Positions 1-64,000 of a stretch of 64,000 bases of DNA are shown here, in pieces; positions within the stretch are counted from its first letter, which is position 1; every line of letters starts with the position of its first letter. The DNA lies in the NCBI GenBank assembly GCA_025058315.1, contig JANXET010000001.1, positions 62,001-126,000 of the forward strand. The letters run 5' to 3'. A program made the position numbers and the translations under genes. The notes under the pieces were generated by a model, which worked only from the letters and a program-made list of their open reading frames with translations, was not told where the DNA came from and made no database searches. This DNA is from Candidatus Bathyarchaeota archaeon (GTDB taxonomy: Archaea; Thermoproteota; Bathyarchaeia; Bathyarchaeales; Bathycorpusculaceae).

Positions 1-1
1 G

Positions 2-265
2 AAAGGAGTAGTAGATGGATCAAAAAGGGTACACATATTCGTTAATGTTAAACAGGAAAACCTGGAGGCACTGCTCAAGGAACTTCCAGCCCTAAAGAAA
101 CCTACAATCGCACCATTATCAGATAAAAATTGGTACTCTGTTAACACGGTTGTGGAAAAAGACATTTTCTTCAAGATTCTACCAGTTATAAGAAAACTTG
201 CCCAGGGACTTGTAGTCTACGAGCCGAGACAAGTGTTAGCTCTCAACGAAGTTGATTCAAAATGA
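2..265 (+). CDS. hisG: ATP phosphoribosyltransferase, C-terminal part (cut by window start)
   Basis: The first 87 codons read as the C-terminal regulatory domain of HisG, the enzyme that joins ATP and PRPP in the first step of histidine synthesis. Visible features are a KGVVDG start, a VHIFVNV strand, the segment APLSDKNWYSVNTVV and a closing helix-strand unit. This ACT-like domain is typical of the long HisG form, in which it binds the feedback inhibitor histidine. The catalytic domain lies before the window. The TGA stop overlaps the ATG of hisD as ATGA, so the two are translationally coupled at the head of the his operon. Confidence 0.88.
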   Translation, partial: KGVVDGSKRVHIFVNVKQENLEALLKELPALKKPTIAPLSDKNWYSVNTVVEKDIFFKILPVIRKLAQGLVVYEPRQVLALNEVDSK

Positions 266-1563
266 GCAGAAACTTTGTTCTAAAGTTTTTCAAGGCCGAT
301 TCGCTGCCTCGAGAATGGTACAACAGAAAGTTTCCTAAAAGCGACTCTCTTGAGAAACAGGTGGAGGCAATAATTGAGACGGTTAAGGAAAAAGGCGACG
401 ATGCGCTCATCAATTTCACAGAAAAATTTGACAAAATCTCTATTAGCCGAGAGAAATTAAGGGTAAGTAGCAAAGAAATAGAAGACGCGTACAGGAAAGT
501 CAGCTGCGAACAGCTTTCCGCATTAAAGTCCATTAAGGAAAGAATAGAAACTACTGAAAAAATACTTCTAGAAAAATTAAGAGGCATCGAGATAAACCAA
601 AATGGCATTCGCATAAAAATAACTACCAAGCCTATCGAAAGCGTAGGTTGCTATGTCCCAGGCGGAAGAGCCGCTTACCCAAGCACTTTAGTTATGGCAG
701 CCACTCCAGCTAGACTCGCAGGTGTTCCCAGGGTTGTGGTTTGTTCGCCTCCAAAAACAGATGGCTCTGTAAACCCGTTAACATTAGTTGCAGCAGACAT
801 ATGTGGAGTTGACGAGTTCTACAGGGTTGGAGGAGCTCAAGCCATCGCTGCATTAACTTATGGGACTGAAACCATAAAGCCCGTGCTTAAGATCGTAGGT
901 CCTGGAAACAAGTATGTAACCGTGGCTAAAAGGCTTGTTTCAAAAGTGGTTGCCGTTGACATGCCAGCTGGACCCAGCGAACTTCTCATATTAGCTGATG
1001 AAACTGCAAACCCAAAGTTGATAGCCTTAGACATGAGCGCACAGGCTGAGCATGGACCGGACTCCGTAGTTGGACTCATAACGACATCTGAAAAAATCGC
1101 TTACGAGGTGATGAGAGAATTGAGCAGAATTGCCTTTTCCGCGTCGAGGAGAGACACGGTGACGCGAGCTTTGGCAAATAACGGTTTCATAGTACTGTGC
1201 AGTAGCTTAGACGAAATGATCAGGCTTGCAAATGAGATCGCGCCTGAGCACGTTGAAATATTAACTGAAAATCCTGAGGAACTTGCTGGAAAAATTTCAA
1301 CAGCGGGCCTAGTTTTACTTGGACAATACAGTCCCGCATCACTAAGTGATTATCTTGCAGGGACAAATCACATATTGCCCACAGGAGGTTTTGGAAAAGT
1401 ATTTTCAGGATTATCAGTTTTGGACTTTATGAGGAGATTCGCATTGCTGGAATGTTCTCCGGATGGATTAATAAAAACATTAGAACCCATTAGGGTTCTG
1501 GCTGAGGCTGAAGGACTACCAAACCATTACTTGGCGATAAAGGGAAGGTTTGAAAATGAATAA
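262..1563 (+). CDS. hisD: Histidinol dehydrogenase
   Basis: This NAD- and zinc-dependent enzyme oxidises L-histidinol twice to histidine, the last step of the pathway. The 433 residues match the usual length. Recognisable parts are the GCYVPGGRAAYPS segment near residue 130, the zinc-site motif AQAEHGPDS near residue 260, the EIAPEHVEI stretch near 328 and GTNHILPTGG near 370. The ATG start lies in the ATGA overlap with hisG, and the end overlaps hisC by 8 bases. It is the second gene of the his operon. Confidence 0.97.
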   Translation: MSRNFVLKFFKADSLPREWYNRKFPKSDSLEKQVEAIIETVKEKGDDALINFTEKFDKISISREKLRVSSKEIEDAYRKVSCEQLSALKSIKERIETTEKILLEKLRGIEINQNGIRIKITTKPIESVGCYVPGGRAAYPSTLVMAATPARLAGVPRVVVCSPPKTDGSVNPLTLVAADICGVDEFYRVGGAQAIAALTYGTETIKPVLKIVGPGNKYVTVAKRLVSKVVAVDMPAGPSELLILADETANPKLIALDMSAQAEHGPDSVVGLITTSEKIAYEVMRELSRIAFSASRRDTVTRALANNGFIVLCSSLDEMIRLANEIAPEHVEILTENPEELAGKISTAGLVLLGQYSPASLSDYLAGTNHILPTGGFGKVFSGLSVLDFMRRFALLECSPDGLIKTLEPIRVLAEAEGLPNHYLAIKGRFENE

Positions 1564-2662
1564 GAGATGGCTTAAAGAAACGTTGAAAGCTTTCGAAAAC
1601 TGCGGATACACTTTTGGAGATACTGTTAAAAGCGTAGGGCAGCGTTTCGGCATAAGCCAAAAGCAGATTCTAAAGTTAGATTCCAATGAGAATTTCTTCA
1701 TACCAAAAGAGAACCTGCAGAAAATCTTATTTGAGGTTGTAAGGGAAATTGACCCGAGAATTTACCCCCAGGAGGAAGAGCAAGAGCTCCGAGAGAGAAT
1801 AAGCGCCTACGTTAAATCTCCAAGGGAATGTATAGCGCTGGGAAACGGAAGCGACGAAATCATGGAGAGAATTACACGGACATTTCTACGAGAGGGAGAT
1901 CAAGCTATTACGGTGCAGCCCACCTTTTCCATGTATAAGCACGCTGTCAAATTGCAGAGGGCAGAACTTATAGAGGTACCTCTAAGAGAGGATTTTTCAT
2001 TAGACACTGAAGCCATCCTCTCAAAAACAACCAGGAGAACCAAGATTCTTTTCTTATGTTCCCCAAATAACCCAACAGGCAACCAATTTGCACTGGAGGA
2101 CATAAAAAACCTACTGGAGAATTTTCCAGGAATCATCGTTATTGACGAAGCCTACGCGGAGTTTGCAAGAAGTTCCGTAGCGAGTTTATGCGAAGATTTT
2201 GACAACCTTATAGTCTTAAGAACTTTTTCAAAAGCCTTTGGGCTTGCAGGGTTAAGGCTTGGGTACTGCATATCAAATGAGAGAGTGACAACAATCTTGG
2301 CCAGAAATGTAGGATTGCCTTACCCGGTAAACTTGATTGCACTGAAGAGTGGTGTGAAGATTCTAGAGAACATGGAATTAGTTGAAGACGCAATCCAACG
2401 CCTAATAAAGGAAAGAACAAGACTCATAGAAGAGCTCAACAAGGTTACAGGTGTTAAAGCCTTTGATTCAAAAGCTAATTTTGTAATGTTCACTACGGAG
2501 AAATCAATGGAAAAAGTGTATCAAGCCCTATTGAGAAGAGGAATCATAGTCAAAAAACTTGGCGAAATCTTGAAGTTAAAAAACTGCTTCAGAACAACTG
2601 TTGGTTTACCTGAAATGGGCGACAGACTTATTGACGTTTTGAAAGCGATAAATGCGGGGTGA
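1556..2662 (+). CDS. hisC: Histidinol-phosphate aminotransferase
   Basis: A PLP-dependent fold-type I aminotransferase that converts imidazole acetol phosphate to histidinol phosphate. LDSNEN near the N-terminus, the pyridine-binding segment VIDEAYAEF and the Schiff-base lysine motif TFSKAFGLAG (near residue 222) are all present. I chose ATG 1556 because GGAAGG (1543-1548) lies seven bases upstream. The in-frame TTG at 1550 is too close to that site. The gene overlaps the end of hisD by 8 bases. Its own stop lies inside the GGGGTGA that serves as ribosome-binding site for hisB. Confidence 0.96.
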   Translation: MNKRWLKETLKAFENCGYTFGDTVKSVGQRFGISQKQILKLDSNENFFIPKENLQKILFEVVREIDPRIYPQEEEQELRERISAYVKSPRECIALGNGSDEIMERITRTFLREGDQAITVQPTFSMYKHAVKLQRAELIEVPLREDFSLDTEAILSKTTRRTKILFLCSPNNPTGNQFALEDIKNLLENFPGIIVIDEAYAEFARSSVASLCEDFDNLIVLRTFSKAFGLAGLRLGYCISNERVTTILARNVGLPYPVNLIALKSGVKILENMELVEDAIQRLIKERTRLIEELNKVTGVKAFDSKANFVMFTTEKSMEKVYQALLRRGIIVKKLGEILKLKNCFRTTVGLPEMGDRLIDVLKAINAG

Positions 2663-2666
2663 AAAT

Positions 2667-3242
2667 TTGAGAACCGCGGAAGTGTCGAGAAAAACCAGAG
2701 AAACGGAAGTGTATGTAAAAGTTAACTTGGAATCTCTCGGAGTCTCAGAAGTTGAGACAGGAATAGCCTTTCTAAATCATTTGATAACGTCATTGTCCAC
2801 ACACAGTCTTATGGACGTAACGGTGAAGGTGAAAGGCGACCTTAAACATCATGTTGCTGAGGATGTAGCAATATGCCTAGGCGAGGCCATCAGAAAAGCC
2901 CTACATGAAGGGGAAGGACTCGCAAGATTCGGTTTCGCAGCTGTCCCAATGGATTGCTCACTGGTTTTTGCCGCAGTTGATCTGGTTAAACGACCCTACG
3001 CAAAGATAGATCTTAAACTTAAAGGTAAAAAAATTGAAGACATGCCTTGTGAGGATATAAATCACTTCCTGGAAACCCTGGCTTTCTCCATGCAGGCGAA
3101 CATCCACATATGGACGCAGTATGGCAATAATGACCACCATAAGGCTGAAGCAGCCTTCAAAGCTTTGGCCTTAGCTCTGAAACAGGCGGTAAGCATTGAC
3201 CCTAAGAAAAAGGGGATCCCAAGCTCTAAGGGGGTGATTTAA
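2667..3242 (+). CDS. hisB: Imidazoleglycerol-phosphate dehydratase
   Basis: This manganese enzyme dehydrates imidazoleglycerol phosphate to imidazole acetol phosphate. It is the single-function archaeal form, without the phosphatase domain of enteric HisB. The paired metal motifs HHVAED and HHKAEAAFKA are both visible. I chose the TTG at 2667, which gives the classical N-terminus MRTAEVSRKTRET and follows GGGGTGA (2656-2662) by four bases. The ATG at 2652 has no such site and would add five residues. The stop TAA overlaps the proposed first base of hisH. Confidence 0.94.
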   Translation: MRTAEVSRKTRETEVYVKVNLESLGVSEVETGIAFLNHLITSLSTHSLMDVTVKVKGDLKHHVAEDVAICLGEAIRKALHEGEGLARFGFAAVPMDCSLVFAAVDLVKRPYAKIDLKLKGKKIEDMPCEDINHFLETLAFSMQANIHIWTQYGNNDHHKAEAAFKALALALKQAVSIDPKKKGIPSSKGVI

Positions 3243-3847
3243 TTCCTAAGGCTTTCATTGTAGACTACGGTGTTGGAAATCTGTTCAGCATAAAATGCGC
3301 CTTAGAAAAAGCAGGGTTCGAAACTGTGATGGGATTGCATGATTTACTCTTGAAGGAAGTAGACATTGTTATCTTACCAGGGGTAGGCGACTTCTCAGCC
3401 GCTTCTAAGAACCTTACATTTGTCAGGGAAAAACTCATTGAAGTTTCTAAAATGGGAACCGAAATTTTTGGAATTTGCTTAGGTATGCAGCTCCTTCTTG
3501 ATAAAAGTGAAGAAGGGGATGGACGTGGATTAGGATTAATAAAAGGCGTAAACGTGGAACTTCCAGCTTCAGTTAAGGTCCCGCACATGGGATGGAACAC
3601 CATCCGCATAGTTAACGGAAACAGGTTATTGGAAGATTTAAGTAATGAATCATACTTCTACTTCGCCCACTCCTATCACCCTGTTCCCGAAGAGAAGGAC
3701 GTTGTATGCGCTGAAACAACGTATGGAACAACTTTCGCATCCGTTATAGCCAAGAGAAACATATGTGGAGTTCAGTTTCACCCTGAAAAATCTGGAAAAA
3801 ACGGGTTAAAGCTTCTTGAAAACCTCTTTAATATTGTGAAAAGGTGA
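3242..3847 (+). CDS. hisH: Imidazole glycerol phosphate synthase, glutaminase subunit, with likely ATT start
   Basis: HisH releases ammonia from glutamine for HisF. The class-I glutaminase motifs are present: the nucleophile cysteine in GICLGMQLL and the His-Glu pair in FHPEKSG. The conserved N-terminal strand VDYGVGNLFSI is encoded at 3260-3292, but no ATG, GTG or TTG precedes it in frame after the stop at 3227. The ATT at 3242 gives I/M-PKAFIVDYGVGN, the normal family start, and follows GGGGGTGA by four bases. The first ordinary start, GTG 3326, would delete the first strand and the oxyanion-side loop. A sequence error that turned ATG into ATT is the alternative. Confidence 0.85.
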   Translation: MPKAFIVDYGVGNLFSIKCALEKAGFETVMGLHDLLLKEVDIVILPGVGDFSAASKNLTFVREKLIEVSKMGTEIFGICLGMQLLLDKSEEGDGRGLGLIKGVNVELPASVKVPHMGWNTIRIVNGNRLLEDLSNESYFYFAHSYHPVPEEKDVVCAETTYGTTFASVIAKRNICGVQFHPEKSGKNGLKLLENLFNIVKR

Positions 3848-3851
3848 CTTA

Positions 3852-4580
3852 ATGAAGGTTATTCCAGCAGTTGACCTGATGAACGGGAAGGTTACGAGGC
3901 TTCTTCAAGGCGATCCGAAAAAGGCTAAATTTTACGATTACTTAGGCGATCCTGTAGCTATAGCTAAGAAGTGGGAAGCAGGAGGCGCGGACGCCATTCA
4001 TGTAGTGGATCTGGACAGAGCTTTTAACAAGGGCAGCAATATTGAGGCAATTGCCAAGATAATCAATGTTGTAAACGTGCCTGTGCAGGTGGGGGGAGGC
4101 ATAAGAAGCAAGGAAGCAGCTGAGGCACTATTAAACATGGGAGCGGACTACGTGATTATGGGTACCCTAGCATTTAAAAAACCTGAAGTTTTAGGAGAGC
4201 TTATCGGGAAGTTCGGCGAAAGGGTGATTGTCGCTTTAGATTACGTTGACGGCAAAGTTATGATTGAAGGATGGACGCTTCAGACACATGCCAAAATTGA
4301 AATGGCGCTCGAGAGGTTTTTGAGGATCGGTGTTAGAAATTTTCTATTAACATCCATCAGAAGAGATGGAACCCTTCAAGGAGTAGACTTTGATACGTTA
4401 AGGCAAGTTTGCAAAAATAGTAAGGTGAAGGTTATGGCTGCTGGCGGCGTAAAAAGCATTAGAGACATATATATGCTTAAGGAGTGCGGCATATACGGGG
4501 TGGTTATTGGAAAAGCGCTTTACGAGGGCACTTTAACATTGGAAGAAGCTGTTAAAGCCGCAAGGGAGGCTGTGTCTTGA
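3852..4580 (+). CDS. hisA: ProFAR isomerase
   Basis: HisA isomerises the aminoaldose ProFAR to the ketose PRFAR on a beta-alpha barrel of two half-barrels. The first-half motif [14 protein letters not shown] (catalytic Asp near residue 8) and the second-half [12 protein letters not shown] are both visible, as are the phosphate-binding glycines VGGGIRS and AAGGVKS. The 242 residues match the family. The ATG start follows AAAAGGTGACTTA, a good ribosome-binding site. The gene overlaps hisF by four bases. Confidence 0.96.
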
Positions 4581-5383
4581 CACCCCTCGCAAAGAGGATA
4601 ATACCCTGCCTAGATGTGGACCACGGCCGCGTTGTGAAAGGCATCAATTTTTTAAATTTAAGAAAAGCAGGGGATCCTGTTGAACTGGCAAGAAGGTATA
4701 GTGAAGAAGAAGCTGACGAGCTGATTTTTCTTGACATAACAGCCTCCCCGGAAAAACGGGAAATACTTAAAGATGTCGTAAAAAATGTTGCTGCGGAGAT
4801 AAATATACCGTTTACCGTTGGAGGAGGAATTAGGGGGGTTTCAGACGCGAGACTCATACTGTGCAGTGGAGCGGACAAAGTATCTGTTAACACGGCTGCA
4901 GTGGAGAATCCTAGCTTGATAAGTAAGCTTGCCGAAACTTTCGGCAGGCAATGTGTAGTTGTCGCTGTGGACGCTAAAAGAAGATACGAAGATTTTAGTG
5001 GCAAGACCGTCGTAGAAACTGCTGAGGGTTTTTGCTGGTTCGAAGTTTACACTTACGGAGGGCGAAAACCTACAGGTTTAGATGCAATCCAATGGGCGAT
5101 AAAAGCTGAGAAAATGGGAGCGGGAGAACTTTTAGTCACCTCTATGGACAGGGATGGAACCGAATCAGGATACGACCTCGAACTCACTAGGAACATTTCT
5201 GAAAGGGTTAATATACCAGTTATAGCAAGCGGTGGAGCTGGAAAACCGGAGCACTTTCTTGATGCATTCACTCTAGGAAAAGCAGATGCTGCATTAGCAG
5301 CCTCTGTTTTTCATTACAGTAAGTATCCCATTCGTGCCGTCAAAAGCTTTCTTAAAGAAAAGGGGGTGATAGTGCGTCTATGA
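4577..5383 (+). CDS. hisF: Imidazole glycerol phosphate synthase, cyclase subunit
   Basis: HisF takes ammonia from HisH through its barrel and closes the imidazole ring, also releasing AICAR for purine synthesis. The catalytic aspartates lie in [13 protein letters not shown] and VVAVDAKR. Phosphate-binding glycines occur in TVGGGIRG and [11 protein letters not shown]. The TTG start at 4577 overlaps the hisA stop and is preceded by GGGAGG seven bases upstream. The product has 268 residues, slightly longer than the usual 253, because of a few extra residues around the [15 protein letters not shown] segment. Confidence 0.96.
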
Positions 5384-5721
5384 AATCAAAGAAAGTAGAC
5401 ATTGAGCAGCTGGATTTCGCAAAAGGAAACGGATTAATACCAGTCATTGTTCAGGACTGCAGCACTAAAGAAGTGTTAATGCTCGCATATACAAATGTGG
5501 AGGCTCTTAAGAAGACTTTAGAAACTGGCTACGCCCACTACTGGAGCCGGTCGAGACAAGCACTTTGGATGAAAGGGGAAACATCAGGAAACACGCAGAA
5601 AATTAGAGAGATACTCGTTGACTGCGACTATGACGCGTTGCTCTTTATAGTTGAGCAGAAAGGAAATGCTTGCCACACAGGCCAAAGAACATGTTTCCAC
5701 AATCAATTAGCTGGCCAATGA
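5380..5721 (+). CDS. hisI: Phosphoribosyl-AMP cyclohydrolase
   Basis: HisI opens the adenine ring of phosphoribosyl-AMP in the third step of the pathway. The magnesium and zinc ligands are visible in the segment DCDYDALLF followed by [10 protein letters not shown]. The start is an ATGA overlap with hisF. At 113 residues it is the stand-alone form, without a fused HisE pyrophosphatase. No hisE follows in this operon, although the operon otherwise covers G, D, C, B, H, A, F and I. This is the last his gene here; the next gene faces the other way. Confidence 0.96.
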
Positions 5722-5737
5722 CCCTTGATAACATTGC

Positions 5738-6295
5738 CTAGAGAAGCACCTTTAAAAGATCAGCTTTTGTTATTATTCCCACAATTTTTCCTTTTTCCGA
5801 AACCAACACTGCAGGATAAACATCAAGTAAGCTTGAAACAACCTTTATTGGAGTGTTCTTTCCAACCTGCGGAAAACCTTCCTCCATTATACATTCAACA
5901 GGTTGCAGAGATATTTTAGTAAAATCTTTAGTTGATAAAAGCTTACGCATCAAGGTTTTTTCAGATATGCTTCCAACCACGCTTTCACCGTCAAAAACTG
6001 GAAGTTGAGAAAAACCATACTCAACCATTAGCTTTACAGCTTTGGCTACAGGTTCATTTTTCTGTATACCCACCACTTTATTGTGGAGAACATCAGATAC
6101 ACGAACATCCAAATTAGTCTCCAGCTTCTCAAGTGCGTCAAATATTGCTTTAACCTTATCATAGGATGGGTTTATTTTCCCAGACTCCAGCTTCGCAATG
6201 AGGGATTGGCTAACTCCGGCCAGTTTTGCCAGTTCTTTCTGGGTTAACCCGAGCATTTTTCTTTTCCTAGCTATTTCATCTATCTGCGGGAGCAT
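5738..6295 (-). CDS. HTH (XRE-type) transcription regulator with paired CBS domains
   Basis: Residues 6-58 form an XRE-type helix-turn-helix (GLTQKELAKLAGVSQSLIAKLE). Residues 65-185 form two CBS motifs (VSDVLHNKVVGIQK and CIMEEGFPQVGKNTP). CBS pairs commonly bind adenosyl compounds such as AMP, ATP or SAM, so this looks like a one-component ligand-sensing repressor or activator. It is divergent from the DUF39 homocysteine-synthesis operon, whose first enzyme also ends in a CBS pair, which suggests that operon and itself as targets. The ATG lies about 25 bases from a TATA-like element, so its transcript may be leaderless. Confidence 0.88.
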   Translation of the reverse strand: MLPQIDEIARKRKMLGLTQKELAKLAGVSQSLIAKLESGKINPSYDKVKAIFDALEKLETNLDVRVSDVLHNKVVGIQKNEPVAKAVKLMVEYGFSQLPVFDGESVVGSISEKTLMRKLLSTKDFTKISLQPVECIMEEGFPQVGKNTPIKVVSSLLDVYPAVLVSEKGKIVGIITKADLLKVLL

Positions 6296-6407
6296 AGCTG
6301 ATTAGTTGCTGCCATCTTTTTAAATTCTTTTTGGAATAAAAAAATCAGAAAGTTATTAAAGCAAGAATTCCGTTAAGCAGCACCAAAACAGATAAAGGAG
6401 GACACCG
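6296..6407. promoter_or_regulatory. Divergent promoter region between HTH-CBS regulator and homocysteine operon
   Basis: The 112-base gap serves two divergent genes. Leftward, a TTTAAAAAG box (6317-6325 on the minus strand) stands about 25 bases from the regulator's ATG, a distance expected for a leaderless transcript. Rightward, TTATTAAAG (about 6354-6362) could be the TATA element, with AAAGGAGG (6395-6402) as a strong ribosome-binding site before the TTG start at 6408. No clear operator palindrome was picked out by eye. Confidence 0.45.
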
Positions 6408-7934
6408 TTGACTCAAACATCTCAGCATGTTAAAAAGACGCGCACCGTAGAAGAAATTAACGAGAAAATAAGAAAGGGTGATGTTCAAGTTATAACGGCC
6501 GAGGAGATGAAAAAGCTCGTTGAGAGTAGCAGCGCAGAAGTGGCTTTCAAGGAAGTTGACGTGGTAACTACAGGCACCTTCGGAGCCATGTGCTCTTCAG
6601 GCGCTGTAATAAACATCGGACACTCAGAGCCCCCCATTAAAATTCAAAATGCATGGATAAACGATGTCCCGGTTTGCCATCCTGGCGCAGCTGTGGACTT
6701 ATACATCGGTGCAACTATGATGTCGGAAACTAGGCCTTTTGAATACGGAGGAGGACATGTAATAGAAGATCTGATAAGCGGGAAAGAGGTGGAACTACGA
6801 GCTACAGCATATGGGACTGATTGTTACCCAAGGACAAGACTTAGAACAATGATAACAAAGGATGATTTGAACCAGTTTTATCTAGTAAACTTCAGAAACT
6901 GCTATCAAAGGTATGTTTGCGCGGTGAATAGCCGAGATGAAACTCTATATACCTACATGGGTAAACTGTTGCCAAAATTTGGAAACGCGACATTTTCAGG
7001 ATCCGGGGAACTTAACCCACTAATGAACGATCCAGACTATGAAACTATAGGAATTGGAACACGCATATTCATCGGCGGAGCACAAGGCTACGTTATAGGT
7101 GAGGGAACACAGCATGACCCTAAAAATATGCAGGGAACCCTTATGGTTCGCGGAGATTGCAAAAAAATGAACAGCAGATTCATAAGAGGAGCTTGTTTCA
7201 CGAAATATGGAACAACTCTTTACGTCGGCATAGGTATACCAATACCTATTCTGAATGTTGAACTCGCTAAGAAGACCGCCATAAAAGATGAAGACATTAA
7301 AGTTCCAATTTTAGACTACGGCATTCCTTCAAGAAACCGCCCTCAGTTAGGCGTTACAAGCTATAGGGATTTGAAGTCCGGTTCGATATACGTAAACGAT
7401 AAGAAAGTTAGAGTTAGTCCTCTTTCAAGCTTAAAGACGGCAAAAGAAATTGCTGAAATCCTAAAACGCTGGATTCAAGAAGGCCTATTTTATCTAACAA
7501 CACCCGTTGAAAGACTCCCCAAGGATACCGTATACAGGAACTTAAGATACAGTGAAGAAACGATTTTAGTCAGAAGCGTAGTGCACCCGGCAATTACATG
7601 TTTAGAGGATGAAGATGTAAAAGAGGTGGCAAAGCGCATGATTAACCATTCAGTCAATCATGTTGTGGTGGTTGATCAGCAATGTAAACTGCGAGGCATA
7701 GTAACTTCCTGGGACGTAACTAAGGCTGTTGCCGAGGGAAAAACAGAATTAACCGAGATAATAACCAGGAAAGTCATAACCACGCGAATAGACGAGCCCA
7801 TAGAAGCAGCTTCAAGAAAAATGTCTCAATACCAAATATCCGCACTTCCAGTCATAGACGATGAATACAGAGTTCTAGGCATAGTGACCTCTGAAGACAT
7901 AGCCAAACTTTTAGGGAGGAAACAAAATGGTTAG
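6408..7934 (+). CDS. L-aspartate semialdehyde sulfurtransferase-type homocysteine synthesis protein (DUF39) with C-terminal CBS pair
   Basis: This matches the DUF39 family of Methanosarcina MA1821 and Methanocaldococcus MJ0100, which makes homocysteine from aspartate semialdehyde and persulfide sulfur. Two cysteines, Cys62 (TFGAMCSSG) and Cys139 (GTDCYPR), lie 77 residues apart, the spacing I recall for the paired cysteines of MA1821. Residues about 385-505 are a CBS pair; the CBS domains of MJ0100 are known to bind SAM and methylthioadenosine, a likely feedback sensor. The TTG start follows AAAGGAGG. It overlaps the next gene by 8 bases. Confidence 0.9.
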   Translation: MTQTSQHVKKTRTVEEINEKIRKGDVQVITAEEMKKLVESSSAEVAFKEVDVVTTGTFGAMCSSGAVINIGHSEPPIKIQNAWINDVPVCHPGAAVDLYIGATMMSETRPFEYGGGHVIEDLISGKEVELRATAYGTDCYPRTRLRTMITKDDLNQFYLVNFRNCYQRYVCAVNSRDETLYTYMGKLLPKFGNATFSGSGELNPLMNDPDYETIGIGTRIFIGGAQGYVIGEGTQHDPKNMQGTLMVRGDCKKMNSRFIRGACFTKYGTTLYVGIGIPIPILNVELAKKTAIKDEDIKVPILDYGIPSRNRPQLGVTSYRDLKSGSIYVNDKKVRVSPLSSLKTAKEIAEILKRWIQEGLFYLTTPVERLPKDTVYRNLRYSEETILVRSVVHPAITCLEDEDVKEVAKRMINHSVNHVVVVDQQCKLRGIVTSWDVTKAVAEGKTELTEIITRKVITTRIDEPIEAASRKMSQYQISALPVIDDEYRVLGIVTSEDIAKLLGRKQNG

Positions 7935-8367
7935 AATTCTCCTAAGGTTTCCGGAGAAAATAGTTAATCAGCCAATAATATCCCAGGTTGTGTTGCAGAA
8001 CACCATTCATTTGAACATTTTAGCTGCACATGTCAACTCCCACGGTGGAGAAGTTTTAGTGGAGATCCCGTCGAAGGAAGATGCGCGAAGAGCGGTTAAA
8101 GCATTTAAGGAGCGCGGGGTCATCGTGGCATTCCCAAAGCTGGTGGGGGTGGATGAGGAAAAATGTCTCCACTGCGGTGCGTGTTATTCACTATGTCCAG
8201 TAGGGGCAATAACTATCAAAGATGATTTTTCAATATCGTTCGACCGAGAGAAGTGTATAGGCAGTTCCTGTGGGCAGTGTGTTGATGCTTGCCCCACCAG
8301 AGCGATAATACTAACTAGAGAAATTGACATTATGGAGCTAGAAAATGAAAACAGAAGTTCTCATTAA
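7927..8367 (+). CDS. NIL domain-ferredoxin of the homocysteine synthesis system
   Basis: The first 75 residues form a NIL-type fold (VRILLRFPEKIVNQPIIS). The rest is a two-cluster ferredoxin with CLHCGACYSLCPVGAI and CIGSSCGQCVDACPT motifs, each suited to one [4Fe-4S] cluster. The architecture is that of Methanosarcina MA1822, which is thought to supply electrons for sulfur transfer to the DUF39 enzyme. The 8-base overlap with the upstream gene and 23-base overlap with the next indicate strict co-translation. The second motif is slightly unusual, with CIGSSCGQC in place of the plain CxxCxxC. Confidence 0.9.
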   Translation: MVRILLRFPEKIVNQPIISQVVLQNTIHLNILAAHVNSHGGEVLVEIPSKEDARRAVKAFKERGVIVAFPKLVGVDEEKCLHCGACYSLCPVGAITIKDDFSISFDREKCIGSSCGQCVDACPTRAIILTREIDIMELENENRSSH

Positions 8368-9052
8368 AAGGGAGTTCCGCTTAAAGGAAACTAATTGTAC
8401 CCTAATGTCAGATAGAGAGGAAGCAATTAATGCGGCGATCTGTTCAATCAAGAAGAACAGGGAAGAGCTTGAGGCATATGTAGATGAACATCCAGAATTT
8501 CTCTACTCGTTAAGCCCGGTTCAGGTTAGTAACGGCCCAAGAGTTATAGGGATGATGGCTGAGTACGCAAGAATAGCTAATGTGGGACCAATGGCGGCTG
8601 TTGCAGGAGTTCTAGCAGATCTTGCGGTTGAAGCGATGCTGCATGCTGGAAGCCGTGTTGCAGTTGTCGAAAACGGGGGAGAAATCTCGGCAGTATCAAA
8701 AATGCCAATAAACGTAGCCCTTCTAGCAGGAAGCCACACGCTCTCGAAATTTTTAGGTTTCAGGTTAACGGATTTTCCAATAGGAGTAGCTACGAGTTCA
8801 GCGCTTTTCAGCCACGCCTTAAGCTTTGGAGAAGCGGAGGCTGTAACAATTTTCGCGATAAATGCAGGGTTAGCCGATGCTGCTGCCACCGCGATTGGAA
8901 ATATGGTTAAAGGCGACAACCCGAAAACTGTGGTTGAGAAGGCGGTTAAAAAAGCCATGGACATAAATGGAGTTAAGGGAGTCTTGATAATATATAGAAA
9001 CTTCGTTGGAAAAGGCGGTCAAATACCGGAAATCATAAAGATAAAAGATTAA
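8345..9052 (+). CDS. UPF0280 (COG2122) protein, homocysteine synthesis / sulfide assimilation
   Basis: This 235-residue protein has the UPF0280 signatures GMMAEYARIANVGPMAAVAG, VVENGGEIS and INAGLADAAATAIGNMV. In Methanosarcina acetivorans the family member MA1715 is needed for efficient sulfide use in homocysteine formation; its chemistry is not settled. Here it is the third gene of the DUF39-ferredoxin operon, overlapping the ferredoxin gene by 23 bases, which supports a shared pathway. It ends seven bases before the convergent aspartate kinase gene. Confidence 0.9.
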   Translation: MKTEVLIKREFRLKETNCTLMSDREEAINAAICSIKKNREELEAYVDEHPEFLYSLSPVQVSNGPRVIGMMAEYARIANVGPMAAVAGVLADLAVEAMLHAGSRVAVVENGGEISAVSKMPINVALLAGSHTLSKFLGFRLTDFPIGVATSSALFSHALSFGEAEAVTIFAINAGLADAAATAIGNMVKGDNPKTVVEKAVKKAMDINGVKGVLIIYRNFVGKGGQIPEIIKIKD

Positions 9053-9059
9053 AGTTGTT

Positions 9060-10466
9060 TTAGACTTCATCCAACCTGAACTCATCATGTATTGCTTGCA
9101 CGGCAGCTTTGGCGTCGGCTTCTTTTACAACGAATGATATGTTAAGCTCAGATGATCCCTGCGCGATCATACGCACATTTATTCCCTTCCTGGCGACGGC
9201 TGTAAAGATTCTGGAAGCAATTCCAGGGGTATTTTTCATCCCGGCACCAACTGCGGATATTATGCAAACATCATCTTCAGCAGTTATTTCTCTAATAAGA
9301 CCTCGACCTAACAGTGCCATTTCTAAAGCATTAACTGCCCTGTCAAGCACTCTTCTTCGTATAGCAATTGAAATATTAGCTTCTGAAGCGCCCTGCGATA
9401 TCATCAATACGTTGATCCCATTCTTTCCGAGAACGTCGAAAACTTTTGCAGCTGTTCCAGGAGTCCCTATCATGGAAGCTCCACTTAATGTTATAACACC
9501 TGCATCCCTCAAAAGGGTGACAGCTTTTACGGTGGTTCCCGGTTTTATTCTCATCTCTCTGACTAGCATTGTGCCCGGAGCTGTAGGGTTGAAAATGTTT
9601 TTGATTTTTACGGTGGTTTGTTTATCCATGATCGGTTCAAGGGCCCGTGGATGCATAGCTTTAGCTCCGAAAACAGCCATTTCAAGCGCTTCCTCAAAGG
9701 ATATCTCCGGAATTGTCTTTGCTTTTGGAACAATTTTAGGGTCGGCCGTCATCAATCCATCCACATCAGTCCATATCCAAACCTCATCAGCCTCTATCGA
9801 GGCGCCAATTATTGTAGCGGTATAATCTGAACCGCCTCTACCCAATGTTGTTATCACACCTTCTTGGGTCGCGGCGATAAAACCTGTTACAATAGGGATT
9901 ACATTTTTTTCAAGCAAAGGCAATAAGCGCGCTTTTATCTGATGTTCGGTGACGTTCATAAGCGGAGAAGCCTCGCCAAAATTGGAATCTGTTACTATAC
10001 CAGCATCTGCACCTGTTAAATACTTGGCTTCAAAACCGAGACATTTAACTGCTCCGTAAATTATTGGAGCAGATAGCCTTTCACCAAATGATAAAATGTA
10101 GTCTTTGGATCTAGGGGTAAGTTCTCCAACGTAAATTATTCCTGTCAACACTTTTTCAAGTTCATCCACAGTTTCCGTTATCATTTCATGCACTTCTTTT
10201 CTTACGGAAGTTATCTCTAATGACTCAGAGGCGAGGTTTAGGTGTCTTTCGAGGATTTCCTGTTTGAAGGGCTTTATGAAATCCCTATTTCTTTTTTCTG
10301 CAAGCTCAGCAGCCTCTAAAAGCTTTTCAGTAACTCCATCTAAGGCTGAGATAACCGCAACTACTTTGTGGCCAAGTTTCACGTTAGAAGTTATTAACGA
10401 TGCAACACGCTGCACATTTTCTCTTCCGGTGACGGATGTACCACCGAACTTCATCACTATTTTCAT
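9060..10466 (-). CDS. lysC: Aspartate kinase
   Basis: This amino-acid kinase phosphorylates aspartate, the committed step to threonine, methionine and lysine-type products. The N-terminal KFGGTSV motif, the TLGRGGSDYTA segment near residue 210 and WTDVDGLMTADP near 235 are all visible. Residues about 320-468 carry two ACT domains (INVLMISQGASEANIS and INVRMIAQGSSELNIS), the usual site of allosteric threonine or lysine control. It is the last gene of the leftward thrB-thrC-hom-kinase operon and converges on the homocysteine operon. Confidence 0.96.
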   Translation of the reverse strand: MKIVMKFGGTSVTGRENVQRVASLITSNVKLGHKVVAVISALDGVTEKLLEAAELAEKRNRDFIKPFKQEILERHLNLASESLEITSVRKEVHEMITETVDELEKVLTGIIYVGELTPRSKDYILSFGERLSAPIIYGAVKCLGFEAKYLTGADAGIVTDSNFGEASPLMNVTEHQIKARLLPLLEKNVIPIVTGFIAATQEGVITTLGRGGSDYTATIIGASIEADEVWIWTDVDGLMTADPKIVPKAKTIPEISFEEALEMAVFGAKAMHPRALEPIMDKQTTVKIKNIFNPTAPGTMLVREMRIKPGTTVKAVTLLRDAGVITLSGASMIGTPGTAAKVFDVLGKNGINVLMISQGASEANISIAIRRRVLDRAVNALEMALLGRGLIREITAEDDVCIISAVGAGMKNTPGIASRIFTAVARKGINVRMIAQGSSELNISFVVKEADAKAAVQAIHDEFRLDEV

Positions 10467-10476
10467 TGAAAATCAC

Positions 10477-11505
10477 CTATTCAGGCCAAACACGTGCAGC
10501 CAGCTTCTGTTTTATATCCAGTAAATCCCTCAATATAGCGCTGGCGGTCTCAACTCCACCAGCTCCACGTCCAATTAAAGTCTGTTCACCAGCGAATTCT
10601 GAAACAAAAGTTACTGCATTAAAAGTTCCGCCAACAGCCAAGGGTTCTTCCTTGGATATTTTTGTAGGTTTCACCTCAAGCTTGTCGCCTATTGAACCTA
10701 TAAGCTTTACCGTGAAGCCCTCCTTTTCGGCAGACTCAATATCATTCCTCGTTATGTTTCGGATTCCCTGAATGCTTACATCCTTAAGGGTGACTTTTTT
10801 GCCCATTACCCAGTTTGCCAGGATAACTAGTTTGCATGCAGCGTCAAACCCGTCAATATCCATTGAGGGATCCGCCTCAGCATATCCTAGATCCTGCGCT
10901 TTCTTTAACGCTTGTTCAAATGAAACGCCCCGCTCAACCATTTCCGTTAGTATAAAATTGGTAGTTCCATTGAGTATACCTCTTATAAAGATTATTCTAT
11001 CGCCGAAGAGACACCTTTTTGCAAACTCAAGAAAAGGAGTCCCAGCTCCGACGGACCCGCTGAATCTGAAGTATACTCTATTATGTTCAGCCAGTTCAGT
11101 TAGGACAGGCATAGCAAGCGCTAGCGGACCTTTATTTGACGTTACTACATGCTTCCCAGTTCTAAAGGCGGCTTTTATGTAAGATAAAGCGGGTTCTCCA
11201 TCCTTGATGTTTGTAGGCGAAGCCTCAACAACAGCCTCAGCCTCCAAGGACTCGATCATTTCAATGGCAGAGGCGCCTGGTTTGCCGAATTTGCTGTCAG
11301 CAGCCACTGTGCCCTTCTCCCTCTTAGAGAGCAAAAGTCTCTCCAAGTCTAGCCCCTTTGGGTTTACTGCAGCGCCTCCCCTATCGACAACAGCTATAAC
11401 CCTAGGGCGGAAACCGTAATTGTTGAACAACTCTGCCCGCCTGTTTATGAATATCCTTGTCAAATTTTGGCCAACAACACCATAACCAATTAGAATTATC
11501 CTCAA
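10477..11505 (-). CDS. hom: Homoserine dehydrogenase
   Basis: The enzyme reduces aspartate semialdehyde to homoserine. The NAD(P)-binding motif GYGVVGQ is at the N-terminus, followed by TSNKGPLA, GTTNFIL and the catalytic segment AQDLGYAEADPSMDIDG. I chose the TTG at 11505 because GAGGTG (minus strand, 11518-11513) precedes it at good spacing and the protein then begins directly with the Rossmann strand. A longer reading to 11562 would add 19 unlike residues and overlap thrC. At 342 residues it lacks a C-terminal ACT domain. Confidence 0.94.
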   Translation of the reverse strand: MRIILIGYGVVGQNLTRIFINRRAELFNNYGFRPRVIAVVDRGGAAVNPKGLDLERLLLSKREKGTVAADSKFGKPGASAIEMIESLEAEAVVEASPTNIKDGEPALSYIKAAFRTGKHVVTSNKGPLALAMPVLTELAEHNRVYFRFSGSVGAGTPFLEFAKRCLFGDRIIFIRGILNGTTNFILTEMVERGVSFEQALKKAQDLGYAEADPSMDIDGFDAACKLVILANWVMGKKVTLKDVSIQGIRNITRNDIESAEKEGFTVKLIGSIGDKLEVKPTKISKEEPLAVGGTFNAVTFVSEFAGEQTLIGRGAGGVETASAILRDLLDIKQKLAARVWPE

Positions 11506-11524
11506 AGGCAACACCTCACAGTAA

Positions 11525-12763
11525 TCAAGCAGCCACGGATGAAAGACCCAAAATTTTCTCAATAGAATCTATGTTTGCATCAACCTCATACGGTTTCTCA
11601 CAATATTTAACCGCAGTATCTGGATCTTTAAGACCGTGACCTGTCGTGACGCAGACCACTACCTCATCCCGATCTATTTCACCGTAACTGAGCAATTTCT
11701 TAAGGCCGGCAATGGAGGAGGCGCTAGCAGGCTCTACGAATATTCCTTCGTGTCGTGCAAGCATCTTTTGGGCTTCTATAATCTCTTGGTCGGTAACGGT
11801 CTCCGCTGTTCCACCGGAGTCCTTTATGGCCCTCAAGGCCTTTTTCCAGCTGACGGGGGAGCCTATTCTTATCGCGCTGGCAATCGTCTCAGGCTTCTCT
11901 ATGGGCATAATAAATTCCGCACCCTTCTTCACAGCCATAGCGATTGGAGAGGCACCTTCAGCTTGAATGCCAGTCATTTTTGGGAGACGATTTATAAGGT
12001 TGAGCGTGCGAAACTCTACGAAACCCTTCCAAATTGCGCTTATGTTCCCGGCATTGCCAACAGGTACGATGACCCTATCAGGAACCTGCCCATCCAATTG
12101 ATCGCAGATCTCATATGCTATAGTCTTTTGTCCCTCAATCCTGAATGGATTTATTGAGTTTAGAAGATAAACCTCCTTATGCTCTTCTGAAAGTTTAACC
12201 ACCATTTTCAAAGCTTGGTCAAAGTTACCGCGTATCTGCACAACTTTTGCGCCGTAGATTATTGCCTGCGCTAATTTTCCATAAGCAACACCGCCTGAAG
12301 GTATCAGAATGATGCAGGACAAACCGGCTTTAGCGGCGTAGGCCGCTAATGATGCGGAGGTATTCCCTGTTGAGGCGCAGGCTACCATTTTAACGCCAAG
12401 TTCTACAGCCTTACTAACCCCAACAGTCATTCCCCTATCCTTAAAAGAGCCGGTAGGATTCTCACCTTCGTTTTTAACGTAGAGATTTTTTATACCTAAA
12501 ATGCTTCCCAATTTCCGACATGGGTAAAGCCCTGTTCCTCCTTCGTTTAGCGATATTATCTTTGATGAGCCACTAATAGGCATAAAATCACGATAACGCC
12601 AGACTGAGAGAGGCAAGTTTTTCCAAGAGCTCCTCTTCAGTTTATCCATCAGCACACTATATTCATATCTAATTTCAAGAATATCGCCACATTCTTTACA
12701 AGTATAGACAACATCATCAACTGAATATTTTCTTCCACAAGATATACATGCTTGATATGACAT
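11525..12763 (-). CDS. thrC: Threonine synthase
   Basis: This PLP enzyme makes threonine from phosphohomoserine. The PLP lysine lies in ENPTGSFKDRGM near residue 105, with the substrate motif CASTGNTSASLAAYAAKAG and a phosphate-binding glycine loop PVGNAGNISA. An N-terminal zinc-ribbon-like pair (CISCGRKYS and CKECGDILE) is a feature of archaeal-type ThrC. Its ATG follows the thrB stop directly, and the GGAGGAGA at the end of thrB serves as its ribosome-binding site. Confidence 0.96.
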   Translation of the reverse strand: MSYQACISCGRKYSVDDVVYTCKECGDILEIRYEYSVLMDKLKRSSWKNLPLSVWRYRDFMPISGSSKIISLNEGGTGLYPCRKLGSILGIKNLYVKNEGENPTGSFKDRGMTVGVSKAVELGVKMVACASTGNTSASLAAYAAKAGLSCIILIPSGGVAYGKLAQAIIYGAKVVQIRGNFDQALKMVVKLSEEHKEVYLLNSINPFRIEGQKTIAYEICDQLDGQVPDRVIVPVGNAGNISAIWKGFVEFRTLNLINRLPKMTGIQAEGASPIAMAVKKGAEFIMPIEKPETIASAIRIGSPVSWKKALRAIKDSGGTAETVTDQEIIEAQKMLARHEGIFVEPASASSIAGLKKLLSYGEIDRDEVVVCVTTGHGLKDPDTAVKYCEKPYEVDANIDSIEKILGLSSVAA

Positions 12764-13720
12764 TCATCTCTCCTCCAATAGGCTGACTCCTTTTCCAGGT
12801 TTTGTAAGAAACACTTCCGAGTCCACTCCAGCTCTTTTAAATCCATCTTTCATAGCCTTCGCTACATTAGTTGGGGAAGTTTCGTTTTCATCAATTACAG
12901 CAATCATTGAAGGGCCTGCGCCGCTTATAGCAACGCCACATGCACCTGCCTTTAAAGCTGCATCTTTAACAAGCGAGTAACCGGGGATCATTGTAGCTCT
13001 TGCAGGTTCAACAATAACGTCAGACATAGAGCTCCCAATAAGCTTGACATCGCCAACAGCGAACCCAACAGCAAGGGAAGCCGCATGCCCCACATTATGC
13101 CTAACTTTATCCATGGAAACCATCTTAGGTAGTATGGATCTGGCTTTTTCAGTCTTTTTAGGTGTTGGCGGAACTCTGGGCACAGCCACACATAAACTTA
13201 AATTCGGTGGAGCTTTCAGATGGACTATTTGAGGGGGGTCATAGGACTTTATGATAACAAATTCGCCATATATGGCGGCAGAAACATTATCAGCATGTTC
13301 GAAGCCTGCTGAAGCCACTTCACCTTTTGCTGAGAGACGTACAAGTTGATTGTTCTCTAACCTCAGATCAAACATTCTGTTCAACCCGAAAGCAACAGCA
13401 GCAGCTGAAGCTGCGCTGCTGCCAAGCCCGATGCCCGGCGGAATGCCCTTATCAATCTTAATGAGTATGCCGGTTTTTAGCGAAAATTCCTTTATAATAT
13501 GCTCTGCTACAACACCAGCCGTATTCATGTTAGGATCCAGAGGGATCGAGCTTGAGAATGCTCCATTAACCTCGATTTTGATAATGCTATTTGGCGCAGG
13601 GATCAAAGTGACCTTGTCGCAGGGATCCTCTAAAGCCATGCCAAAAACATCAAAACCTGGGCCTAGGTTAGCCGTAGTTGCCGGAGCCCTCACAACCACC
13701 TTACTCAGATGCGGTGACAA
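12764..13720 (-). CDS. thrB: Homoserine kinase
   Basis: A GHMP-family kinase that phosphorylates homoserine for threonine synthase. The N-terminal substrate motif VRAPATTANLGPGFDVFG, the ATP loop GIPPGIGLGSSAASAAA near residue 95 and the C-terminal GACGVAISGAGPSM loop are all present. The TTG start at 13720 follows a GTGAT-like ribosome-binding sequence. It is the first gene of the leftward threonine operon. Confidence 0.95.
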   Translation of the reverse strand: MSPHLSKVVVRAPATTANLGPGFDVFGMALEDPCDKVTLIPAPNSIIKIEVNGAFSSSIPLDPNMNTAGVVAEHIIKEFSLKTGILIKIDKGIPPGIGLGSSAASAAAVAFGLNRMFDLRLENNQLVRLSAKGEVASAGFEHADNVSAAIYGEFVIIKSYDPPQIVHLKAPPNLSLCVAVPRVPPTPKKTEKARSILPKMVSMDKVRHNVGHAASLAVGFAVGDVKLIGSSMSDVIVEPARATMIPGYSLVKDAALKAGACGVAISGAGPSMIAVIDENETSPTNVAKAMKDGFKRAGVDSEVFLTKPGKGVSLLEER

Positions 13721-13766
13721 GATTCATCACACCTGTAGAGATGCGCTTAAGATAAGAAGAGGGCTG

Positions 13767-13776
13767 TTAAATTTAA
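13767..13776 (-). promoter_or_regulatory. Probable TATA element of the threonine operon
   Basis: The gap between thrB and carB contains the minus-strand box CTTAAATTTAAC, about 50 bases before the thrB start. A transcription start 25 bases downstream would leave a leader of about 25 bases containing the ribosome-binding site. This is by inspection only. The rest of the 102-base gap shows nothing further. Confidence 0.35.
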
Positions 13777-13822
13777 GCTAAGCGAATTGTTAATTTAGGG
13801 TTTAACAACTTATATTCACGGT

Positions 13823-16800
13823 CTAGGCAAATACATGCAGGTTGCTTGCTAACACTACTCTATGGTACTCCTGTAGGGATTTTATGGTGAAACTTCTTTC
13901 TCTTATACGCTCTATAGCCCTAACAGCTGCTTGAGCTGCTGCCACAGTGGTTATGTATGGCACTCTATACTCGACAGCAGCCCTTCTAATCTGAAAATCA
14001 TCGTCTCTAGGTCCTTTGCCCTTCGGGACATTTATTATAAGGTTGATTTTACCAGACTTTATGTAATCAACGATGTGAGGTCTTCCCTCGCTGACTTTCA
14101 GAACAATTTCAGTATTAATGCCCATGGCTATCAAAGTTTCAGCCGTCCCGCGTGTTGCTAAAATCCTGAACCCGAGCTCAGAAAGTCTTCTGGCAACAGG
14201 GACAATTCGGAGTTTCTCTTCGTCTTTAACGCTTATGAACACGTTTCCGCTAATAGGTAAATTTGTTTCAGCGGCTAATTCTGCCTTGTAGTAAGCCATC
14301 CCGAAGTCATGGTTCATTCCCATGACTTCACCAGTAGATTTCATTTCAGGCCCTAGAACAACATCCACTCCTGGAAGTTTTGCAAATGGGAATACCGCTT
14401 CTTTAACAGCTACATGATCTACTTTCACACTTTCTCCTTTGACCCCAAGCTCACTCAGTTTCCATCCAGCTATAACTTTAGCTGCAATCTTCGCTAATGG
14501 AACCCCTGTGGCCTTACTTACAAATGGCACGGTTCTTGAGGCGCGGGGATTAACTTCAAGCACATAAACAGTTCCATTTTTCACTGCGAATTGAATGTTT
14601 ATCAGCCCAATTACACCAAGTTCTTTAGCTAGTTTACGCGTATAGTCTATCATTGTCTCTATTATTTCTTTGCTGAGACTGAACGGTGGCAGGACGCATG
14701 CAGCATCTCCAGAATGCACTCCAGCCTGTTCAATGTGTTCCATGACGCCGCCTATGTAAACGGCCTCACCATCGCAAACCGCATCAATCTCTGTTTCAAT
14801 GGCGTCTTCTAAAAACTTATCTATAAGAACCGGATGCTCAGGAGAAACCTCTATGGCTTCACTCATAAATCTGACAAGGGTTTCCTCATCATAGATTATG
14901 TCCATAGCTCTCCCGCCCAGCACATAAGACGGACGGATAAGTACAGGATAACCTAGCTTTTTGGCAACTTTTTTCGCCTCTTCAATGCTCATTGCAGTTC
15001 CATTTGGAGGTTGTGGAATGCCAAGTTTTTCAACAATCTCCGCAAACCTTTTTCTGTCCTCAGCCTTGTCTATACTATCAGGGGATGTGCCCAGTATTCT
15101 GACTCCTTGTTTCTCCAGAGGGATAGCTAAGTTAAGGGGGGTTTGTCCGCCAAACTGGACTATAATGCCTTCAGGTTTTTCACGTTCGATCACATTCATT
15201 ACATCCTCAAACGTTAAGGGTTCGAAATACAGCTTGTCTGAGGTATCAAAGTCTGTGCTGACCGTTTCGGGATTGCAGTTCACCATTATCGTCTCATAAC
15301 CATCCTCTTTTAACGCTTTGACAGCGTGGACACAACAATAGTCAAATTCTATACCCTGTCCAATTCTATTTGGACCGGACCCAAGGATCACAATCTTCTT
15401 CTTTTTGGTATCTCTCACTTCATCCTCATCTTCATAGCACGAGTAATAATAGGGAGTTTCAGCCTCGAATTCTGCAGCGCAGGTATCGACCATCTTATAA
15501 GTTGGAATTATCCCCATTTTCTTGCGTAACTTCCTCACCGTAAGTTCATCCGTTCTTAGGAGATACGCTATCTGCCGATCAGAGAAACCTAATCTCTTTG
15601 CCTTCCGCAAAATTTCCTCAGTTACCGTCTCAATAGAGTATTTAGCAAGCTCTTCTTCCATTTGAACTATATTTTGGATCTTGCATAGGAACCACTTGTC
15701 AATTTTCGTCAATTCGTATATTTCATCTATACTCATACCCTGTTTTATGGCTTGTCTCAGATAGAACAATCTTTTGTGAGTGGGGATTCTGAGGTAGTCT
15801 CTCAGATTTTTCACATCAAGTGTAGGTTCGTCTTTACCGTCAGCGCCTAATCCATATCGCCCTATTTCTAAAGAACGTACGGCTTTCTGTAAGGCTTCCT
15901 CAAAGGTTCTCCCGATAGCCATTACTTCGCCAACTGATTTCATCTGTGTCGTTAATGTTTTATCCGCTTCTGGAAATTTATCGAAGGGCCATCGTGGAAT
16001 CTTGACTACTACATAGTCTATTGTCGGTTCGAAGGAGGCGGGAGTCTTCTTCGTAATATCGTTAGGTATCTCATCTAATGTTAATCCGACGGCCAGCTTT
16101 GCCGCAATTTTTGCGATGGGAAAGCCCGTTGCTTTTGAGGCAAGAGCGGAACTCCTGGAAACCCGCGGATTTATTTCTATAGCTACGAACCTGCCATTTT
16201 CAGGATGAACCGCGAACTGTATATTAGAACCGCCTGTTTCAACACCAACTGCGCGTATAATCTTTATAGCAGCATCTCTAAGAGTTTGATATTCTTTGTC
16301 GGTCAAAGTTTGGGCTGGTGCAACTGTAATGCTGTCACCAGTATGAATGCCCATTGGATCCATGTTTTCTATCGAACATATAATTACCACGTTGTCCGCT
16401 GAATCTCTCATAACTTCAAGCTCATATTCTTTCCAGCCGATAACAGACTCTTCAATTAAAACTTGGCCTATACGGCTATAGGTTAGTCCCTTGGAAACTA
16501 TTTGAATGAGTTCTTCCTTGTTATATGCGATGCCTCCACCTGTGCCTCCAAGAGTAAAAGCAGGCCTTATAATGGCAGGATAGCCTATTTCTTCAACAAT
16601 CCTTAATGCTTCTTCAACAGAGTAGGCGGGGGCACTTTTCGGTACAGGGACACCTATTTTTTCCATCGTTTCTTTAAAGAGTAAACGGTCTTCGCCTCGT
16701 TTTATAGCCTCAAGTTTCGCCCCAATTAGCTCCACACCATACTTATCCAGGATTCCTCTTTCAGCGAGTTCTGCAGCCAAGTTTAACCCTGTTTGTCCTC

Positions 16801-17071
16801 CAAGCGTCGGAAGCAACGCATTTGGACGTTCCCTCTTTATTATCTCCGTAAGCACTTCAACGGTTAATGGTTCAATGTAGACTCTATCGGCCATCTCAGG
16901 ATCGGTCATTATAGTGGCCGGATTGGAGTTCACAAGCACCACTTCGTAGCCTTCTTCCCTAAGCGCCTTACACGCTTGGCTTCCAGAATAGTCGAATTCA
17001 CAGGCCTGCCCAATAATTATGGGTCCTGAACCGATTATCAGAATCTTCCGTATATCCTGTCTCTTAGGCAT
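13823..17071 (-). CDS. carB: Carbamoyl-phosphate synthase, large subunit
   Basis: The large subunit makes carbamoyl phosphate from bicarbonate, ammonia and two ATP. The 1082 residues match the family and show two homologous ATP-grasp halves, each opening with an ILGSGP or IIGSGP nucleotide loop (residues about 10 and 565). A middle oligomerisation region follows the first half, and an MGS-like allosteric domain occupies about 940-1070. It starts one base after the carA stop region and ends the argG-argH-carA-carB operon, tying it to arginine as well as pyrimidine synthesis. Confidence 0.97.
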
Positions 17072-17072
17072 A

Positions 17073-18179
17073 TCACGTGAACTCCTTCATTGTCTTAGCG
17101 AAATCCTCAAAGAAGAAGTACGTGTCATGCGGGCCAGGCCCCGCCTCCGGATGATATTGAACTGCCTTTATGGGTAGTTCCTTATGCTTCACGCCTTCTA
17201 CAGTATGATCATTCAAGTTAATCTGAGTCAACAATAAGCCAGCATCCTTAAGAGAGCCCTTATCAACAGCAAACCCGTGGTTCTGAGTTGATATGAAAAC
17301 ACGGCCCGTTTCAAAATCCTTTACTGGCTGGTTTGCGCCTCTATGACCGAATTTCAGTTTATAGGTCTTTGCACCTAAAGCTAGTGATATTATCTGATGC
17401 CCAAGACAAATGCCATACAGAACAACTTGCCCAGCTAATTTCTTTACGGTTTCAATGGTTTCTCTGACTCTTATAGGATCGCCAGGGCCGTTAGAGATTA
17501 GCACACCGTCAGGCTCATATTCAAGGATCTCACTTGCAGTGGTGTTATACGGAACTATTACTATATTCGCAAAATTTTTGAGTAGACGTATTATACTCCA
17601 CTTCACCCCACAATCAATCAAAACAACATTCAAATTATGTCCAGTTTCTATAATTTCATGCTCTCTAGTACATACTTTTGGTACAAGGTCAAGTTCGGTT
17701 ATTGCAGGCTGCTTTTTCGTTTTTTCAATCAAATCATGGATATTTGGTTCATTCTTCCCCTCGTAAACCACCAAGGTGCTTTTCATCGTTCCGTAAATTC
17801 TCGTCTTTTTAGTAAGTAGCCTCGTATCCAAGCCTTGAATGCCGGGAATACCATACTCTTCCAGAAACTCAGGTAGAGATTTCTCAGAGCGCCAGTTACT
17901 GGGCGTTTCACAGACTTCTCTGACTACGAAACCCTCTACTTTTATTCCATCTGATTCAAAATCTTCTTTGCATACTCCATAATTGCCAATAAGCGGATAA
18001 GTCATCATCAAAATTTGTCCAGCATAAGAAGGATCTGTCAAGTCCTCCACATAGCCAGTCATTCCGGTGTTGAAGACGAGTTCGCCTTGAGCAGTACCCA
18101 CGGCCCCAAAACCTTCACCAAAGAAGAAAGACCCATCCTCTAGGACAAGAACCGCTTTTTTATGGTCTCTTTTATTCAA
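17073..18179 (-). CDS. carA: Carbamoyl-phosphate synthase, small (glutaminase) subunit
   Basis: CarA cleaves glutamine and channels ammonia to CarB. The N-terminal domain shows [14 protein letters not shown] and [17 protein letters not shown]. The C-terminal class-I glutaminase has its nucleophile cysteine in [10 protein letters not shown] and the His-Glu pair in [11 protein letters not shown]. The 368 residues match the family. It lies three bases after argH and directly before carB. Confidence 0.97.
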
Positions 18180-18182
18180 CGA

Positions 18183-19712
18183 TCATAAACCCTCCTCACC
18201 TAGAGGGCTCAAATTTTTAAAGCTTTCGGGGGGTATAGCCTCAGAAGATAGGTGAGATCTTACGATTGAATTCAGTCTTTTGAAAGCTTTTCTAATTTTA
18301 CGACGCATCCTTGCGAGATTAAGCTTTGCCGAAGCCAAAATTTCTTTACGGTTACTAATCATTCTTTCAACTTCAGCAGGCGAAGGCCCCCCACGTACAC
18401 TATAATTTTCAACAATTTTCGCCAGATTCACAGCGTTTGTGACATCTCCATTTTTAACATTCAATTTTAAACCAAATTTTTCTGCGGTTTTATTCAAAAG
18501 CTCTGCATTCACATCAGTAAGGGGGGAGTTGCCAGCAAGTAATTCTCTCACAAGTGAGCCAACAATTCTATGGGATGTTCTGAAAGGAACCTTGTATTTT
18601 CTGACAAGCATATTTGCAAGCTCTGTGGCTGCTAAGAATGTGTAACAATCCTTAAGAATGGATTCTTTATTAACATTTAGACCTGCAATGAGGCTGGAGA
18701 GCATTTCAACAGATTCCTGAATAATGTCTAGGGATTCCCATAGAACCGGAGTAACTTCTTGGAAGTCTAAGTTGTAACCTGACGGAAGAGCCTTTAACAT
18801 GGAAAAGGATGATACAAAGTTACCGAGAATTTGGCTCATTCTTGCACGAATTACTTCAAGAAGATCCGGATTCTTTTTTTGAGGCATTATACTGCTAGTT
18901 GACGAGAATTCGTCAGGAAGCTCAATTAAACTGAAATCTGATGATCCAAAGAGTATTAAGTCCTGAGCTAAACGACTTATGTCAACGGCCGTTACCGCCA
19001 TGGCGGCTATAGTTTCAACTACAAAATCTCGACTTCCAACAGCATCTAAGGAGTTTTCCACGATTCCCTCGAACCCCAGAAGCTCGGCAACTAGTTCCCT
19101 GTTTACGGGAAAGCTTGAAGTTGCCAAGGCCCCGGCACCCATCGGACATAGGTTAACCCGGGTATAGACCTCCTTTAAGCGTTGTAGGTCCCTACTGAAA
19201 CAATCAACAAAGGACAGAAGATAGTGTGCGAACGTTATGGGTTGGGCGGGTTGCATGTGAGTGTATCCTGGGAAGATTGTGTTTATATGGCGCATAGCAA
19301 GGTTAAGGAGTGCATCTTGAAGATTAACAATTGAATCCATTACATCGATTATTCTTTCGCGAAGTTCCATTCGGATAGCTGTTGCAACTTGGTCATTTCG
19401 ACTTTTTGCAATGTGAAGGTTGCCACCTACCTCTGGACCGCATAGTTCTAAAACTTTCTCCTCCAAGAGCATATGGACGTCTTCCACTAGAATGCGAGAT
19501 TTAACTTTTGGTTTTATTTTATTAAGAGCTTGTAGAAGCTTATTTCCGACATGTAGTTCGATTATTTTTTGCTCTGTAAGCATTATCACATGGGCTTGGT
19601 TTATTTTTATGATGGCCCAAGCTAGTCTCCGATCGCTTTGAAGGGAAGAAGTGAATTTAACTACTTCCTCTTTTACCTTAGAAATTCTTCCTCCTTGTAG
19701 AAGTTTAGACAT
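18183..19712 (-). CDS. argH: Argininosuccinate lyase
   Basis: The enzyme cleaves argininosuccinate to arginine and fumarate. The superfamily signature appears as STSSIMPQKKNPD near residue 275, with the substrate segments KSRNDQVATAIR and GYTHMQPAQPITFAHY upstream. At 509 residues it is somewhat longer than the usual 460, with extra residues at the C-terminus. Its start overlaps the argG stop by eight bases. It is second in the leftward arg-car operon. Confidence 0.96.
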   Translation of the reverse strand: MSKLLQGGRISKVKEEVVKFTSSLQSDRRLAWAIIKINQAHVIMLTEQKIIELHVGNKLLQALNKIKPKVKSRILVEDVHMLLEEKVLELCGPEVGGNLHIAKSRNDQVATAIRMELRERIIDVMDSIVNLQDALLNLAMRHINTIFPGYTHMQPAQPITFAHYLLSFVDCFSRDLQRLKEVYTRVNLCPMGAGALATSSFPVNRELVAELLGFEGIVENSLDAVGSRDFVVETIAAMAVTAVDISRLAQDLILFGSSDFSLIELPDEFSSTSSIMPQKKNPDLLEVIRARMSQILGNFVSSFSMLKALPSGYNLDFQEVTPVLWESLDIIQESVEMLSSLIAGLNVNKESILKDCYTFLAATELANMLVRKYKVPFRTSHRIVGSLVRELLAGNSPLTDVNAELLNKTAEKFGLKLNVKNGDVTNAVNLAKIVENYSVRGGPSPAEVERMISNRKEILASAKLNLARMRRKIRKAFKRLNSIVRSHLSSEAIPPESFKNLSPLGEEGL

Positions 19713-20916
19713 TTCTTCCGCCTTTAAGAGAATTTTTTAGGGCATTATATACCGTTGTAGGCAATCCCCAAAGTTCTATGAAGCCTTCAGCATATACTTG
19801 ATTGAAGCTTGTTTTTATGTTATAGTTTACTAGGTTTTGGCTGTAAATGGAGAACTTTGATGAGCGGCGGACAACACGTAATCCGCCCTTGTACAGTTTC
19901 ACATGGACTTTTCCATTAACACGTTCTTGCGTCTTATTTATGAATGCTTCCAGGTCTTCCTTCAGAGGGTCTAACCATAGGCCAGCATAAGCTAGAAAAG
20001 TCCATTGTGAATCGATTTGCTGTTTAAATAGAACTTCATGCCGTGTCAGAACCATCTTTTCGAGATCTTTATGCGCCTCTAAAATAACCGTTGCTGCAGG
20101 ACACTCGTAAACTTCTCGGGATTTAAGCCCAACAAGCCTGTCTTCGATATGGTCTATGCGGCCTACACCATTTCTTCCAGCGATTTTATTAAGCTCTCCG
20201 ATAAGTTTTACAGGATCTAATTCTTCTCCGTTTATAGCAATAGGAACCCCGTTTTCGAAGTCTATGGCAACATACTCTGGTTTTTCTGGCGCTTTTTCTG
20301 GTGAAACGGTCCACTCGAAAACCTCATCTGGGGGTTCATGATCAGGATCGTCCAGAATACCGCATTCAATAGCTCTGCCCCAGAGGTTTTGGTCGATGCT
20401 GTAGGGCTTATCTGAACAGGGTACTTCAATGCCTCTTTCCACAGCGTATTTTATTTCTTCTTCTCTTGTTAAACCCCATTCACGAACAGGGGCTATAATT
20501 TTGAGGTGGGGGGCTAGGGACTTTATCGTCACGTCAAAGCGGACCTGGTCGTTACCTCTTCCAGTGCAACCATGGGCAACGGCGCTTGCACCTTCTTTTA
20601 ACGCAATTTCTACAAGTTTCTGAGCAATCAAAGGCCGTGATAAGGCACTACTTAAAGGATATTTTCCCTCATATAGGGCGTTTGCTCTTATTGCCGGGTA
20701 AACATATTCTGTCACAAACTCCTTTTTTGCGTCTATGGAATAATGCTTTTTGGCGCCTACAGCTTTAGATCTCTTTTCGATCTCTTTCATGTCATCAAGT
20801 TGTCCTACATCTACAGTTACTGTTATCACTTCTGCACCATATTTCTCCTGTATCCATTTTGCCATCACAGATGTGTCTAATCCGCCTGAGTATGCTAATA
20901 CGACTGTTCCGGTTAT
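19705..20916 (-). CDS. argG: Argininosuccinate synthase, with likely ATA start
   Basis: ArgG joins citrulline and aspartate using ATP. The P-loop-like motif VVLAYSGGLDTSVMA must be translated for activity and is encoded at 20904-20860. No ATG, GTG or TTG lies in frame between the upstream stop (20958-20956) and this motif. The ATA at 20916 gives I/M-TGTVVLAYSGGLDTS, the standard N-terminus, and stands seven bases after a perfect GGAGGAGGT (20932-20924). The first ordinary start (GTG 20868) would delete the ATP site. The resulting 403 residues match the family. An error of ATG to ATA is the alternative. Confidence 0.88.
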   Translation of the reverse strand: MTGTVVLAYSGGLDTSVMAKWIQEKYGAEVITVTVDVGQLDDMKEIEKRSKAVGAKKHYSIDAKKEFVTEYVYPAIRANALYEGKYPLSSALSRPLIAQKLVEIALKEGASAVAHGCTGRGNDQVRFDVTIKSLAPHLKIIAPVREWGLTREEEIKYAVERGIEVPCSDKPYSIDQNLWGRAIECGILDDPDHEPPDEVFEWTVSPEKAPEKPEYVAIDFENGVPIAINGEELDPVKLIGELNKIAGRNGVGRIDHIEDRLVGLKSREVYECPAATVILEAHKDLEKMVLTRHEVLFKQQIDSQWTFLAYAGLWLDPLKEDLEAFINKTQERVNGKVHVKLYKGGLRVVRRSSKFSIYSQNLVNYNIKTSFNQVYAEGFIELWGLPTTVYNALKNSLKGGRNV

Positions 20917-21047
20917 TGCGCGTACCTCCTCCTGAATTTCTTTAGAACCGATTTTTAGCTATCTTTTAAACTTTGTGACTAAAATGTTACATAGTAAGCT
21001 TTAAATGTTCAAACTGATACAGCCCCCACGAACGAGGCAAAAATTTG
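20917..21047. promoter_or_regulatory. Divergent promoter region, argG operon and ACT-domain gene
   Basis: Leftward, a minus-strand AGTTTAAAAG box (20973-20964) would place transcription near 20942, ten bases before the GGAGGAGGT of argG. Rightward, GCTTTAAATG (20998-21007) would start a transcript near 21030, just before the ACT-domain gene. The shared region suggests common control, for instance by the ACT-domain protein, but no operator repeat is evident. Confidence 0.4.
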
Positions 21048-21626
21048 ATGACGACTGCCCAGAGAGTTAGAGATTACTTAAAGGATAGGCCTTACATACT
21101 GGAAGCTTTAGAAAAGAGTATAGTGAACCTAAGCGAGCTTTCAAGACAAATACAGAATGAATTGAAGATAGAGAGTTTACCCGCTGTGAAGGCTGCTTTA
21201 AGGAGATTTAAGGAGGAGCTGCAAAAGAGAAAACATAGGAGAGAGGAAAGAGTTCTTAAGCTTTTGAAAGAGAGCACAATAACTCTTCATGATGGTAAGG
21301 CTGTTGTGGTCACAACTAAGCCGACTGAGATTGAGGACAAGATAAGAGTGAGTTTAGAGGGCAAATTTGTTTATCTAGTGGAGAAAAATACACTGAATAA
21401 GATTACCAGCGCCCTACAAAAGCATACGGATTGTGTGATGATCATTATACATTCCCCAACTGAACTGGAAGCTACGCCAGGAGTTGTAGCATTCTTAACA
21501 ACACTTTTAGCAGAACAAAACATAAACATTATAGAGTTTATATCTTGCTGGACAGATACAATAATTGTGGTTGACAAGAAGGATAGTTTGAAGGCGTATG
21601 AAATTCTATCCAGCGTAGTTGGTTGA
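21048..21626 (+). CDS. ACT-domain protein with helical N-terminal region, possible regulator
   Basis: The first 85 residues are predicted helical and charged (LSELSRQIQNELKIESLPAVKAALRRF), resembling a winged-helix-like DNA-binding region. Residues about 110-192 look like an ACT ligand-binding domain (ATPGVVAFLTTLLAEQNINIIEFISCW). The family function is unknown to me. It sits between the arginine operon, from which it diverges, and the LysW operon, on which it converges, so an amino-acid-sensing regulator is a reasonable guess. The ATG at 21048 directly follows an in-frame TTG at 21045. Confidence 0.75.
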   Translation: MTTAQRVRDYLKDRPYILEALEKSIVNLSELSRQIQNELKIESLPAVKAALRRFKEELQKRKHRREERVLKLLKESTITLHDGKAVVVTTKPTEIEDKIRVSLEGKFVYLVEKNTLNKITSALQKHTDCVMIIIHSPTELEATPGVVAFLTTLLAEQNINIIEFISCWTDTIIVVDKKDSLKAYEILSSVVG

Positions 21627-21631
21627 GTATT

Positions 21632-22741
21632 CTAAGCTGACTCATGAGATTCGATCAGTTTGTTAATTGTTCTTTTATAAATTTCTATGCTGTCTAAATA
21701 CTCTCGGACAACTATATACTCATTTGCAGTATGACTTAATGCAGGATCACCTGGCCCATAAGTCACCACGGGCACATGGGTTTCTCTTCCAAAAATATTC
21801 ATATCACCAGTTCCAGTTTTGCGCAGAAGCATTGGCGTTCTACGTGTAACTTCTCTTATTGAACGTGAAAGTGCTTTAACGACTGGTGATTTAGCATCAG
21901 CCTCGAAGGGCTCCACAAAATCTATTACCTTAACTTTCACAGAAACTTTTGGGTTTGTTTTCTGATACTCCTCAATCACTTTATGGACTTCATTTATAAC
22001 TTGTGCAACGCTTAAATTGGGAGGGATGCGAAAGTCAAGGATTATTTGGCATTTCGAAGGCACTGTAGAGTTTCCTTTACCTCCTCTAATTCCGGTTAAG
22101 CAAGAGTCAAGCGTGTAGAAATGTCCACTATTCCCGCCCATTTTAGTAGCTGAACTGCTGATCTTTCGAATTTCATTCCATATTTCGATCGCCTTCTCGA
22201 CAGCACTTTCATAAAGCCAATGCGCCGCGGAATGCCCACCAATTGTCTTACAGGTTATTTCTATACGCAAGTCGCCTTTGTACCCGATTGTTATTTTATC
22301 AACACCGCTGGGTTCACCAAAAATGGCGTAGTCAACAGCAACCTTTTCTTTTAACAAATTTTTCACACCTTTGCTTGCACCTTCCTCGTCTACAACACTG
22401 GCAACTACTATCTTTGCTGTTTTTTCTTCTATGAATGCTGACGCTGCGATAATTAGTGCTGCCAACGATGCCTTAGCATCGACAGCCCCCCTTCCATATA
22501 TTTTGTTGCTTTCGATTCTTACAGGTATAAAGCCCGTTACGGTATCCATGTGTCCACAGAGCAATATGACAGGAGAACCTCTGCCCGCTTCGCCTATGAC
22601 ATTCCCAACATTGTCTTGTCTCACTTTAAATCCGTGTCTCCGCATTTCTTCGTATAAAAATTGTGAGATTTCCTTCTCTTTTCCTGATGGACTGTAGATG
22701 TCAAGCATTTTTGTAAGAAGGCGTACTGGATAATCTGTCAC
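21632..22741 (-). CDS. lysK: [LysW]-lysine / [LysW]-ornithine hydrolase
   Basis: This M20-family zinc peptidase releases lysine or ornithine from the LysW carrier. Metal-site motifs are CGHMDTV, GRGAVDAKASLAA, VVDEEGASKG and AIFGEPSG, in the correct order. A GTG start follows AGGAGGAAGAAA. It overlaps the end of lysJ by 41 bases, unusually long for this window, so the two are translationally coupled. It is the last gene of lysWXYZJK. Confidence 0.93.
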   Translation of the reverse strand: MTDYPVRLLTKMLDIYSPSGKEKEISQFLYEEMRRHGFKVRQDNVGNVIGEAGRGSPVILLCGHMDTVTGFIPVRIESNKIYGRGAVDAKASLAALIIAASAFIEEKTAKIVVASVVDEEGASKGVKNLLKEKVAVDYAIFGEPSGVDKITIGYKGDLRIEITCKTIGGHSAAHWLYESAVEKAIEIWNEIRKISSSATKMGGNSGHFYTLDSCLTGIRGGKGNSTVPSKCQIILDFRIPPNLSVAQVINEVHKVIEEYQKTNPKVSVKVKVIDFVEPFEADAKSPVVKALSRSIREVTRRTPMLLRKTGTGDMNIFGRETHVPVVTYGPGDPALSHTANEYIVVREYLDSIEIYKRTINKLIESHESA

Positions 22742-23921
22742 TTTCTTCCTCCTTCAAGATTGAATCAAGCACCGAGATAACTTGATCTATCTGATCCTTC
22801 TCTATAACTAGAGGAGGCAGGAACCTTAGAACGTTTTTACCAGCATCTAGAACTATGACCCCGCGGTCAAGAGCCTTCATGATAATAGATAAAACTTCAA
22901 ATTTGAATTCAACGCCTAACATCAGTCCTAAACCGCGGACTTCACGGATTAACCTATGTTTAGACTGTAGCTCCTGAAGTCTTTCCTTGAAATATTTACC
23001 AAGTACGGCAGCCCTTCCAGGAAGGCCTTCATCTAAAAGCACATCTATCGCAGCGCAGGCAGCTGCACAAACTAAGGGATTTCCGCCATAAGTTGTTGAA
23101 TGTTCTCCAATCTTAAGGCATTCCATAATATAGTCTCTTGCTATTGTTAGGCCTATAGGAAGCCCGCCTGCAACCGATTTTGCTGCGCAGAGAATATCGG
23201 GGGATATGTTCCAATGTTCACAAGCAAATATTTTTCCAGTTCTGCCGAATCCAGTCTGGACTTCGTCGAGAATTAACAGTATGCCCTTCTCCTTGCAAAT
23301 CTCATCTAGACCTTCCATAAATCCTTCAGGAGGAACTCTGATGCCGCCCTCGCCTCTTATGGGTTCCACAATTACAGCGGCTGTTCTATCGGTTAAAGCT
23401 TCCTTAATTTTCTCCAGATTATCTGGGGGTACATGCTTAAAGTCAGGGACTAAAGGCTTGAAGGGATCACGGTACTTTCTATCCCAAGTGGCGGACAATG
23501 CACCCATAGTTTTCCCGTGAAAAGCACCCATCATGGCAATTATCTCAGTCTTGCCTGTGAATTTTCTTGCCAATTTTATAGCACATTCGACAGCTTCAGC
23601 TCCACTGTTTGACAGAAAAACCTTGTTTAATCCTTTTGGGGCTATGCTTACTATTTTCTCCAGGAGCTTTGCCCTAACATCGTTGTAGAGAGACCCGTGA
23701 CAAGATATAAGACGTTCAGCTTGCCTTTTTATCGCCTCAACGACCTTTGGGTGACAATGCCCCACAACACATGTTCCATAACTTCCACCGCAGTCAATGT
23801 ATTCCTTACCGTTTACATCCCAGACTACGGCGCCTTTACCATGCGTAATAACTACTGGCCTTTTCGCATAAACATTGGCCATGAACTTATCTTCTGTTTC
23901 CATGATTAATTTTTCACTCAC
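22701..23921 (-). CDS. lysJ: [LysW]-aminoadipate semialdehyde / glutamate semialdehyde transaminase
   Basis: A class-III PLP aminotransferase acting on carrier-bound semialdehydes. SNSGAEAVECAIKLARKFTG, LILDEVQTGFGRTG and the catalytic lysine in ILCAAKSVAGGLPIG are intact. The GTG at 23921 overlaps lysZ by eight bases; an ATG six codons later (23903) is an alternative start. About ten C-terminal residues lie beyond the usual family end, in the overlap with lysK. Confidence 0.94.
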   Translation of the reverse strand: MSEKLIMETEDKFMANVYAKRPVVITHGKGAVVWDVNGKEYIDCGGSYGTCVVGHCHPKVVEAIKRQAERLISCHGSLYNDVRAKLLEKIVSIAPKGLNKVFLSNSGAEAVECAIKLARKFTGKTEIIAMMGAFHGKTMGALSATWDRKYRDPFKPLVPDFKHVPPDNLEKIKEALTDRTAAVIVEPIRGEGGIRVPPEGFMEGLDEICKEKGILLILDEVQTGFGRTGKIFACEHWNISPDILCAAKSVAGGLPIGLTIARDYIMECLKIGEHSTTYGGNPLVCAAACAAIDVLLDEGLPGRAAVLGKYFKERLQELQSKHRLIREVRGLGLMLGVEFKFEVLSIIMKALDRGVIVLDAGKNVLRFLPPLVIEKDQIDQVISVLDSILKEEESDRLSSTPSYKNA

Positions 23922-24723
23922 GCGTTATTACCGTCCCGCATGAATGTCTTATTGCAGAGGATACTGGAGAATTACAAAGGCCATTAGCTATTATAGCTTC
24001 GGGCACGCCCATGTTAACTGCTTCCATTGCTGCGTACACTTTGGTAATCATTCCTGGACCTATCTTCGTAAGAATCTTTTCAGTTTCAGATACAGTAAGC
24101 CGCGGAATAACTTCTCCTTCCAGTATTAGTCCATCAACATCTGTGAGTAGCACCAACCTGTCGGCTTTAATGAAACCCGCTACATAAGCCGCAGTCCTAT
24201 CAGCATCCACATTTAAAGGCTCATATTCTTCACTCAAGGCAACCGGAGCGATAACCGGGATGAATCCATTTTCTAAAATGATTTTTATCGGATGCGGATT
24301 TACTTCACTTATTTTACCACTGTATCCGCCATCTATAACCCTTTTTCGTCCACTATCGTCAACCACAATTATCTTCTTCTTCCTGTTTGCACGTATAAGA
24401 GCCCCATCTAAGCCTGAAAATCCAAACGCAGGGACACCGGCGCTTTGAAGCGCTAAAACCACTTGCTTGTTGATTTTTCCGGCAATAACCATCGTGTATA
24501 TTTCTACAGTTTCTCTGTCCGTATATCTGCTTCGGAACCCCTCAGGAGATGTGACAAATCTCTGTTCTTTACCGAGCTTAGAGGCTATTTCGGTTACTTC
24601 ATCGCCGCCGCCGTGAACAAGGACTATAGTGTTCTCCTGAAGGAGACTTTTTAGGTCTGGAATGAGCCCTGAGGATGTGATCTCCTTCGCAACATTTCCC
24701 CCTATCTTTACCACAATCAACAT
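23914..24723 (-). CDS. lysZ: [LysW]-aminoadipate / [LysW]-glutamate kinase
   Basis: An amino-acid kinase of the ArgB fold that phosphorylates the carrier-bound side chain. KIGGNV and VLVHGGGDEVTE near the N-terminus, NVDADRTAAYVAG near residue 180 and LLTDVDGLILEG near 200 are diagnostic. I chose ATG 24723, seven bases after GGTG and giving MLIVVKIGGNV. The in-frame start at 24747 adds eight atypical residues inside lysY. Confidence 0.93.
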   Translation of the reverse strand: MLIVVKIGGNVAKEITSSGLIPDLKSLLQENTIVLVHGGGDEVTEIASKLGKEQRFVTSPEGFRSRYTDRETVEIYTMVIAGKINKQVVLALQSAGVPAFGFSGLDGALIRANRKKKIIVVDDSGRKRVIDGGYSGKISEVNPHPIKIILENGFIPVIAPVALSEEYEPLNVDADRTAAYVAGFIKADRLVLLTDVDGLILEGEVIPRLTVSETEKILTKIGPGMITKVYAAMEAVNMGVPEAIIANGLCNSPVSSAIRHSCGTVITRE

Positions 24724-24727
24724 TTTG

Positions 24728-25780
24728 CTACACCGGATGGAATCCAACGCTTTCTAGTCCAGTTTTCTCGTCAACACCTAACATTAAGTTTAGACATTGA
24801 ACTCCTTGACCAGCAGCTCCCTTCATCAGATTATCTATTGCTGAAAAAACGACTAGACGTCTAGTGCGCGTGTCCAATTCAAATCCAATGTCGCAGAAAT
24901 TTGTTCCTATTACTATTTTGGGATCGGGCAGTTGATGTAACCCCTTTCTATATTTTACAATACGTATGAAAGGTTCCTTATCATAAGATAAGCGGAAAAT
25001 CTTCCAAACTTCGCTCAAAGGCAATTCTTTAGTGAGAAACACATGGATCGTTGAGAGGATGCCGCGCACCATGTTAACCGCATGAGGAGTGAATGAAACG
25101 GTTAAAAAGCTGCTGGATAGTAAATTAAGCTCCTGCTCAATTTCGGCGATATGCCTATGATCCACAACATTGTAGGGTCGAACGCCTCCAAATCTTTCAG
25201 GATGATGTGAAGCAAGAGAAGGCTTAGCTCCAGCCCCTGAAGATCCAATTTTTACATCGGCAATAATCCGGTTCTTTTCTATTAAGTTAGCCTTAACTAG
25301 AGGTGCTAAACCGAGTATCGTGGCTGTAGACATGCAGCCCGGGCAGGCTACTAGACGAGCATTTTTTATTTCTTCACGATGTAGCTCAGGTAAGCCATAT
25401 ACAGCTTCCTTTAGTAGCTCAGGATAAATATGTTCCCATCCATACCATTTGACATAATCTTCAGGGTTTTTTAATCTAAAATCAGCACTCATGTCGATTA
25501 CTTTTATGCCCATTTCAAGAAGTTTGTGAACTATTTTAACGGCGCTTCCATGGGGAACAGCCGTAAAAACAAGATCACAATTATTTTGAATATAGTTCAA
25601 GTTTAGAGGAGTGAACTTAAGTTGTGTTAATCCACGAAGGTTTGGATGAACCGTGAATATATATTCGCCAGCATACTTATCTGAAGTTGCGAGGACAACT
25701 TCTACCGTTGGATGGAAAAGTAGCAGTCTCAGCAGTTCTCCGCCAACATATCCAGAAGCACCAATTATTCCAACTCTCAT
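24728..25780 (-). CDS. lysY: [LysW]-aminoadipate / glutamate 6-phosphate reductase
   Basis: An ArgC-type NADPH dehydrogenase. GIIGASGYVGGELLRLL is the nucleotide site, the catalytic cysteine lies in LVACPGCMSTATILGLAPL near residue 150, and KIGSSGAGAKPS and HRHIAEIEQEL follow. ATG 25780 (MRVGIIGASG) stands five bases after GGTGA; upstream in-frame starts at 25792 and 25801 lack such a site. The 350 residues match the family. Confidence 0.94.
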   Translation of the reverse strand: MRVGIIGASGYVGGELLRLLLFHPTVEVVLATSDKYAGEYIFTVHPNLRGLTQLKFTPLNLNYIQNNCDLVFTAVPHGSAVKIVHKLLEMGIKVIDMSADFRLKNPEDYVKWYGWEHIYPELLKEAVYGLPELHREEIKNARLVACPGCMSTATILGLAPLVKANLIEKNRIIADVKIGSSGAGAKPSLASHHPERFGGVRPYNVVDHRHIAEIEQELNLLSSSFLTVSFTPHAVNMVRGILSTIHVFLTKELPLSEVWKIFRLSYDKEPFIRIVKYRKGLHQLPDPKIVIGTNFCDIGFELDTRTRRLVVFSAIDNLMKGAAGQGVQCLNLMLGVDEKTGLESVGFHPV

Positions 25781-25793
25781 TTTCCTCACCATG

Positions 25794-26972
25794 CTAATCA
25801 AAGATGCTTCTTGCGCATTTTAGCAGATATTCTGCAATGTTCGCTCCTGTAGCAAGTCTTGTTTGTTCCCAAAATTCAGGACATGAATTTGCTTCATGGA
25901 ATAGTATCTCGTGCTTACCTTTCTCAACACTTTCATTAATTATTTTCTTAATATTCTCATACGCTTCCAAACTTTTATACCTCCTGAAACTCTCCTCCAA
26001 GTTTTTATTCCACTCTGGAAAAGCCTTCTTTTTTGAAGGGTCACTTTTAACTTTTTTCACTTCTTGAAAAGCTTTGGCGAGTTTTTTAAGCTCGGCCATA
26101 ACATAAGTTTCGTTATTAAATTTGTTTTTATCCATCGGAACCATTGCATCTAGAGCTAAAACCCATGCGTCACATTTTCCGCTTATTATCACACCGCATC
26201 TTGAGGCTAATTCTCGGACATATAATGGGAGATCCACGTCTAGAACAAAGTTTCCCAGCGCGGTATTGGTTCTAAAGTCCTTGAGCCCCGCCCTGGCCAT
26301 AGCTTTAGGATGACAGTAAGGAGCCTTACCTTTCTCCTTTGAGACTATAATTCTTAGATCATAGAACCATTTTTGGATAAAATCTTGAGCAAGTATTCCC
26401 GCAGGGTTTATTATAGATGATTTCATAGACTTTACAGCGCTTAAAAGTTCTTCACGGTTTTTTGCAAGCTTAATACCTCTACCATGGGTTCCAGCGTCAG
26501 GCTTAATGACAATTGCCCCATCAAGAGATTGCTGCAACAGATCAACAATCTCTTCCTCGTTATGAATGCTTTTTCCATGCTTTGTTCTTTCTCTGGGATT
26601 ACATGGGATAAAAACCGTTCTAGGAACTTTAATTCCGCTTTTACTTAGGTGAAGCAACGTTCGAAATTTGCTAAAACATAAAAACTCAACATGTAGAGGA
26701 TTCAGAGCAGGCTTGTTTATCGCTTCCAGAAATGTAGCCGCCATAAGCCTTCGATTCTTACTTTGAACCCTATTTAATACAACTTTAATATCCTCCTTTA
26801 TTAGACCTGTATAATTATTTCCTTTACTTTGCACTTTGTATCCTTTATGATCTATTGTTATGGAAATTTTCCGGAAGGGTATGTAAACTAGATCTACACC
26901 CAACTCCTGGGCAGTTTGTTTAATTCCTATTTCATCCGTCTCGAGGTAATCACAAAGCAATCCAATAATCAT
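25794..26972 (-). CDS. lysX: LysX/ArgX-type [LysW] amino-acid ligase with an extra C-terminal insertion
   Basis: An ATP-grasp ligase of the RimK group, placed between lysW and lysY where LysX belongs, so it should attach aminoadipate or glutamate to the LysW C-terminus. AIVIKPDAGTHGRGIKLA, DLRIIVSK and FRTNTALGNF align with LysX motifs, and EILFHEANSCPEFWEQTR corresponds to the LysX EVN segment. It has 392 residues against about 280-290 for ordinary LysX; most of the extra is a charged, helical stretch at about residues 275-350 between the last two conserved motifs. Its early domain is also divergent. Confidence 0.82.
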   Translation of the reverse strand: MIIGLLCDYLETDEIGIKQTAQELGVDLVYIPFRKISITIDHKGYKVQSKGNNYTGLIKEDIKVVLNRVQSKNRRLMAATFLEAINKPALNPLHVEFLCFSKFRTLLHLSKSGIKVPRTVFIPCNPRERTKHGKSIHNEEEIVDLLQQSLDGAIVIKPDAGTHGRGIKLAKNREELLSAVKSMKSSIINPAGILAQDFIQKWFYDLRIIVSKEKGKAPYCHPKAMARAGLKDFRTNTALGNFVLDVDLPLYVRELASRCGVIISGKCDAWVLALDAMVPMDKNKFNNETYVMAELKKLAKAFQEVKKVKSDPSKKKAFPEWNKNLEESFRRYKSLEAYENIKKIINESVEKGKHEILFHEANSCPEFWEQTRLATGANIAEYLLKCARSIFD

Positions 26973-27044
26973 TTCTCAGCCTTCTTCTATAGAGCTAAAA
27001 TTGGAAATGAGACAGGGAGCTAGAGAGTTGGAAAACGGAGGTAG

Positions 27045-27221
27045 TTACTCTCCCCAATCCTCGCCCTCAAGCACCAGCTCCTTAACTTCCACAGTGCCTC
27101 CGTTCACTGTGACTATTTCGAGTTCAAGGCCGCAGCATGGACAGCTTAGAATTTCCCCTTGCATGACCTCTTCCGAGACGCTTAACTCTGAATCACAGTC
27201 AGGACATTTTGCAGTTTTCAT
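27045..27221 (-). CDS. lysW: LysW amino-group carrier protein
   Basis: This small acidic carrier of 58 residues has two CxxC pairs for zinc (CPDC and CPCC) and ends in the diagnostic EDWGE, whose terminal glutamate accepts the amino acid. ATG 27221 follows AGGTGA by eight bases; a longer in-frame reading to 27266 adds 15 residues with no carrier features. It heads the leftward lysWXYZJK operon. Only one carrier is seen, so it may serve both lysine and arginine synthesis. Confidence 0.93.
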   Translation of the reverse strand: MKTAKCPDCDSELSVSEEVMQGEILSCPCCGLELEIVTVNGGTVEVKELVLEGEDWGE

Positions 27222-27434
27222 CTCACAATTCACCTGGATTTGGGGTCTCTTTAGCAAGAAGCTCACTTTTAACTTTTATGGCTTAACTGTCACAAAGTAG
27301 AAACCTAATGTTCCAAACGATACAGACAAACGCTAGGAAAACTTGTATACAAAATACATGCTTAAATATGAGTAGGTGCGAGTTTTATGAAATATTAATC
27401 ACGAATGCAGACAGGTGTAGTGGTGACAAGAATA
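27222..27434. promoter_or_regulatory. Divergent promoter region, lysW operon and homoaconitase pair
   Basis: The gap between two diverging lysine-related operons contains a perfect 10-base palindrome TTGTATACAA (27343-27352), about nine bases before a TTAAATAT box (27362-27369) that could be the rightward TATA element. Leftward, CATAAAAGTTAAAAG (about 27278-27264, minus strand) may be the lysW TATA. The palindrome's place next to the rightward box would suit a repressor or the BRE region. GGTGA (27422-27426) is the ribosome-binding site of the next gene. Confidence 0.4.
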
Positions 27435-28646
27435 ATGTCAACTGTAGCTGAAAAAATACTGGCAAAGGCCTCAAATGTTGAAAGATTAGAGCCAGGAGAA
27501 TTTGTCGTCGCTCATGTTGATTTTGTTTTTGCCCATGATGGAACAGCTCCTCTCATGATAGATGCTGTACAAGAATTTGGTGTAGAAAACTTGAAGCTCG
27601 CCGAGAAAAGCGCGCTTTTCATTGATCATGCAGCACCAAGCCCCTCAGTGCAGTCATCAATTTTACACAAGAAAATGCGGGAATTCGCCGTAAAAAATAA
27701 TATTAAACTCTTTGAAGTTGGTGAGGGTGTCTGCCATCAAGTAGTGATGGATTATGGCTTGGCGAAACCCGGAGATGTTGTTGTTGGTGCTGATTCACAT
27801 ACAACGTTACATGGTGCCGTCGGGGCTTTTGCTGTCGGTGTTGGAAGCACTGATGCCGCCTTTGCACTTGCAACAGGAAAATTATGGTTTAAAGTTCCGG
27901 AAAGCATAAGGATAACCTTAAGGGGTAAGCTGGGTTTAGGGGTTTTCGCAAAGGATATTGCTCTTGCACTATTAAGAATGCTGGGCACTGATGGAGCTAA
28001 CTACATGGCCATAGAATATCATGATGAACTCTTGCCGAAACTCACTCAAGCATCAAAAGCCACGATATCAAATCTTTCAGCAGAAATGGGCGCAAAAGTG
28101 GGAATTTTCCCTGTAAGACCTTTCACCCCAGATAAAGAGGCAAAATATTCTAAGGAGATAGAATTGGAATGCGATTCTCTTGAACCGCTTATTGCGAAAC
28201 CACCTCTTCCATCAAACGTTGTACCAGTTACGGACGTCGAAGGCTTAGAAGTGAATGAAGTATTCATTGGAAGCTGTACAAATGGTAGACTTGAAGACTT
28301 GGAAATTGCAGCCAAAATATTGAATGGGAAAAAAGTGAAGAAAGGGGTAAGGTGCATAATTATTCCGGCCTCACGAATGGTTTACGAGAAGGCTCTAGAG
28401 GTGGGTATAATGGAGATTTTGGTAAAAGCAGGATGCACCATTGGACCACCTACATGTGGACCATGTGTGGGCGCCCACATGGGTTTGCTAGGCCCTGGAG
28501 AATTAGCCCTTTCCACGGCTAATAGAAACTTCACTGGCAGGATGGGGGATCCGACAGCAAAGATTTTCTTAGCTAGCCCTGCAACAGCCGCCGCTACAGC
28601 TATAGAGGGTAGAATAGCTGACCCTAGAAAGTATCTGAGGGATTGA
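27435..28646 (+). CDS. Homoaconitase / 3-isopropylmalate dehydratase, large subunit
   Basis: An aconitase-family large subunit with a [4Fe-4S] cluster. Cysteine ligands lie in FIGSCTNGRLED and PTCGPCVGAH, with GADSHTTLHGAVGAFAVG near residue 110 and FTGRMGDPTAKIFLASP near the end. Sequence alone does not separate homoaconitase (lysine) from isopropylmalate dehydratase (leucine). The position opposite lysWXYZJK favours a lysine role, perhaps both. I chose ATG 27435, eight bases after GGTGA; ATG 27405 has no such site. Confidence 0.9.
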   Translation: MSTVAEKILAKASNVERLEPGEFVVAHVDFVFAHDGTAPLMIDAVQEFGVENLKLAEKSALFIDHAAPSPSVQSSILHKKMREFAVKNNIKLFEVGEGVCHQVVMDYGLAKPGDVVVGADSHTTLHGAVGAFAVGVGSTDAAFALATGKLWFKVPESIRITLRGKLGLGVFAKDIALALLRMLGTDGANYMAIEYHDELLPKLTQASKATISNLSAEMGAKVGIFPVRPFTPDKEAKYSKEIELECDSLEPLIAKPPLPSNVVPVTDVEGLEVNEVFIGSCTNGRLEDLEIAAKILNGKKVKKGVRCIIIPASRMVYEKALEVGIMEILVKAGCTIGPPTCGPCVGAHMGLLGPGELALSTANRNFTGRMGDPTAKIFLASPATAAATAIEGRIADPRKYLRD

Positions 28647-28648
28647 GC

Positions 28649-29149
28649 ATGATAAGGGGAAGAGTTATTAAACTTGGAGATAACATTAACACGGATTTAG
28701 TCATAGCGGGAAGATACAAGTTTAGATCTGTAACGATAGAGGACATGGCGAAGCATATCTTTGAGGACCTTGATCCAACTCTTGCATCGAAAATAAAACC
28801 AGGCGACATAATTGTTGCCGGTAGAAACTTTGGATGTGGCTCAAGCAGAGAGCAGGCTCCCAGGGTTATGGTGGCTGCAGGCATATCAGCAGTTGTTGCA
28901 AAATCATTCGCCAGGATATTCTTTAGGAACGCCATAAATGTTGGACTGCCAGCCGTAACTGTAGACGAAAAGTTTGTTGATTCAGTATTAGATGGAGATA
29001 CGCTGGAAATAGATCTTGAAAAAAGCATCGTTAAAAACTTAACCAATAAAATGGAAACAGCCTTTAAGCCGTTTCCTCAACAGCTCCTTGAGATATTAGG
29101 ATCGGGAGGACTTATTCCCTACGTAAGGAAGAAAGGTACGCTAATTTAA
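28649..29149 (+). CDS. Homoaconitase / 3-isopropylmalate dehydratase, small subunit
   Basis: The swivel-domain partner of the upstream gene. GDNINTDLVIAGRY, RNFGCGSSREQAPRV and SFARIFFRNAINVGLPAV are the classic LeuD/HacB motifs, and the 166 residues match the archaeal small subunit. ATG 28649 lies after GAGGG; an in-frame TTG at 28643 overlaps the upstream stop. The pair forms one rightward operon. It is followed by a convergent LysE-type exporter. Confidence 0.92.
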   Translation: MIRGRVIKLGDNINTDLVIAGRYKFRSVTIEDMAKHIFEDLDPTLASKIKPGDIIVAGRNFGCGSSREQAPRVMVAAGISAVVAKSFARIFFRNAINVGLPAVTVDEKFVDSVLDGDTLEIDLEKSIVKNLTNKMETAFKPFPQQLLEILGSGGLIPYVRKKGTLI

Positions 29150-29171
29150 ACTTAAGTGCTCTATCATTTTT

Positions 29172-29762
29172 TTACCCAATAAAGCCACTAATAATGAAGT
29201 ATACGCCTAATGATACAACAAATAGTCCAAGCATGCCAGAGATCTGCCTTTGTCGCGGGAATAAGTTCTTTCCATACTTGTAAATGGTGTAAGATATTAA
29301 TGAATAGTAAAGTAGATCAGCAATCCAGTGACCAGCAGTAATAGTAATTATTCCCGAAGGCCCTATTAGTTCATAACCCTGAAGAAGTAAAGCTAGCCCA
29401 GCTGAAGCCCACCAAGGTGGCTGAGTAGGGTTAAAAGCAGTGTAAAAGATGCCTCCTAGGAGGGAGGAGTTTACTTTTGAATTTTTAAGTTCAGCCTGAT
29501 TTGCACCGCAGATCATAAATGCTCCAGTAAGTATTAACACAGCTCCGCCAACAGCGTAGATAAATAAGTTATACTTCAGCATTATATCTCCAATTCCAAA
29601 CATTATTAGAAGTATCACAAGACCCTCCCATAATGCATGACCAGCTATTATAGAGGGACCAGTGACTTTCTGCTTCTTGTTCGTATCGAATATTACAAAA
29701 GCTAAAAGAGGACCGGGAATTAGTGCTCCCCCAAGCCCTACCAGAAAACCAAGTGCAAACAA
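29172..29762 (-). CDS. LysE/RhtB-type amino-acid exporter
   Basis: An integral membrane protein with about six hydrophobic segments and the family motif GLGGALIPGPL in the first. It probably exports a basic or neutral amino acid. The adjacency to lysine genes suggests lysine or a related amino acid, but that is inference. The TTG at 29762 has no clear ribosome-binding site. An in-frame ATA at 29777 would add MEILA, typical for the family, and stands eight bases after GGGGGGATC, so the true start may be there. Confidence 0.8.
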   Translation of the reverse strand: MFALGFLVGLGGALIPGPLLAFVIFDTNKKQKVTGPSIIAGHALWEGLVILLIMFGIGDIMLKYNLFIYAVGGAVLILTGAFMICGANQAELKNSKVNSSLLGGIFYTAFNPTQPPWWASAGLALLLQGYELIGPSGIITITAGHWIADLLYYSLISYTIYKYGKNLFPRQRQISGMLGLFVVSLGVYFIISGFIG

Positions 29763-29974
29763 CGCTAGGATCTCTATGACAGCACGATCCCCCCTTAGTT
29801 TAACATGTAACTCAAAGTCATTATAATTATTTTACTTACTTCTTTTTCTATCAAGAAGGAAGCTTTGTATCAACCCCAACTATACTGCGTGATTTGTAAT
29901 ATTTCATCATTAGAAACATGGCTTTTATCAGCTAAGCACGTTGTCAGCAAAGGGATATGAGGGGTTAAATAATA
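29763..29974. other. Intergenic, no gene seen
   Basis: The stretch holds the upstream region of the exporter and of the next small gene. An isolated CGTGATTTGTAAT (about 29888) resembles the GTGAT motifs near 37.3 kb but stands alone. No RNA gene or repeat was recognised. Confidence 0.4.
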
Positions 29975-30232
29975 TTGGAAAACAACGCCTCAGGAGCTCT
30001 TCTTATAATTGTGTTTCTTACGGCAAATGCTATTTTAATAATTGAATCAACCCAAAACAGAATGAATGAGCTGAACGATCAATTTAACGAGGTAATGACG
30101 CAAACCATAAGCTTTCTTGACCATGCCTGGGAGATTGCGCAGAAATTTAAAGATCCGAACTACAATTATGACCAATCGGAGCTACAGAATTACACGCTTC
30201 CACAAGAATTAGATCTAAGGCCTACTGAATAG
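29975..30232 (+). CDS. Small predicted membrane-anchored protein, function unknown
   Basis: Eighty-five residues from a TTG start preceded by GGGGTTA. Residues 7-24 are hydrophobic (GALLIIVFLTANAILII), enough for one membrane helix or a type-IV-pilin-like segment. The rest is polar and helical with an acidic C-terminus (LDLRPTE). I recognise no family. It stands alone next to the tRNA gene. Confidence 0.5.
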   Translation: MENNASGALLIIVFLTANAILIIESTQNRMNELNDQFNEVMTQTISFLDHAWEIAQKFKDPNYNYDQSELQNYTLPQELDLRPTE

Positions 30233-30248
30233 GGAGGATGAATTTTAG

Positions 30249-30367
30249 CGCCGGGGAGGGGATTTGAACCCCTGAGGGCCATGGGCCCACTGGCTCTCCT
30301 GTTAGTTCTCAGCCCCGTTATTAAGAGGATCTCGAGGCCAGCGCGTTAACCACTCCGCCACCCCGGC
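30249..30367 (-). tRNA. tRNA-Ser (anticodon CGA) with a 35-base intron
   Basis: On the minus strand the acceptor GCCGGGG pairs with CCCCGGC, the D stem is GCG/CGC, the anticodon stem CTGGC pairs with GCCAG, and the T arm is AGGGG-TTCAAAT-CCCCT. A long variable arm GGGCC-CAT-GGCCC marks a serine tRNA. The anticodon CGA lies at 30334-30332. The anticodon loop is interrupted after position 37 by an intron at 30330-30296; the boundary can shift by a base or two. The CCA end is not encoded. A minus-strand GATTAAAG box about 25 bases upstream may be its promoter. Confidence 0.93.
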
Positions 30368-30421
30368 ACTTAAGATAGGAATTCCCAAGTTCTTTAATCG
30401 TTTTTGTGTTTAACGGGGTAT

Positions 30422-31405
30422 CTAGATATTTTTTGGCATAACTAAGTCAGCTATATCCACACTATGCTCATATATTTGTAGAAAACTGGATGCCGCCGCC
30501 AGAAACTGTGGAACCATATCAGGATTTTGCGTTTTTGCGCCATTTTCAAGAACATCATATGACTTTGTAACTTTTGCACGCGCATCACCTACACTAACAG
30601 CCAAGTTTACATCACCCGCCAGAAAAGCCTTAACTGCATTCTCATGAGCCTCAAAACATAGGTTGTGGAACTCGATAAGATTCATCTGCAACACCTCAGG
30701 AAGCTTTGTCCCCTTAAGAGCTACAACTTTATACGCAGCTCGAACACACTCATCACCGATATTTTCCACGAGACTTGCTACTAAACGATAGTCCAAACAC
30801 TCAATAGGTTTAACTCCTAACTTCTCACTTAAAATTGGGTTCTGAATTATCGTCCTCAAGATGCGAATCAAAAGGAAATATAGCCGGTTAACCTCTTCAT
30901 CTCGAGCTATAACGCTTCTAGCTAATGAAACATCTCCGTTGATCAAGGACTTTACAACGTCGCGGTGCATTGCAGCAACAAGTGCATATTCCCTCCTGAG
31001 AATTTTGTCTGGAGGAAAACTTGATGGTTCTAATAGACACTGCAGAACTATCTTAGAATAATCCTCTTCCACAATCTCGAGACCTACGAGACGCCCAGCG
31101 CTTTTCTTAATGTTTTCCCTCACTTCGAAACTGATTGATTCTTTGCCTTCAACACGAATTATATCGAACCCTAGCAAATACTTGCCTGTAATTTCACGAC
31201 CTAAATGAGGACCAGGCCTTAAAATGACAACACGAGGGGTGGGTGCAGCGTTATACTCAGGATCTATCAGAAGCTTACCATCGCTAGTCTCACTTATAGC
31301 AACAAGCGAACCTCTTTTTAATCCATGCCTTGCAGCCCAGTCCTTAGGTATGCAAACAAAGAAAGTCCCACTTGGTGTGCTCTGAACCTTACGAACTTCA
31401 CTCAT
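30422..31405 (-). CDS. PhoU-like phosphate regulator with AbrB/SpoVT-type N-terminus
   Basis: Residues 1-50 resemble a swapped-hairpin AbrB/SpoVT DNA-binding or dimerisation domain (MSEVRKVQSTPSGTFFVCIP). Residues about 130-325 are helical with two PhoU-like repeats (VENIGDECVRAAYKV and YEHSVDIADLVM). This is the common archaeal form of PhoU, thought to control phosphate uptake. No pst transporter genes are in this window. Confidence 0.85.
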   Translation of the reverse strand: MSEVRKVQSTPSGTFFVCIPKDWAARHGLKRGSLVAISETSDGKLLIDPEYNAAPTPRVVILRPGPHLGREITGKYLLGFDIIRVEGKESISFEVRENIKKSAGRLVGLEIVEEDYSKIVLQCLLEPSSFPPDKILRREYALVAAMHRDVVKSLINGDVSLARSVIARDEEVNRLYFLLIRILRTIIQNPILSEKLGVKPIECLDYRLVASLVENIGDECVRAAYKVVALKGTKLPEVLQMNLIEFHNLCFEAHENAVKAFLAGDVNLAVSVGDARAKVTKSYDVLENGAKTQNPDMVPQFLAAASSFLQIYEHSVDIADLVMPKNI

Positions 31406-31485
31406 ATTTCTCTCCCAATTTTAAATGATATATTTGGAATCTCAACATATTTAAACAAAAATTTCACATATAAACTTGAGCCTCA

Positions 31486-32070
31486 ATGTTAAACTCAATC
31501 ATAATAGGGCTAGATTTAGCGGGAAGGCAGGAAAATCCAACAGGATGGGCTTTATGGAAAAATAAAAAAGTGAAAACCTCCACAGTTTACAAGGATGAGG
31601 AAATTCTAAGACAAATTAGTGAAAATAAACCGGAAAGTGTCGCCATTGACGCGCCCCTCCAGCTTCCCAAAGAAGGAATTTTCAGGAAAGTGGACAAAGA
31701 AATGATGAGAAGAGGATTCCGTGTCTTTCCACCAGGACTACCAGCTATGAGGATGCTTACTATTCGCGCAATGGAACTGAATAAGTTAATAACAGAAATG
31801 GGCATAAAAACATTTGAGGTGCATCCGTCTTCAACCCGTAGAGCATTAAACATGCCTTTAAAAAAATGGGAAGAAATCCAAAAAGTCTTGGAGACAATGG
31901 GGATATTGGATTGCGTAAACCGGAAAATGACATCACATGAAATAGATGCAACAACCGCAGCATTAACAGCTTACTTACACAAACAAGGCCTAACAGAGGT
32001 TATTGGCAATAGCGAAGATGGATATGTTATAGTCCCAAAAAGAATCAACTGGAGTAAAATTAAACTATGA
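31486..32070 (+). CDS. DUF429 protein, predicted RNase H-fold
   Basis: The N-terminal IIGLDLAGRQENPTGWALW has the Asp-bearing first strand of the RNase H/RuvC fold, followed by VAIDAPLQLP and a C-terminal SHEIDATTAALTAY. These are the DUF429 landmarks. The activity is unproven. Its stop overlaps the DP1 start by four bases, so it is coupled to a replicative polymerase subunit, hinting at a nucleic-acid role. Confidence 0.85.
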   Translation: MLNSIIIGLDLAGRQENPTGWALWKNKKVKTSTVYKDEEILRQISENKPESVAIDAPLQLPKEGIFRKVDKEMMRRGFRVFPPGLPAMRMLTIRAMELNKLITEMGIKTFEVHPSSTRRALNMPLKKWEEIQKVLETMGILDCVNRKMTSHEIDATTAALTAYLHKQGLTEVIGNSEDGYVIVPKRINWSKIKL

Positions 32071-33614
32071 ACTATGCAGAGAAGCTACATAAAGCAGTAG
32101 AAATGACGCTTACGGCAGGATATCAGTTAGATAAGGATGCCTTCGAGTTTCTAAACGTTATAGCATCAACAGAAGATCCAACAGAAATAATGAATAAAGC
32201 ATTACAAAGACTGGGAAAGGCGAAGGATAAGCCCTTATTCATCGAAAGACGGTTCCTGGAAGACCTTCTAAAGGAAATCTACATCTCTGAAAAAATGACT
32301 CCTTGCCAAGAAAAGGAAGAAATTGATCAAAAATGGGTGATGGAGGGTAAGAAACTTTTTCATCCATACGCAAAAGAGGTTGAATCAAACATCAAAGTGA
32401 TAGAGGATCCTGGAAGCAAGTTATGCACAAGCGGAAATTTGACAGATTATCTAGAATATTTCAGAGACAGATTTAAACGAATGGAGAGAATTCTGAGGCA
32501 AAGAATAGACGTTAAAAGTGCAACATCAATTATTGAAGCTTTAAAGGCTCCGCCAAACACTAAGCTAAAGATAATTGGGATGGTTACTGAAAAAAGAGAG
32601 TTTAAGCAGAAAATTATCCTCGTCATAGAGGATCTCCAAGCTAGCGCAACTTTGTTTATACCGCAAAGCGCCCCGAAGGAATTGCTGAATAAAGCAAGTA
32701 AACTTCTTTTGGATCAAGTAATATGCGTAAGTGTTACAAAAACAAGAAGCAACATGCTAATGGTTGATGATATAATACTTCCAGATGTTGCGCAGAAGCA
32801 GCAAAACAAAGCACCTGTACCTGTATACGCGGCACTTACTTCTGATCTACATATTGGCAGTACGAAATTTCAGGAAGAAGCATTAAAAAAGTTCCTTTTA
32901 TGGCTTAATGGCAAATATGGAAACGAAAAAATGCGTGAAATCGCAGGGCGTGTAAAGTACGTTTTGATAGCAGGGGATATTGTTGACGGTATTGGAATAT
33001 ACCCAAATCAAAGAAGGGAATTAGCTGTAAAGGATATTTATGGACAATACAAGCTGGCCGCGAAATTTATTGAACAGATACCAGACTACATAGAAGTTGT
33101 AATAATACCTGGAAACCATGATGCCCCAAGAAGAGCTCAACCCCAGCCGCCAATATCAGATGAGTTTCTTGAACTGCTAGAAGAGTCAAGGAACATATAT
33201 TCATTGGGAAATCCAAGCTATTTAAGTCTTCATAAAGTGGAAGTGTTAATGTACCATGGTCGCAGCCTTGATGACATATTTTCAACCGTTCCAGGAATGG
33301 AACATTCTCGTCCAGAAAAAGCTATGACACTTTTACTTCAATGCAGACATCTAGCGCCAGTTTATGGCGGTAAAACTCCATTATCACCGGAGAACAAAGA
33401 TTTCCTAGTTATAGAGCGAACACCAGATATATTTCACGCCGGCCACATTCACATATTAGGATATACAAATTATCGCGGGGTGCTTGTAGTTAATTCAGGG
33501 TGCTGGCAAGCACAAACAAGCTATATGCGAATGCAGGGGCTTACCCCAACTCCTAACATGGTTTCAGTTGTAAATCTTAAAACTTTTGATGTAGAAGTCT
33601 TATCTTTTTCCTAA
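32067..33614 (+). CDS. polB: DNA polymerase D, small subunit (DP1)
   Basis: DP1 is the proofreading and scaffold subunit of the archaeal replicative polymerase PolD. The C-terminal half is a calcineurin-type phosphoesterase with complete metal motifs: SDLHIGS, LIAGDIVDGIG, IPGNHDAPR, MYHGRS and FHAGHIHILGY. The middle (about 150-240) is an OB-fold, and the N-terminus is helical. The 515 residues fit the family. It overlaps DUF429 upstream and converges on DUF99 by four bases. Orc1 and a likely origin are next to it. Confidence 0.95.
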   Translation: MNYAEKLHKAVEMTLTAGYQLDKDAFEFLNVIASTEDPTEIMNKALQRLGKAKDKPLFIERRFLEDLLKEIYISEKMTPCQEKEEIDQKWVMEGKKLFHPYAKEVESNIKVIEDPGSKLCTSGNLTDYLEYFRDRFKRMERILRQRIDVKSATSIIEALKAPPNTKLKIIGMVTEKREFKQKIILVIEDLQASATLFIPQSAPKELLNKASKLLLDQVICVSVTKTRSNMLMVDDIILPDVAQKQQNKAPVPVYAALTSDLHIGSTKFQEEALKKFLLWLNGKYGNEKMREIAGRVKYVLIAGDIVDGIGIYPNQRRELAVKDIYGQYKLAAKFIEQIPDYIEVVIIPGNHDAPRRAQPQPPISDEFLELLEESRNIYSLGNPSYLSLHKVEVLMYHGRSLDDIFSTVPGMEHSRPEKAMTLLLQCRHLAPVYGGKTPLSPENKDFLVIERTPDIFHAGHIHILGYTNYRGVLVVNSGCWQAQTSYMRMQGLTPTPNMVSVVNLKTFDVEVLSFS

Positions 33615-34168
33615 TGAACCCCTCGTGCAATTATATGTGCTACTCGTAATGGCTCAGGGATTCTGCTACAAAAAGCCAGATTTCTGATGATAGTTTTAGC
33701 CCAATCCAAATCTCCACCAACAACCTCAACATACAAAGGCGACCCTGCCTCAAAAGTACGTACTTGGTGAATTGTTCCTAATTTTTTAAAAACTTCCCAA
33801 CGGACTTTCCAGTCACTGAAATGTTTTTGGAGAGCCAATTTTACCTTTCTGTTATTCGGCTTCGTTCCAGAAATAATGATTACAGGTTTAATGAACCGTT
33901 GGAAGATAACAAAGGGATCAATAAGATTAAAGCCGGCGAAAGAAACTCCGGCAAGCATGACAGCGTCAAAAGTCCAACTTTTCAAACTGTTCACAACTTT
34001 GCTTGTGGCATCAAGACCATCTACTAATATCTTCACAAACTTAACATCAACTATTCCAGATCCATTAAACAGCACTAAAGCAAGAACTGCCCTTCTAAAA
34101 AGCCCCTTCTTAAAACTTCCATCATCAATCCCTACTATACGAATTTTTCTCAAGACACTTTGGTTCAT
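33611..34168 (-). CDS. DUF99 protein, predicted endonuclease V-like fold
   Basis: The N-terminal IVGIDDGSFKKG with its paired acidic residues is the DUF99 signature, related to endonuclease V. VMLAGVSFAGFNLIDP and FIKPVIIISGTKPNN follow in family order. I placed the start at ATG 34168; an in-frame start at 34198 is possible. Either way it overlaps the end of orc1, by 44 or 74 bases. A role in repair of deaminated bases or RNA is possible but unproven. Confidence 0.82.
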   Translation of the reverse strand: MNQSVLRKIRIVGIDDGSFKKGLFRRAVLALVLFNGSGIVDVKFVKILVDGLDATSKVVNSLKSWTFDAVMLAGVSFAGFNLIDPFVIFQRFIKPVIIISGTKPNNRKVKLALQKHFSDWKVRWEVFKKLGTIHQVRTFEAGSPLYVEVVGGDLDWAKTIIRNLAFCSRIPEPLRVAHIIARGVH

Positions 34169-35375
34169 AATCGACAAGTTGCCCAAGCCTGAGATCATTG
34201 GAAAAAGCTTCCTTAATAAGTGTGCGCGTGACCTCTAGCCTGATCCTCTTTGTTCTACCGTATCTTCCCATACTCACAACCTGCGCATTTAACAATCCTA
34301 AAGCGTCAAGCTCATTTATCAAAGTACTAACACGCCTTTGTGTTAACGGAGTAATGGCTAACTCCTTACAAAGTTCATTATAAACTTCATATATATCCCC
34401 GGTGACTGCCTTGTAGCCATTCGCTTTAACCAGATGAAAAACGCTTAAAATAACAAGTTTTGAATGTAAAGTTAAATTTGCTAATGCCTCCACTACACGA
34501 TTATGCTCGATAAGTCTTTCAGCTTCCCTAACGTGATCTTCAGCTACAACACTTGCACCCTTTCGTTCCGCAACTTCACCAGCAACTCGTAAAAGATCTA
34601 ATGCTCGACGAGCGTCGCCGTGCTCAGCTGCTGCTAAAGCCGCACAGAGACTTAAAGCTCCATCAGTTAAGGCATTATCATGAAAGGCCAACCTAGCTCG
34701 TTCGTAAAGGATATTTTTCAACTCACTTGCGTCATATGGCCTAAAAACAATTTCTTCCTCACTTAGAGAGCTTAGTACTCTAGGATCGAGAAACTCTTTA
34801 AGTCGTAAGTCATTAGAAATACCAATAATAGAAACCTTGCTGTTGGATAATGTCTCATTTATCCTAGTAAGTTCATAGAGCAGAATATCACTACGTGATT
34901 TGACGAGTGCATCTACCTCGTCCAAAGCCACGATAAATATTGTTTTAAGACAATCTAAGCCCTTCCTAAAACGATCAAAAACCTCCCCAACAGATAAACC
35001 TGTAAAAGGAACCGTCAAATGTAAAGCATAACATAAGTTTGCTAATACACGATACTCTGTTCCAGCTAATCGGCAATTAACATAGCAAAAACTGACAGGA
35101 GCATTAATTTCTTTAGCTTTAAGCTCTAGATGATTTAGGACATATTTTGTTACAGCTGTCTTACCAGTTCCAGTTTTTCCATAAATGAAAATATTAGAAC
35201 ACCTTGCACCTTTAAGTACAGGAGCCACGCTTTGTCCTAAACGTATAATTTGTTCTTCACGATGAGGTAATTTTTCAGGAAGATAATCATGACGGAGAAC
35301 TTCACGATCTTTAAATATTTTATTATTACTGACAAACCTTTCAAATATATCATTTAATATGCTAGTGTTATCCAT
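34125..35375 (-). CDS. cdc6: Orc1/Cdc6 replication initiator
   Basis: An AAA+ ATPase with a C-terminal winged helix that binds origin recognition boxes and loads MCM. Walker A is IYGKTGTGKTA near residue 66, Walker B IVALDEVDALV near 150, sensor 1 IIGISNDLRL near 182, and the sensor 2 region contains EHGDARRALDLLRVA. The winged helix lies at about 310-390 (GDIYEVYNELCKELAITPLTQRR). The gene borders an AT-rich gap with three ORB-like elements, the usual arrangement of an archaeal origin. Confidence 0.95.
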   Translation of the reverse strand: MDNTSILNDIFERFVSNNKIFKDREVLRHDYLPEKLPHREEQIIRLGQSVAPVLKGARCSNIFIYGKTGTGKTAVTKYVLNHLELKAKEINAPVSFCYVNCRLAGTEYRVLANLCYALHLTVPFTGLSVGEVFDRFRKGLDCLKTIFIVALDEVDALVKSRSDILLYELTRINETLSNSKVSIIGISNDLRLKEFLDPRVLSSLSEEEIVFRPYDASELKNILYERARLAFHDNALTDGALSLCAALAAAEHGDARRALDLLRVAGEVAERKGASVVAEDHVREAERLIEHNRVVEALANLTLHSKLVILSVFHLVKANGYKAVTGDIYEVYNELCKELAITPLTQRRVSTLINELDALGLLNAQVVSMGRYGRTKRIRLEVTRTLIKEAFSNDLRLGQLVDYEPKCLEKNSYSRD

Positions 35376-35494
35376 GGTTCTTCCTCAATTTAGCAGTGAT
35401 AACATTACATTTAATTACTCTAGAAATAAGGAGTACCATACAGAAAAATGAATTTGTAAACTAAATTCTTTTTAAACATGAAAGATAAGGGACG

Positions 35495-35519
35495 CACCCC
35501 TGGTTTTCAACTGGAAAAC
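35495..35519 (-). repeat. ORB-like element 1
   Basis: Read on the minus strand the core is TTTTCCAGTTGAAAA followed by CCAGGGGTG. The dyad-like TCCA...GAAA core plus a downstream G-string matches the known archaeal origin recognition box layout. It lies 120 bases from the orc1 start. Confidence 0.7.
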
Positions 35520-35690
35520 TCCTGTTGTGTAATGATTTTTTGTTATTTCTTATAGAAATATACTCCAGAAGGTTAGTTATGTTTGTAGATTAAAAAACTT
35601 GTTGTAGAAAAATCTAAACATAACCCAAAAAGACCGTATATCTGCCAAAATCTCGTTTGTCCAATTTTCTGATGAATTGATAATAAATTG

Positions 35691-35715
35691 CTCCAATGGA
35701 AATTAAGGGGTGAGA
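35691..35715 (+). repeat. ORB-like element 2
   Basis: On the plus strand CTCCAATGGAAATTAAGGGG then TGAG: a near-consensus ORB, with the TCCANTGGAAA core and an AAGGGGTG G-string. It is oriented opposite to elements 1 and 3 and borders the AT-rich stretch. Confidence 0.78.
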
Positions 35716-35885
35716 GCGTTTTGATAATCACCATTTCTTTTATCATTAGTTTTCTTTCATGTATTTATTACAAAATGTTATTTCACAATTGTTGTTAAAA
35801 ATCTGTGAAGTAACATTTATTTCTCTATATTTTTGAGCTTTTCCTTTTCCATTGACTTATTTTTTCTATATTTTTTGTGAATAAG

Positions 35886-35911
35886 CCACCCTTAGCTTTC
35901 CAGTGGAAAAC
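35886..35911 (-). repeat. ORB-like element 3
   Basis: On the minus strand GTTTTCCACTGGAAAGCTA then AGGGTGG: the core TTCCACTGGAAA is a good dyad and the G-string is present. Together with element 2 it flanks the 170-base AT-rich region. Confidence 0.75.
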
Positions 35912-36062
35912 TGAAACTAAACTAAAAATTCATCTTTTCTAATGAATAGAAATGTTAGTGAAGTTTGTTGAAAAATATATTTGAAATTTTTCCTTTTTCC
36001 CGTTTAATAACAATTTTTATCGATTTTTTTATTTTATTTCTTCACCATAACAGTTATAGCTT

Positions 36063-36515
36063 GTGAAGTGTAAAATTGTGAAATACTTAGGTGACGCGTC
36101 CTTAATGCCTGCTAGAAAGATGCGTGTTGAGATCTTCGATAGTGAAGGTAATAAATATTGTATTTCCTTTGAAGGAAATGTTACACGTGATAAGGCATTA
36201 CGTATATTGGATATTGTAGAGTTATTGGGTGGGTTATCTATTGGTGAAACTAATAATTTAAATTTTCAAACAATTGAAAATTCAAAGTACAACAAAGTTC
36301 TTTCACTGATCCAAAAACACTTTCCCATATCCTGGTTTTCTTCAAGAGATATTCAAAATGCATACGAAACTGAGTTTAAAGAACCCATAGGTCTAAGTAC
36401 AGTCTCGACATACCTGTCTAGAATGGTAAATAAAGGATTACTCTTAAAAACTGGCAATCTTAACCGAATTAAATATAAAACAGCTCCTAAGCTTCAAAAT
36501 GTTTTATTGAAGTAA
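36063..36515 (+). CDS. Origin-flanking protein with C-terminal winged helix, function unknown
   Basis: One hundred and fifty residues from a GTG start. The N-terminal 60 residues look like a small beta-rich domain (MRVEIFDSEGNKYCISFEG). Residues about 72-145 look like a winged helix (WFSSRDIQNAYETEF, GLSTVSTYLSRMVNKGLL). I do not recognise a named family. It directly flanks the predicted origin and points away from it, so an origin-linked DNA-binding or regulatory role is plausible; that is inference. Confidence 0.72.
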   Translation: MKCKIVKYLGDASLMPARKMRVEIFDSEGNKYCISFEGNVTRDKALRILDIVELLGGLSIGETNNLNFQTIENSKYNKVLSLIQKHFPISWFSSRDIQNAYETEFKEPIGLSTVSTYLSRMVNKGLLLKTGNLNRIKYKTAPKLQNVLLK

Positions 36516-36525
36516 AAATTACATG

Positions 36526-37236
36526 TTATGATTCTTCGCTTCTTTGAAGTAGATGCTCCATTTCTTTTTTGATGCTATATCTAAATGGAACTTTACTTGA
36601 GTCTCTTTCTAGGTATCCACTCTCATAAAGTTTTTTCATAAGTCTGGCTGTGTGCTCCCGACTAAGTTTAATTTTATCTTTTATTTCAGGAGCGGTCTTA
36701 GGGCCCTCCTTAGTAAGTATCTCTAGAACTGCAAGTTCGGTCTCAGTTAATGGAGCTAAGGCTTTTTCTCTTTTTATTGGTATAACCGCATCAACATTAA
36801 CTTCCGGCGAAGCCTCAGGCAATTGTTGTATTTTATTCTCTAAAAGTGAAATCTTATCCATAATTACTGTTTGTGATGCCTCAACATTATGTATCCTTTT
36901 TTCCACATCACATATTTTTTCTTGAAGTACTTTCAGATATTCGGGATCAATACTAACTCTTGTCTCCATCATTTTAATTTTTTCTTCAATTGACTCAAAT
37001 CTTTTAATCGCGTCCTCACTCTTGCTAGATGCGATATGAACTCTACTGTGAATATCATCCAAAGCATTTGTCACATTTCTAATTTCCTTTTTAAAGCTGA
37101 GAATAATGTCTTTAAATGTTTCCTTTGCGTTCTCATATTCACGCTTTATTTTTAAAAGAAACCTATAATACCCTAAAGCAGATATGATCACTACGGTAAC
37201 AAAAATTCCTGCCAAAAAAACAAACAAATCAATCAT
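36526..37236 (-). CDS. Membrane-anchored coiled-coil protein with C-terminal winged helix
   Basis: Residues 3-26 form one membrane helix (LFVFLAGIFVTVVIISALGY). Residues about 30-140 are predicted coiled coil, rich in heptad hydrophobics and charge. A linker follows, then a winged helix at about 160-230 (LTETELAVLEILTKEGPKTA, SREHTARLMKKLYESGYLE) of the MarR/ArsR type. A DNA-binding domain held to the membrane by a long coil, next to a replication origin, is notable. It converges tail-to-tail on the preceding gene. Two copies of the GTGAT repeat lie just upstream of its start. Confidence 0.78.
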   Translation of the reverse strand: MIDLFVFLAGIFVTVVIISALGYYRFLLKIKREYENAKETFKDIILSFKKEIRNVTNALDDIHSRVHIASSKSEDAIKRFESIEEKIKMMETRVSIDPEYLKVLQEKICDVEKRIHNVEASQTVIMDKISLLENKIQQLPEASPEVNVDAVIPIKREKALAPLTETELAVLEILTKEGPKTAPEIKDKIKLSREHTARLMKKLYESGYLERDSSKVPFRYSIKKEMEHLLQRSEES

Positions 37237-37260
37237 ATTGGACCCTCGATTATGGTTGTT

Positions 37261-37440
37261 ACATCACAAATCACAGTTTTGCAATATGTGAGATTTAAAC
37301 ATTATGGGACTTAATTATATGACATCACATATCACGATACCATTAAATGATCGTTGTGAATTATGAAGGAATATTTATTTATACTGATGTCTTGATTTAT
37401 GCTGTCAACTCGATAAAAGGGTTGTGATTTGTGATGTCAC
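37261..37440. repeat. Three copies of a tandem GTGAT motif upstream of the membrane-anchored winged-helix gene
   Basis: Copy A at 37276-37261 (minus): CTGTGATTTGTGATGT. Copy B at 37337-37320 (minus): TCGTGATATGTGATGTCA. Copy C at 37422-37440 (plus): TTGTGATTTGTGATGTCAC. The shared form is YGTGATWTGTGATGT, two GTGAT units seven bases apart. Copies A and B lie within 101 bases of the start at 37236; copy C overlaps the stop codon of the next gene. The layout suggests binding sites for a repeat-reading regulator. Confidence 0.75.
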
Positions 37441-37928
37441 TTTTCATGTAAAGGCTTCGAAAGATAATTTAAACTGTCTTCCAGTTCTTCCCTTAGCATT
37501 TTTAGAAGCTTTAGTTGTTCCTTTAACTGATCATTATTATCATTTGATAGTATGTTTTTATGCGCCTCTACATACTCACGTATTTTGTTTGCTGCCTCAA
37601 TATATGGCTCTAAACTTGCATTCTCAAATATCCCTAAATAGCCTAATAGTAGAATTGTATAAATTGATTTTATCACGTTTTCTTCAGCCTGTTTTAGGGT
37701 TCTGTTGAAAGATCCACGGCTTATTTTAGATTTTGTAAGCCTTAAATTTGCTTTTTCTTCGTATTTTATCTTTTTACCTAAAATATTCTCCGATAAAATA
37801 TTAATGAGCAAAGTTTCTAGCTGAACTCTTGTTAGGTGACTATTTTTGGCTAGAATTTTTACTAAAGGGTCATCTATTGATTTTTTTATCAGTAGTTGGA
37901 TGTTTTCTTTAAGTTTTAAATCTTCCAT
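37437..37928 (-). CDS. Small helical protein, function unknown, in origin-side cluster
   Basis: One hundred and sixty-three residues, almost all predicted helix. LTRVQLETLLINILSENILG and KSKISRGSFNRTLKQAEENV resemble a helix-turn-helix arrangement, followed by a hydrophobic IYTILLLGYLGIFE and a charged helical tail. I do not recognise a family. It sits between two stretches bearing GTGAT repeats and is co-oriented with the membrane-anchored winged-helix gene. Confidence 0.65.
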   Translation of the reverse strand: MEDLKLKENIQLLIKKSIDDPLVKILAKNSHLTRVQLETLLINILSENILGKKIKYEEKANLRLTKSKISRGSFNRTLKQAEENVIKSIYTILLLGYLGIFENASLEPYIEAANKIREYVEAHKNILSNDNNDQLKEQLKLLKMLREELEDSLNYLSKPLHEK

Positions 37929-38271
37929 TTTTCAGCCTCCCTAAATTGAATACACTTTTGTATACTGGATAATTTTATGCTTACTAATAAAAATAAGCAT
38001 TTAAATCAAAGATTTAGAAGATACACATCACAACAGTATATTTTGCATCTCTTTGGGTGTGCTATTGATTTTTGGAATATTCATGTCTGTGTTGTTATTG
38101 GGATTAGAGCAAATTTCGGTTATGATTTTCTACTATCTTAAAACGTGATATCATCTATCACCATTAAGTCACATGTGATGGTTGTAGCATCACTCATTTA
38201 TACAGCATAAAATCCTTATTTGCTTGACTTTTGATCCTGCTGTGATTCGTGCGTGATTTAGTCTGTGATTT
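37929..38271. repeat. Intergenic region with further scattered GTGAT/ATCAC units
   Basis: No gene is seen in these 343 bases. Units include TGTTGTGATGTGT (38035-38023, minus), CGTGATATCATC (38144-38155) followed by TATCACC, a palindromic TCACATGTGA (38169-38178), GCATCACTC (38187-38195), and CTGTGATTCGTGCGTGATTT (38239-38258) followed by CTGTGAT. They are looser versions of the motif at 37261-37440. TTTTGTATAC (about 37950) may belong to the promoter of the leftward gene. Confidence 0.6.
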
Positions 38272-39081
38272 TTATTGAATCTTTACAGTTAGAGGATTTT
38301 TTCTTTTATGTTCTGCTAAATGCACCCTTTGTCTCACACTTTCCACTATTGATTTATCTAAGTTCAACTGGTTTGCAATTTCTTCGGCGCTCATGGAGTG
38401 CTCCAACCCGTATAGTATGAGGTCGAGAATTTCATATTTAATACCGATCTCTCCCTCTGCTGTTTGTCCAGGCCATAATGATGGCGTTGAGGGTTTATTA
38501 ATGATTTTATTTGGTATCCCTATATATTCTGCAAGTTTTCTAACTTGTGTTTTATATAGAAACATTAACGGGGCTATATCCGCTGCAGAATCGCCCCATT
38601 TTGTAAAGTAACCTATCATTACCTCAGACTTATCGGATGTACCGCAAACCAGTAAGTTAAACTTGTTGGCATAATAATAAAGAAATATCATGCGTACCCT
38701 TGCCTTAAGGTTGCCTTTACATAGTTTATCATCGTTATCAAAAATGGGTATTGTATCTTGAAAGGCTTTAATTACTGAAGTTATATCCAGAATTTCCGTC
38801 CTAAGACCAAACTTTTTTGCTATTAATCTCGCGTCTTCTATATCGCTCATATTATACGTCTCTCTTTCCGGAAGAATAAGGCCTGTAACATTTTCGCCGC
38901 CTATGGCTAATGCCGAAAGTGCTGCTGCTGTGCTGCTGTCAATACCACCAGACAGACCTAGAACTATACCTCTTGCTCTAGCCTCTTTCACGTAATCTTT
39001 TATGAATTCCTTTATCTTGTCTGTAACTGTCGCCCAGTCCAATGTTAGAACTGAGGAATTTAACTTCATTGATTTTCCCAT
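38272..39081 (-). CDS. nadE: NAD synthetase
   Basis: NadE amidates nicotinic acid adenine dinucleotide to NAD. The P-loop GIVLGLSGGIDSSTAAALS near residue 40, TSDKSEVMIGYFTKWGDSAADIAPL near 170 and KPSTPSLWPGQTAE near 220 are diagnostic. This is the ammonia-dependent form without a glutaminase domain. ATG 39081 lies about 25 bases after a minus-strand CTTAAATAC box, suggesting a leaderless transcript. The reading frame stays open to 39408, but that extension overlaps Elf1 and carries no family sequence. Confidence 0.94.
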   Translation of the reverse strand: MGKSMKLNSSVLTLDWATVTDKIKEFIKDYVKEARARGIVLGLSGGIDSSTAAALSALAIGGENVTGLILPERETYNMSDIEDARLIAKKFGLRTEILDITSVIKAFQDTIPIFDNDDKLCKGNLKARVRMIFLYYYANKFNLLVCGTSDKSEVMIGYFTKWGDSAADIAPLMFLYKTQVRKLAEYIGIPNKIINKPSTPSLWPGQTAEGEIGIKYEILDLILYGLEHSMSAEEIANQLNLDKSIVESVRQRVHLAEHKRKNPLTVKIQ

Positions 39082-39159
39082 TTGTAAAAAATAAGGGCAA
39101 GTATTTAAGGGCGAGGATGAAATAATGAATAGAGCATCTTCAGAGAGTGAAATATTGCC

Positions 39160-39429
39160 ATGGGGCGTCGAAGAAGAAAAGTTGTAAAGATACCTAAGAA
39201 GCATCTGCCAAAGTTCTTCTCCTGCCCTATATGCGGTAAGGCAGCAGTTCGTGTTGAAATGTTTCGCGAGGAAGGCAGGGCTTTTGTAAGTTGTGGAAAT
39301 TGTGGTGTTAAAGATGAATTTCAAATTAAAAATGTCTTTGGAGAGATAGATGTTTACTGTATGTTTACAGATAAATTCTACGGAGAGTTGAAGAGAGCGT
39401 CGGTGCATGAAACCAAAAATTCAAATTAA
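39160..39429 (+). CDS. Elf1-type transcription elongation factor
   Basis: Eighty-nine residues with a basic N-terminus MGRRRRKVVKIPKK and a four-cysteine zinc ribbon, CPICGKAAV and CGNCGVKDEF. This is the layout of archaeal Elf1, which binds RNA polymerase during elongation. It starts a rightward run with GGGPS and DP2, a gene order I associate with several archaeal lineages. Confidence 0.87.
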   Translation: MGRRRRKVVKIPKKHLPKFFSCPICGKAAVRVEMFREEGRAFVSCGNCGVKDEFQIKNVFGEIDVYCMFTDKFYGELKRASVHETKNSN

Positions 39430-39440
39430 GTGATGAAATT

Positions 39441-40193
39441 ATGGTTGGTGCCGTAGAAAGATACTTAATTGAAAAGATTAATTATGATGGGGCAATTCAT
39501 ATAACACTAATAGATCCTGAGAATGTGACCCCTCCAAAGGCAGCATTGATAACCCAAAAAGCAGTTTCGAGTGGAACATCAGCTATAATGGTAGGCGGCT
39601 CAACCTTTATTTCTGTAAGACATCTAGATGAGATTGTTAAAGCCATTAAGCGTGTAGTAAAGGTTCCAGTTATATTGTTTCCAAATAATGTCACAGGTAT
39701 AAGCCGTTATGCCGATGCAATATGGTTTATGTCCCTTATAAACTCCGTTGATCCCTACTTTTTAATAGGTGCCCAAGTGTTAGGTGCTCCCTTAATTAAG
39801 AAATATGCCTTAGAAGCTATCCCGATGGGATATATTATTGTAGGTGAAGGGGGCACAGCTAGCATCATTGGGAAGGCCATTCCAATTCCTTACGATAAAC
39901 CTGAGATAGCAGTAGCTCATGCTTTAGCAGGGCAATACCTCGGTATGCGTTTCATCTACCTCGAAGCTGGTTCTGGTGCGAGAGAACCAGTTCCTCCAGA
40001 GTTAATTCGTGCTGTAAGTGTTTCTATTGAAGTGCCTTTAATTGTTGGCGGAGGGATAAAAACCAAAGAACAAGCTCTAGCCGCGGCGTCCGCTGGTGCT
40101 AAAATAATCGTTACTGGAAACGTAGTAGAAGATGACAACGTTGAAAATAAGGTTTCAGAGATTGTCAGATGTATTAAAAACTGTAAACATTAA
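39441..40193 (+). CDS. Geranylgeranylglyceryl phosphate synthase
   Basis: GGGPS forms the first ether bond of archaeal membrane lipids from glycerol-1-phosphate and geranylgeranyl diphosphate. ITLIDPENV, IMVGGSTFIS, VILFPNNVTGIS, YLEAGSGAREPVP and VGGGIKTKEQA are all characteristic of its TIM barrel, and the 250 residues match. It begins 11 bases after the Elf1 stop and is likely co-transcribed with it. Confidence 0.96.
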   Translation: MVGAVERYLIEKINYDGAIHITLIDPENVTPPKAALITQKAVSSGTSAIMVGGSTFISVRHLDEIVKAIKRVVKVPVILFPNNVTGISRYADAIWFMSLINSVDPYFLIGAQVLGAPLIKKYALEAIPMGYIIVGEGGTASIIGKAIPIPYDKPEIAVAHALAGQYLGMRFIYLEAGSGAREPVPPELIRAVSVSIEVPLIVGGGIKTKEQALAAASAGAKIIVTGNVVEDDNVENKVSEIVRCIKNCKH

Positions 40194-40274
40194 GCCTGAA
40201 ATAATATAGGTTTCAGCGGTTTTGTTAAAAATCCAAAAAAAGCAGTTTTTCAAAAAATTTGTTGGCGCCCACCC

Positions 40275-43200
40275 TTGGATGTCGAAATTAGTGAAGCATA
40301 TAAAGAGTACATAAGTGGTTTAGAGCGACAATTTGAGCAGTTATATAAGTTGAGCAAAGAGGCTCGAGAAAAAGGATTAGACCCTAATTCTGAACCTGAA
40401 TGTGCTATAGCTCGAGATATGGCTGATCTTGTAGAAGGCCTTGTAGGCCCAAAAGGCGTTGCAGAACGGATAAGAGAGCTTATTTTAAAGCTTCCAAGAG
40501 AAGAATTGGCTTTTAAAATTGCTGAAGATATACTCTATGGACGATTTGGGCATCTTGAACCTGAAGCTGCGGCTGAACAAGCTATACGTACCGCTTTAGC
40601 AATTTTAACAGAAGGATTAACCGCTGCGCCAGTACAAGGTATAGCAAAGGTCAAAATTAAGACTAATAATGACCAGACGAAGTATCTTGCAATTTATTTT
40701 GCTGGGCCGATTCGTTCGGCCGGAGGTACTGATCAAGCTTTAACATTGGTTATTGGCGATTTCATCCGTAGGATACTTGGGCTTGATCGCTATAAACCTA
40801 CGGAGGAGGAAATCGCACGTTTTATTGAGGAACTGAGGCTTTATGAAAGGTCAGTAAGTCGCTTTCAGTACCACGTTTCAGATGAAGAACTACGGAAGGC
40901 ATTACATTGGATACCGGTTGAAGTTACAGGAACAGAAACAGATCCCTTTGAGGTTTCATCATATCGCAATCTCCCTCGTATCGAGACAAACAGGGTTCGT
41001 GGTGGGGCTTTACGTGTTGTAAATGATGGAATTATAGGTAGGGCTTCAAAAGTTTTAGCAATTATTGAAAAACTTGGGATCCCTGGCTGGGATTGGTTGA
41101 AGGAAATCCGGAAAATGTCGGGGAAAAAATCAGCTGGATTTATGGATGATATTGTTGCTGGTCGCCCTATATTCTCATTTCCATCAATTAGAGGCGGGTT
41201 CAGATTACGATATGGTAGATCCAGAAATACTGGACTTACTGCAGTTGGGATTCATCCGGCAGCTATGCTTGTATTGCAGAATTTTATAGCAGCGGGAACG
41301 CAGTTGCGATTAGAACTTCCAGGTAAAGGTGGTATAGCCCTTCCCGTTGATTCAATTGAGCCTCCAGTAGTAAGGTTGAATAATGGATCAGTGGTTAAAG
41401 TTTCAGTTGACAATTTCCATTCCATTAAGGAAAGTATTGAAAAAATTCTTTTTCTTGGTGATATTTTAGTGAGTTTTGGCGACTTTCTCTATCAAGGTAG
41501 AGGCTTATGCCCATCAGGCTATGTAGAGGAGTGGTGGGTGGAAGATCTTAAGAGAAAAATTCTGAAGGAATTTAATGGCGACGTTCAGAGAATGGCTAGT
41601 CTTGTTAATATTCCAGCTGAAAGAATCCGGCAATTCTTAGAAGATCCGTTTAAGAGCAAGCCAAGCTGTAAGGAGGCGCTAACATTATCCCTAAAAACTA
41701 ATCTACCTCTACATCCAAGTTTCACATTCTTTTGGGATAACCTTGAAAGCGTGGAGGAGCTTGATCTATTAAGGCAATGGCTTTATTCTTCAGAATTGGA
41801 AATAAATGATGGATTTGTATGCAAAATTTCAGGAAAAATAGATGCTGGCGTTAAAGAGTTAATGGAAAAAATATGTTTGCCACACAAGGTTTTAGATGGA
41901 AAAATTATCATCGAAGGAGATGATGCATGCGTACTAGCTTTATGTCTCGGATGGGATAATCCTGAGATAAAAATTTCATGTTCTAAATCCGTCCTAGAAG
42001 CAATCCAGCTTCTTTCCGGATTAGAGATTAGAAACAAAGCACCAACATTTGTAGGAGCCAGGATGGGTCGTCCTGAAAAGGCTAAAAGACGTGAGATGGC
42101 CCCTTTAGTTCATGTTCTTTTTCCTGTGGGACTAGCCGGCGGATCACAGAGGGATATTATTGAAGCAGCAAAACACGAAAAAATTTTTGTTGAAGTTGTA
42201 AGGCGTAGATGCCCTGTTTGCAAAACATATACTTTTACCGCGAAATGCGAAGTATGTGAATCTGAGACTATCGTAGAGAAAAAATGCCCGAAATGTGGAA
42301 AAATTCTCTCTAATGATATATGTTCTGGCTGTAAGGTGGCGGGAATCGCTTATGAAAGGCGAACAATCAATGTTAAAGAAATGCTAGATGCGGCTTGTAA
42401 TCGCATAGGTTATCATCCTCCGAAGGTTTTAAAAGGGGTCAAGGGGCTCACTAACGAAACAAGAACCCCTGAGATTATAGAGAAAGGAATACTTCGGGCA
42501 AAGCATGATCTATCCGTTTACAAAGATGGGACTGTACGTTTTGATGCGACAAATGCCCCATTAACACACTTTAAGCCCAGTGAAATAGGAGTATCTGTTG
42601 AGAAACTTACTCAACTTGGCTACTCATGTGATATCCATGGGAATCCTCTAACAAATCCTAACCAAATATGCGAACTTAAAATCCAAGATGTGATAATTCC
42701 AGTAAAATGCGCAGAATACTTTGTGCATGTCGCAAAATTTATCGATGAACTTCTAGAAAAAGTCTACGGGCTTAGATCGTACTATAATGTTAAGAGCAAG
42801 GATGACCTTGTAGGACACTTGGTAATAGGTCTAGCGCCACATACTTCTGTAGGCATTCTAGGACGCATTATAGGCTTTACAACCTTTAACCTTTGCTATG
42901 CCCACCCAATTTGGCATTCGGCCAAGCGTAGGGACTGTGATGGAGATGAGGATGCTTTAATGTTGGCTCTGGATGTTCTGTTGAACTTTTCTAGACAATA
43001 TTTGCCAGCGCAAATAGGTGGGATCATGGATGCTCCATTACTATTAATTCCAATAGTTAATCCTAAGGAGGTGCAAAGACAAGCTCATGATTTCGACGTC
43101 GCACGCATGTATCCCTTAGAGTTTTATGAAAAATCCTTGGAAAACGCGGAAGCTAAACATATTAGCGCCATAATAGATCTTGTTGGGCATCGTCTGGGCT

Positions 43201-43694
43201 CTAAAGCCCAATATGAAGGTTTCCAGTATACTGTGCCTGTTTCAGATATCAATTTAGGAAATGTTGAAAGTGCTTATAAACGATTTAAGACAATGGTTGA
43301 GAAGCTTAATGGGCAACTTGACCTTGCAGAAAAAATAGAAGCTGTAGATGCGCGAAGGGTGGCTTTGAAAGTTTTAGCCAAACATTTTATGAGAGATATT
43401 TCAGGTAACCTTAGAGCATTTTCAACTCAGTCCTTCAGGTGCAAAGTATGCAATAAACGGTTTCGCAGGATACCTCTTCGAGGTAAATGTCCAATGTGCG
43501 GTGGTGAACTGACATTGACTGTTTATCGAGGAAGCATAGAAAAATACCTGGAAGCCGCGGAGGGAATAATTAGAAAGTATAAGTTGCCAAAGTACTACCT
43601 GCAAAGAATTTTGCTTGTTAAAGAGGAAATTAATTCCTTGTTTGAAGGCAAAAAACCTAAACAAGTCAGCCTTACAGATTTTACTGTAACTTAA
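40275..43694 (+). CDS. polC: DNA polymerase D, large subunit (DP2)
   Basis: DP2 is the catalytic subunit of PolD, with a two-barrel active site like RNA polymerase. The 1139 residues are near the usual length and no intein is present. FAGPIRSAGGTDQA, GARMGRPEKAKRR, a zinc cluster (CPVCKTYTFTAKCEVC and CPKCGKIL) near 650 and a C-terminal zinc ribbon (CKVCNKRF, CPMCGGEL) are visible. The active-site aspartates lie in DCDGDEDALM (Asp889 and Asp891). Residue 887 is Asp where I recall Asn in Pyrococcus. The TTG start has no clear ribosome-binding site. Confidence 0.96.
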   Translation: MDVEISEAYKEYISGLERQFEQLYKLSKEAREKGLDPNSEPECAIARDMADLVEGLVGPKGVAERIRELILKLPREELAFKIAEDILYGRFGHLEPEAAAEQAIRTALAILTEGLTAAPVQGIAKVKIKTNNDQTKYLAIYFAGPIRSAGGTDQALTLVIGDFIRRILGLDRYKPTEEEIARFIEELRLYERSVSRFQYHVSDEELRKALHWIPVEVTGTETDPFEVSSYRNLPRIETNRVRGGALRVVNDGIIGRASKVLAIIEKLGIPGWDWLKEIRKMSGKKSAGFMDDIVAGRPIFSFPSIRGGFRLRYGRSRNTGLTAVGIHPAAMLVLQNFIAAGTQLRLELPGKGGIALPVDSIEPPVVRLNNGSVVKVSVDNFHSIKESIEKILFLGDILVSFGDFLYQGRGLCPSGYVEEWWVEDLKRKILKEFNGDVQRMASLVNIPAERIRQFLEDPFKSKPSCKEALTLSLKTNLPLHPSFTFFWDNLESVEELDLLRQWLYSSELEINDGFVCKISGKIDAGVKELMEKICLPHKVLDGKIIIEGDDACVLALCLGWDNPEIKISCSKSVLEAIQLLSGLEIRNKAPTFVGARMGRPEKAKRREMAPLVHVLFPVGLAGGSQRDIIEAAKHEKIFVEVVRRRCPVCKTYTFTAKCEVCESETIVEKKCPKCGKILSNDICSGCKVAGIAYERRTINVKEMLDAACNRIGYHPPKVLKGVKGLTNETRTPEIIEKGILRAKHDLSVYKDGTVRFDATNAPLTHFKPSEIGVSVEKLTQLGYSCDIHGNPLTNPNQICELKIQDVIIPVKCAEYFVHVAKFIDELLEKVYGLRSYYNVKSKDDLVGHLVIGLAPHTSVGILGRIIGFTTFNLCYAHPIWHSAKRRDCDGDEDALMLALDVLLNFSRQYLPAQIGGIMDAPLLLIPIVNPKEVQRQAHDFDVARMYPLEFYEKSLENAEAKHISAIIDLVGHRLGSKAQYEGFQYTVPVSDINLGNVESAYKRFKTMVEKLNGQLDLAEKIEAVDARRVALKVLAKHFMRDISGNLRAFSTQSFRCKVCNKRFRRIPLRGKCPMCGGELTLTVYRGSIEKYLEAAEGIIRKYKLPKYYLQRILLVKEEINSLFEGKKPKQVSLTDFTVT

Positions 43695-43729
43695 ACCTTT
43701 TATTTATTGCTGAGAAGTTGTTTAGTGCC

Positions 43730-43993
43730 ATGCCTCGGGGAAACTATCACCCTAATGCGTATTTGCCTGATTTTAGAAACAACAGACTGGGCTTAAAAGC
43801 TAGAACTCTAATACTTGACGTTCTGGAGAATGGTGCCGCTGACATGAAAACTATAGCTAGAGAAACGGGACTTCATTACTCAGTGATTAGACATCACCTG
43901 CAACTTTTGAAAGCGCAAGAAATAGTGTGTAAGAAAAGCAGCCGCCCCTCCATCTGGGAGCTTTCTGGTTTAGGCCAGAAAAGGCTGCAATGA
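43730..43993 (+). CDS. Small winged-helix DNA-binding protein (ArsR-like)
   Basis: Eighty-seven residues, mostly one winged helix: ARTLILDVLENGAADMKTIA, RETGLHYSVIRHHLQLLKAQ, and a wing ending in WELSGLGQKRL. The ATG at 43730 lies about 25 bases after a CTTTTATTTATT box, so it may be leaderless; a TTG at 43718 is in frame. The target is unknown. It converges with the MazG-like gene. Confidence 0.78.
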   Translation: MPRGNYHPNAYLPDFRNNRLGLKARTLILDVLENGAADMKTIARETGLHYSVIRHHLQLLKAQEIVCKKSSRPSIWELSGLGQKRLQ

Positions 43994-44000
43994 TAAAAAC

Positions 44001-44288
44001 CTAAAAGGGACATTGGCATGGTGATGCTCCACATTTGGGGCATATATTTGGGTACTTTTTCGCCGCGACCTTTTCTAGATCCACCTGTGTTATGTTAGCT
44101 AGCGAGGCAAGCCATGCAATTACATCCGCAAATTCTTGTTCTAATGATTCCTTATTACCTGTCTGAATTGCTTCACCCAACTCTGCGACTTCTTCAACAA
44201 GCCACTCAAAAGTTCTCTCTATCCCCCTTTGAGAATCTCTGTGAAAATAAAGGCGTCGCATTAAATTCTGGAACTCATTTATGTGCAT
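44001..44288 (-). CDS. MazG-like nucleotide pyrophosphohydrolase
   Basis: Ninety-five residues with the all-alpha NTP-PPase motif EWLVEEVAELGEAI followed by EFADVIAWLASLANI, the Glu and Asp ligands for magnesium. A short zinc-ribbon-like tail CPKCGASPCQC closes it. The family cleaves NTPs to NMP and pyrophosphate. HisE belongs to the same fold, and hisE is missing from the his operon, but the sequence looks MazG-like rather than HisE-like. It overlaps DUF488 by ten bases. Confidence 0.85.
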   Translation of the reverse strand: MHINEFQNLMRRLYFHRDSQRGIERTFEWLVEEVAELGEAIQTGNKESLEQEFADVIAWLASLANITQVDLEKVAAKKYPNICPKCGASPCQCPF

Positions 44289-44719
44289 AATTTATCACAT
44301 CCTATCAAGGTTTTTTGTCCCTTTGATATTATATGAATTACCCTAATTCCTCTTTCTTCTAGGTAGGCTGATATAAACTTCCTATGGCAATATTTTGGAT
44401 TAGTTTCCATACACATGATACAAGTTTTTTTCCGAGATGCTATATCAAGCAGTTTTATAATGCCCTCTTCAAAAACTGGGTTTTTCATATACTCTTTGTA
44501 ACCGCATTTTCTGTAGCCGCCTAATTCCTTGCCAAGCCAAATATATTCTATTCCATTCTTCGGCAGCCATGATTCCATAGAATCTTTCTTAAAATGTTCA
44601 GTTTTAGATGTTGGAAAACTGCGGATATCTGCCAAAACTTGAATTTCATGCTCCTTTAAAAGTTCGAGAAAAGTATTGATTGACCGGTTACTATGACCAA
44701 TAGTCCATATGACTAACAA
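44279..44719 (-). CDS. DUF488 protein
   Basis: TIGHSNRSINTFLELL at the N-terminus, LADIRSFPTSK and a C-terminal CMETNPKYCHRKFISAYLEE are the DUF488 landmarks. The CxE...CHR motif suggests a catalytic or metal-binding role; the function is unproven. A TTG start follows GTGAGG by seven bases. It is coupled to the MazG-like gene by a ten-base overlap, so the pair may serve nucleotide housekeeping. Confidence 0.85.
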   Translation of the reverse strand: MLVIWTIGHSNRSINTFLELLKEHEIQVLADIRSFPTSKTEHFKKDSMESWLPKNGIEYIWLGKELGGYRKCGYKEYMKNPVFEEGIIKLLDIASRKKTCIMCMETNPKYCHRKFISAYLEERGIRVIHIISKGQKTLIGCDKLCT

Positions 44720-44834
44720 TATTATTCCTCACTCATCAGTGAGCAATTTAATTTAAATTTATTCACATTGCAGCTCGATTTCGCTGACGTAACATTAAAT
44801 AATTAGGGGAAAATACCTATAATATGTGGGGTAA

Positions 44835-44999
44835 ATGAGCAAAAAGAAAAAAGAATCTGCACCCATGCCTGCTACTGGCGCAGGATTGTTAAGATTTTTT
44901 GAAGAGGAGACAGAAGGTATCAAAGTTAGACCTGAGATTCTAGTAGGCATGGCGATAGCTCTAATTGTTATATGCATTCTGGCCAACGTATTTTTCTAG
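44835..44999 (+). CDS. Preprotein translocase subunit Sec61-beta (SecG)
   Basis: A 54-residue gene: MSKKKKESAPMPATGAGLLR, then FFEEETEGIKVRPE and one membrane helix ILVGMAIALIVICILANVFF. The lysine-rich start, the conserved GxGLxRFFEEE segment and the C-terminal tail anchor are those of archaeal Sec61-beta in the SecYE-beta channel. GGGGTAA precedes the ATG. Its stop overlaps the stop of the convergent Sm-like gene by four bases. Confidence 0.92.
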   Translation: MSKKKKESAPMPATGAGLLRFFEEETEGIKVRPEILVGMAIALIVICILANVFF

Positions 45000-45292
45000 G
45001 TCTGACGCTTAGAAGAAGTAGCGTGCAAAACCTCTATCCTCTGAACAGAGTTTAAATGAATGAAGATCTCACTTCTTTCCTCTCTGCTTGCAACTTGAGG
45101 TATTGGCTGGGCAACTGTTGAACGTAAAACTATTGCCTCTGCATCTGAAAGCCATATGCCTGCAGGTTCTCTTGTTACTGCTGCCAAAGTCCCCTCAAAG
45201 CCATAAGATGGATCCAGAATAACCCTAACGCCTTTGCCGATGTACTTTTCCAGCATATGGAATACTGTGGGGGGTATGTTTTGCTCAGGCAT
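44996..45292 (-). CDS. Sm-like (LSm) protein
   Basis: Ninety-eight residues with a predicted five-strand Sm fold: VFHMLEKYIGKGVRVIL, GFEGTLAAVTREPAGIWLSD, AEAIVLR and SEIFIHLNSVQRIEVL. Sm-like proteins form RNA-binding rings. The match is by pattern and weaker than for canonical archaeal Sm1. It ends in a four-base tail overlap with Sec61-beta. Confidence 0.62.
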   Translation of the reverse strand: MPEQNIPPTVFHMLEKYIGKGVRVILDPSYGFEGTLAAVTREPAGIWLSDAEAIVLRSTVAQPIPQVASREERSEIFIHLNSVQRIEVLHATSSKRQT

Positions 45293-45471
45293 AGGCCTTG
45301 CAACTTATACTAATGTCATTTTATGAATAAAACAGTTACTCTTGCAGAAACTTAAAATGTGCCTGAAAGTTCAACTTAAGTTTATCTTTAATATTATTTT
45401 ATTTCCATATTTTAGATATATTTTTATGCATCATCTTAATATGGATGTTAACTTTTCCATAGACAATTTAG

Positions 45472-47304
45472 GTGGATACGTTGTCCGACAATAAGCCACT
45501 TGACGAACTCCTAGATGATGCGGTTAAGCATTACTCTTCACTTTTCACTTTACCGTCATACAAGCACATAATTCTTCAAACATTAGTTATTTGCACTGTT
45601 GTTGGGGCAGTGTCTAGTGTGTTTATTTTTATGCCTACTTGGTATGGATTTTTACATGGGGTTTTACTTGGCTTTTTTCTTTTTGCTATGACAATACTTT
45701 CCAACTACTTTATGACTTTTATTTTGAGGGGGGATGCTATTTATAACTTGAGGCGGGCGTCGGCCCTTTCGTTGTATTCTTGGATTATATGGGCATCGTT
45801 CATTCTCATGGGAAGTGTTGCAGCGATATTTTTTGATTCTTCATGGGTTATCAAGCTTTACCTCATAGGCTTTTCGGCAGCTTTCATTTTACGTCTTATA
45901 GTATTGAATGCAACCTCCAGTGCCAATTCCAAAAACAACCTTTTGGCCGCAATCACTCAACCATATTTTTGTCTACTTCCCTGTTTAGTTCTATGGTGGA
46001 ATGTCATTGAAATAGGAAAAATTGTTATGTTTTCAGCTTATGCCCTGGTTATATGCTACCTATCAAGTGCAATTTTCCTTTATTCTTTAAGTCGTGTTGG
46101 GATAAAAATTGCTGGCATTCCCTCTCTATCAATCCTAAAGGCGTTTCTCTTGAATTGGATTGCAGACTTGAACGTTCCCTTTGAAAGTATACTGGAACGG
46201 TTAAGTATGAAAAAGGATATTGAAGTTTCACTACTCAAATTCAGCAACAGCGCATCTAAAGTAAAGGCAGTAATTGCAGTTTCATCAGTTCATCCAGGCC
46301 CATTTAAGAACATTGGAAGCAGTCTTCTTCCATCAATGCTGAAACGTTCCATAGAACAGAAATTATCATGTACCGCCTGTACCCCTTTAAGTTTGCTTGG
46401 TCATGAGCTTGACGTAGTTTCTCAGAACCAAAGCCAGAAAATAATTGATTCTGTTGTGGAATCACTTTTGAATTTCAAGACTGAAGGAGTAACAGCAACG
46501 CCTTTTGTAAAATTCAGTAATAGTTTGGCGACAGCTTCATGCCAAATATTCGGCGATACATGTATTATCATATTATCTCTTGCCCCGAGGACCACTGAAG
46601 ATTTGCCGCAAGAATTATCTCATCTCATACGCAAAGAGGCTGAAAAATATGGCATTAACCAGTGTATAGTTATAAATGCTCACAACAGCATTGATGGTGC
46701 TGTAGATTATGATAAAGCTTTAGAAGTTTTGAGACTTGTATCCGCTAAGTCCTTAGATTTAGCAGTATCCATGGAAAAGAAACCCTTCAAGATAGGCGCA
46801 GCTACATTGGTACCTAAGGGTTTCAGTTTAGAGGATGGAATGGGTATGGGTGGAATTACCGCGCTTGTTGTCGAAGTTGGCGTTCAGAAGGCTGTGTATT
46901 TGATAATTGACGGGAACAATATGGTGTCTGGTCTACGTGAGAATATTCTTTCTGAACTTAAAAAGCTGAATATAGATGATGGAGAGGTTCTTACAACAGA
47001 CACTCACTCTGTCAATGCTTTAACATTAAACGCTCGTGGCTATCATCCAATAGGCGAGGTCATAAGTCATGAAAAGTTAATAAGCTATATACTCGAAACT
47101 GTGAAAAGTGCTATGGATAATTTGGAATCGACAAAATTTGGTTATAAGTCCATAATAGTTCCTGATATAAAAGTTATCGGACGTGAGTCGCTAGAAAAGC
47201 TGTGCATGCTTCCTGATGCTACTATCAGATTGGCTAAAAAAATTGTTTCTCCTCTGTTCTTAGCAACATTCTTGATGCTGGTTGTCCCATTGCTGCTTTT
47301 TTAG
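45472..47304 (+). CDS. DUF2070 membrane protein
   Basis: Six hundred and ten residues: about six N-terminal membrane helices (45-200), a large soluble domain (about 220-585) and one C-terminal helix LFLATFLMLVVPLLLF. The soluble part has conserved IAVSSVHPGPFKNIGSS, VINAHNSID and LTTDTHSVNALTLNARGYHP segments characteristic of archaeal DUF2070. Histidine and aspartate clusters suggest a metal site. The function is unknown. A TTG at 45481 five bases after AGGTGG is a good alternative to the GTG at 45472. Confidence 0.88.
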   Translation: MDTLSDNKPLDELLDDAVKHYSSLFTLPSYKHIILQTLVICTVVGAVSSVFIFMPTWYGFLHGVLLGFFLFAMTILSNYFMTFILRGDAIYNLRRASALSLYSWIIWASFILMGSVAAIFFDSSWVIKLYLIGFSAAFILRLIVLNATSSANSKNNLLAAITQPYFCLLPCLVLWWNVIEIGKIVMFSAYALVICYLSSAIFLYSLSRVGIKIAGIPSLSILKAFLLNWIADLNVPFESILERLSMKKDIEVSLLKFSNSASKVKAVIAVSSVHPGPFKNIGSSLLPSMLKRSIEQKLSCTACTPLSLLGHELDVVSQNQSQKIIDSVVESLLNFKTEGVTATPFVKFSNSLATASCQIFGDTCIIILSLAPRTTEDLPQELSHLIRKEAEKYGINQCIVINAHNSIDGAVDYDKALEVLRLVSAKSLDLAVSMEKKPFKIGAATLVPKGFSLEDGMGMGGITALVVEVGVQKAVYLIIDGNNMVSGLRENILSELKKLNIDDGEVLTTDTHSVNALTLNARGYHPIGEVISHEKLISYILETVKSAMDNLESTKFGYKSIIVPDIKVIGRESLEKLCMLPDATIRLAKKIVSPLFLATFLMLVVPLLLF

Positions 47305-47400
47305 GGTTGAACTTGCCTCTATGATGGAAAAATATAAGAACCCCAACTGAGTATGTCTTTATACTACCTAAGGTTCAACCTTATGAAAGGTGGATAAAGT

Positions 47401-47706
47401 ATGTCTGAAGAAAAGCAAAAAAAGCTTGAAAAATCCAATGAAAGCACCGTCTTAATAGGCAAGAAGCCAATAATGAACTACGTGATTGCATGTCTAACCT
47501 TCTTCAACTCAGGGGCTAAGAAAGTTATGATCAAAGCTCGAGGGCGGGCAATTAGCCGAGCTGTAGATACAGTTGAATTACTGAGACGTGCATTTATCAA
47601 GGACCTTCAATTGCAAGACATCACAATAGGTACTGAAGAGGTGACACGTAGTAACGGACAGAAAACCAACGTTTCAATAATCGAAATCACAGTCACAAGA
47701 CCATAA
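47401..47706 (+). CDS. albA: DNA/RNA-binding protein Alba
   Basis: One hundred and one residues. STVLIGKKPIMNYVIACLTF holds the conserved KKP-x-MNYV segment with the acetylatable lysine, followed by VMIKARGRAISRAVDTVELL, the RNA/DNA-binding loop. Alba is an abundant chromatin and RNA-binding protein. AAAGGTGG seven bases before the ATG is a strong ribosome-binding site, and TTTATACTACC upstream may be the TATA element. Confidence 0.96.
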   Translation: MSEEKQKKLEKSNESTVLIGKKPIMNYVIACLTFFNSGAKKVMIKARGRAISRAVDTVELLRRAFIKDLQLQDITIGTEEVTRSNGQKTNVSIIEITVTRP

Positions 47707-47819
47707 CCGCGGAAGTCACAACTGCTGTATCTTTCAACGGATCTGTGAAAAGTTATCTAGGACTGTATTTGTCTTTAAGTAAGATTACTGTAATGTTGTT
47801 CAATTGGTAGGCTTGTGTT

Positions 47820-49172
47820 ATGGGTGCAAATATATATCCCCGAATTATAGTTTCCCCACCTGGACCAAATGCACGTGAAATAGTCAAAAGGGATGTGAGT
47901 GTAGTTTCCCCTTCTTATTCACGTTTTTATCCATTAGTTATTAAAGCCGGTAAAGGTTGCATTGTGATTGACGTTGACGGTAATGAATACATCGACTTCA
48001 ACTCTGGATATTTATGTTTAAATGTCGGGCACTGCCATCCTAACGTGACTTCTGCTATAAAGAAACAATGTGACCTCTTTTTGCATTATTCTGCATCTAA
48101 ATTTTATTATGAAGAACTCGTCACCCTGGCCGAAAGATTAACTGAAATTTCTCCTATCAAATCTGGAAATAAAATCTCCTTTTGCAATAGTGGTTCAGAG
48201 ACCATCGAGACCGCCATCAAATTGATGAGATGGCATACTCGTAAGCCGCTTTTTATTGGCTTTATAAATGCTTTTCACGGCAGCATTGGCATGGGGGCTC
48301 TAGCTTTCACCTCAAATATGCCTGTTCAGAGGCGATATTTCTCTCCATTTATGCCCGGAGTTATTAATGTTCCTTATCCCTATTGCTACCGTTGCCCCTT
48401 CAAGCAAACATATCCCTCATGTCATTATTGGTGTGTAGACTTTATTGAGGAATTTGTACTGCAAAAATATGCTCCTCCAGAAGATGTTGCCGCCATCCTA
48501 TTTGAGACCATACAAAGCGAAGGAGGTTTAATAGTTCCACCGCCAGAATACTTCCAGCGGCTGAAGAAACTAGCTGACAAGTATGGCCTTTTACTTGTAG
48601 ACGATGAAATAAAAACGGGCGTCGGCAGAACTGGTAAATGGTTTGCAATAGAGCACTGGAATGTTGAGCCTGACGTTTTATGCACCGCTGATTCTTTAGC
48701 CTCCGGTTTACCGTTAGGTGCTGTAATAACCAAGGAAAAAGTCATGGATTGGGTAGGCGGCTCACATTCAAGTACTGTTGGCGGAAACCCTGTTGCATGT
48801 GCCGCGGCTCTGGCCGTAATTGATGTTATTCGTGAGGAAAGATTATTGGAAAACGCGACCAAACAAGGCACTTACATTATGAAGCGGTTGGAAGAATTGC
48901 GGGAAAGCTGTACTGTTGTAGGAGATATTAGAGGAAAAGGATTAATGTTAGGCATAGAAATTGTGAATGCCTATGAAAACAACAAACCATCAAAAGAAAA
49001 AGCTCATGAGATTATTATCCGTTCATGGAAACACGGTGTTATCCTGTCTTACTGTGGAGCTTCCACAGTAGTAATTGCTCCGCCGCTTAACATATCAAGA
49101 GATCTCGTTGATTCCGCGATGGATATAGTGGAAAATGTTGTAAAAGATGTCGAGAAAGAAGATAAAGCTTAG
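47820..49172 (+). CDS. Class-III aminotransferase-like protein lacking the PLP lysine
   Basis: The 450 residues align throughout with archaeal class-III aminotransferases and amino-acid racemases: GPNAREIVKRD, AFHGSIGMGALAF, the PYCYRCPFKQTYPSCHYWC insert and VDDEIKTGVGRTGKWFA. The catalytic-lysine segment reads VLCTADSLASGLPLGA, with Asp291 (GAT, 48690-48692) where the family has Lys. Other usual residues are changed too: EPIQGEGG reads ETIQSEGG, and DEVQTG reads DEIKTG. The ORF is intact. The nearby LysJ keeps its lysine. The protein may bind PLP without transamination or have another role. Confidence 0.88.
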   Translation: MGANIYPRIIVSPPGPNAREIVKRDVSVVSPSYSRFYPLVIKAGKGCIVIDVDGNEYIDFNSGYLCLNVGHCHPNVTSAIKKQCDLFLHYSASKFYYEELVTLAERLTEISPIKSGNKISFCNSGSETIETAIKLMRWHTRKPLFIGFINAFHGSIGMGALAFTSNMPVQRRYFSPFMPGVINVPYPYCYRCPFKQTYPSCHYWCVDFIEEFVLQKYAPPEDVAAILFETIQSEGGLIVPPPEYFQRLKKLADKYGLLLVDDEIKTGVGRTGKWFAIEHWNVEPDVLCTADSLASGLPLGAVITKEKVMDWVGGSHSSTVGGNPVACAAALAVIDVIREERLLENATKQGTYIMKRLEELRESCTVVGDIRGKGLMLGIEIVNAYENNKPSKEKAHEIIIRSWKHGVILSYCGASTVVIAPPLNISRDLVDSAMDIVENVVKDVEKEDKA

Positions 49173-49183
49173 ATATTTTGTTC

Positions 49184-49759
49184 TCAGAAGGATAAAGGCT
49201 TAGCAATAACTTCTTTTATTTTCAAGTCGAAGAATCTAATGGTATTAGCTGGGCGGATACGTAGCGCCGTATCCGCCCCCTCAGCAGTGCCTGCTATAGC
49301 AACTATGTCTTTGTCTACAGGAATCAGACCTGCATCCGCCGCCATAAGGGTTATTTCCACACATACCTTTGTTCCCTCTCCCATGAGCCTTAAAGTATTG
49401 GCTATTAACTCCAACGGTTGGATCGCACCAAATTTTGTCCTTATTGCCCGCTCAACGCCGCTAAGCGCATGAGTTCCCATGAAGATTTTTGCACCGTTAC
49501 TTAGAATGCTCTGTTTGTAACTCTCGATTAACTCTGTAGCTCCATTTTTTGTAAAACCAAAACAGGGAGTTACCACTACTAGATTGTAACCTTTTAATAC
49601 CTCCGAGGCTTTAGCACCGGTTTCCCCTGTTGAAGAAGCTACAACTATATCTTCTATGCCCTCTTTTTCAACGTACTCCCTAACTATACTTAACAATATG
49701 TCTGTGTTATGTTTACCTGCCTTACGGAAATAAATCCCTCTTCTTTCAATGTAAGTCAT
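49184..49759 (-). CDS. Pyruvate kinase C-terminal-like domain protein (COG1751 type)
   Basis: One hundred and ninety-one residues resembling a free-standing pyruvate kinase alpha/beta domain: DIVVASSTGETGAKASEVLK, LVVVTPCFGFTKNGATEL, MGTHALSGVERAI and AIAGTAEGADTALRI. The function is unknown; such domains bind ligands at the subunit interface in pyruvate kinase. It overlaps Nob1 by four bases and lies in the leftward nadK-nob1 run. Confidence 0.82.
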   Translation of the reverse strand: MTYIERRGIYFRKAGKHNTDILLSIVREYVEKEGIEDIVVASSTGETGAKASEVLKGYNLVVVTPCFGFTKNGATELIESYKQSILSNGAKIFMGTHALSGVERAIRTKFGAIQPLELIANTLRLMGEGTKVCVEITLMAADAGLIPVDKDIVAIAGTAEGADTALRIRPANTIRFFDLKIKEVIAKPLSF

Positions 49760-50283
49760 AGAGTTCCTCCTTTTTTGCTCTTTATTGATATTTTCCGCGG
49801 TTTTCTTTTAAGTTTCATGCCGCATAATATGCAATATTTGTTTTTATATTCTGCTGGGTATCGTTGGTGGCATGCTGGGCAGTATCGTATCCATTTTATG
49901 GGCTTACGTATTCCGAATGTTGCAAGAGGCGCGTATTCTATGCCTAGATGCCTTGCAACGTTTTGTATAGCGTAATCATCAGTTATTATTAGAGGTAGTC
50001 TGTTCTCTATTTTAAGTTGAAGCGCTAGTGCCAAAATTTGGATATCCGTTACTGATAGAACCGCTAGATCACCTATGGTCGCTGCTGCAGTTTCAACTTT
50101 AGTTAGTAATGCATCGTCTGGTTTTTTGACCTTAAGTTTTCCACTTTCCATCGCCAAGTTAAATCGCATCTTTGTTGATGAGTCTCCAATGAATTCATCG
50201 ATAACCGCTGGAACAACATATTGCTCTGCTTCTACTGATAAAGGATCAAAACCTGCTACAAAAGCTGACGTGTCCAGAACCAA
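49756..50283 (-). CDS. nob1: Nob1-type ribosome maturation endonuclease (PIN domain plus zinc ribbon)
   Basis: A PIN nuclease of about 120 residues (VLDTSAFVAG, PAVIDEFIGD, VTDIQILALAL, IITDDYAIQNVA: four acidic residues) followed by a zinc ribbon CPACHQRYP...CILCG. Nob1 cuts the 3' end of 16S rRNA. The TTG start at 50283 gives MVLDTSAF; an in-frame ATA at 50298 would give MTKRVLVLDTSAF, closer to relatives, but has only a weak ribosome-binding site. It lies 25 bases after nadK. Confidence 0.9.
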   Translation of the reverse strand: MVLDTSAFVAGFDPLSVEAEQYVVPAVIDEFIGDSSTKMRFNLAMESGKLKVKKPDDALLTKVETAAATIGDLAVLSVTDIQILALALQLKIENRLPLIITDDYAIQNVARHLGIEYAPLATFGIRKPIKWIRYCPACHQRYPAEYKNKYCILCGMKLKRKPRKISIKSKKGGTL

Positions 50284-50308
50284 AACTCTTTTGGTTATTT
50301 TAAGGGCA

Positions 50309-51163
50309 TCAACCGTTTCGCTCTCCTCCCACTCCTTTAAAGAGCAGTCTGCTCCTTAATCTGTGGTAGAAGTTTTCTCTAAATCTGATGAACGTTGCTT
50401 TATGCTCTGAACGGGTTACAGTTATTCTCGGGTAGATAGAATCCGCAAATCGCTTATAGGCCCCGTCAACAACTATGAGGATTTTTTTGGGTCTAATAAC
50501 TTCCACCGTAATCTTTGAATCTAAAGGAAAAACCATAGAGCGGAGAACACTTAATGAACATATTGGAGTTAAAACAAACGCTTCTACACATGGATCTAAA
50601 ACAGGTCCTCCTGCTGAAAGAGAGTACGCCGTGGAACCAGTTTGCGTAGCTATTATTAATCCGTCTGCTTGACAAGTAATAACTTGTTCATCTCCCTTTA
50701 AAATTCTCGCATAAAGCAATTTAACAGGTTCACCTACTGAGATAACCACTTCGTTTAAGGCATCTGGAAATCTGAAATTATCAGCCATTATGGAAATTTT
50801 TGAGCATTTTTCTGTAATGAATTCGCCTCTTAGACATTTATCCACAGCTGAAAAAGCTTCTCTTGGAGGCACTTCAGTTAAGAATCCGCGTACGCCCATG
50901 TTTATTGCCAAAATAGGTATTTCTGGGTTCGGTATAGTCATACAGGTTCTTAAAATTGTTCCATCGCCGCCTATGGTGATTATAAGATCTGTAAGCATTT
51001 TTTCAAGCGGCAAAAAATTCTGTTGCGTCCTCAAAAAGCCTTTTAGAGACTCCTCGACGTAAACATTCAATCCTCTTGAGTTTAGGTGCTCCGCTAGATT
51101 TTCTGTAAGCTTTAAAGCATTTTTCTTGTCAGAACGTGCAATTAAGCCGACGCTTTCAAACAA
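50309..51163 (-). CDS. nadK: NAD kinase
   Basis: The enzyme phosphorylates NAD to NADP. The diagnostic GGDGTILR near residue 65, NMGVRGFLTEVPP near 90 and ATQTGSTAYSLSAGGPVLDP near 180 are present. The TTG start follows GGGAGAT. The 284 residues match archaeal NAD kinases. It heads a leftward run with nob1 and the pyruvate-kinase-like gene. NadE occurs elsewhere in this window. Confidence 0.95.
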   Translation of the reverse strand: MFESVGLIARSDKKNALKLTENLAEHLNSRGLNVYVEESLKGFLRTQQNFLPLEKMLTDLIITIGGDGTILRTCMTIPNPEIPILAINMGVRGFLTEVPPREAFSAVDKCLRGEFITEKCSKISIMADNFRFPDALNEVVISVGEPVKLLYARILKGDEQVITCQADGLIIATQTGSTAYSLSAGGPVLDPCVEAFVLTPICSLSVLRSMVFPLDSKITVEVIRPKKILIVVDGAYKRFADSIYPRITVTRSEHKATFIRFRENFYHRLRSRLLFKGVGGERNG

Positions 51164-51262
51164 TTATCTCCCTTCGATGCAAAGATGATTTAATTACCTC
51201 AACTTATATATGGGTGTTGTTTAAAATTGCTGTTGTGAAAGTTGCTTATACAGGTGGGGAAA

Positions 51263-51655
51263 ATGAGTAAACCCGTCGATGTGGGAAGTCTAAAAGAAGG
51301 TGGATATATCATTGTAGATGGTGAACCATGCCGTATCGTTGAGATAACAAAATCCAAGCCTGGCAAACATGGTTCTGCAAAAGCGCGAATAGTTGCAATT
51401 GGCATTTTTGACGGGGTGAAACGAAGCATAGTCAAACCTGTTGATGCTACAATTGAGGTTCCAATAATAGATAAAAGGAGCGGGCAAGTCTTTGCAGTGA
51501 CTCCTACAAGCATCCAGATTATGGATTTGGAAACTTACGAATACTTGGATGCACCCTACCCTGAGGAAGAAGATTTAAAGTCCAAACTTACTCCGGGCGT
51601 TGAAATAGAATATTGGCGAATTCTAGGCAAAGTGAAAATAGTGCGGACTAAGTAG
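51263..51655 (+). CDS. Translation initiation factor 5A (hypusine-containing)
   Basis: aIF5A helps the ribosome through difficult peptide bonds. The hypusination loop SKPGKHGSAKARI places the modified lysine at residue 35. An SH3-like N-domain and an OB-fold C-domain make 130 residues. I chose ATG 51263 directly after GGTGGGGAAA; an in-frame TTG at 51242 would add seven residues. A TTATATATG element near 51200 may be the promoter. Confidence 0.96.
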   Translation: MSKPVDVGSLKEGGYIIVDGEPCRIVEITKSKPGKHGSAKARIVAIGIFDGVKRSIVKPVDATIEVPIIDKRSGQVFAVTPTSIQIMDLETYEYLDAPYPEEEDLKSKLTPGVEIEYWRILGKVKIVRTK

Positions 51656-51695
51656 CGAAAGTTTATCTTCCCCTTCTCTATAATTTGGATTTTGG

Positions 51696-51755
51696 AGCCG
51701 ATGATGCGAGAAGAGCCGTCTGATAAAATGAAGGCTAATGAGGAGAGCTGAGGCT
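51696..51755 (+). ncRNA. Candidate C/D-box guide sRNA
   Basis: A 60-base segment between aIF5A and hsp20 is closed by AGCC (51696-51699) pairing with GGCT (51752-51755). Inside are ATGATGC (51701-51707, one mismatch to box C), CTGA (51720-51723, box D'), a weak AAAATGA (box C') and CTGA (51748-51751, box D). Guide stretches of about 12 and 16 bases precede the two CTGA boxes. TCTATAATTT about 20 bases upstream could be its TATA element. The target was not sought. Confidence 0.38.
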
Positions 51756-51758
51756 TCA

Positions 51759-52199
51759 TTAAATAGGGATTTCATACTCATGTTTTCTCGGTAATCTTAT
51801 TTCAAGCATTCCTCTTTTAAATTGAACTTCCATACGATCTGTGTAGACTGGAACTGGAACACGTGCTTCGCAGTGGAATCTTTGGAACTCACCCTTATAA
51901 TGTGTTATACCGAAATCATCAAAACTCACTTTTCTCTTCATTTCAGCTGAAATTGAAATTCTATCCTTACCTACCGGTATTACTTTTATTGTTTTTTCCT
52001 CCGCGTACGGTAAATCTACGGTCACTATCACTTCATTTGGTGTTACCTTAATCTCCCTAAGAGGCTCTATCGTACATGTTTTACAATTCCAACTTGGTTT
52101 TTCAAAAAATACTTCCTCTAGTCTGTTTGCCAACTCCTCAAATCTTTCAAAGTACTCATCTATTATGTCAAAAAACGCACGTCGTTTCCTAGATTCCAT
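51759..52199 (-). CDS. Small heat-shock protein (Hsp20/alpha-crystallin family)
   Basis: A helical N-terminus of about 45 residues precedes an alpha-crystallin domain: REIKVTPNEVIVTVDLPYAE through FQRFHCEARVPVPVYTDRME, then the conserved FKRGMLEIRLPRK and a C-terminal IPI anchor. Such proteins hold unfolding proteins. It lacks the usual AxxxxGVL motif in strict form (MEVQFKRGMLEIRL). It lies 11 bases after the PAC2 gene, so the two may share a transcript. Confidence 0.88.
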   Translation of the reverse strand: MESRKRRAFFDIIDEYFERFEELANRLEEVFFEKPSWNCKTCTIEPLREIKVTPNEVIVTVDLPYAEEKTIKVIPVGKDRISISAEMKRKVSFDDFGITHYKGEFQRFHCEARVPVPVYTDRMEVQFKRGMLEIRLPRKHEYEIPI

Positions 52200-52210
52200 A
52201 CCGAAACCCC

Positions 52211-52957
52211 CTATGTAATGTATAATGGAATATCAAATTCTTGCGTCTTTTTCATCTTCATAAGTTCTTGCTGAGTCCTCTTCATCATATCTCTTGCCTT
52301 TAGCCTTATCTCTTCTCCCTTTTCAAGAAGCTTTGAAACGTCCACTTTTAATCCTATAATTCCCATAAGCCGTTCAAGAACTTTAGCTGCTGCTTCAGGA
52401 TCTGGGTAATTAAAGAAACATTGTGTTAGTAAAGTTACGGCGGGGATTCCCAGGGTAGCGCAGTACTGTAGCATTACCGCCTGTGGGCCAACCATGTAGC
52501 CCTCTTTTAGTATCTCTATACCTTTTTCCTCAACCATCTTCAGAAGTTCCGGGTTCGAGGCTGCAGCAAACACTTTCAGTTCTTCCAGATCCTGCCTATC
52601 TGGAATAGGTATCCCACTCAGCGAGATCATAAGTTTAACCTCTTTGCTTCTTCCCCAGTCTATTAGCGAGTGCATTATTGGATAAACTAAATCTTCACGT
52701 AGAACCGTTTCAGAAACTGCTAATAGAACATTGTGATTTCCGAAAATCCTTATTGGAGAATGAGGTAATCCCTCATGTAATACTGTTATTGGCGGTAGAA
52801 GATCAGAATCAACATAAGCCACTTCCTGTAAGTTAAGCTCTGAAATCAGATGAGAAGATGCTATAACACCTACAAGTCCCACATCTGGGAAGCCGAAAAT
52901 CATCACTGCATCCTTCGGGGCATCTCTCTTATCAATGATTCTGATTGTGTTATGCAA
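52211..52957 (-). CDS. PAC2-family (proteasome assembly chaperone-like) protein
   Basis: MIFGFPDVGLVGVIASSHLI at the N-terminus, VYPIMHSLIDWGRSKEV, the GIPIPDRQ loop and LTQCFFNYPDPEAAAKVLE match the archaeal PAC2 group. Relatives assist proteasome assembly, though the archaeal members are not fully tested. A charged helical tail ends in KKTQEFDIPLYIT. No proteasome subunit genes are nearby. Confidence 0.85.
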   Translation of the reverse strand: MHNTIRIIDKRDAPKDAVMIFGFPDVGLVGVIASSHLISELNLQEVAYVDSDLLPPITVLHEGLPHSPIRIFGNHNVLLAVSETVLREDLVYPIMHSLIDWGRSKEVKLMISLSGIPIPDRQDLEELKVFAAASNPELLKMVEEKGIEILKEGYMVGPQAVMLQYCATLGIPAVTLLTQCFFNYPDPEAAAKVLERLMGIIGLKVDVSKLLEKGEEIRLKARDMMKRTQQELMKMKKTQEFDIPLYIT

Positions 52958-52986
52958 TATAACTTGCCTCTCATCTAATTCTGTTA

Positions 52987-53110
52987 TGACTCCGTAAAAA
53001 TCTTGCGGATTTTTATCCTTTTTTATTTTGAAGGTTATTTCAATAACTTTGTTTTTTCTTAAAAAAGCTACATTAGGTTAAATATTCCATAGGAACCGAT
53101 AACGGAGTCA
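52987..53110. repeat. Long-range inverted repeat enclosing three small hairpins
   Basis: TGACTCCGT (52987-52995) and ACGGAGTCA (53102-53110) are perfect 9-base inverted copies 106 bases apart. Between them are AAAAATC/GATTTTT (52996-53014), AAGGTTATT/AATAACTTT (53031-53050) and TTTTTTC/TTAAAAAA (about 53052-53066). A transcript could fold as a closed multi-branch structure, but the inner hairpins are AT-only. The region is the 230-base gap between the divergent PAC2 and SRP54 genes and also contains their promoters; CTTTAAATAA near 53128 suits SRP54. Confidence 0.4.
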
Positions 53111-53187
53111 ATTCATCATTGGCGCGCCTTTAAATAATAAAATGTATTTAAATGCCTAACTCCGTTTATGTTTTGGAGATATACATC

Positions 53188-54519
53188 ATGGCTTTGGAAC
53201 GCTTAGGATCTGCACTTCACGAGGCGTTAAGAAAAATTTTCAAGGCGCCGGTTGTAGATGAGGTCGCCATTAAAGAACTTGTCAGAGATGTTCAGCGGGC
53301 TCTATTGCAAGCTGATGTTAATGTAAAACTCGTTCTAGAGATTTCCAAACGAATAGAGGAAAGAGCGATTACCGAAAAGATTCCTCCCGGCATTTCGAGA
53401 CGTGAGCATGTAATTAAAGTTCTATATGAAGAGCTTACACGATTTCTTGGTGATAAACCGGCTTTGGTGACTATAGAACCTGGAAAAAGAAAGGTTATAA
53501 TGCTGGTGGGAATTCAAGGTTCAGGGAAAACAACCGCCGCAGTTAAGCTAGCAAGGTACTTCCAAAAGAGAGGTTTAAAGCCAGCCATAATATGTGCTGA
53601 TACTTACAGGCCTGGCGCCTTCGACCAGCTTCAGCAGATGGCCTCCAGGATAAATGTACCTGTTTATGGAAGCCCAGAAGCAAGAGATCCTGTGAAAATA
53701 GCCTTTGAAGGGCTGAAGCGGTTTAGTGACAGAGATTTGGTGATAGTTGATACCGCAGGTAGACATAAGGAGGAGCAAGAACTTATAAAGGAGATGAAGA
53801 TGCTTGAGAAAAAATTGAATCCAGATGAAATTATGCTTGTCATCGATGGAACTATAGGACAACAAGCTCTTATCCAAGCTAAAGCTTTTCATGAGGCGAC
53901 ACCTCTCGGCTCAATACTTGTTACAAAATTGGACGGTTCTGCTAGAGGTGGTGGAGCGCTTTCCGCTGTGGCTGCTACTGGAGCACCAATTAAGTTCATA
54001 TCCACAGGTGAAAAAATAGATGATTTAGAAAATTTCATTCCTTCTCGTTTTGTTGGCAGACTGCTTGGTATGGGCGACCTTGAAACTTTGCTGGAAAAAG
54101 TGCACGAGGCAGAAGTAAAAGTTCCGGAGAAGAAGGCTAAAGCCATGTTAAGTGGCAAACTGACCCTTACTGATGTTTATGAGCAGTTTGAAGCTATGAA
54201 AAGTATGGGGCCATTCAAGAAACTTTTGAAACTGTTGCCGGGGCTTTCATATAATGTTCCTGATGAAATGCTCGAAATGGCTGAAGACAAGCTGGAAAAG
54301 TGGCGTGTAATAATACAGTCAATGACTCCCAAGGAAAGGGCGGATCCCAAAATTTTAACAGCTTCACGTATCAGGCGTATAGCACATGGTTCTGGAACCA
54401 GCGAAAAAGATGTAAAAGAGCTCATAAAACAGTACTTCATGATGCGTAAAGTGCTAAAGGCTTTCAGAAGGAAGAAGTTGCCCTTTTTAGGTAAGGGCCT
54501 GCCTTTAGATGGAAGATAG
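53188..54519 (+). CDS. srp54: Signal recognition particle 54-kDa protein
   Basis: SRP54 is the GTPase and signal-sequence-binding subunit. An N-domain (1-90) is followed by the G-domain with LVGIQGSGKTTAAVKLA (G1), DTYRPGAFDQL, VDTAGRHKEEQEL (G3) and TKLDGSARGGGALS (G4-G5 region). A methionine-bearing M-domain runs from about 310 to 430. I chose ATG 53188 (MALERLG); the earlier ATG 53152 would add 12 unlike residues. The 443 residues match the family. Confidence 0.97.
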   Translation: MALERLGSALHEALRKIFKAPVVDEVAIKELVRDVQRALLQADVNVKLVLEISKRIEERAITEKIPPGISRREHVIKVLYEELTRFLGDKPALVTIEPGKRKVIMLVGIQGSGKTTAAVKLARYFQKRGLKPAIICADTYRPGAFDQLQQMASRINVPVYGSPEARDPVKIAFEGLKRFSDRDLVIVDTAGRHKEEQELIKEMKMLEKKLNPDEIMLVIDGTIGQQALIQAKAFHEATPLGSILVTKLDGSARGGGALSAVAATGAPIKFISTGEKIDDLENFIPSRFVGRLLGMGDLETLLEKVHEAEVKVPEKKAKAMLSGKLTLTDVYEQFEAMKSMGPFKKLLKLLPGLSYNVPDEMLEMAEDKLEKWRVIIQSMTPKERADPKILTASRIRRIAHGSGTSEKDVKELIKQYFMMRKVLKAFRRKKLPFLGKGLPLDGR

Positions 54520-54537
54520 CTTTCTGTATATGGGAAG

Positions 54538-55878
54538 ATGATGAGCATACTTGAGAAATCCTTGGAAATGCTAAAAGAATATCCTCTATGTGATCATTGT
54601 TTAGGTAGGCAATTTGCTTTTCTTGGAACGGCTATGGAAAATGAAGAGCGGGGTAAAGCTATAAAGACGATCTTGTTGATGGAAGCCCAAGCTATGACTC
54701 TTTCGCAAAATAAAAAAGGATTACAGTTGATTAAGATTCTTGCAACAAATGGCTTTTTAGAAAAGGCTGAGGAAGTACTCAAAGGAATCAGAAAGAATAT
54801 GCTAAAAAAGAGTACTCTCAAAACATGTTTCCTCTGTGAAAACAGGTTAGATACTATTGACGAGTTAGCTAAAAAAGCCGCTGAGAAAATTGCCGAATGG
54901 GAATGTAATACCTTTTTGATAGGCATAGAATTGCCTGCAGAAGTTGAAGAGCGTGAGGATGAATTTAGAGCGGAATTTGGAGTTGAGCATGGCGAAAGCA
55001 TGAGAATTGAGTTTGGAAGGTTGCTTGGAAAGAAAATTTCCATTCTTACTGGAAAAAGTGTCAGTTACAGCAAACCTGATGTGGTTTTAATAATTAATCC
55101 AATGACTGAGGAGATAAAGGTTCAAGTTAACCCTCTATATATAGCCGGACGGTATAGAAAACTTGTAAGAGGCATACCGCAGTCAAAATGGTTTTGCTCA
55201 AACTGCATGGGGAAAGGTTGTGAAAAATGCGGTTGGACTGGAAAGAAGTATCCGGAATCCGTCGAAGAGATAATAAGCGAACCATTTATCACGGTAACCG
55301 GAGGGTCAAAAGCATATTTTCATGCTTCTGGACGGGAAGACATCGACGTTCGAATGCTCGGTAAGGGACGCCCTTTCGTTTTGGAGATATCCCAGCCCAA
55401 AAAGCGTTTTATAGATCTTAAAGAAGTCGAGAAAATGGTTAATGCTCATGCGAAGGGTAAAGTTAGAATTCGAGATTTGAAATTTGTAGATAAAGACTAT
55501 GTTAGAAAATTGAAGAAAGCTGAGTTATCTAAAAAATATTACCGGGTTGTAGTTGAGTTTGAAAGCGAGGTAGCGGATGATATCCTGCGCTTGATTGAGG
55601 AAAAATTGCCAAATACCATAATTAAACAAAGAACACCAAAGCGGGTACTACACAGGAGAGCGGACTTAACGCGAGAAAAGTACATATACAAGGTTAAAGT
55701 AAAGAGATTGTCATCAAACAAAGCCGAGCTTAGGTTACAATGTCAAGGAGGACTATATGTAAAGGAATTGGTGACGGGAGATGATGGCAGAACAACACCA
55801 AGTATTACAGAGATTGTTGGAATCAAAGCGAAGCCTATAAGTCTTGATGTTTTAGACGTAATCATAGAACAGAGGTGA
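54538..55878 (+). CDS. pus10: tRNA pseudouridine synthase Pus10
   Basis: Pus10 makes pseudouridine 54 and 55 in archaeal tRNA. The N-terminal zinc and THUMP region shows CDHCLGRQF and CFLCEN; a second cluster is CSNCMGKGCEKCGWTGK. The catalytic aspartate lies in ASGREDIDVRMLGKGRPFV near residue 265. The C-terminal TREKYIYKVKVKRLSSNK and YVKELVTGDDGRTTPSI segments are typical. The L21e gene follows six bases later. Confidence 0.95.
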   Translation: MMSILEKSLEMLKEYPLCDHCLGRQFAFLGTAMENEERGKAIKTILLMEAQAMTLSQNKKGLQLIKILATNGFLEKAEEVLKGIRKNMLKKSTLKTCFLCENRLDTIDELAKKAAEKIAEWECNTFLIGIELPAEVEEREDEFRAEFGVEHGESMRIEFGRLLGKKISILTGKSVSYSKPDVVLIINPMTEEIKVQVNPLYIAGRYRKLVRGIPQSKWFCSNCMGKGCEKCGWTGKKYPESVEEIISEPFITVTGGSKAYFHASGREDIDVRMLGKGRPFVLEISQPKKRFIDLKEVEKMVNAHAKGKVRIRDLKFVDKDYVRKLKKAELSKKYYRVVVEFESEVADDILRLIEEKLPNTIIKQRTPKRVLHRRADLTREKYIYKVKVKRLSSNKAELRLQCQGGLYVKELVTGDDGRTTPSITEIVGIKAKPISLDVLDVIIEQR

Positions 55879-55884
55879 GGTGAA

Positions 55885-56181
55885 TTGCGGAAGTCACAGG
55901 GATATCGTTCCAGGACGCGTCAGCTTTTACGGAAAAATCCGAGAGAAAAAGGTAAACTGAAGCTTAGCAAGCTGTTGCACGAGTATCAAGAGGGAAGTAA
56001 AGTAGTTATCAAGATAGATCCAAGCGTCCAGAAGGGAATGCCCCATAAACGTTACCATGGAAGAATCGGTACTGTAATCGGAAAGAGAGGAAGAAGCTAC
56101 GTAGTAAATGTTACTCAAGGCGATGCTGTTAGAGAGATTGTCGTTAGGCCAGAGCATCTGGAACCTCACAAGGGAGGATGA
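55885..56181 (+). CDS. rpl21e: Ribosomal protein L21e
   Basis: A basic 98-residue protein: MRKSQGYRSRTRQLLRKNPR then VVIKIDPSVQKGMPHKRYHG and RPEHLEPHKGG, all classic eukaryote/archaeal L21e. A TTG start follows GAGGTGAA, which overlaps the pus10 stop. It overlaps rpoF by four bases. The L21e-rpoF-DUF655-rsmA order is common in archaea. Confidence 0.96.
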   Translation: MRKSQGYRSRTRQLLRKNPREKGKLKLSKLLHEYQEGSKVVIKIDPSVQKGMPHKRYHGRIGTVIGKRGRSYVVNVTQGDAVREIVVRPEHLEPHKGG

Positions 56182-56531
56182 ATTTGGAAAGAAGAACTGA
56201 AATTGAGAAGGTTAAAGAAAAAAATCTAACAATCTCTCAGGTGAAGAAGCTACTCGATGGAATAGGTGAAGAGAATTTAGATCAATTTCAAAGACGTACG
56301 CTCGATTATGTTTCCAAATTTTCTAAGTGCGATGCAGAATCTGCGGAAAAACTTGTGGAAAAACTTGTGGGAGAATTTGGTTTAGAAGAAGCTGAAGCCG
56401 TCCAAATTGTCAATTGTATGCCCGGCAGTATAGATGAGCTTAGAATTTTTCTTGGAGGAGGACGCAGAATAATCGAAACCTCCAAGCTTGAATCTATAGT
56501 TAAACTTTTGAATGAACATAGATTGAAATAG
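56178..56531 (+). CDS. rpoF: RNA polymerase subunit F (Rpb4)
   Basis: RpoF forms the polymerase stalk with RpoE. The HRDC-like C-terminal half shows FQRRTLDYVSKFSKCDAESA, EKLVGEFGLEEAEAVQIVN and MPGSIDELRIFLGGGRR, which are diagnostic. The start ATG overlaps the L21e stop as ATGA. The 117 residues are typical. Confidence 0.94.
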   Translation: MNLERRTEIEKVKEKNLTISQVKKLLDGIGEENLDQFQRRTLDYVSKFSKCDAESAEKLVEKLVGEFGLEEAEAVQIVNCMPGSIDELRIFLGGGRRIIETSKLESIVKLLNEHRLK

Positions 56532-56574
56532 TCAATCATCCTGCTTTTTGAATATCCTGTAGGCGCCATGAAAA

Positions 56575-57156
56575 ATGGACGGTAATATCATGGAGAAGAG
56601 ATACGAAGAATATGCTTATGTTCTAGATTTTCTCCCTCACGGGCATCCTGGAATGCGCGTAACCGGAAGAGCTGGTTACAGAGCTGGAGCTTTAGTTCAA
56701 CTTATAGGTGAAGAATTTTTTACACTTTTAGAGGCGCTTGTTAAAGAGGGCGTGTCCCTTAAGTCTCATGATCGTGTTTATGTTGGAAAAGACACACGTG
56801 ATGAGATAACATACATTATCGGTAGAATAAGCTATAACGAGTTGACCGCAGCTGCAAAAATGGAACTTCCTGCAGTTATTAGTCGAATTGTCCTAAATCG
56901 TGAACAATGGTTTGTAAATTTCTTCAATACAGCCAAGGCCATAACTCCGAGAATGCACGCTCTAGAGCTTATTCCAGGCATTGGGAAAAAGTACATGTGG
57001 CAAATCATTAGGGAGCGTGAAAAGAAACCTTTTGAAAGTTTTGAGGACTTGCAGAAGAGAACCGAACTGCCTAATCCTGTTAAGTTGATCACTAAGAGGA
57101 TTTTGGAGGAGCTCTCTGGGGAGAGTAAATATAGACTGTTTACGAGACCATTCTGA
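56575..57156 (+). CDS. DUF655 protein with helix-hairpin-helix, predicted RNA-binding
   Basis: One hundred and ninety-three residues. YEEYAYVLDFLPHG at the start, a central OB-like region (SHDRVYVGKDTRDEITYIIG) and a helix-hairpin-helix near 125-170 (LELIPGIGKKYMWQIIRERE) match archaeal DUF655. It lies between rpoF and rsmA, as in many archaea, implying a role in RNA or ribosome work. ATG 56590 is an alternative start, five codons in. Confidence 0.88.
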   Translation: MDGNIMEKRYEEYAYVLDFLPHGHPGMRVTGRAGYRAGALVQLIGEEFFTLLEALVKEGVSLKSHDRVYVGKDTRDEITYIIGRISYNELTAAAKMELPAVISRIVLNREQWFVNFFNTAKAITPRMHALELIPGIGKKYMWQIIREREKKPFESFEDLQKRTELPNPVKLITKRILEELSGESKYRLFTRPF

Positions 57157-57173
57157 AGTAGGTTCGCTTTGCT

Positions 57174-57992
57174 ATGAGTTTGTCGGAAGAAGCGAAGCTT
57201 ATCCTTCGAAAGTACAGAATTGTCCCGAAAAAGCGATTTGGACAGCACTTACTAATTGAACCATCGATTTTTCATATTCTCGCTGAGTATGCTTCGTTAT
57301 CTCGTAATGACACTGTGTTAGATGTTGGCGCGGGTTTAGGGTTCTTGACGAGTTTTTTGGCTGAAAAATGTAGAAAAGTGCTTGCTGTAGAGATAGACTC
57401 GAGGTTTGTGAGGCTTTTACGGGAAAAATTGAAGAATCTCCATAACGTAGAAGTTTTTGAAGGTGATATATTAAAAGTTACTTTACCCCCTTTTAACAAA
57501 GTTGTTTCTATACCTCCATATAACATATCATCTCCCTTCATCGAGTGGTTGTTAAATAAAAATTTTGACTGTGCAGTTCTCATTCTCCAGAAAGAGTTTT
57601 CAAAACGTCTCACAGCAACGGTTGGAGACAAAAATTATGGATGGTTAACGGTTCTCGCATATTATCACTTTGAAATAGACCTTCTAGATCATGTGCCTAA
57701 ACAACTTTTTTATCCGCCTCCGAAAGTAGATTCCGTCATCGTGCGTTTGAGACCTCGTGCCTTTCCATCCTTTACTGTAAAGAACTATTTGGTATTTTCT
57801 AGGCTTGTTCGCGCCCTTTTTTCGCAGCGTAATAGAAAGGTCAGGAATGCAATTAAGCCTTTCATAAAAATGTACCTCACCTCAAAATCGCGCATTATAA
57901 ATTTTGCTGGCCCCATCCCATTTAGTGATAGACGCGTCAGGGAATTAGCACCGGAGGATTTTGGTGAATTGGCAAATGCGCTGCTATACTAA
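57174..57992 (+). CDS. rsmA: 16S rRNA dimethyladenosine transferase
   Basis: RsmA (KsgA/Dim1) dimethylates two adenines near the 3' end of 16S rRNA. KKRFGQHLLIEP, the SAM motif DVGAGLGFLTSFLAE near 50, VEIDSRFV, the substrate motif VVSIPPYNISSPF and FYPPPKVDSVIVRL are all present. The 272 residues match. It overlaps the following methyltransferase by 17 bases. Confidence 0.96.
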   Translation: MSLSEEAKLILRKYRIVPKKRFGQHLLIEPSIFHILAEYASLSRNDTVLDVGAGLGFLTSFLAEKCRKVLAVEIDSRFVRLLREKLKNLHNVEVFEGDILKVTLPPFNKVVSIPPYNISSPFIEWLLNKNFDCAVLILQKEFSKRLTATVGDKNYGWLTVLAYYHFEIDLLDHVPKQLFYPPPKVDSVIVRLRPRAFPSFTVKNYLVFSRLVRALFSQRNRKVRNAIKPFIKMYLTSKSRIINFAGPIPFSDRRVRELAPEDFGELANALLY

Positions 57993-58593
57993 AAAAGTAT
58001 TCTTCGGCGATTTTATTTTCGACGTGTTGCCTGATGTCTATGAACCAGCAGAAGATTCGTTTCTGATCGCAGAAAATCTAGTAGTAAACGCTGGTGAAAG
58101 TGTTTTAGACATGGGAACTGGCTGCGGGATTCTCGGTATAGTAGCGGCCAAGAAAGCTTCAATGGTCTTGGCCGTGGACATAAATCCTCATGCAATACGA
58201 TGTGCAAGGAAAAACGCAAAATCTAATAAGGTAGAAGACAAAATGTTCTTTCTGCTCGGCGATCTTTTCAGCCCTATAAAGGTTAATGTTAAGTTTAACC
58301 TCATAACTTTCAACGCACCCTACCTCCCATCTGAGCCCTGCGAATCAGAAACATGGGTTGGTAGAGCGTGGGCAGGCGGAATAAACGGCAGAGAAGTTAT
58401 AGACCGTTTTGTATGCGATGCTGCCAAATACTTGGGAAAGAACGGGCGTATTCTTTTATTACAATCTACTCTTGCAGATGTCAGGAGAACCCTAAACTTA
58501 CTACAGGCAAGCGGTCTTGAGGCAGACACCCTTTTGAAGCTTGATCTTCCATTCTTTGAAACCCTTGTACTCATAGAGGCAAAGAAACCATGA
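57976..58593 (+). CDS. HemK/Mtq2-type protein-glutamine methyltransferase
   Basis: A class-I SAM methyltransferase with VYEPAEDSFLIAENL, DMGTGCGILGIVAAKKA and the NPPY-type motif written as FNAPYLPSEP. This is the archaeal HemK/Mtq2 group, which methylates the GGQ glutamine of release factor aRF1. ATG 57976 is eight bases after GGTGA; a TTG at 57961 is also in frame. NAPY in place of NPPY is a recurring variant in archaeal members. Confidence 0.88.
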   Translation: MRCYTKKVFFGDFIFDVLPDVYEPAEDSFLIAENLVVNAGESVLDMGTGCGILGIVAAKKASMVLAVDINPHAIRCARKNAKSNKVEDKMFFLLGDLFSPIKVNVKFNLITFNAPYLPSEPCESETWVGRAWAGGINGREVIDRFVCDAAKYLGKNGRILLLQSTLADVRRTLNLLQASGLEADTLLKLDLPFFETLVLIEAKKP

Positions 58594-58699
58594 TATGGAG
58601 TTCTAAAATTACCGCTTTTTCTCAGTTTAAGTGGAAAAGTATATAATATATGTGTTTTTTTACTATTGCTAAAAACAGCGCCTAGGGTGATCTATATAA

Positions 58700-59236
58700 A
58701 TGTGCATAATCGGAAAGGATAAACTGAAAGAACTCATAGAAAAATACAAATGCATATACCCATACGACTATAATTTACTTGATGGAGACGGTTACATACT
58801 AACAGTGAAGGATGAAACGACACTGCATTATTTGGAGCATAAGAACCTTATATCGTACGAGATAGTCTTCACGCCGCCTGAATATGTCGCACATCTGACA
58901 GCTAAAAGCAAATATGGACGCATGGGTTTGTCCTTTCTGAATGCGGCGAAGGTGCATAGCGGTTTTGTTGGGAGACTTGCATTGGAGATTGTAAACCTCA
59001 GCAATGACCGATGTCCAATAACAATAAAGCGCGGAGACCCATTTATGCACATTGAATTTATAAAAAGAGAGGGTGCACCCTCGCCTTATGTTGGTGAGTA
59101 TCAATTTCAGTACCTTACAGATGAGGAAATACAGATGTATATTCCAATTCTCAAGAAAGTTTTCATAAACTATGATGAACTGGCGAGGGTGTGGTTTAAA
59201 AACAGAAGAGAAGAATTTTATGATGATAACCTTTGA
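58700..59236 (+). CDS. dcd: dCTP deaminase / dUTPase family protein
   Basis: One hundred and seventy-eight residues. LTAKSKYGRMGLSFLNAAKV with the Ser and Arg of the dCTP deaminase site, and HSGFVGRLALEIVNLS with the catalytic glutamate, place it in the dCTP deaminase group. Whether it makes dUTP or dUMP directly cannot be told. A strong GGTGATC stands seven bases before the ATG, with TATATAATATATG further up as a likely promoter. Confidence 0.85.
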   Translation: MCIIGKDKLKELIEKYKCIYPYDYNLLDGDGYILTVKDETTLHYLEHKNLISYEIVFTPPEYVAHLTAKSKYGRMGLSFLNAAKVHSGFVGRLALEIVNLSNDRCPITIKRGDPFMHIEFIKREGAPSPYVGEYQFQYLTDEEIQMYIPILKKVFINYDELARVWFKNRREEFYDDNL

Positions 59237-59320
59237 AAAATCCGATTTTATGCCTGAATGGTTATCAATAAGGAAGCGTTTAAATATCGTGCTGTAAGGG
59301 ATAATTGAGAGGAATGCCTG

Positions 59321-59845
59321 ATGCATGCACGTAACTACAGAGAAGTTAAGGGGCAACCATACACTAGGAAAGAATTCATTAAAGGTTTCCCCCAGCCTAA
59401 AATAACAAAGTTCACTATGGGTGACCCTAACGCTAAATTTGCTTACGAGGCCAGACTCGTAGCTTTGGAGAGCGCCCAGATACGTCACAATGCCTTGGAA
59501 GCAGCGAGAGTAGCTGCAAACCGTCTTCTAATGGATAAACTTTCAAACAATTACTTCATGCAGGTACACCCCTACCCCCATGTTGTACTACGTGAAAATA
59601 AAATGATCTTCGGTGCTCATGCAGACAGACTTCAGGATGGAATGCGAAAAGCTTTTGGAAAACCTATTGGTACGGCTGCAAGAGTTTCTGTGAACCAGAC
59701 AATAATAACTGTCAGAGTAAACGCTGACGGTGTCGAGGTGGCTAAAGAAGCTTTGAAAAGGGCGAGTGTTAAGTTGCCTATGCCCTCCAGAATCGTTGTT
59801 GAAAAGATCACCCATACTGGAGTAGAGGGGGCGAATGTATCGTGA
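59321..59845 (+). CDS. rpl10e: Ribosomal protein L10e (L16 family)
   Basis: One hundred and seventy-four residues: GQPYTRKEFIKGFPQPKITK, FMQVHPYPHVVLRENKM, GAHADRLQDGMRKAFGKP and SVNQTIITVRVN mark archaeal L10e. The N-terminus MHARNYREVKG is a little shorter than the usual form. Its stop overlaps the ATG-containing GTGAAG start region of PEP synthase by four bases. Confidence 0.95.
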   Translation: MHARNYREVKGQPYTRKEFIKGFPQPKITKFTMGDPNAKFAYEARLVALESAQIRHNALEAARVAANRLLMDKLSNNYFMQVHPYPHVVLRENKMIFGAHADRLQDGMRKAFGKPIGTAARVSVNQTIITVRVNADGVEVAKEALKRASVKLPMPSRIVVEKITHTGVEGANVS

Positions 59846-62301
59846 AGATGCGTGAAGATCTGGTGATCTGGTTTGAAGACCTGAGAAAGAATGATATTCC
59901 AATTGTCGGAGGCAAAAACGCGAATTTAGGTGAAATGATTAATGCTGGCATACCAGTCCCTCCAGGTTTCGCTATTACGGCGTATGCGTACAAGAAATTC
60001 ATAGAAGAAACCGGCATCTCTGAAAAGATATATCAACTAATTAAGGAAAGCATCACTGATCTAAACGATCCAAAACAATATGAAGCAGCTTCTAAGAAAA
60101 TCCGTGAACTCATAAATTCCACAACCGTTCCAAAACAATTAGAGAAAGCTATAAAGTCAGCTTATAGGGAATTATGCAGAAAACTTAACTCCAATGGTGA
60201 TGTATTTGTTGCGGTGAGATCAAGTGCTACTGCTGAGGATCTGCCTGATGCATCTTTTGCTGGACAACAGGAGACATACTTGAATGTTAGAGGAGAAGAC
60301 GAGGTTCTTGAAAAAGTTGTAATGTGCTGGTCGAGCTTATTCACCCCGCGAGCTATATTTTACCGAACTCAAAAGGGCTTCGCTCATGAGAAAGTTCTCA
60401 TAAGCGTTGGCGTTCAAAAAATGGTTAACGCCAAGGCTGCCGGGGTTATGTTTACAATTAATCCGGTAAGTGGCAACCCTGACCAAATACTAATTGAGGG
60501 AAACTACGGACTAGGTGAGTCTGTTGTTTCTGGAGCGGTGACTCCAGATGAATTCATTGTAGATAAGAAGTCCATGCAGATAATTAGCAGGCGTATAGCC
60601 GCCAAAAAAATATATTATTCTCGAGATCCCGTAACAGGCAAGCTGGCCCACTTAGAAGTGCCGGCCGAATTACAGAATAAGCCTTGTATAAGCGATGAAG
60701 AGATTCTTAAGCTTGCTGAATTAGCGAAGAAAATTGAGCTTCACTATGGAAAACCCCAAGATATTGAGTGGTCCATAGATGGCGACTTAAAGTTCCCCGA
60801 TAACATATTCATAGTGCAGGCCAGACCCGAAACGGTGTGGAGCTCAAAGCTCACAGGCCCTGAAAAAACAGTAGAAGCAGAAGCTCCTGGAGCTCCAGCG
60901 ACTCTAAAAGTTGTTGTAAGAGGGATAGCTGCAGGTAAGCGTGACGTAGGCGTAGGCGTTGCAAGGGTTGTATCAACCCCTGAAGAAGCCTCCAAAGTCA
61001 TGCAGAAAGGCGATATCCTTGTGGCTGAAATGACAAATCCTGATTATGTACCTTTCATGAAACTTGCAGGAGCTATCGTAACTGACAAAGGCGGTGTGAC
61101 TTGTCATGCAGCTATTGTCAGCCGGGAACTAGGCATTCCATGTGTTGTGGGAACAGAAACAGCCACAAAAATGATGACTAGCGGCCAAGTTTACACGGTT
61201 GATGCAAGGAGCGGCGTGGTATATGAGGGAGCGATACCCACCTCAGCAACTCAGCAACAAAACCTAGGAGGCACAAATGTTCCACAAGTGAACATAACCG
61301 GATTCACTAGGTATACTCCTGTAACCGCTACAAAAATTTACATGAATCTTGGTGTTCCTGAAAAGATAGAAGAATACAAAGATCTTCCATTTGATGGCAT
61401 AGGGCTAATGCGTGTTGAATTCATAATCGCCAGCTACATTGGTGAGCATCCTCTTTACCTGTTAGAAACCGGGCAGGGGCAAAAATTTGTGGAGAAACTT
61501 GCTGAGGGCATCGCTGTTGTCGCAAGAGCAATACAACCAAGACCTGTTGTTGTGCGATTCAGCGACTTTAAAACCAATGAATACAGGGAGCTAAAAGGCG
61601 GCGAAAAATACGAAATTTTTGAGGCTAACCCAATGCTAGGTTGGAGAGGATGTAGCCGCTACATAAGTACCTGGTATGAGAAAGCATTCCGCTTAGAGTG
61701 CCAAGCTATTAAAAAATGCCGTGAGGAATGGGGTCTCAAAAATGTTTGGGTTATGGTTCCAATGGTGCGAACACTATGGGAGGCTAGACGCTGCTTACAG
61801 ATAATGAAAGAGGAGGGCCTTGAAAGAGGCAAGGACTTCAAAGTCTGGTTCATGGCTGAAACCCCATCCATAGCCATAATGGCTGACGAGTTCTCAAAGC
61901 TATGTGACGGCTTCTCAATAGGTTCAAACGACATGACCCAAGGAGTACTTATGATTGATAGAGACTCTGAAAGGCTTGGGCAAATGGGGTATTTTGACGA
62001 AAGAGACCCGGCTGTGAAGAGAATAATAGCCCACCTCATAAAAGTTGCCCATGAAAATGGGTGCACAGTTTCAATTTGCGGTGAAGGTCCTTCAAACCTT
62101 CCAGACTTCACGGAGTTCCTAGTGAGAGCTGGAATAGATAGTATCTCAGTTAATGCTGATGCTGTTTTAGCTACAAGAAATTTGGTAGCAAGCATAGAGC
62201 AAAAGATAATCTTGGAAAGATTGGCTGAGTTAAATAAAAAGATTTCTGGGCATCCAACTGTGAAACTAAAAGAAGACTGGAATGGGCTATTAATGGGATG
62301 A
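59842..62301 (+). CDS. ppsA: Phosphoenolpyruvate synthase
   Basis: The enzyme makes PEP from pyruvate and ATP for gluconeogenesis. IVGGKNANLGEMINAG and VAVRSSATAEDLPDASFAGQ are in the ATP-binding domain. The phosphohistidine lies in KGGVTCHAAIVSRELG near residue 420, and the C-terminal barrel carries SIGSNDMTQGVLMIDRDSER and the catalytic cysteine in VSICGEGPSN. The 819 residues are normal. The four-base overlap with the L10e gene suggests coupling to a ribosomal protein. Confidence 0.97.
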   Translation: MKMREDLVIWFEDLRKNDIPIVGGKNANLGEMINAGIPVPPGFAITAYAYKKFIEETGISEKIYQLIKESITDLNDPKQYEAASKKIRELINSTTVPKQLEKAIKSAYRELCRKLNSNGDVFVAVRSSATAEDLPDASFAGQQETYLNVRGEDEVLEKVVMCWSSLFTPRAIFYRTQKGFAHEKVLISVGVQKMVNAKAAGVMFTINPVSGNPDQILIEGNYGLGESVVSGAVTPDEFIVDKKSMQIISRRIAAKKIYYSRDPVTGKLAHLEVPAELQNKPCISDEEILKLAELAKKIELHYGKPQDIEWSIDGDLKFPDNIFIVQARPETVWSSKLTGPEKTVEAEAPGAPATLKVVVRGIAAGKRDVGVGVARVVSTPEEASKVMQKGDILVAEMTNPDYVPFMKLAGAIVTDKGGVTCHAAIVSRELGIPCVVGTETATKMMTSGQVYTVDARSGVVYEGAIPTSATQQQNLGGTNVPQVNITGFTRYTPVTATKIYMNLGVPEKIEEYKDLPFDGIGLMRVEFIIASYIGEHPLYLLETGQGQKFVEKLAEGIAVVARAIQPRPVVVRFSDFKTNEYRELKGGEKYEIFEANPMLGWRGCSRYISTWYEKAFRLECQAIKKCREEWGLKNVWVMVPMVRTLWEARRCLQIMKEEGLERGKDFKVWFMAETPSIAIMADEFSKLCDGFSIGSNDMTQGVLMIDRDSERLGQMGYFDERDPAVKRIIAHLIKVAHENGCTVSICGEGPSNLPDFTEFLVRAGIDSISVNADAVLATRNLVASIEQKIILERLAELNKKISGHPTVKLKEDWNGLLMG

Positions 62302-62368
62302 AACTGTAAAATAGCCCTTTTCCTTCTAATCTTTTGATGATGCGTTTTGCACGTCGCTGGATTAATGG

Positions 62369-63382
62369 GTGTCTAGGTTGAAACTGTTCGATCTTGAAGA
62401 GGAGAGAATAAAACAGGAAATATCAAGACTTGGTGCAAAGCGTGTATTGGTACAATTGCCGCAGGGGTTGAAAAATGAGAGTTTAAGAATAGCAAAAATT
62501 GTTAGAAAGACTGGGGCTCTACCAATTATTTCAGCAGACCCTTGTTATGGTGCTTGTGACCTAGCTATAGATGCCGCTGAAAGCTTGGATGCAGATTTAA
62601 TCATCCATTACGGGCACTCCCGTCTTCTGAAGTACGAGAAAATACCTACAGTATACATAGAAGCGAGGGCAATGTTAAACGTCAGTGAAGTTGTGGATAA
62701 AGCCCTTTCCAGCATTAAGGATTGGTCCAGGTTAGGACTAGCCACCACGGTGCAGCATGTACAAATTCTCGATGAAGTTAAGGAGATTTTAGTGCGAGCT
62801 GGAAAAACTGTTATGATAGGCGACGCAGGGCGCATGTGCTACCCTGGACAGGTTATAGGGTGCGACTACAGCAATGCTCGATCGATATCCAAGGATGTTG
62901 AGGCTTTCCTATTTATATGTGGGGGAAGATTCCACGCTTTAGGTTTAGCCCTTTCAGTGCAGAAACCTGTAGTGGTTGCCGATCCATATGAAAAACGTGT
63001 TTACATCATCGATGAAAATGATGTTCATAAAATTCTGAACAAAAGATGGGCCTGTATTCAAGAGGCTAAGGCAGCTAAATCATTCGCAATTTTTGTGGGT
63101 TTGAAACCTGGGCAGAAACGTCTAGAAGAAGCTCTAGAAATAAGTAAGAAGCTTGAGAATGCAGGTAAAGAGACCTGTCTTCTTGCTGTTAGAGAATTTA
63201 ATCCTGATGTTATTATGGAAATCTCGTCGATTGATTCTTACGTGAATACCGCATGCCCGAGGATCTCTTTAGACGACTCTATACGGTTCAAGAAACCGGT
63301 AATAACCACTAATGAAGCTCGTGTTGTTGTTGGCGATCTCTCCTGGGAGGATTTATGTAGCTCCGGTTGGTTCGGAAACTAG
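62369..63382 (+). CDS. dph2: Diphthamide synthesis enzyme Dph2
   Basis: Archaeal Dph2 is a radical-SAM-like [4Fe-4S] enzyme that moves the 3-amino-3-carboxypropyl group of SAM to a histidine of aEF2. Its three cluster cysteines lie in ADPCYGACD (near 57), MIGDAGRMCYPGQVIGCDYS (near 155) and VNTACPRIS (near 285). The GTG at 62369 is one start; TTG 62378 after GGGTGTCTAGG is an alternative. The 337 residues match. Confidence 0.95.
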   Translation: MSRLKLFDLEEERIKQEISRLGAKRVLVQLPQGLKNESLRIAKIVRKTGALPIISADPCYGACDLAIDAAESLDADLIIHYGHSRLLKYEKIPTVYIEARAMLNVSEVVDKALSSIKDWSRLGLATTVQHVQILDEVKEILVRAGKTVMIGDAGRMCYPGQVIGCDYSNARSISKDVEAFLFICGGRFHALGLALSVQKPVVVADPYEKRVYIIDENDVHKILNKRWACIQEAKAAKSFAIFVGLKPGQKRLEEALEISKKLENAGKETCLLAVREFNPDVIMEISSIDSYVNTACPRISLDDSIRFKKPVITTNEARVVVGDLSWEDLCSSGWFGN

Positions 63383-63484
63383 TTCTAAACTATGCGAACA
63401 CGACAAAAAGATTTATTGATGGCTTGATTATTTAGCTCTTAAGCTCAACATAAAAACGTGTGCTTATGTGCACTTGCGGTGTTA

Positions 63485-64000
63485 ATGATGACATCGGATC
63501 AAAGGCGTGACAGCGGACGTTTCGTATTGCCCGGAGAACCATTAGGTGTTATTGAAGAGTTTATTCCAGACTCCGGAGCTTATACGAAGGATGGCATTAT
63601 CTATTCAAAGATTATAGGGTGCGCCCTCATCGACTTCAAAAATAAGCGCGTTTCAGTTTTTCCCATAGGTCATGTGGCCAAAGTTCCAAAGGTTGGAAGC
63701 ATAATTATTGGGCAAGTCTCCGCAGTTCAGCCACAGATGGCCACTGTGAGAATATTTAAAATTGGAAAGAAAGCACTATCTGGCTTCTTTTCCGGCTTGC
63801 TTCATGTTTCAGATGCGCAGTCAAGGTTTGTTGAATCGATGTTTAACATCTGCAAGCCTAGCGACATAATTAGAGCTGAGATTATAAGTGAGAAGAATAG
63901 AATCTATCATTTATCCACAAAGGGTAAGAATTTAGGAGTAGTGTATGCGTTTTGCTCAAATTGTGGCTACCTGCTGGAGCAAAGATATCGTGATTTACAG
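63485..64000 (+). CDS. csl4: Exosome subunit Csl4, N-terminal part (cut by window end)
   Basis: The first 172 codons show FVLPGEPLGVIEEFIPDSGA, VPKVGSIIIGQVSAVQP (S1 domain) and a zinc-ribbon start CSNCGYLLEQR, the order found in archaeal Csl4. Csl4 caps the RNA exosome and recruits DnaG. Two ATGs stand in tandem (63485 and 63488). TTTATTGATG around 63410 may belong to its promoter. The end lies beyond the window. Confidence 0.93.
   Translation, partial: MMTSDQRRDSGRFVLPGEPLGVIEEFIPDSGAYTKDGIIYSKIIGCALIDFKNKRVSVFPIGHVAKVPKVGSIIIGQVSAVQPQMATVRIFKIGKKALSGFFSGLLHVSDAQSRFVESMFNICKPSDIIRAEIISEKNRIYHLSTKGKNLGVVYAFCSNCGYLLEQRYRDLQ

Follow-up and report, generated by a model that had tools for sequence, protein, structure and literature searches.

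A class-III aminotransferase orthologue without its PLP Schiff-base lysine in several lineages of Bathyarchaeia

Annotation by homology treats class-III aminotransferases as working PLP enzymes. Inactive paralogues with the PLP-enzyme fold are known, including yeast Alt2, SPTLC1 and the ODC antizyme inhibitor, all of which arose as paralogues beside an active copy, SPTLC1 being the inactive partner of SPTLC2. In the ColD-type fold-type I dehydratases a His replaces the Lys, and the MocR/GabR regulators use the aminotransferase fold in sensing, together with an N-terminal DNA-binding domain.

The window analysed here is a stretch of 64,000 nucleotides from a Candidatus Bathyarchaeota archaeon (genome G000, 1.3 Mb, 94% complete), and it encodes an aminotransferase-like protein that can be compared with each of these systems. 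Like Alt2, SPTLC1 and the antizyme inhibitor, the protein appears to be a retained, non-catalytic relative of a PLP enzyme; unlike them, the single orthologue itself has probably lost catalysis, and the window genome holds no close active copy. Whereas the ColD type has His for Lys, the 13 Lys-less copies that we found have D, N, G, S or E. The likeness to MocR/GabR lies in an aminotransferase fold with a putative sensing role, the difference in the domain content: PF00202 is the sole Pfam domain found in the window protein, which is without an N-terminal DNA-binding domain. Our search of the open-access literature brought up no paper describing a Lys-less lineage of class-III aminotransferases. 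The features needed first are the following.

47401..47706, + strand: Alba gene (PF01918), directly upstream, a conserved neighbour.
47820..49172, + strand: Lys-less class-III aminotransferase orthologue of 450 aa, identified by its PF00202 and NF004426/PRK05769 scores and its fold model.
48690..48692, + strand: codon 291, GAT (Asp), replacing the PLP Schiff-base Lys that is present in 106/106 Lys-type orthologues.

The reading frame is intact, with an ATG start and 450 codons. PF00202 (Aminotran_3) matches residues 37-440 with 378 bits (cut-off 30.5), and the best NCBIfam model is NF004426/PRK05769, the 'acetyl ornithine aminotransferase family', with 566.8 bits against a cut-off of 552; three other Lys-less copies (L051, L189 and L191) score under this cut-off, at 475, 524 and 456 bits. 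The window gene is orthologous to this family by sequence, by fold and, like most copies, by its place beside Alba, but has lost the Lys of the Schiff base, the two substrate Args and the Gln that contacts PLP. An AlphaFold2 monomer model made with 50 orthologues and relatives (pLDDT 93.9, pTM 0.92) predicts an intact fold, the best Foldseek matches being 9wr1 (alanine/serine racemase, TM 0.94) and 7vno (TM 0.95). These structures and 9wqz share the fold of the window protein at TM 0.94-0.95 and about 40% identity but are PLP enzymes with Lys, and the column of residue 291 is Lys in the aligned solved relatives 7vno (aminotransferase) and 9wqz (alanine/serine racemase). An earlier, sequence-only reading of this DNA had noticed an Asp where the family has Lys, and the observation holds against a comparison set of 106 distinct Lys-type sequences with identities of 53% or more; two base changes are needed to turn GAT into AAA or AAG. 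The same reading was right that the frame is full-length, that other motifs are changed, EPIQG to ETIQS (residues 229-233) and DEVQ to DEIK (262-265), and that a four-cysteine insert is complete (Cys 189, 192, 201 and 205).

To place this gene we searched 256 Bathyarchaeia genomes and read residue 291 in the matches. Among the matches listed, a Lys-type orthologue was read in 115 genomes and a Lys-less one in 13; the other 128 had neither, at least one of them (G054) having only a fragment that stops short of the site. Residue 291 is Asp in the window copy, Asn in G006, G194 and G195, Ser in G187 and G186, Glu in G188 and Gly in G196, G191, G192, G193, G213 and G210; it is His in none. The Lys-less copies are spread over six families. 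The window gene's own family (f1) has 2 Lys-less and 37 Lys-type genes among 90 genomes, and the other Lys-less genes fall in f15 (6/9 genomes), f12 (2/2), f13 (1/2), f18 (1/8) and f21 (1/7), five families in which no Lys-type orthologue was found among the matches listed. A scan of genome contigs, in which the closest relatives with a name are Candidatus Bathyarchaeota MAGs, read Lys at 78 of 80 loci and Asn at one (L051), with the site uncovered at the remaining one. In the genomes of the class, the paralogues (identity about 38-48%) have Lys wherever the site was read. Elsewhere in the phylum no Lys-less copy came to light with a pattern that recovers only 6/13 of the known genes: it matched 3/398 genomes, all of them known Bathyarchaeia. 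The sequence-only reading had asked whether the Asp is conserved in close homologues, and had named as its refutation an isolated case whose relatives all have Lys. Of the genomes examined, only that of the window has Asp, but 12 others are Lys-less too; 37 of the 39 orthologue-bearing genomes of the window gene's family have Lys, but the notion of a lone case fails for G006 in that family and for 11 Lys-less genomes in five other families.

Phylogeny places the Lys-less genes in two parts of the tree. This result was obtained both with all 78 rows and with 74 rows in which 15 active-site columns were masked and L233, L234, L235 and L236 were left out. The window gene and the Asn-bearing G006 gene nest inside the Lys-type genes of f1 (SH-aLRT 93 and 88) on a window branch about four times as long as those of its Lys-type neighbours (0.37-0.40 vs about 0.1), the remaining Lys-less genes are grouped elsewhere, and the starred branches force two changes. 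A single origin of the Lys-less genes was rejected by the AU test (p 0.02, delta lnL 39; 11 Lys-less and 63 Lys-type rows, masked), a result that rests on a quick tree in which long branches may introduce bias. L233 (G210) and L234 (G188) have long branches and their placement is unsure. The Lys was thus lost at least twice.

The loss of the Lys is accompanied by further changes in the active site. Ten site residues were mapped to human OAT (hOAT) from the residues described in PMC13327489, on spacing and not on an alignment of the human sequence; the spacings agree, 262-265-291 corresponding to 263-266-292, 152-155 to 177-180 and 234-262 to 235-263. The positions concerned, with the insert, are as follows.

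48282..48284, + strand: codon 155, Ser replacing the substrate-carboxylate Arg (hOAT Arg180); Arg in 106/106 Lys-type orthologues.
48384..48434, + strand: four-cysteine insert C189-x2-C192-x8-C201-x3-C205; all four Cys in 106/106 Lys-type orthologues.
48603..48605, + strand: codon 262, the pyridine-nitrogen Asp, retained; present in 106/106 Lys-type and 11/13 Lys-less orthologues.
48612..48614, + strand: codon 265, AAA (Lys) replacing the PLP-contacting Gln; Gln in 105/106 Lys-type orthologues.
48774..48776, + strand: codon 319, the PLP-site Thr at the phosphate (hOAT Thr322), retained here; Thr in 106/106 Lys-type orthologues.
49071..49073, + strand: codon 418, Val replacing the second substrate Arg (hOAT Arg413); Arg in 103/106 Lys-type orthologues (3 gaps).

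Eight positions (K291, D262, R155, F152, T319, G125, E229 and G233) are invariant in the 106 Lys-type rows. None of the 13 Lys-less rows keeps K291, R155 or D94 (the last missing through a gap in one row), R418 and Q265 have each gone in 12/13, and T319 has gone in 11/13, being retained only in the window copy and in G188; both substrate Args are gone in 12/13 copies, and at position 155 the replacement is Glu, a charge reversal, in 8/13. Other residues are kept: E229 in 12/13, H153, G154, E263, R270 and R371 in 13/13, and the four Cys of the insert in 13/13 (one residue is unread, X, in one copy). The window copy alters four of the ten mapped residues (R155S, Q265K, K291D and R418V), whereas each of the remaining Lys-less copies alters between five and nine; in the 106 Lys-type rows, none of the ten is changed in 78, one in 27 and two in 1. 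The window protein is changed at 16/130 near-invariant positions, 8/18 within one residue of a mapped site and 8/112 elsewhere (p 0.0002), and such enrichment around the site is found in 12/13 Lys-less rows (p 0.048 to 0.0002), the exception being L233 (G210; p 0.44). The catalytic residues have been lost in a coordinated way together with the Lys. Across the 13 copies residue 265 reads K, R, H, Q, E, E, E, E, Y, R, R, E and Y in the order in which residue 291 reads D, N, N, N, G, G, G, G, G, S, S, G and E; where residue 291 is Gly or Glu (7 rows), residue 265 is always Glu or Tyr, and the 6 rows that have Asp, Asn or Ser at 291 show K, R, H or Q at 265. This pairing would be compatible with a refilled pocket, but it tracks the clades and so gives no independent evidence for one.

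Two further observations were made. The paralogues L173 and L174 (G105 and G028) bear the Lys and have DEVK for DEVQ and QSDGG for QGEGG, so that changes at these two motifs can coexist with the catalytic Lys. A basic surface for nucleic acids was also considered and rejected, because the pI is not raised: against a Lys-type mean of 7.39, 11/13 Lys-less rows have a lower value, one has the same value and one a higher.

Codon-level constraint indicates that these genes are maintained. NG86 dN/dS is 0.15 for the Lys-less pairs G191/G192 and G187/G186 and 0.11 for G194/G195, with bootstrap ranges of 0.05-0.25 over the three, and 0.02-0.08 for the unsaturated Lys-type pairs, several distant pairs being saturated and without a dN/dS value. 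Maximum-likelihood codon omega is 0.088 for four f15 genes and 0.059 for the set of G194, G195, G187 and G186, compared with 0.038-0.063 in three Lys-type sets; the window gene's own value, 0.042, comes only from a three-gene set with long branches (the window gene, G006 and one Lys-type gene), in which the two Lys-less branches are the longest. With dN/dS or omega of 0.04-0.15, the Lys-less copies are no pseudogenes: selection maintains the encoded protein, with constraint somewhat relaxed in some copies. A frameshift or pseudogene in G006 was discarded as well, since the only interruption of that copy is a 10-N gap in the scaffold.

We therefore have good confidence, short of certainty, that the window gene encodes a pseudo-aminotransferase, an orthologue of the PRK05769 group that has lost the Schiff-base Lys, most of the substrate-binding machinery and part of the cofactor-binding machinery and has been selectively kept. 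From these residues we infer that ordinary transamination via an internal aldimine is absent, and the present function is very likely something other than transamination. The sequence-only reading had proposed a regulatory or non-transaminating PLP binder. With the usual internal aldimine presumably impossible, a role of that kind is supported, and PLP binding may persist in altered form: the window copy, whose pocket is the least degraded among the Lys-less copies, keeps the PLP contacts G125, F152, E234, D262, S318 and T319, and as the Gly of the phosphate loop, the Phe that stacks on the ring and the pyridine Asp are among these, it may still hold PLP or PMP, perhaps loosely and non-covalently. 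The Lys-less protein most likely works as a non-catalytic dimer with a remodelled pocket, which may bind a small ligand, and it may serve a partner as a scaffold or sensor; this scaffold or sensor dimer role is less certain than the loss of transamination.

A rival reading gives the protein an active paralogue of the same cell as partner. Besides the Lys-less gene, the window genome has two class-III genes, a more distant one and the following.

22701..23921, - strand: ArgD/LysJ-type aminotransferase with intact Lys, the nearest class-III paralogue in the genome.

Its neighbours read by eye as LysK, LysZ, LysY, LysX and LysW, and profile searches back the ArgD/LysJ and ArgC/LysY names. The whole run, 17073-27266, reads by eye as CarA, ArgH, ArgG, LysK, LysJ, LysZ, LysY, LysX and LysW, and it ends with a LysW-like carrier of 73 aa (27045-27266, - strand). 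In a hetero-oligomer the Lys-less protein could then be the inactive subunit, paired with an active paralogue, for example this LysJ/ArgD-type enzyme, an arrangement made conceivable by human OAT, whose active sites are formed by both subunits (PMC13327489). The distribution of ArgD-type genes is in keeping with it: such a gene scores over the cut-off in 8/13 Lys-less, 27/115 Lys-type and 92/128 other genomes, or in 11/13, 28/115 and 92/128 when two contig-end fragments and one match just below the cut-off are added for the Lys-less genomes and one more such match for the Lys-type genomes, and Fisher tests of Lys-less vs Lys-type genomes give p 0.007 (strict) and 3e-5 (extended), with relatedness not removed. 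However, the association rests on about two origins only, and relatedness could therefore produce it; G194 (80% complete) and G196 (90% complete) have no ArgD-type gene over the cut-off; the Lys-less and LysJ genes lie 24 kb apart in the window; and Thr is absent at position 319 in 11/13 Lys-less copies. We regard such a hetero-oligomer as unlikely.

The same genomes differ in the pathway itself. ArgC/LysY scores over the cut-off in 12/13 Lys-less genomes, the miss being the 80% complete G194, and, among 29 Lys-type genomes picked by their ArgD state, in 9/9 with an ArgD-type gene and 0/20 without; it is also present in 6/6 tested genomes without the orthologue. One Lys-type genome lacking ArgD-type (G176) has a weak ArgC/LysY match of 75 bits. 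Several of the Lys-type genomes without ArgD-type and ArgC/LysY are 95-100% complete. The class splits into lineages that bear the Arg/Lys pathway and lineages that are without it, and loss of the Lys appears to be associated with the ArgC/LysY pathway, although not independently of ancestry. A displacement scenario, in which the Lys-type gene carries out the LysJ/ArgD step and sheds its Lys once beside a true LysJ, was rejected in that form, because all 20 of the tested Lys-type genomes without ArgD-type are also without ArgC/LysY over the cut-off and have no such step to serve. A catabolic role suits the Lys-type enzyme, which is typical of lineages without this biosynthesis, and the Lys-less form is typical of those that have it.

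Another reading keeps the protein as a PLP or PMP enzyme that dispenses with the usual internal aldimine, in which the base or Schiff-base partner would be another residue, for instance K265. A His stands in for the Lys in some fold-type I enzymes (ColD). The window copy retains D262, F152, E234, G125 and T319, and its K265 occupies a PLP-contacting position, that of the Gln at the PLP O3' in Lys-type genes. The Lys of DEIKTG had been put forward as such a substitute by the sequence-only reading, but this is not supported: the sister gene of G006 has R at the equivalent position, and the other Lys-less copies have H, Q, E, Y or R. Nor is any Lys gained in common, as no column with Lys in <20% of Lys-type rows has it in more than 6/13 Lys-less rows. 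Columns 86 and 383, tried as gained Lys because they have it in 9/13 Lys-less rows, are Lys already in 37/106 and 32/106 Lys-type rows, so no new Lys is found there. With both substrate Args absent in 12/13 copies and the R155E charge reversal of 8/13 ill-suited to amino or keto acid substrates, continued PLP chemistry of this kind seems quite improbable. A decaying gene or an assembly error, for which the longer window branch speaks in so far as it shows somewhat relaxed constraint, is scarcely credible given the intact 450-codon frame, recurrence in 13 separate assemblies, omega of 0.04-0.15 and a conserved neighbourhood.

For the pseudo-aminotransferase that we favour, gene position offers some leads to a partner. 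In 9/13 Lys-less loci a same-strand Alba gene precedes the aminotransferase by 63-118 bp, as one does in many Lys-type loci, an arrangement that makes the window gene a syntenic orthologue of the Lys-type genes and, for the same reason, gives no explanation for the loss of the Lys. In G187, G186 and G188 (L245, L246 and L249; families f12 and f13) the Lys-less gene comes first in an operon-like run, 5-21 bp ahead of the next gene, that continues with an RNA_binding family protein, RNase P p30, Pop5, proteasome alpha, SBDS, Rrp4 and an RNase PH protein; these identities come from Pfam for G188 and one gene of G187, and by eye for the remainder of G186 and G187. Pth2 and TruD are divergent from the run. 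The head of an archaeal RNase P-exosome-proteasome operon is an unexpected place for any aminotransferase. The G213 locus has neither the Alba nor the RNase P-exosome arrangement. Alba and the RNase P-exosome operon are thus suggested as partner leads by gene position only. A more specific proposal, which we hold to be doubtful, is a metabolite-sensing subunit tied to RNA handling in Arg/Lys-prototrophic Bathyarchaeia: an amine or amino-acid-like ligand would sit in the remodelled pocket, whose charge is reversed in many copies, and nitrogen status would thereby be coupled to Alba or to the adjoining RNase P-exosome machinery.

Pseudoenzymes are a known kind; the Lys-less class-III aminotransferase lineage may be the new part. 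It offers a natural test of what a PLP fold may do without PLP chemistry, with no close active paralogue beside it. It also carries a warning for annotation, as ornithine, GABA or acetylornithine transamination in Bathyarchaeia should not be inferred from this gene. The apparent sorting of Lys-bearing and Lys-less copies by the ArgC/LysY pathway provides a concrete physiological lead.
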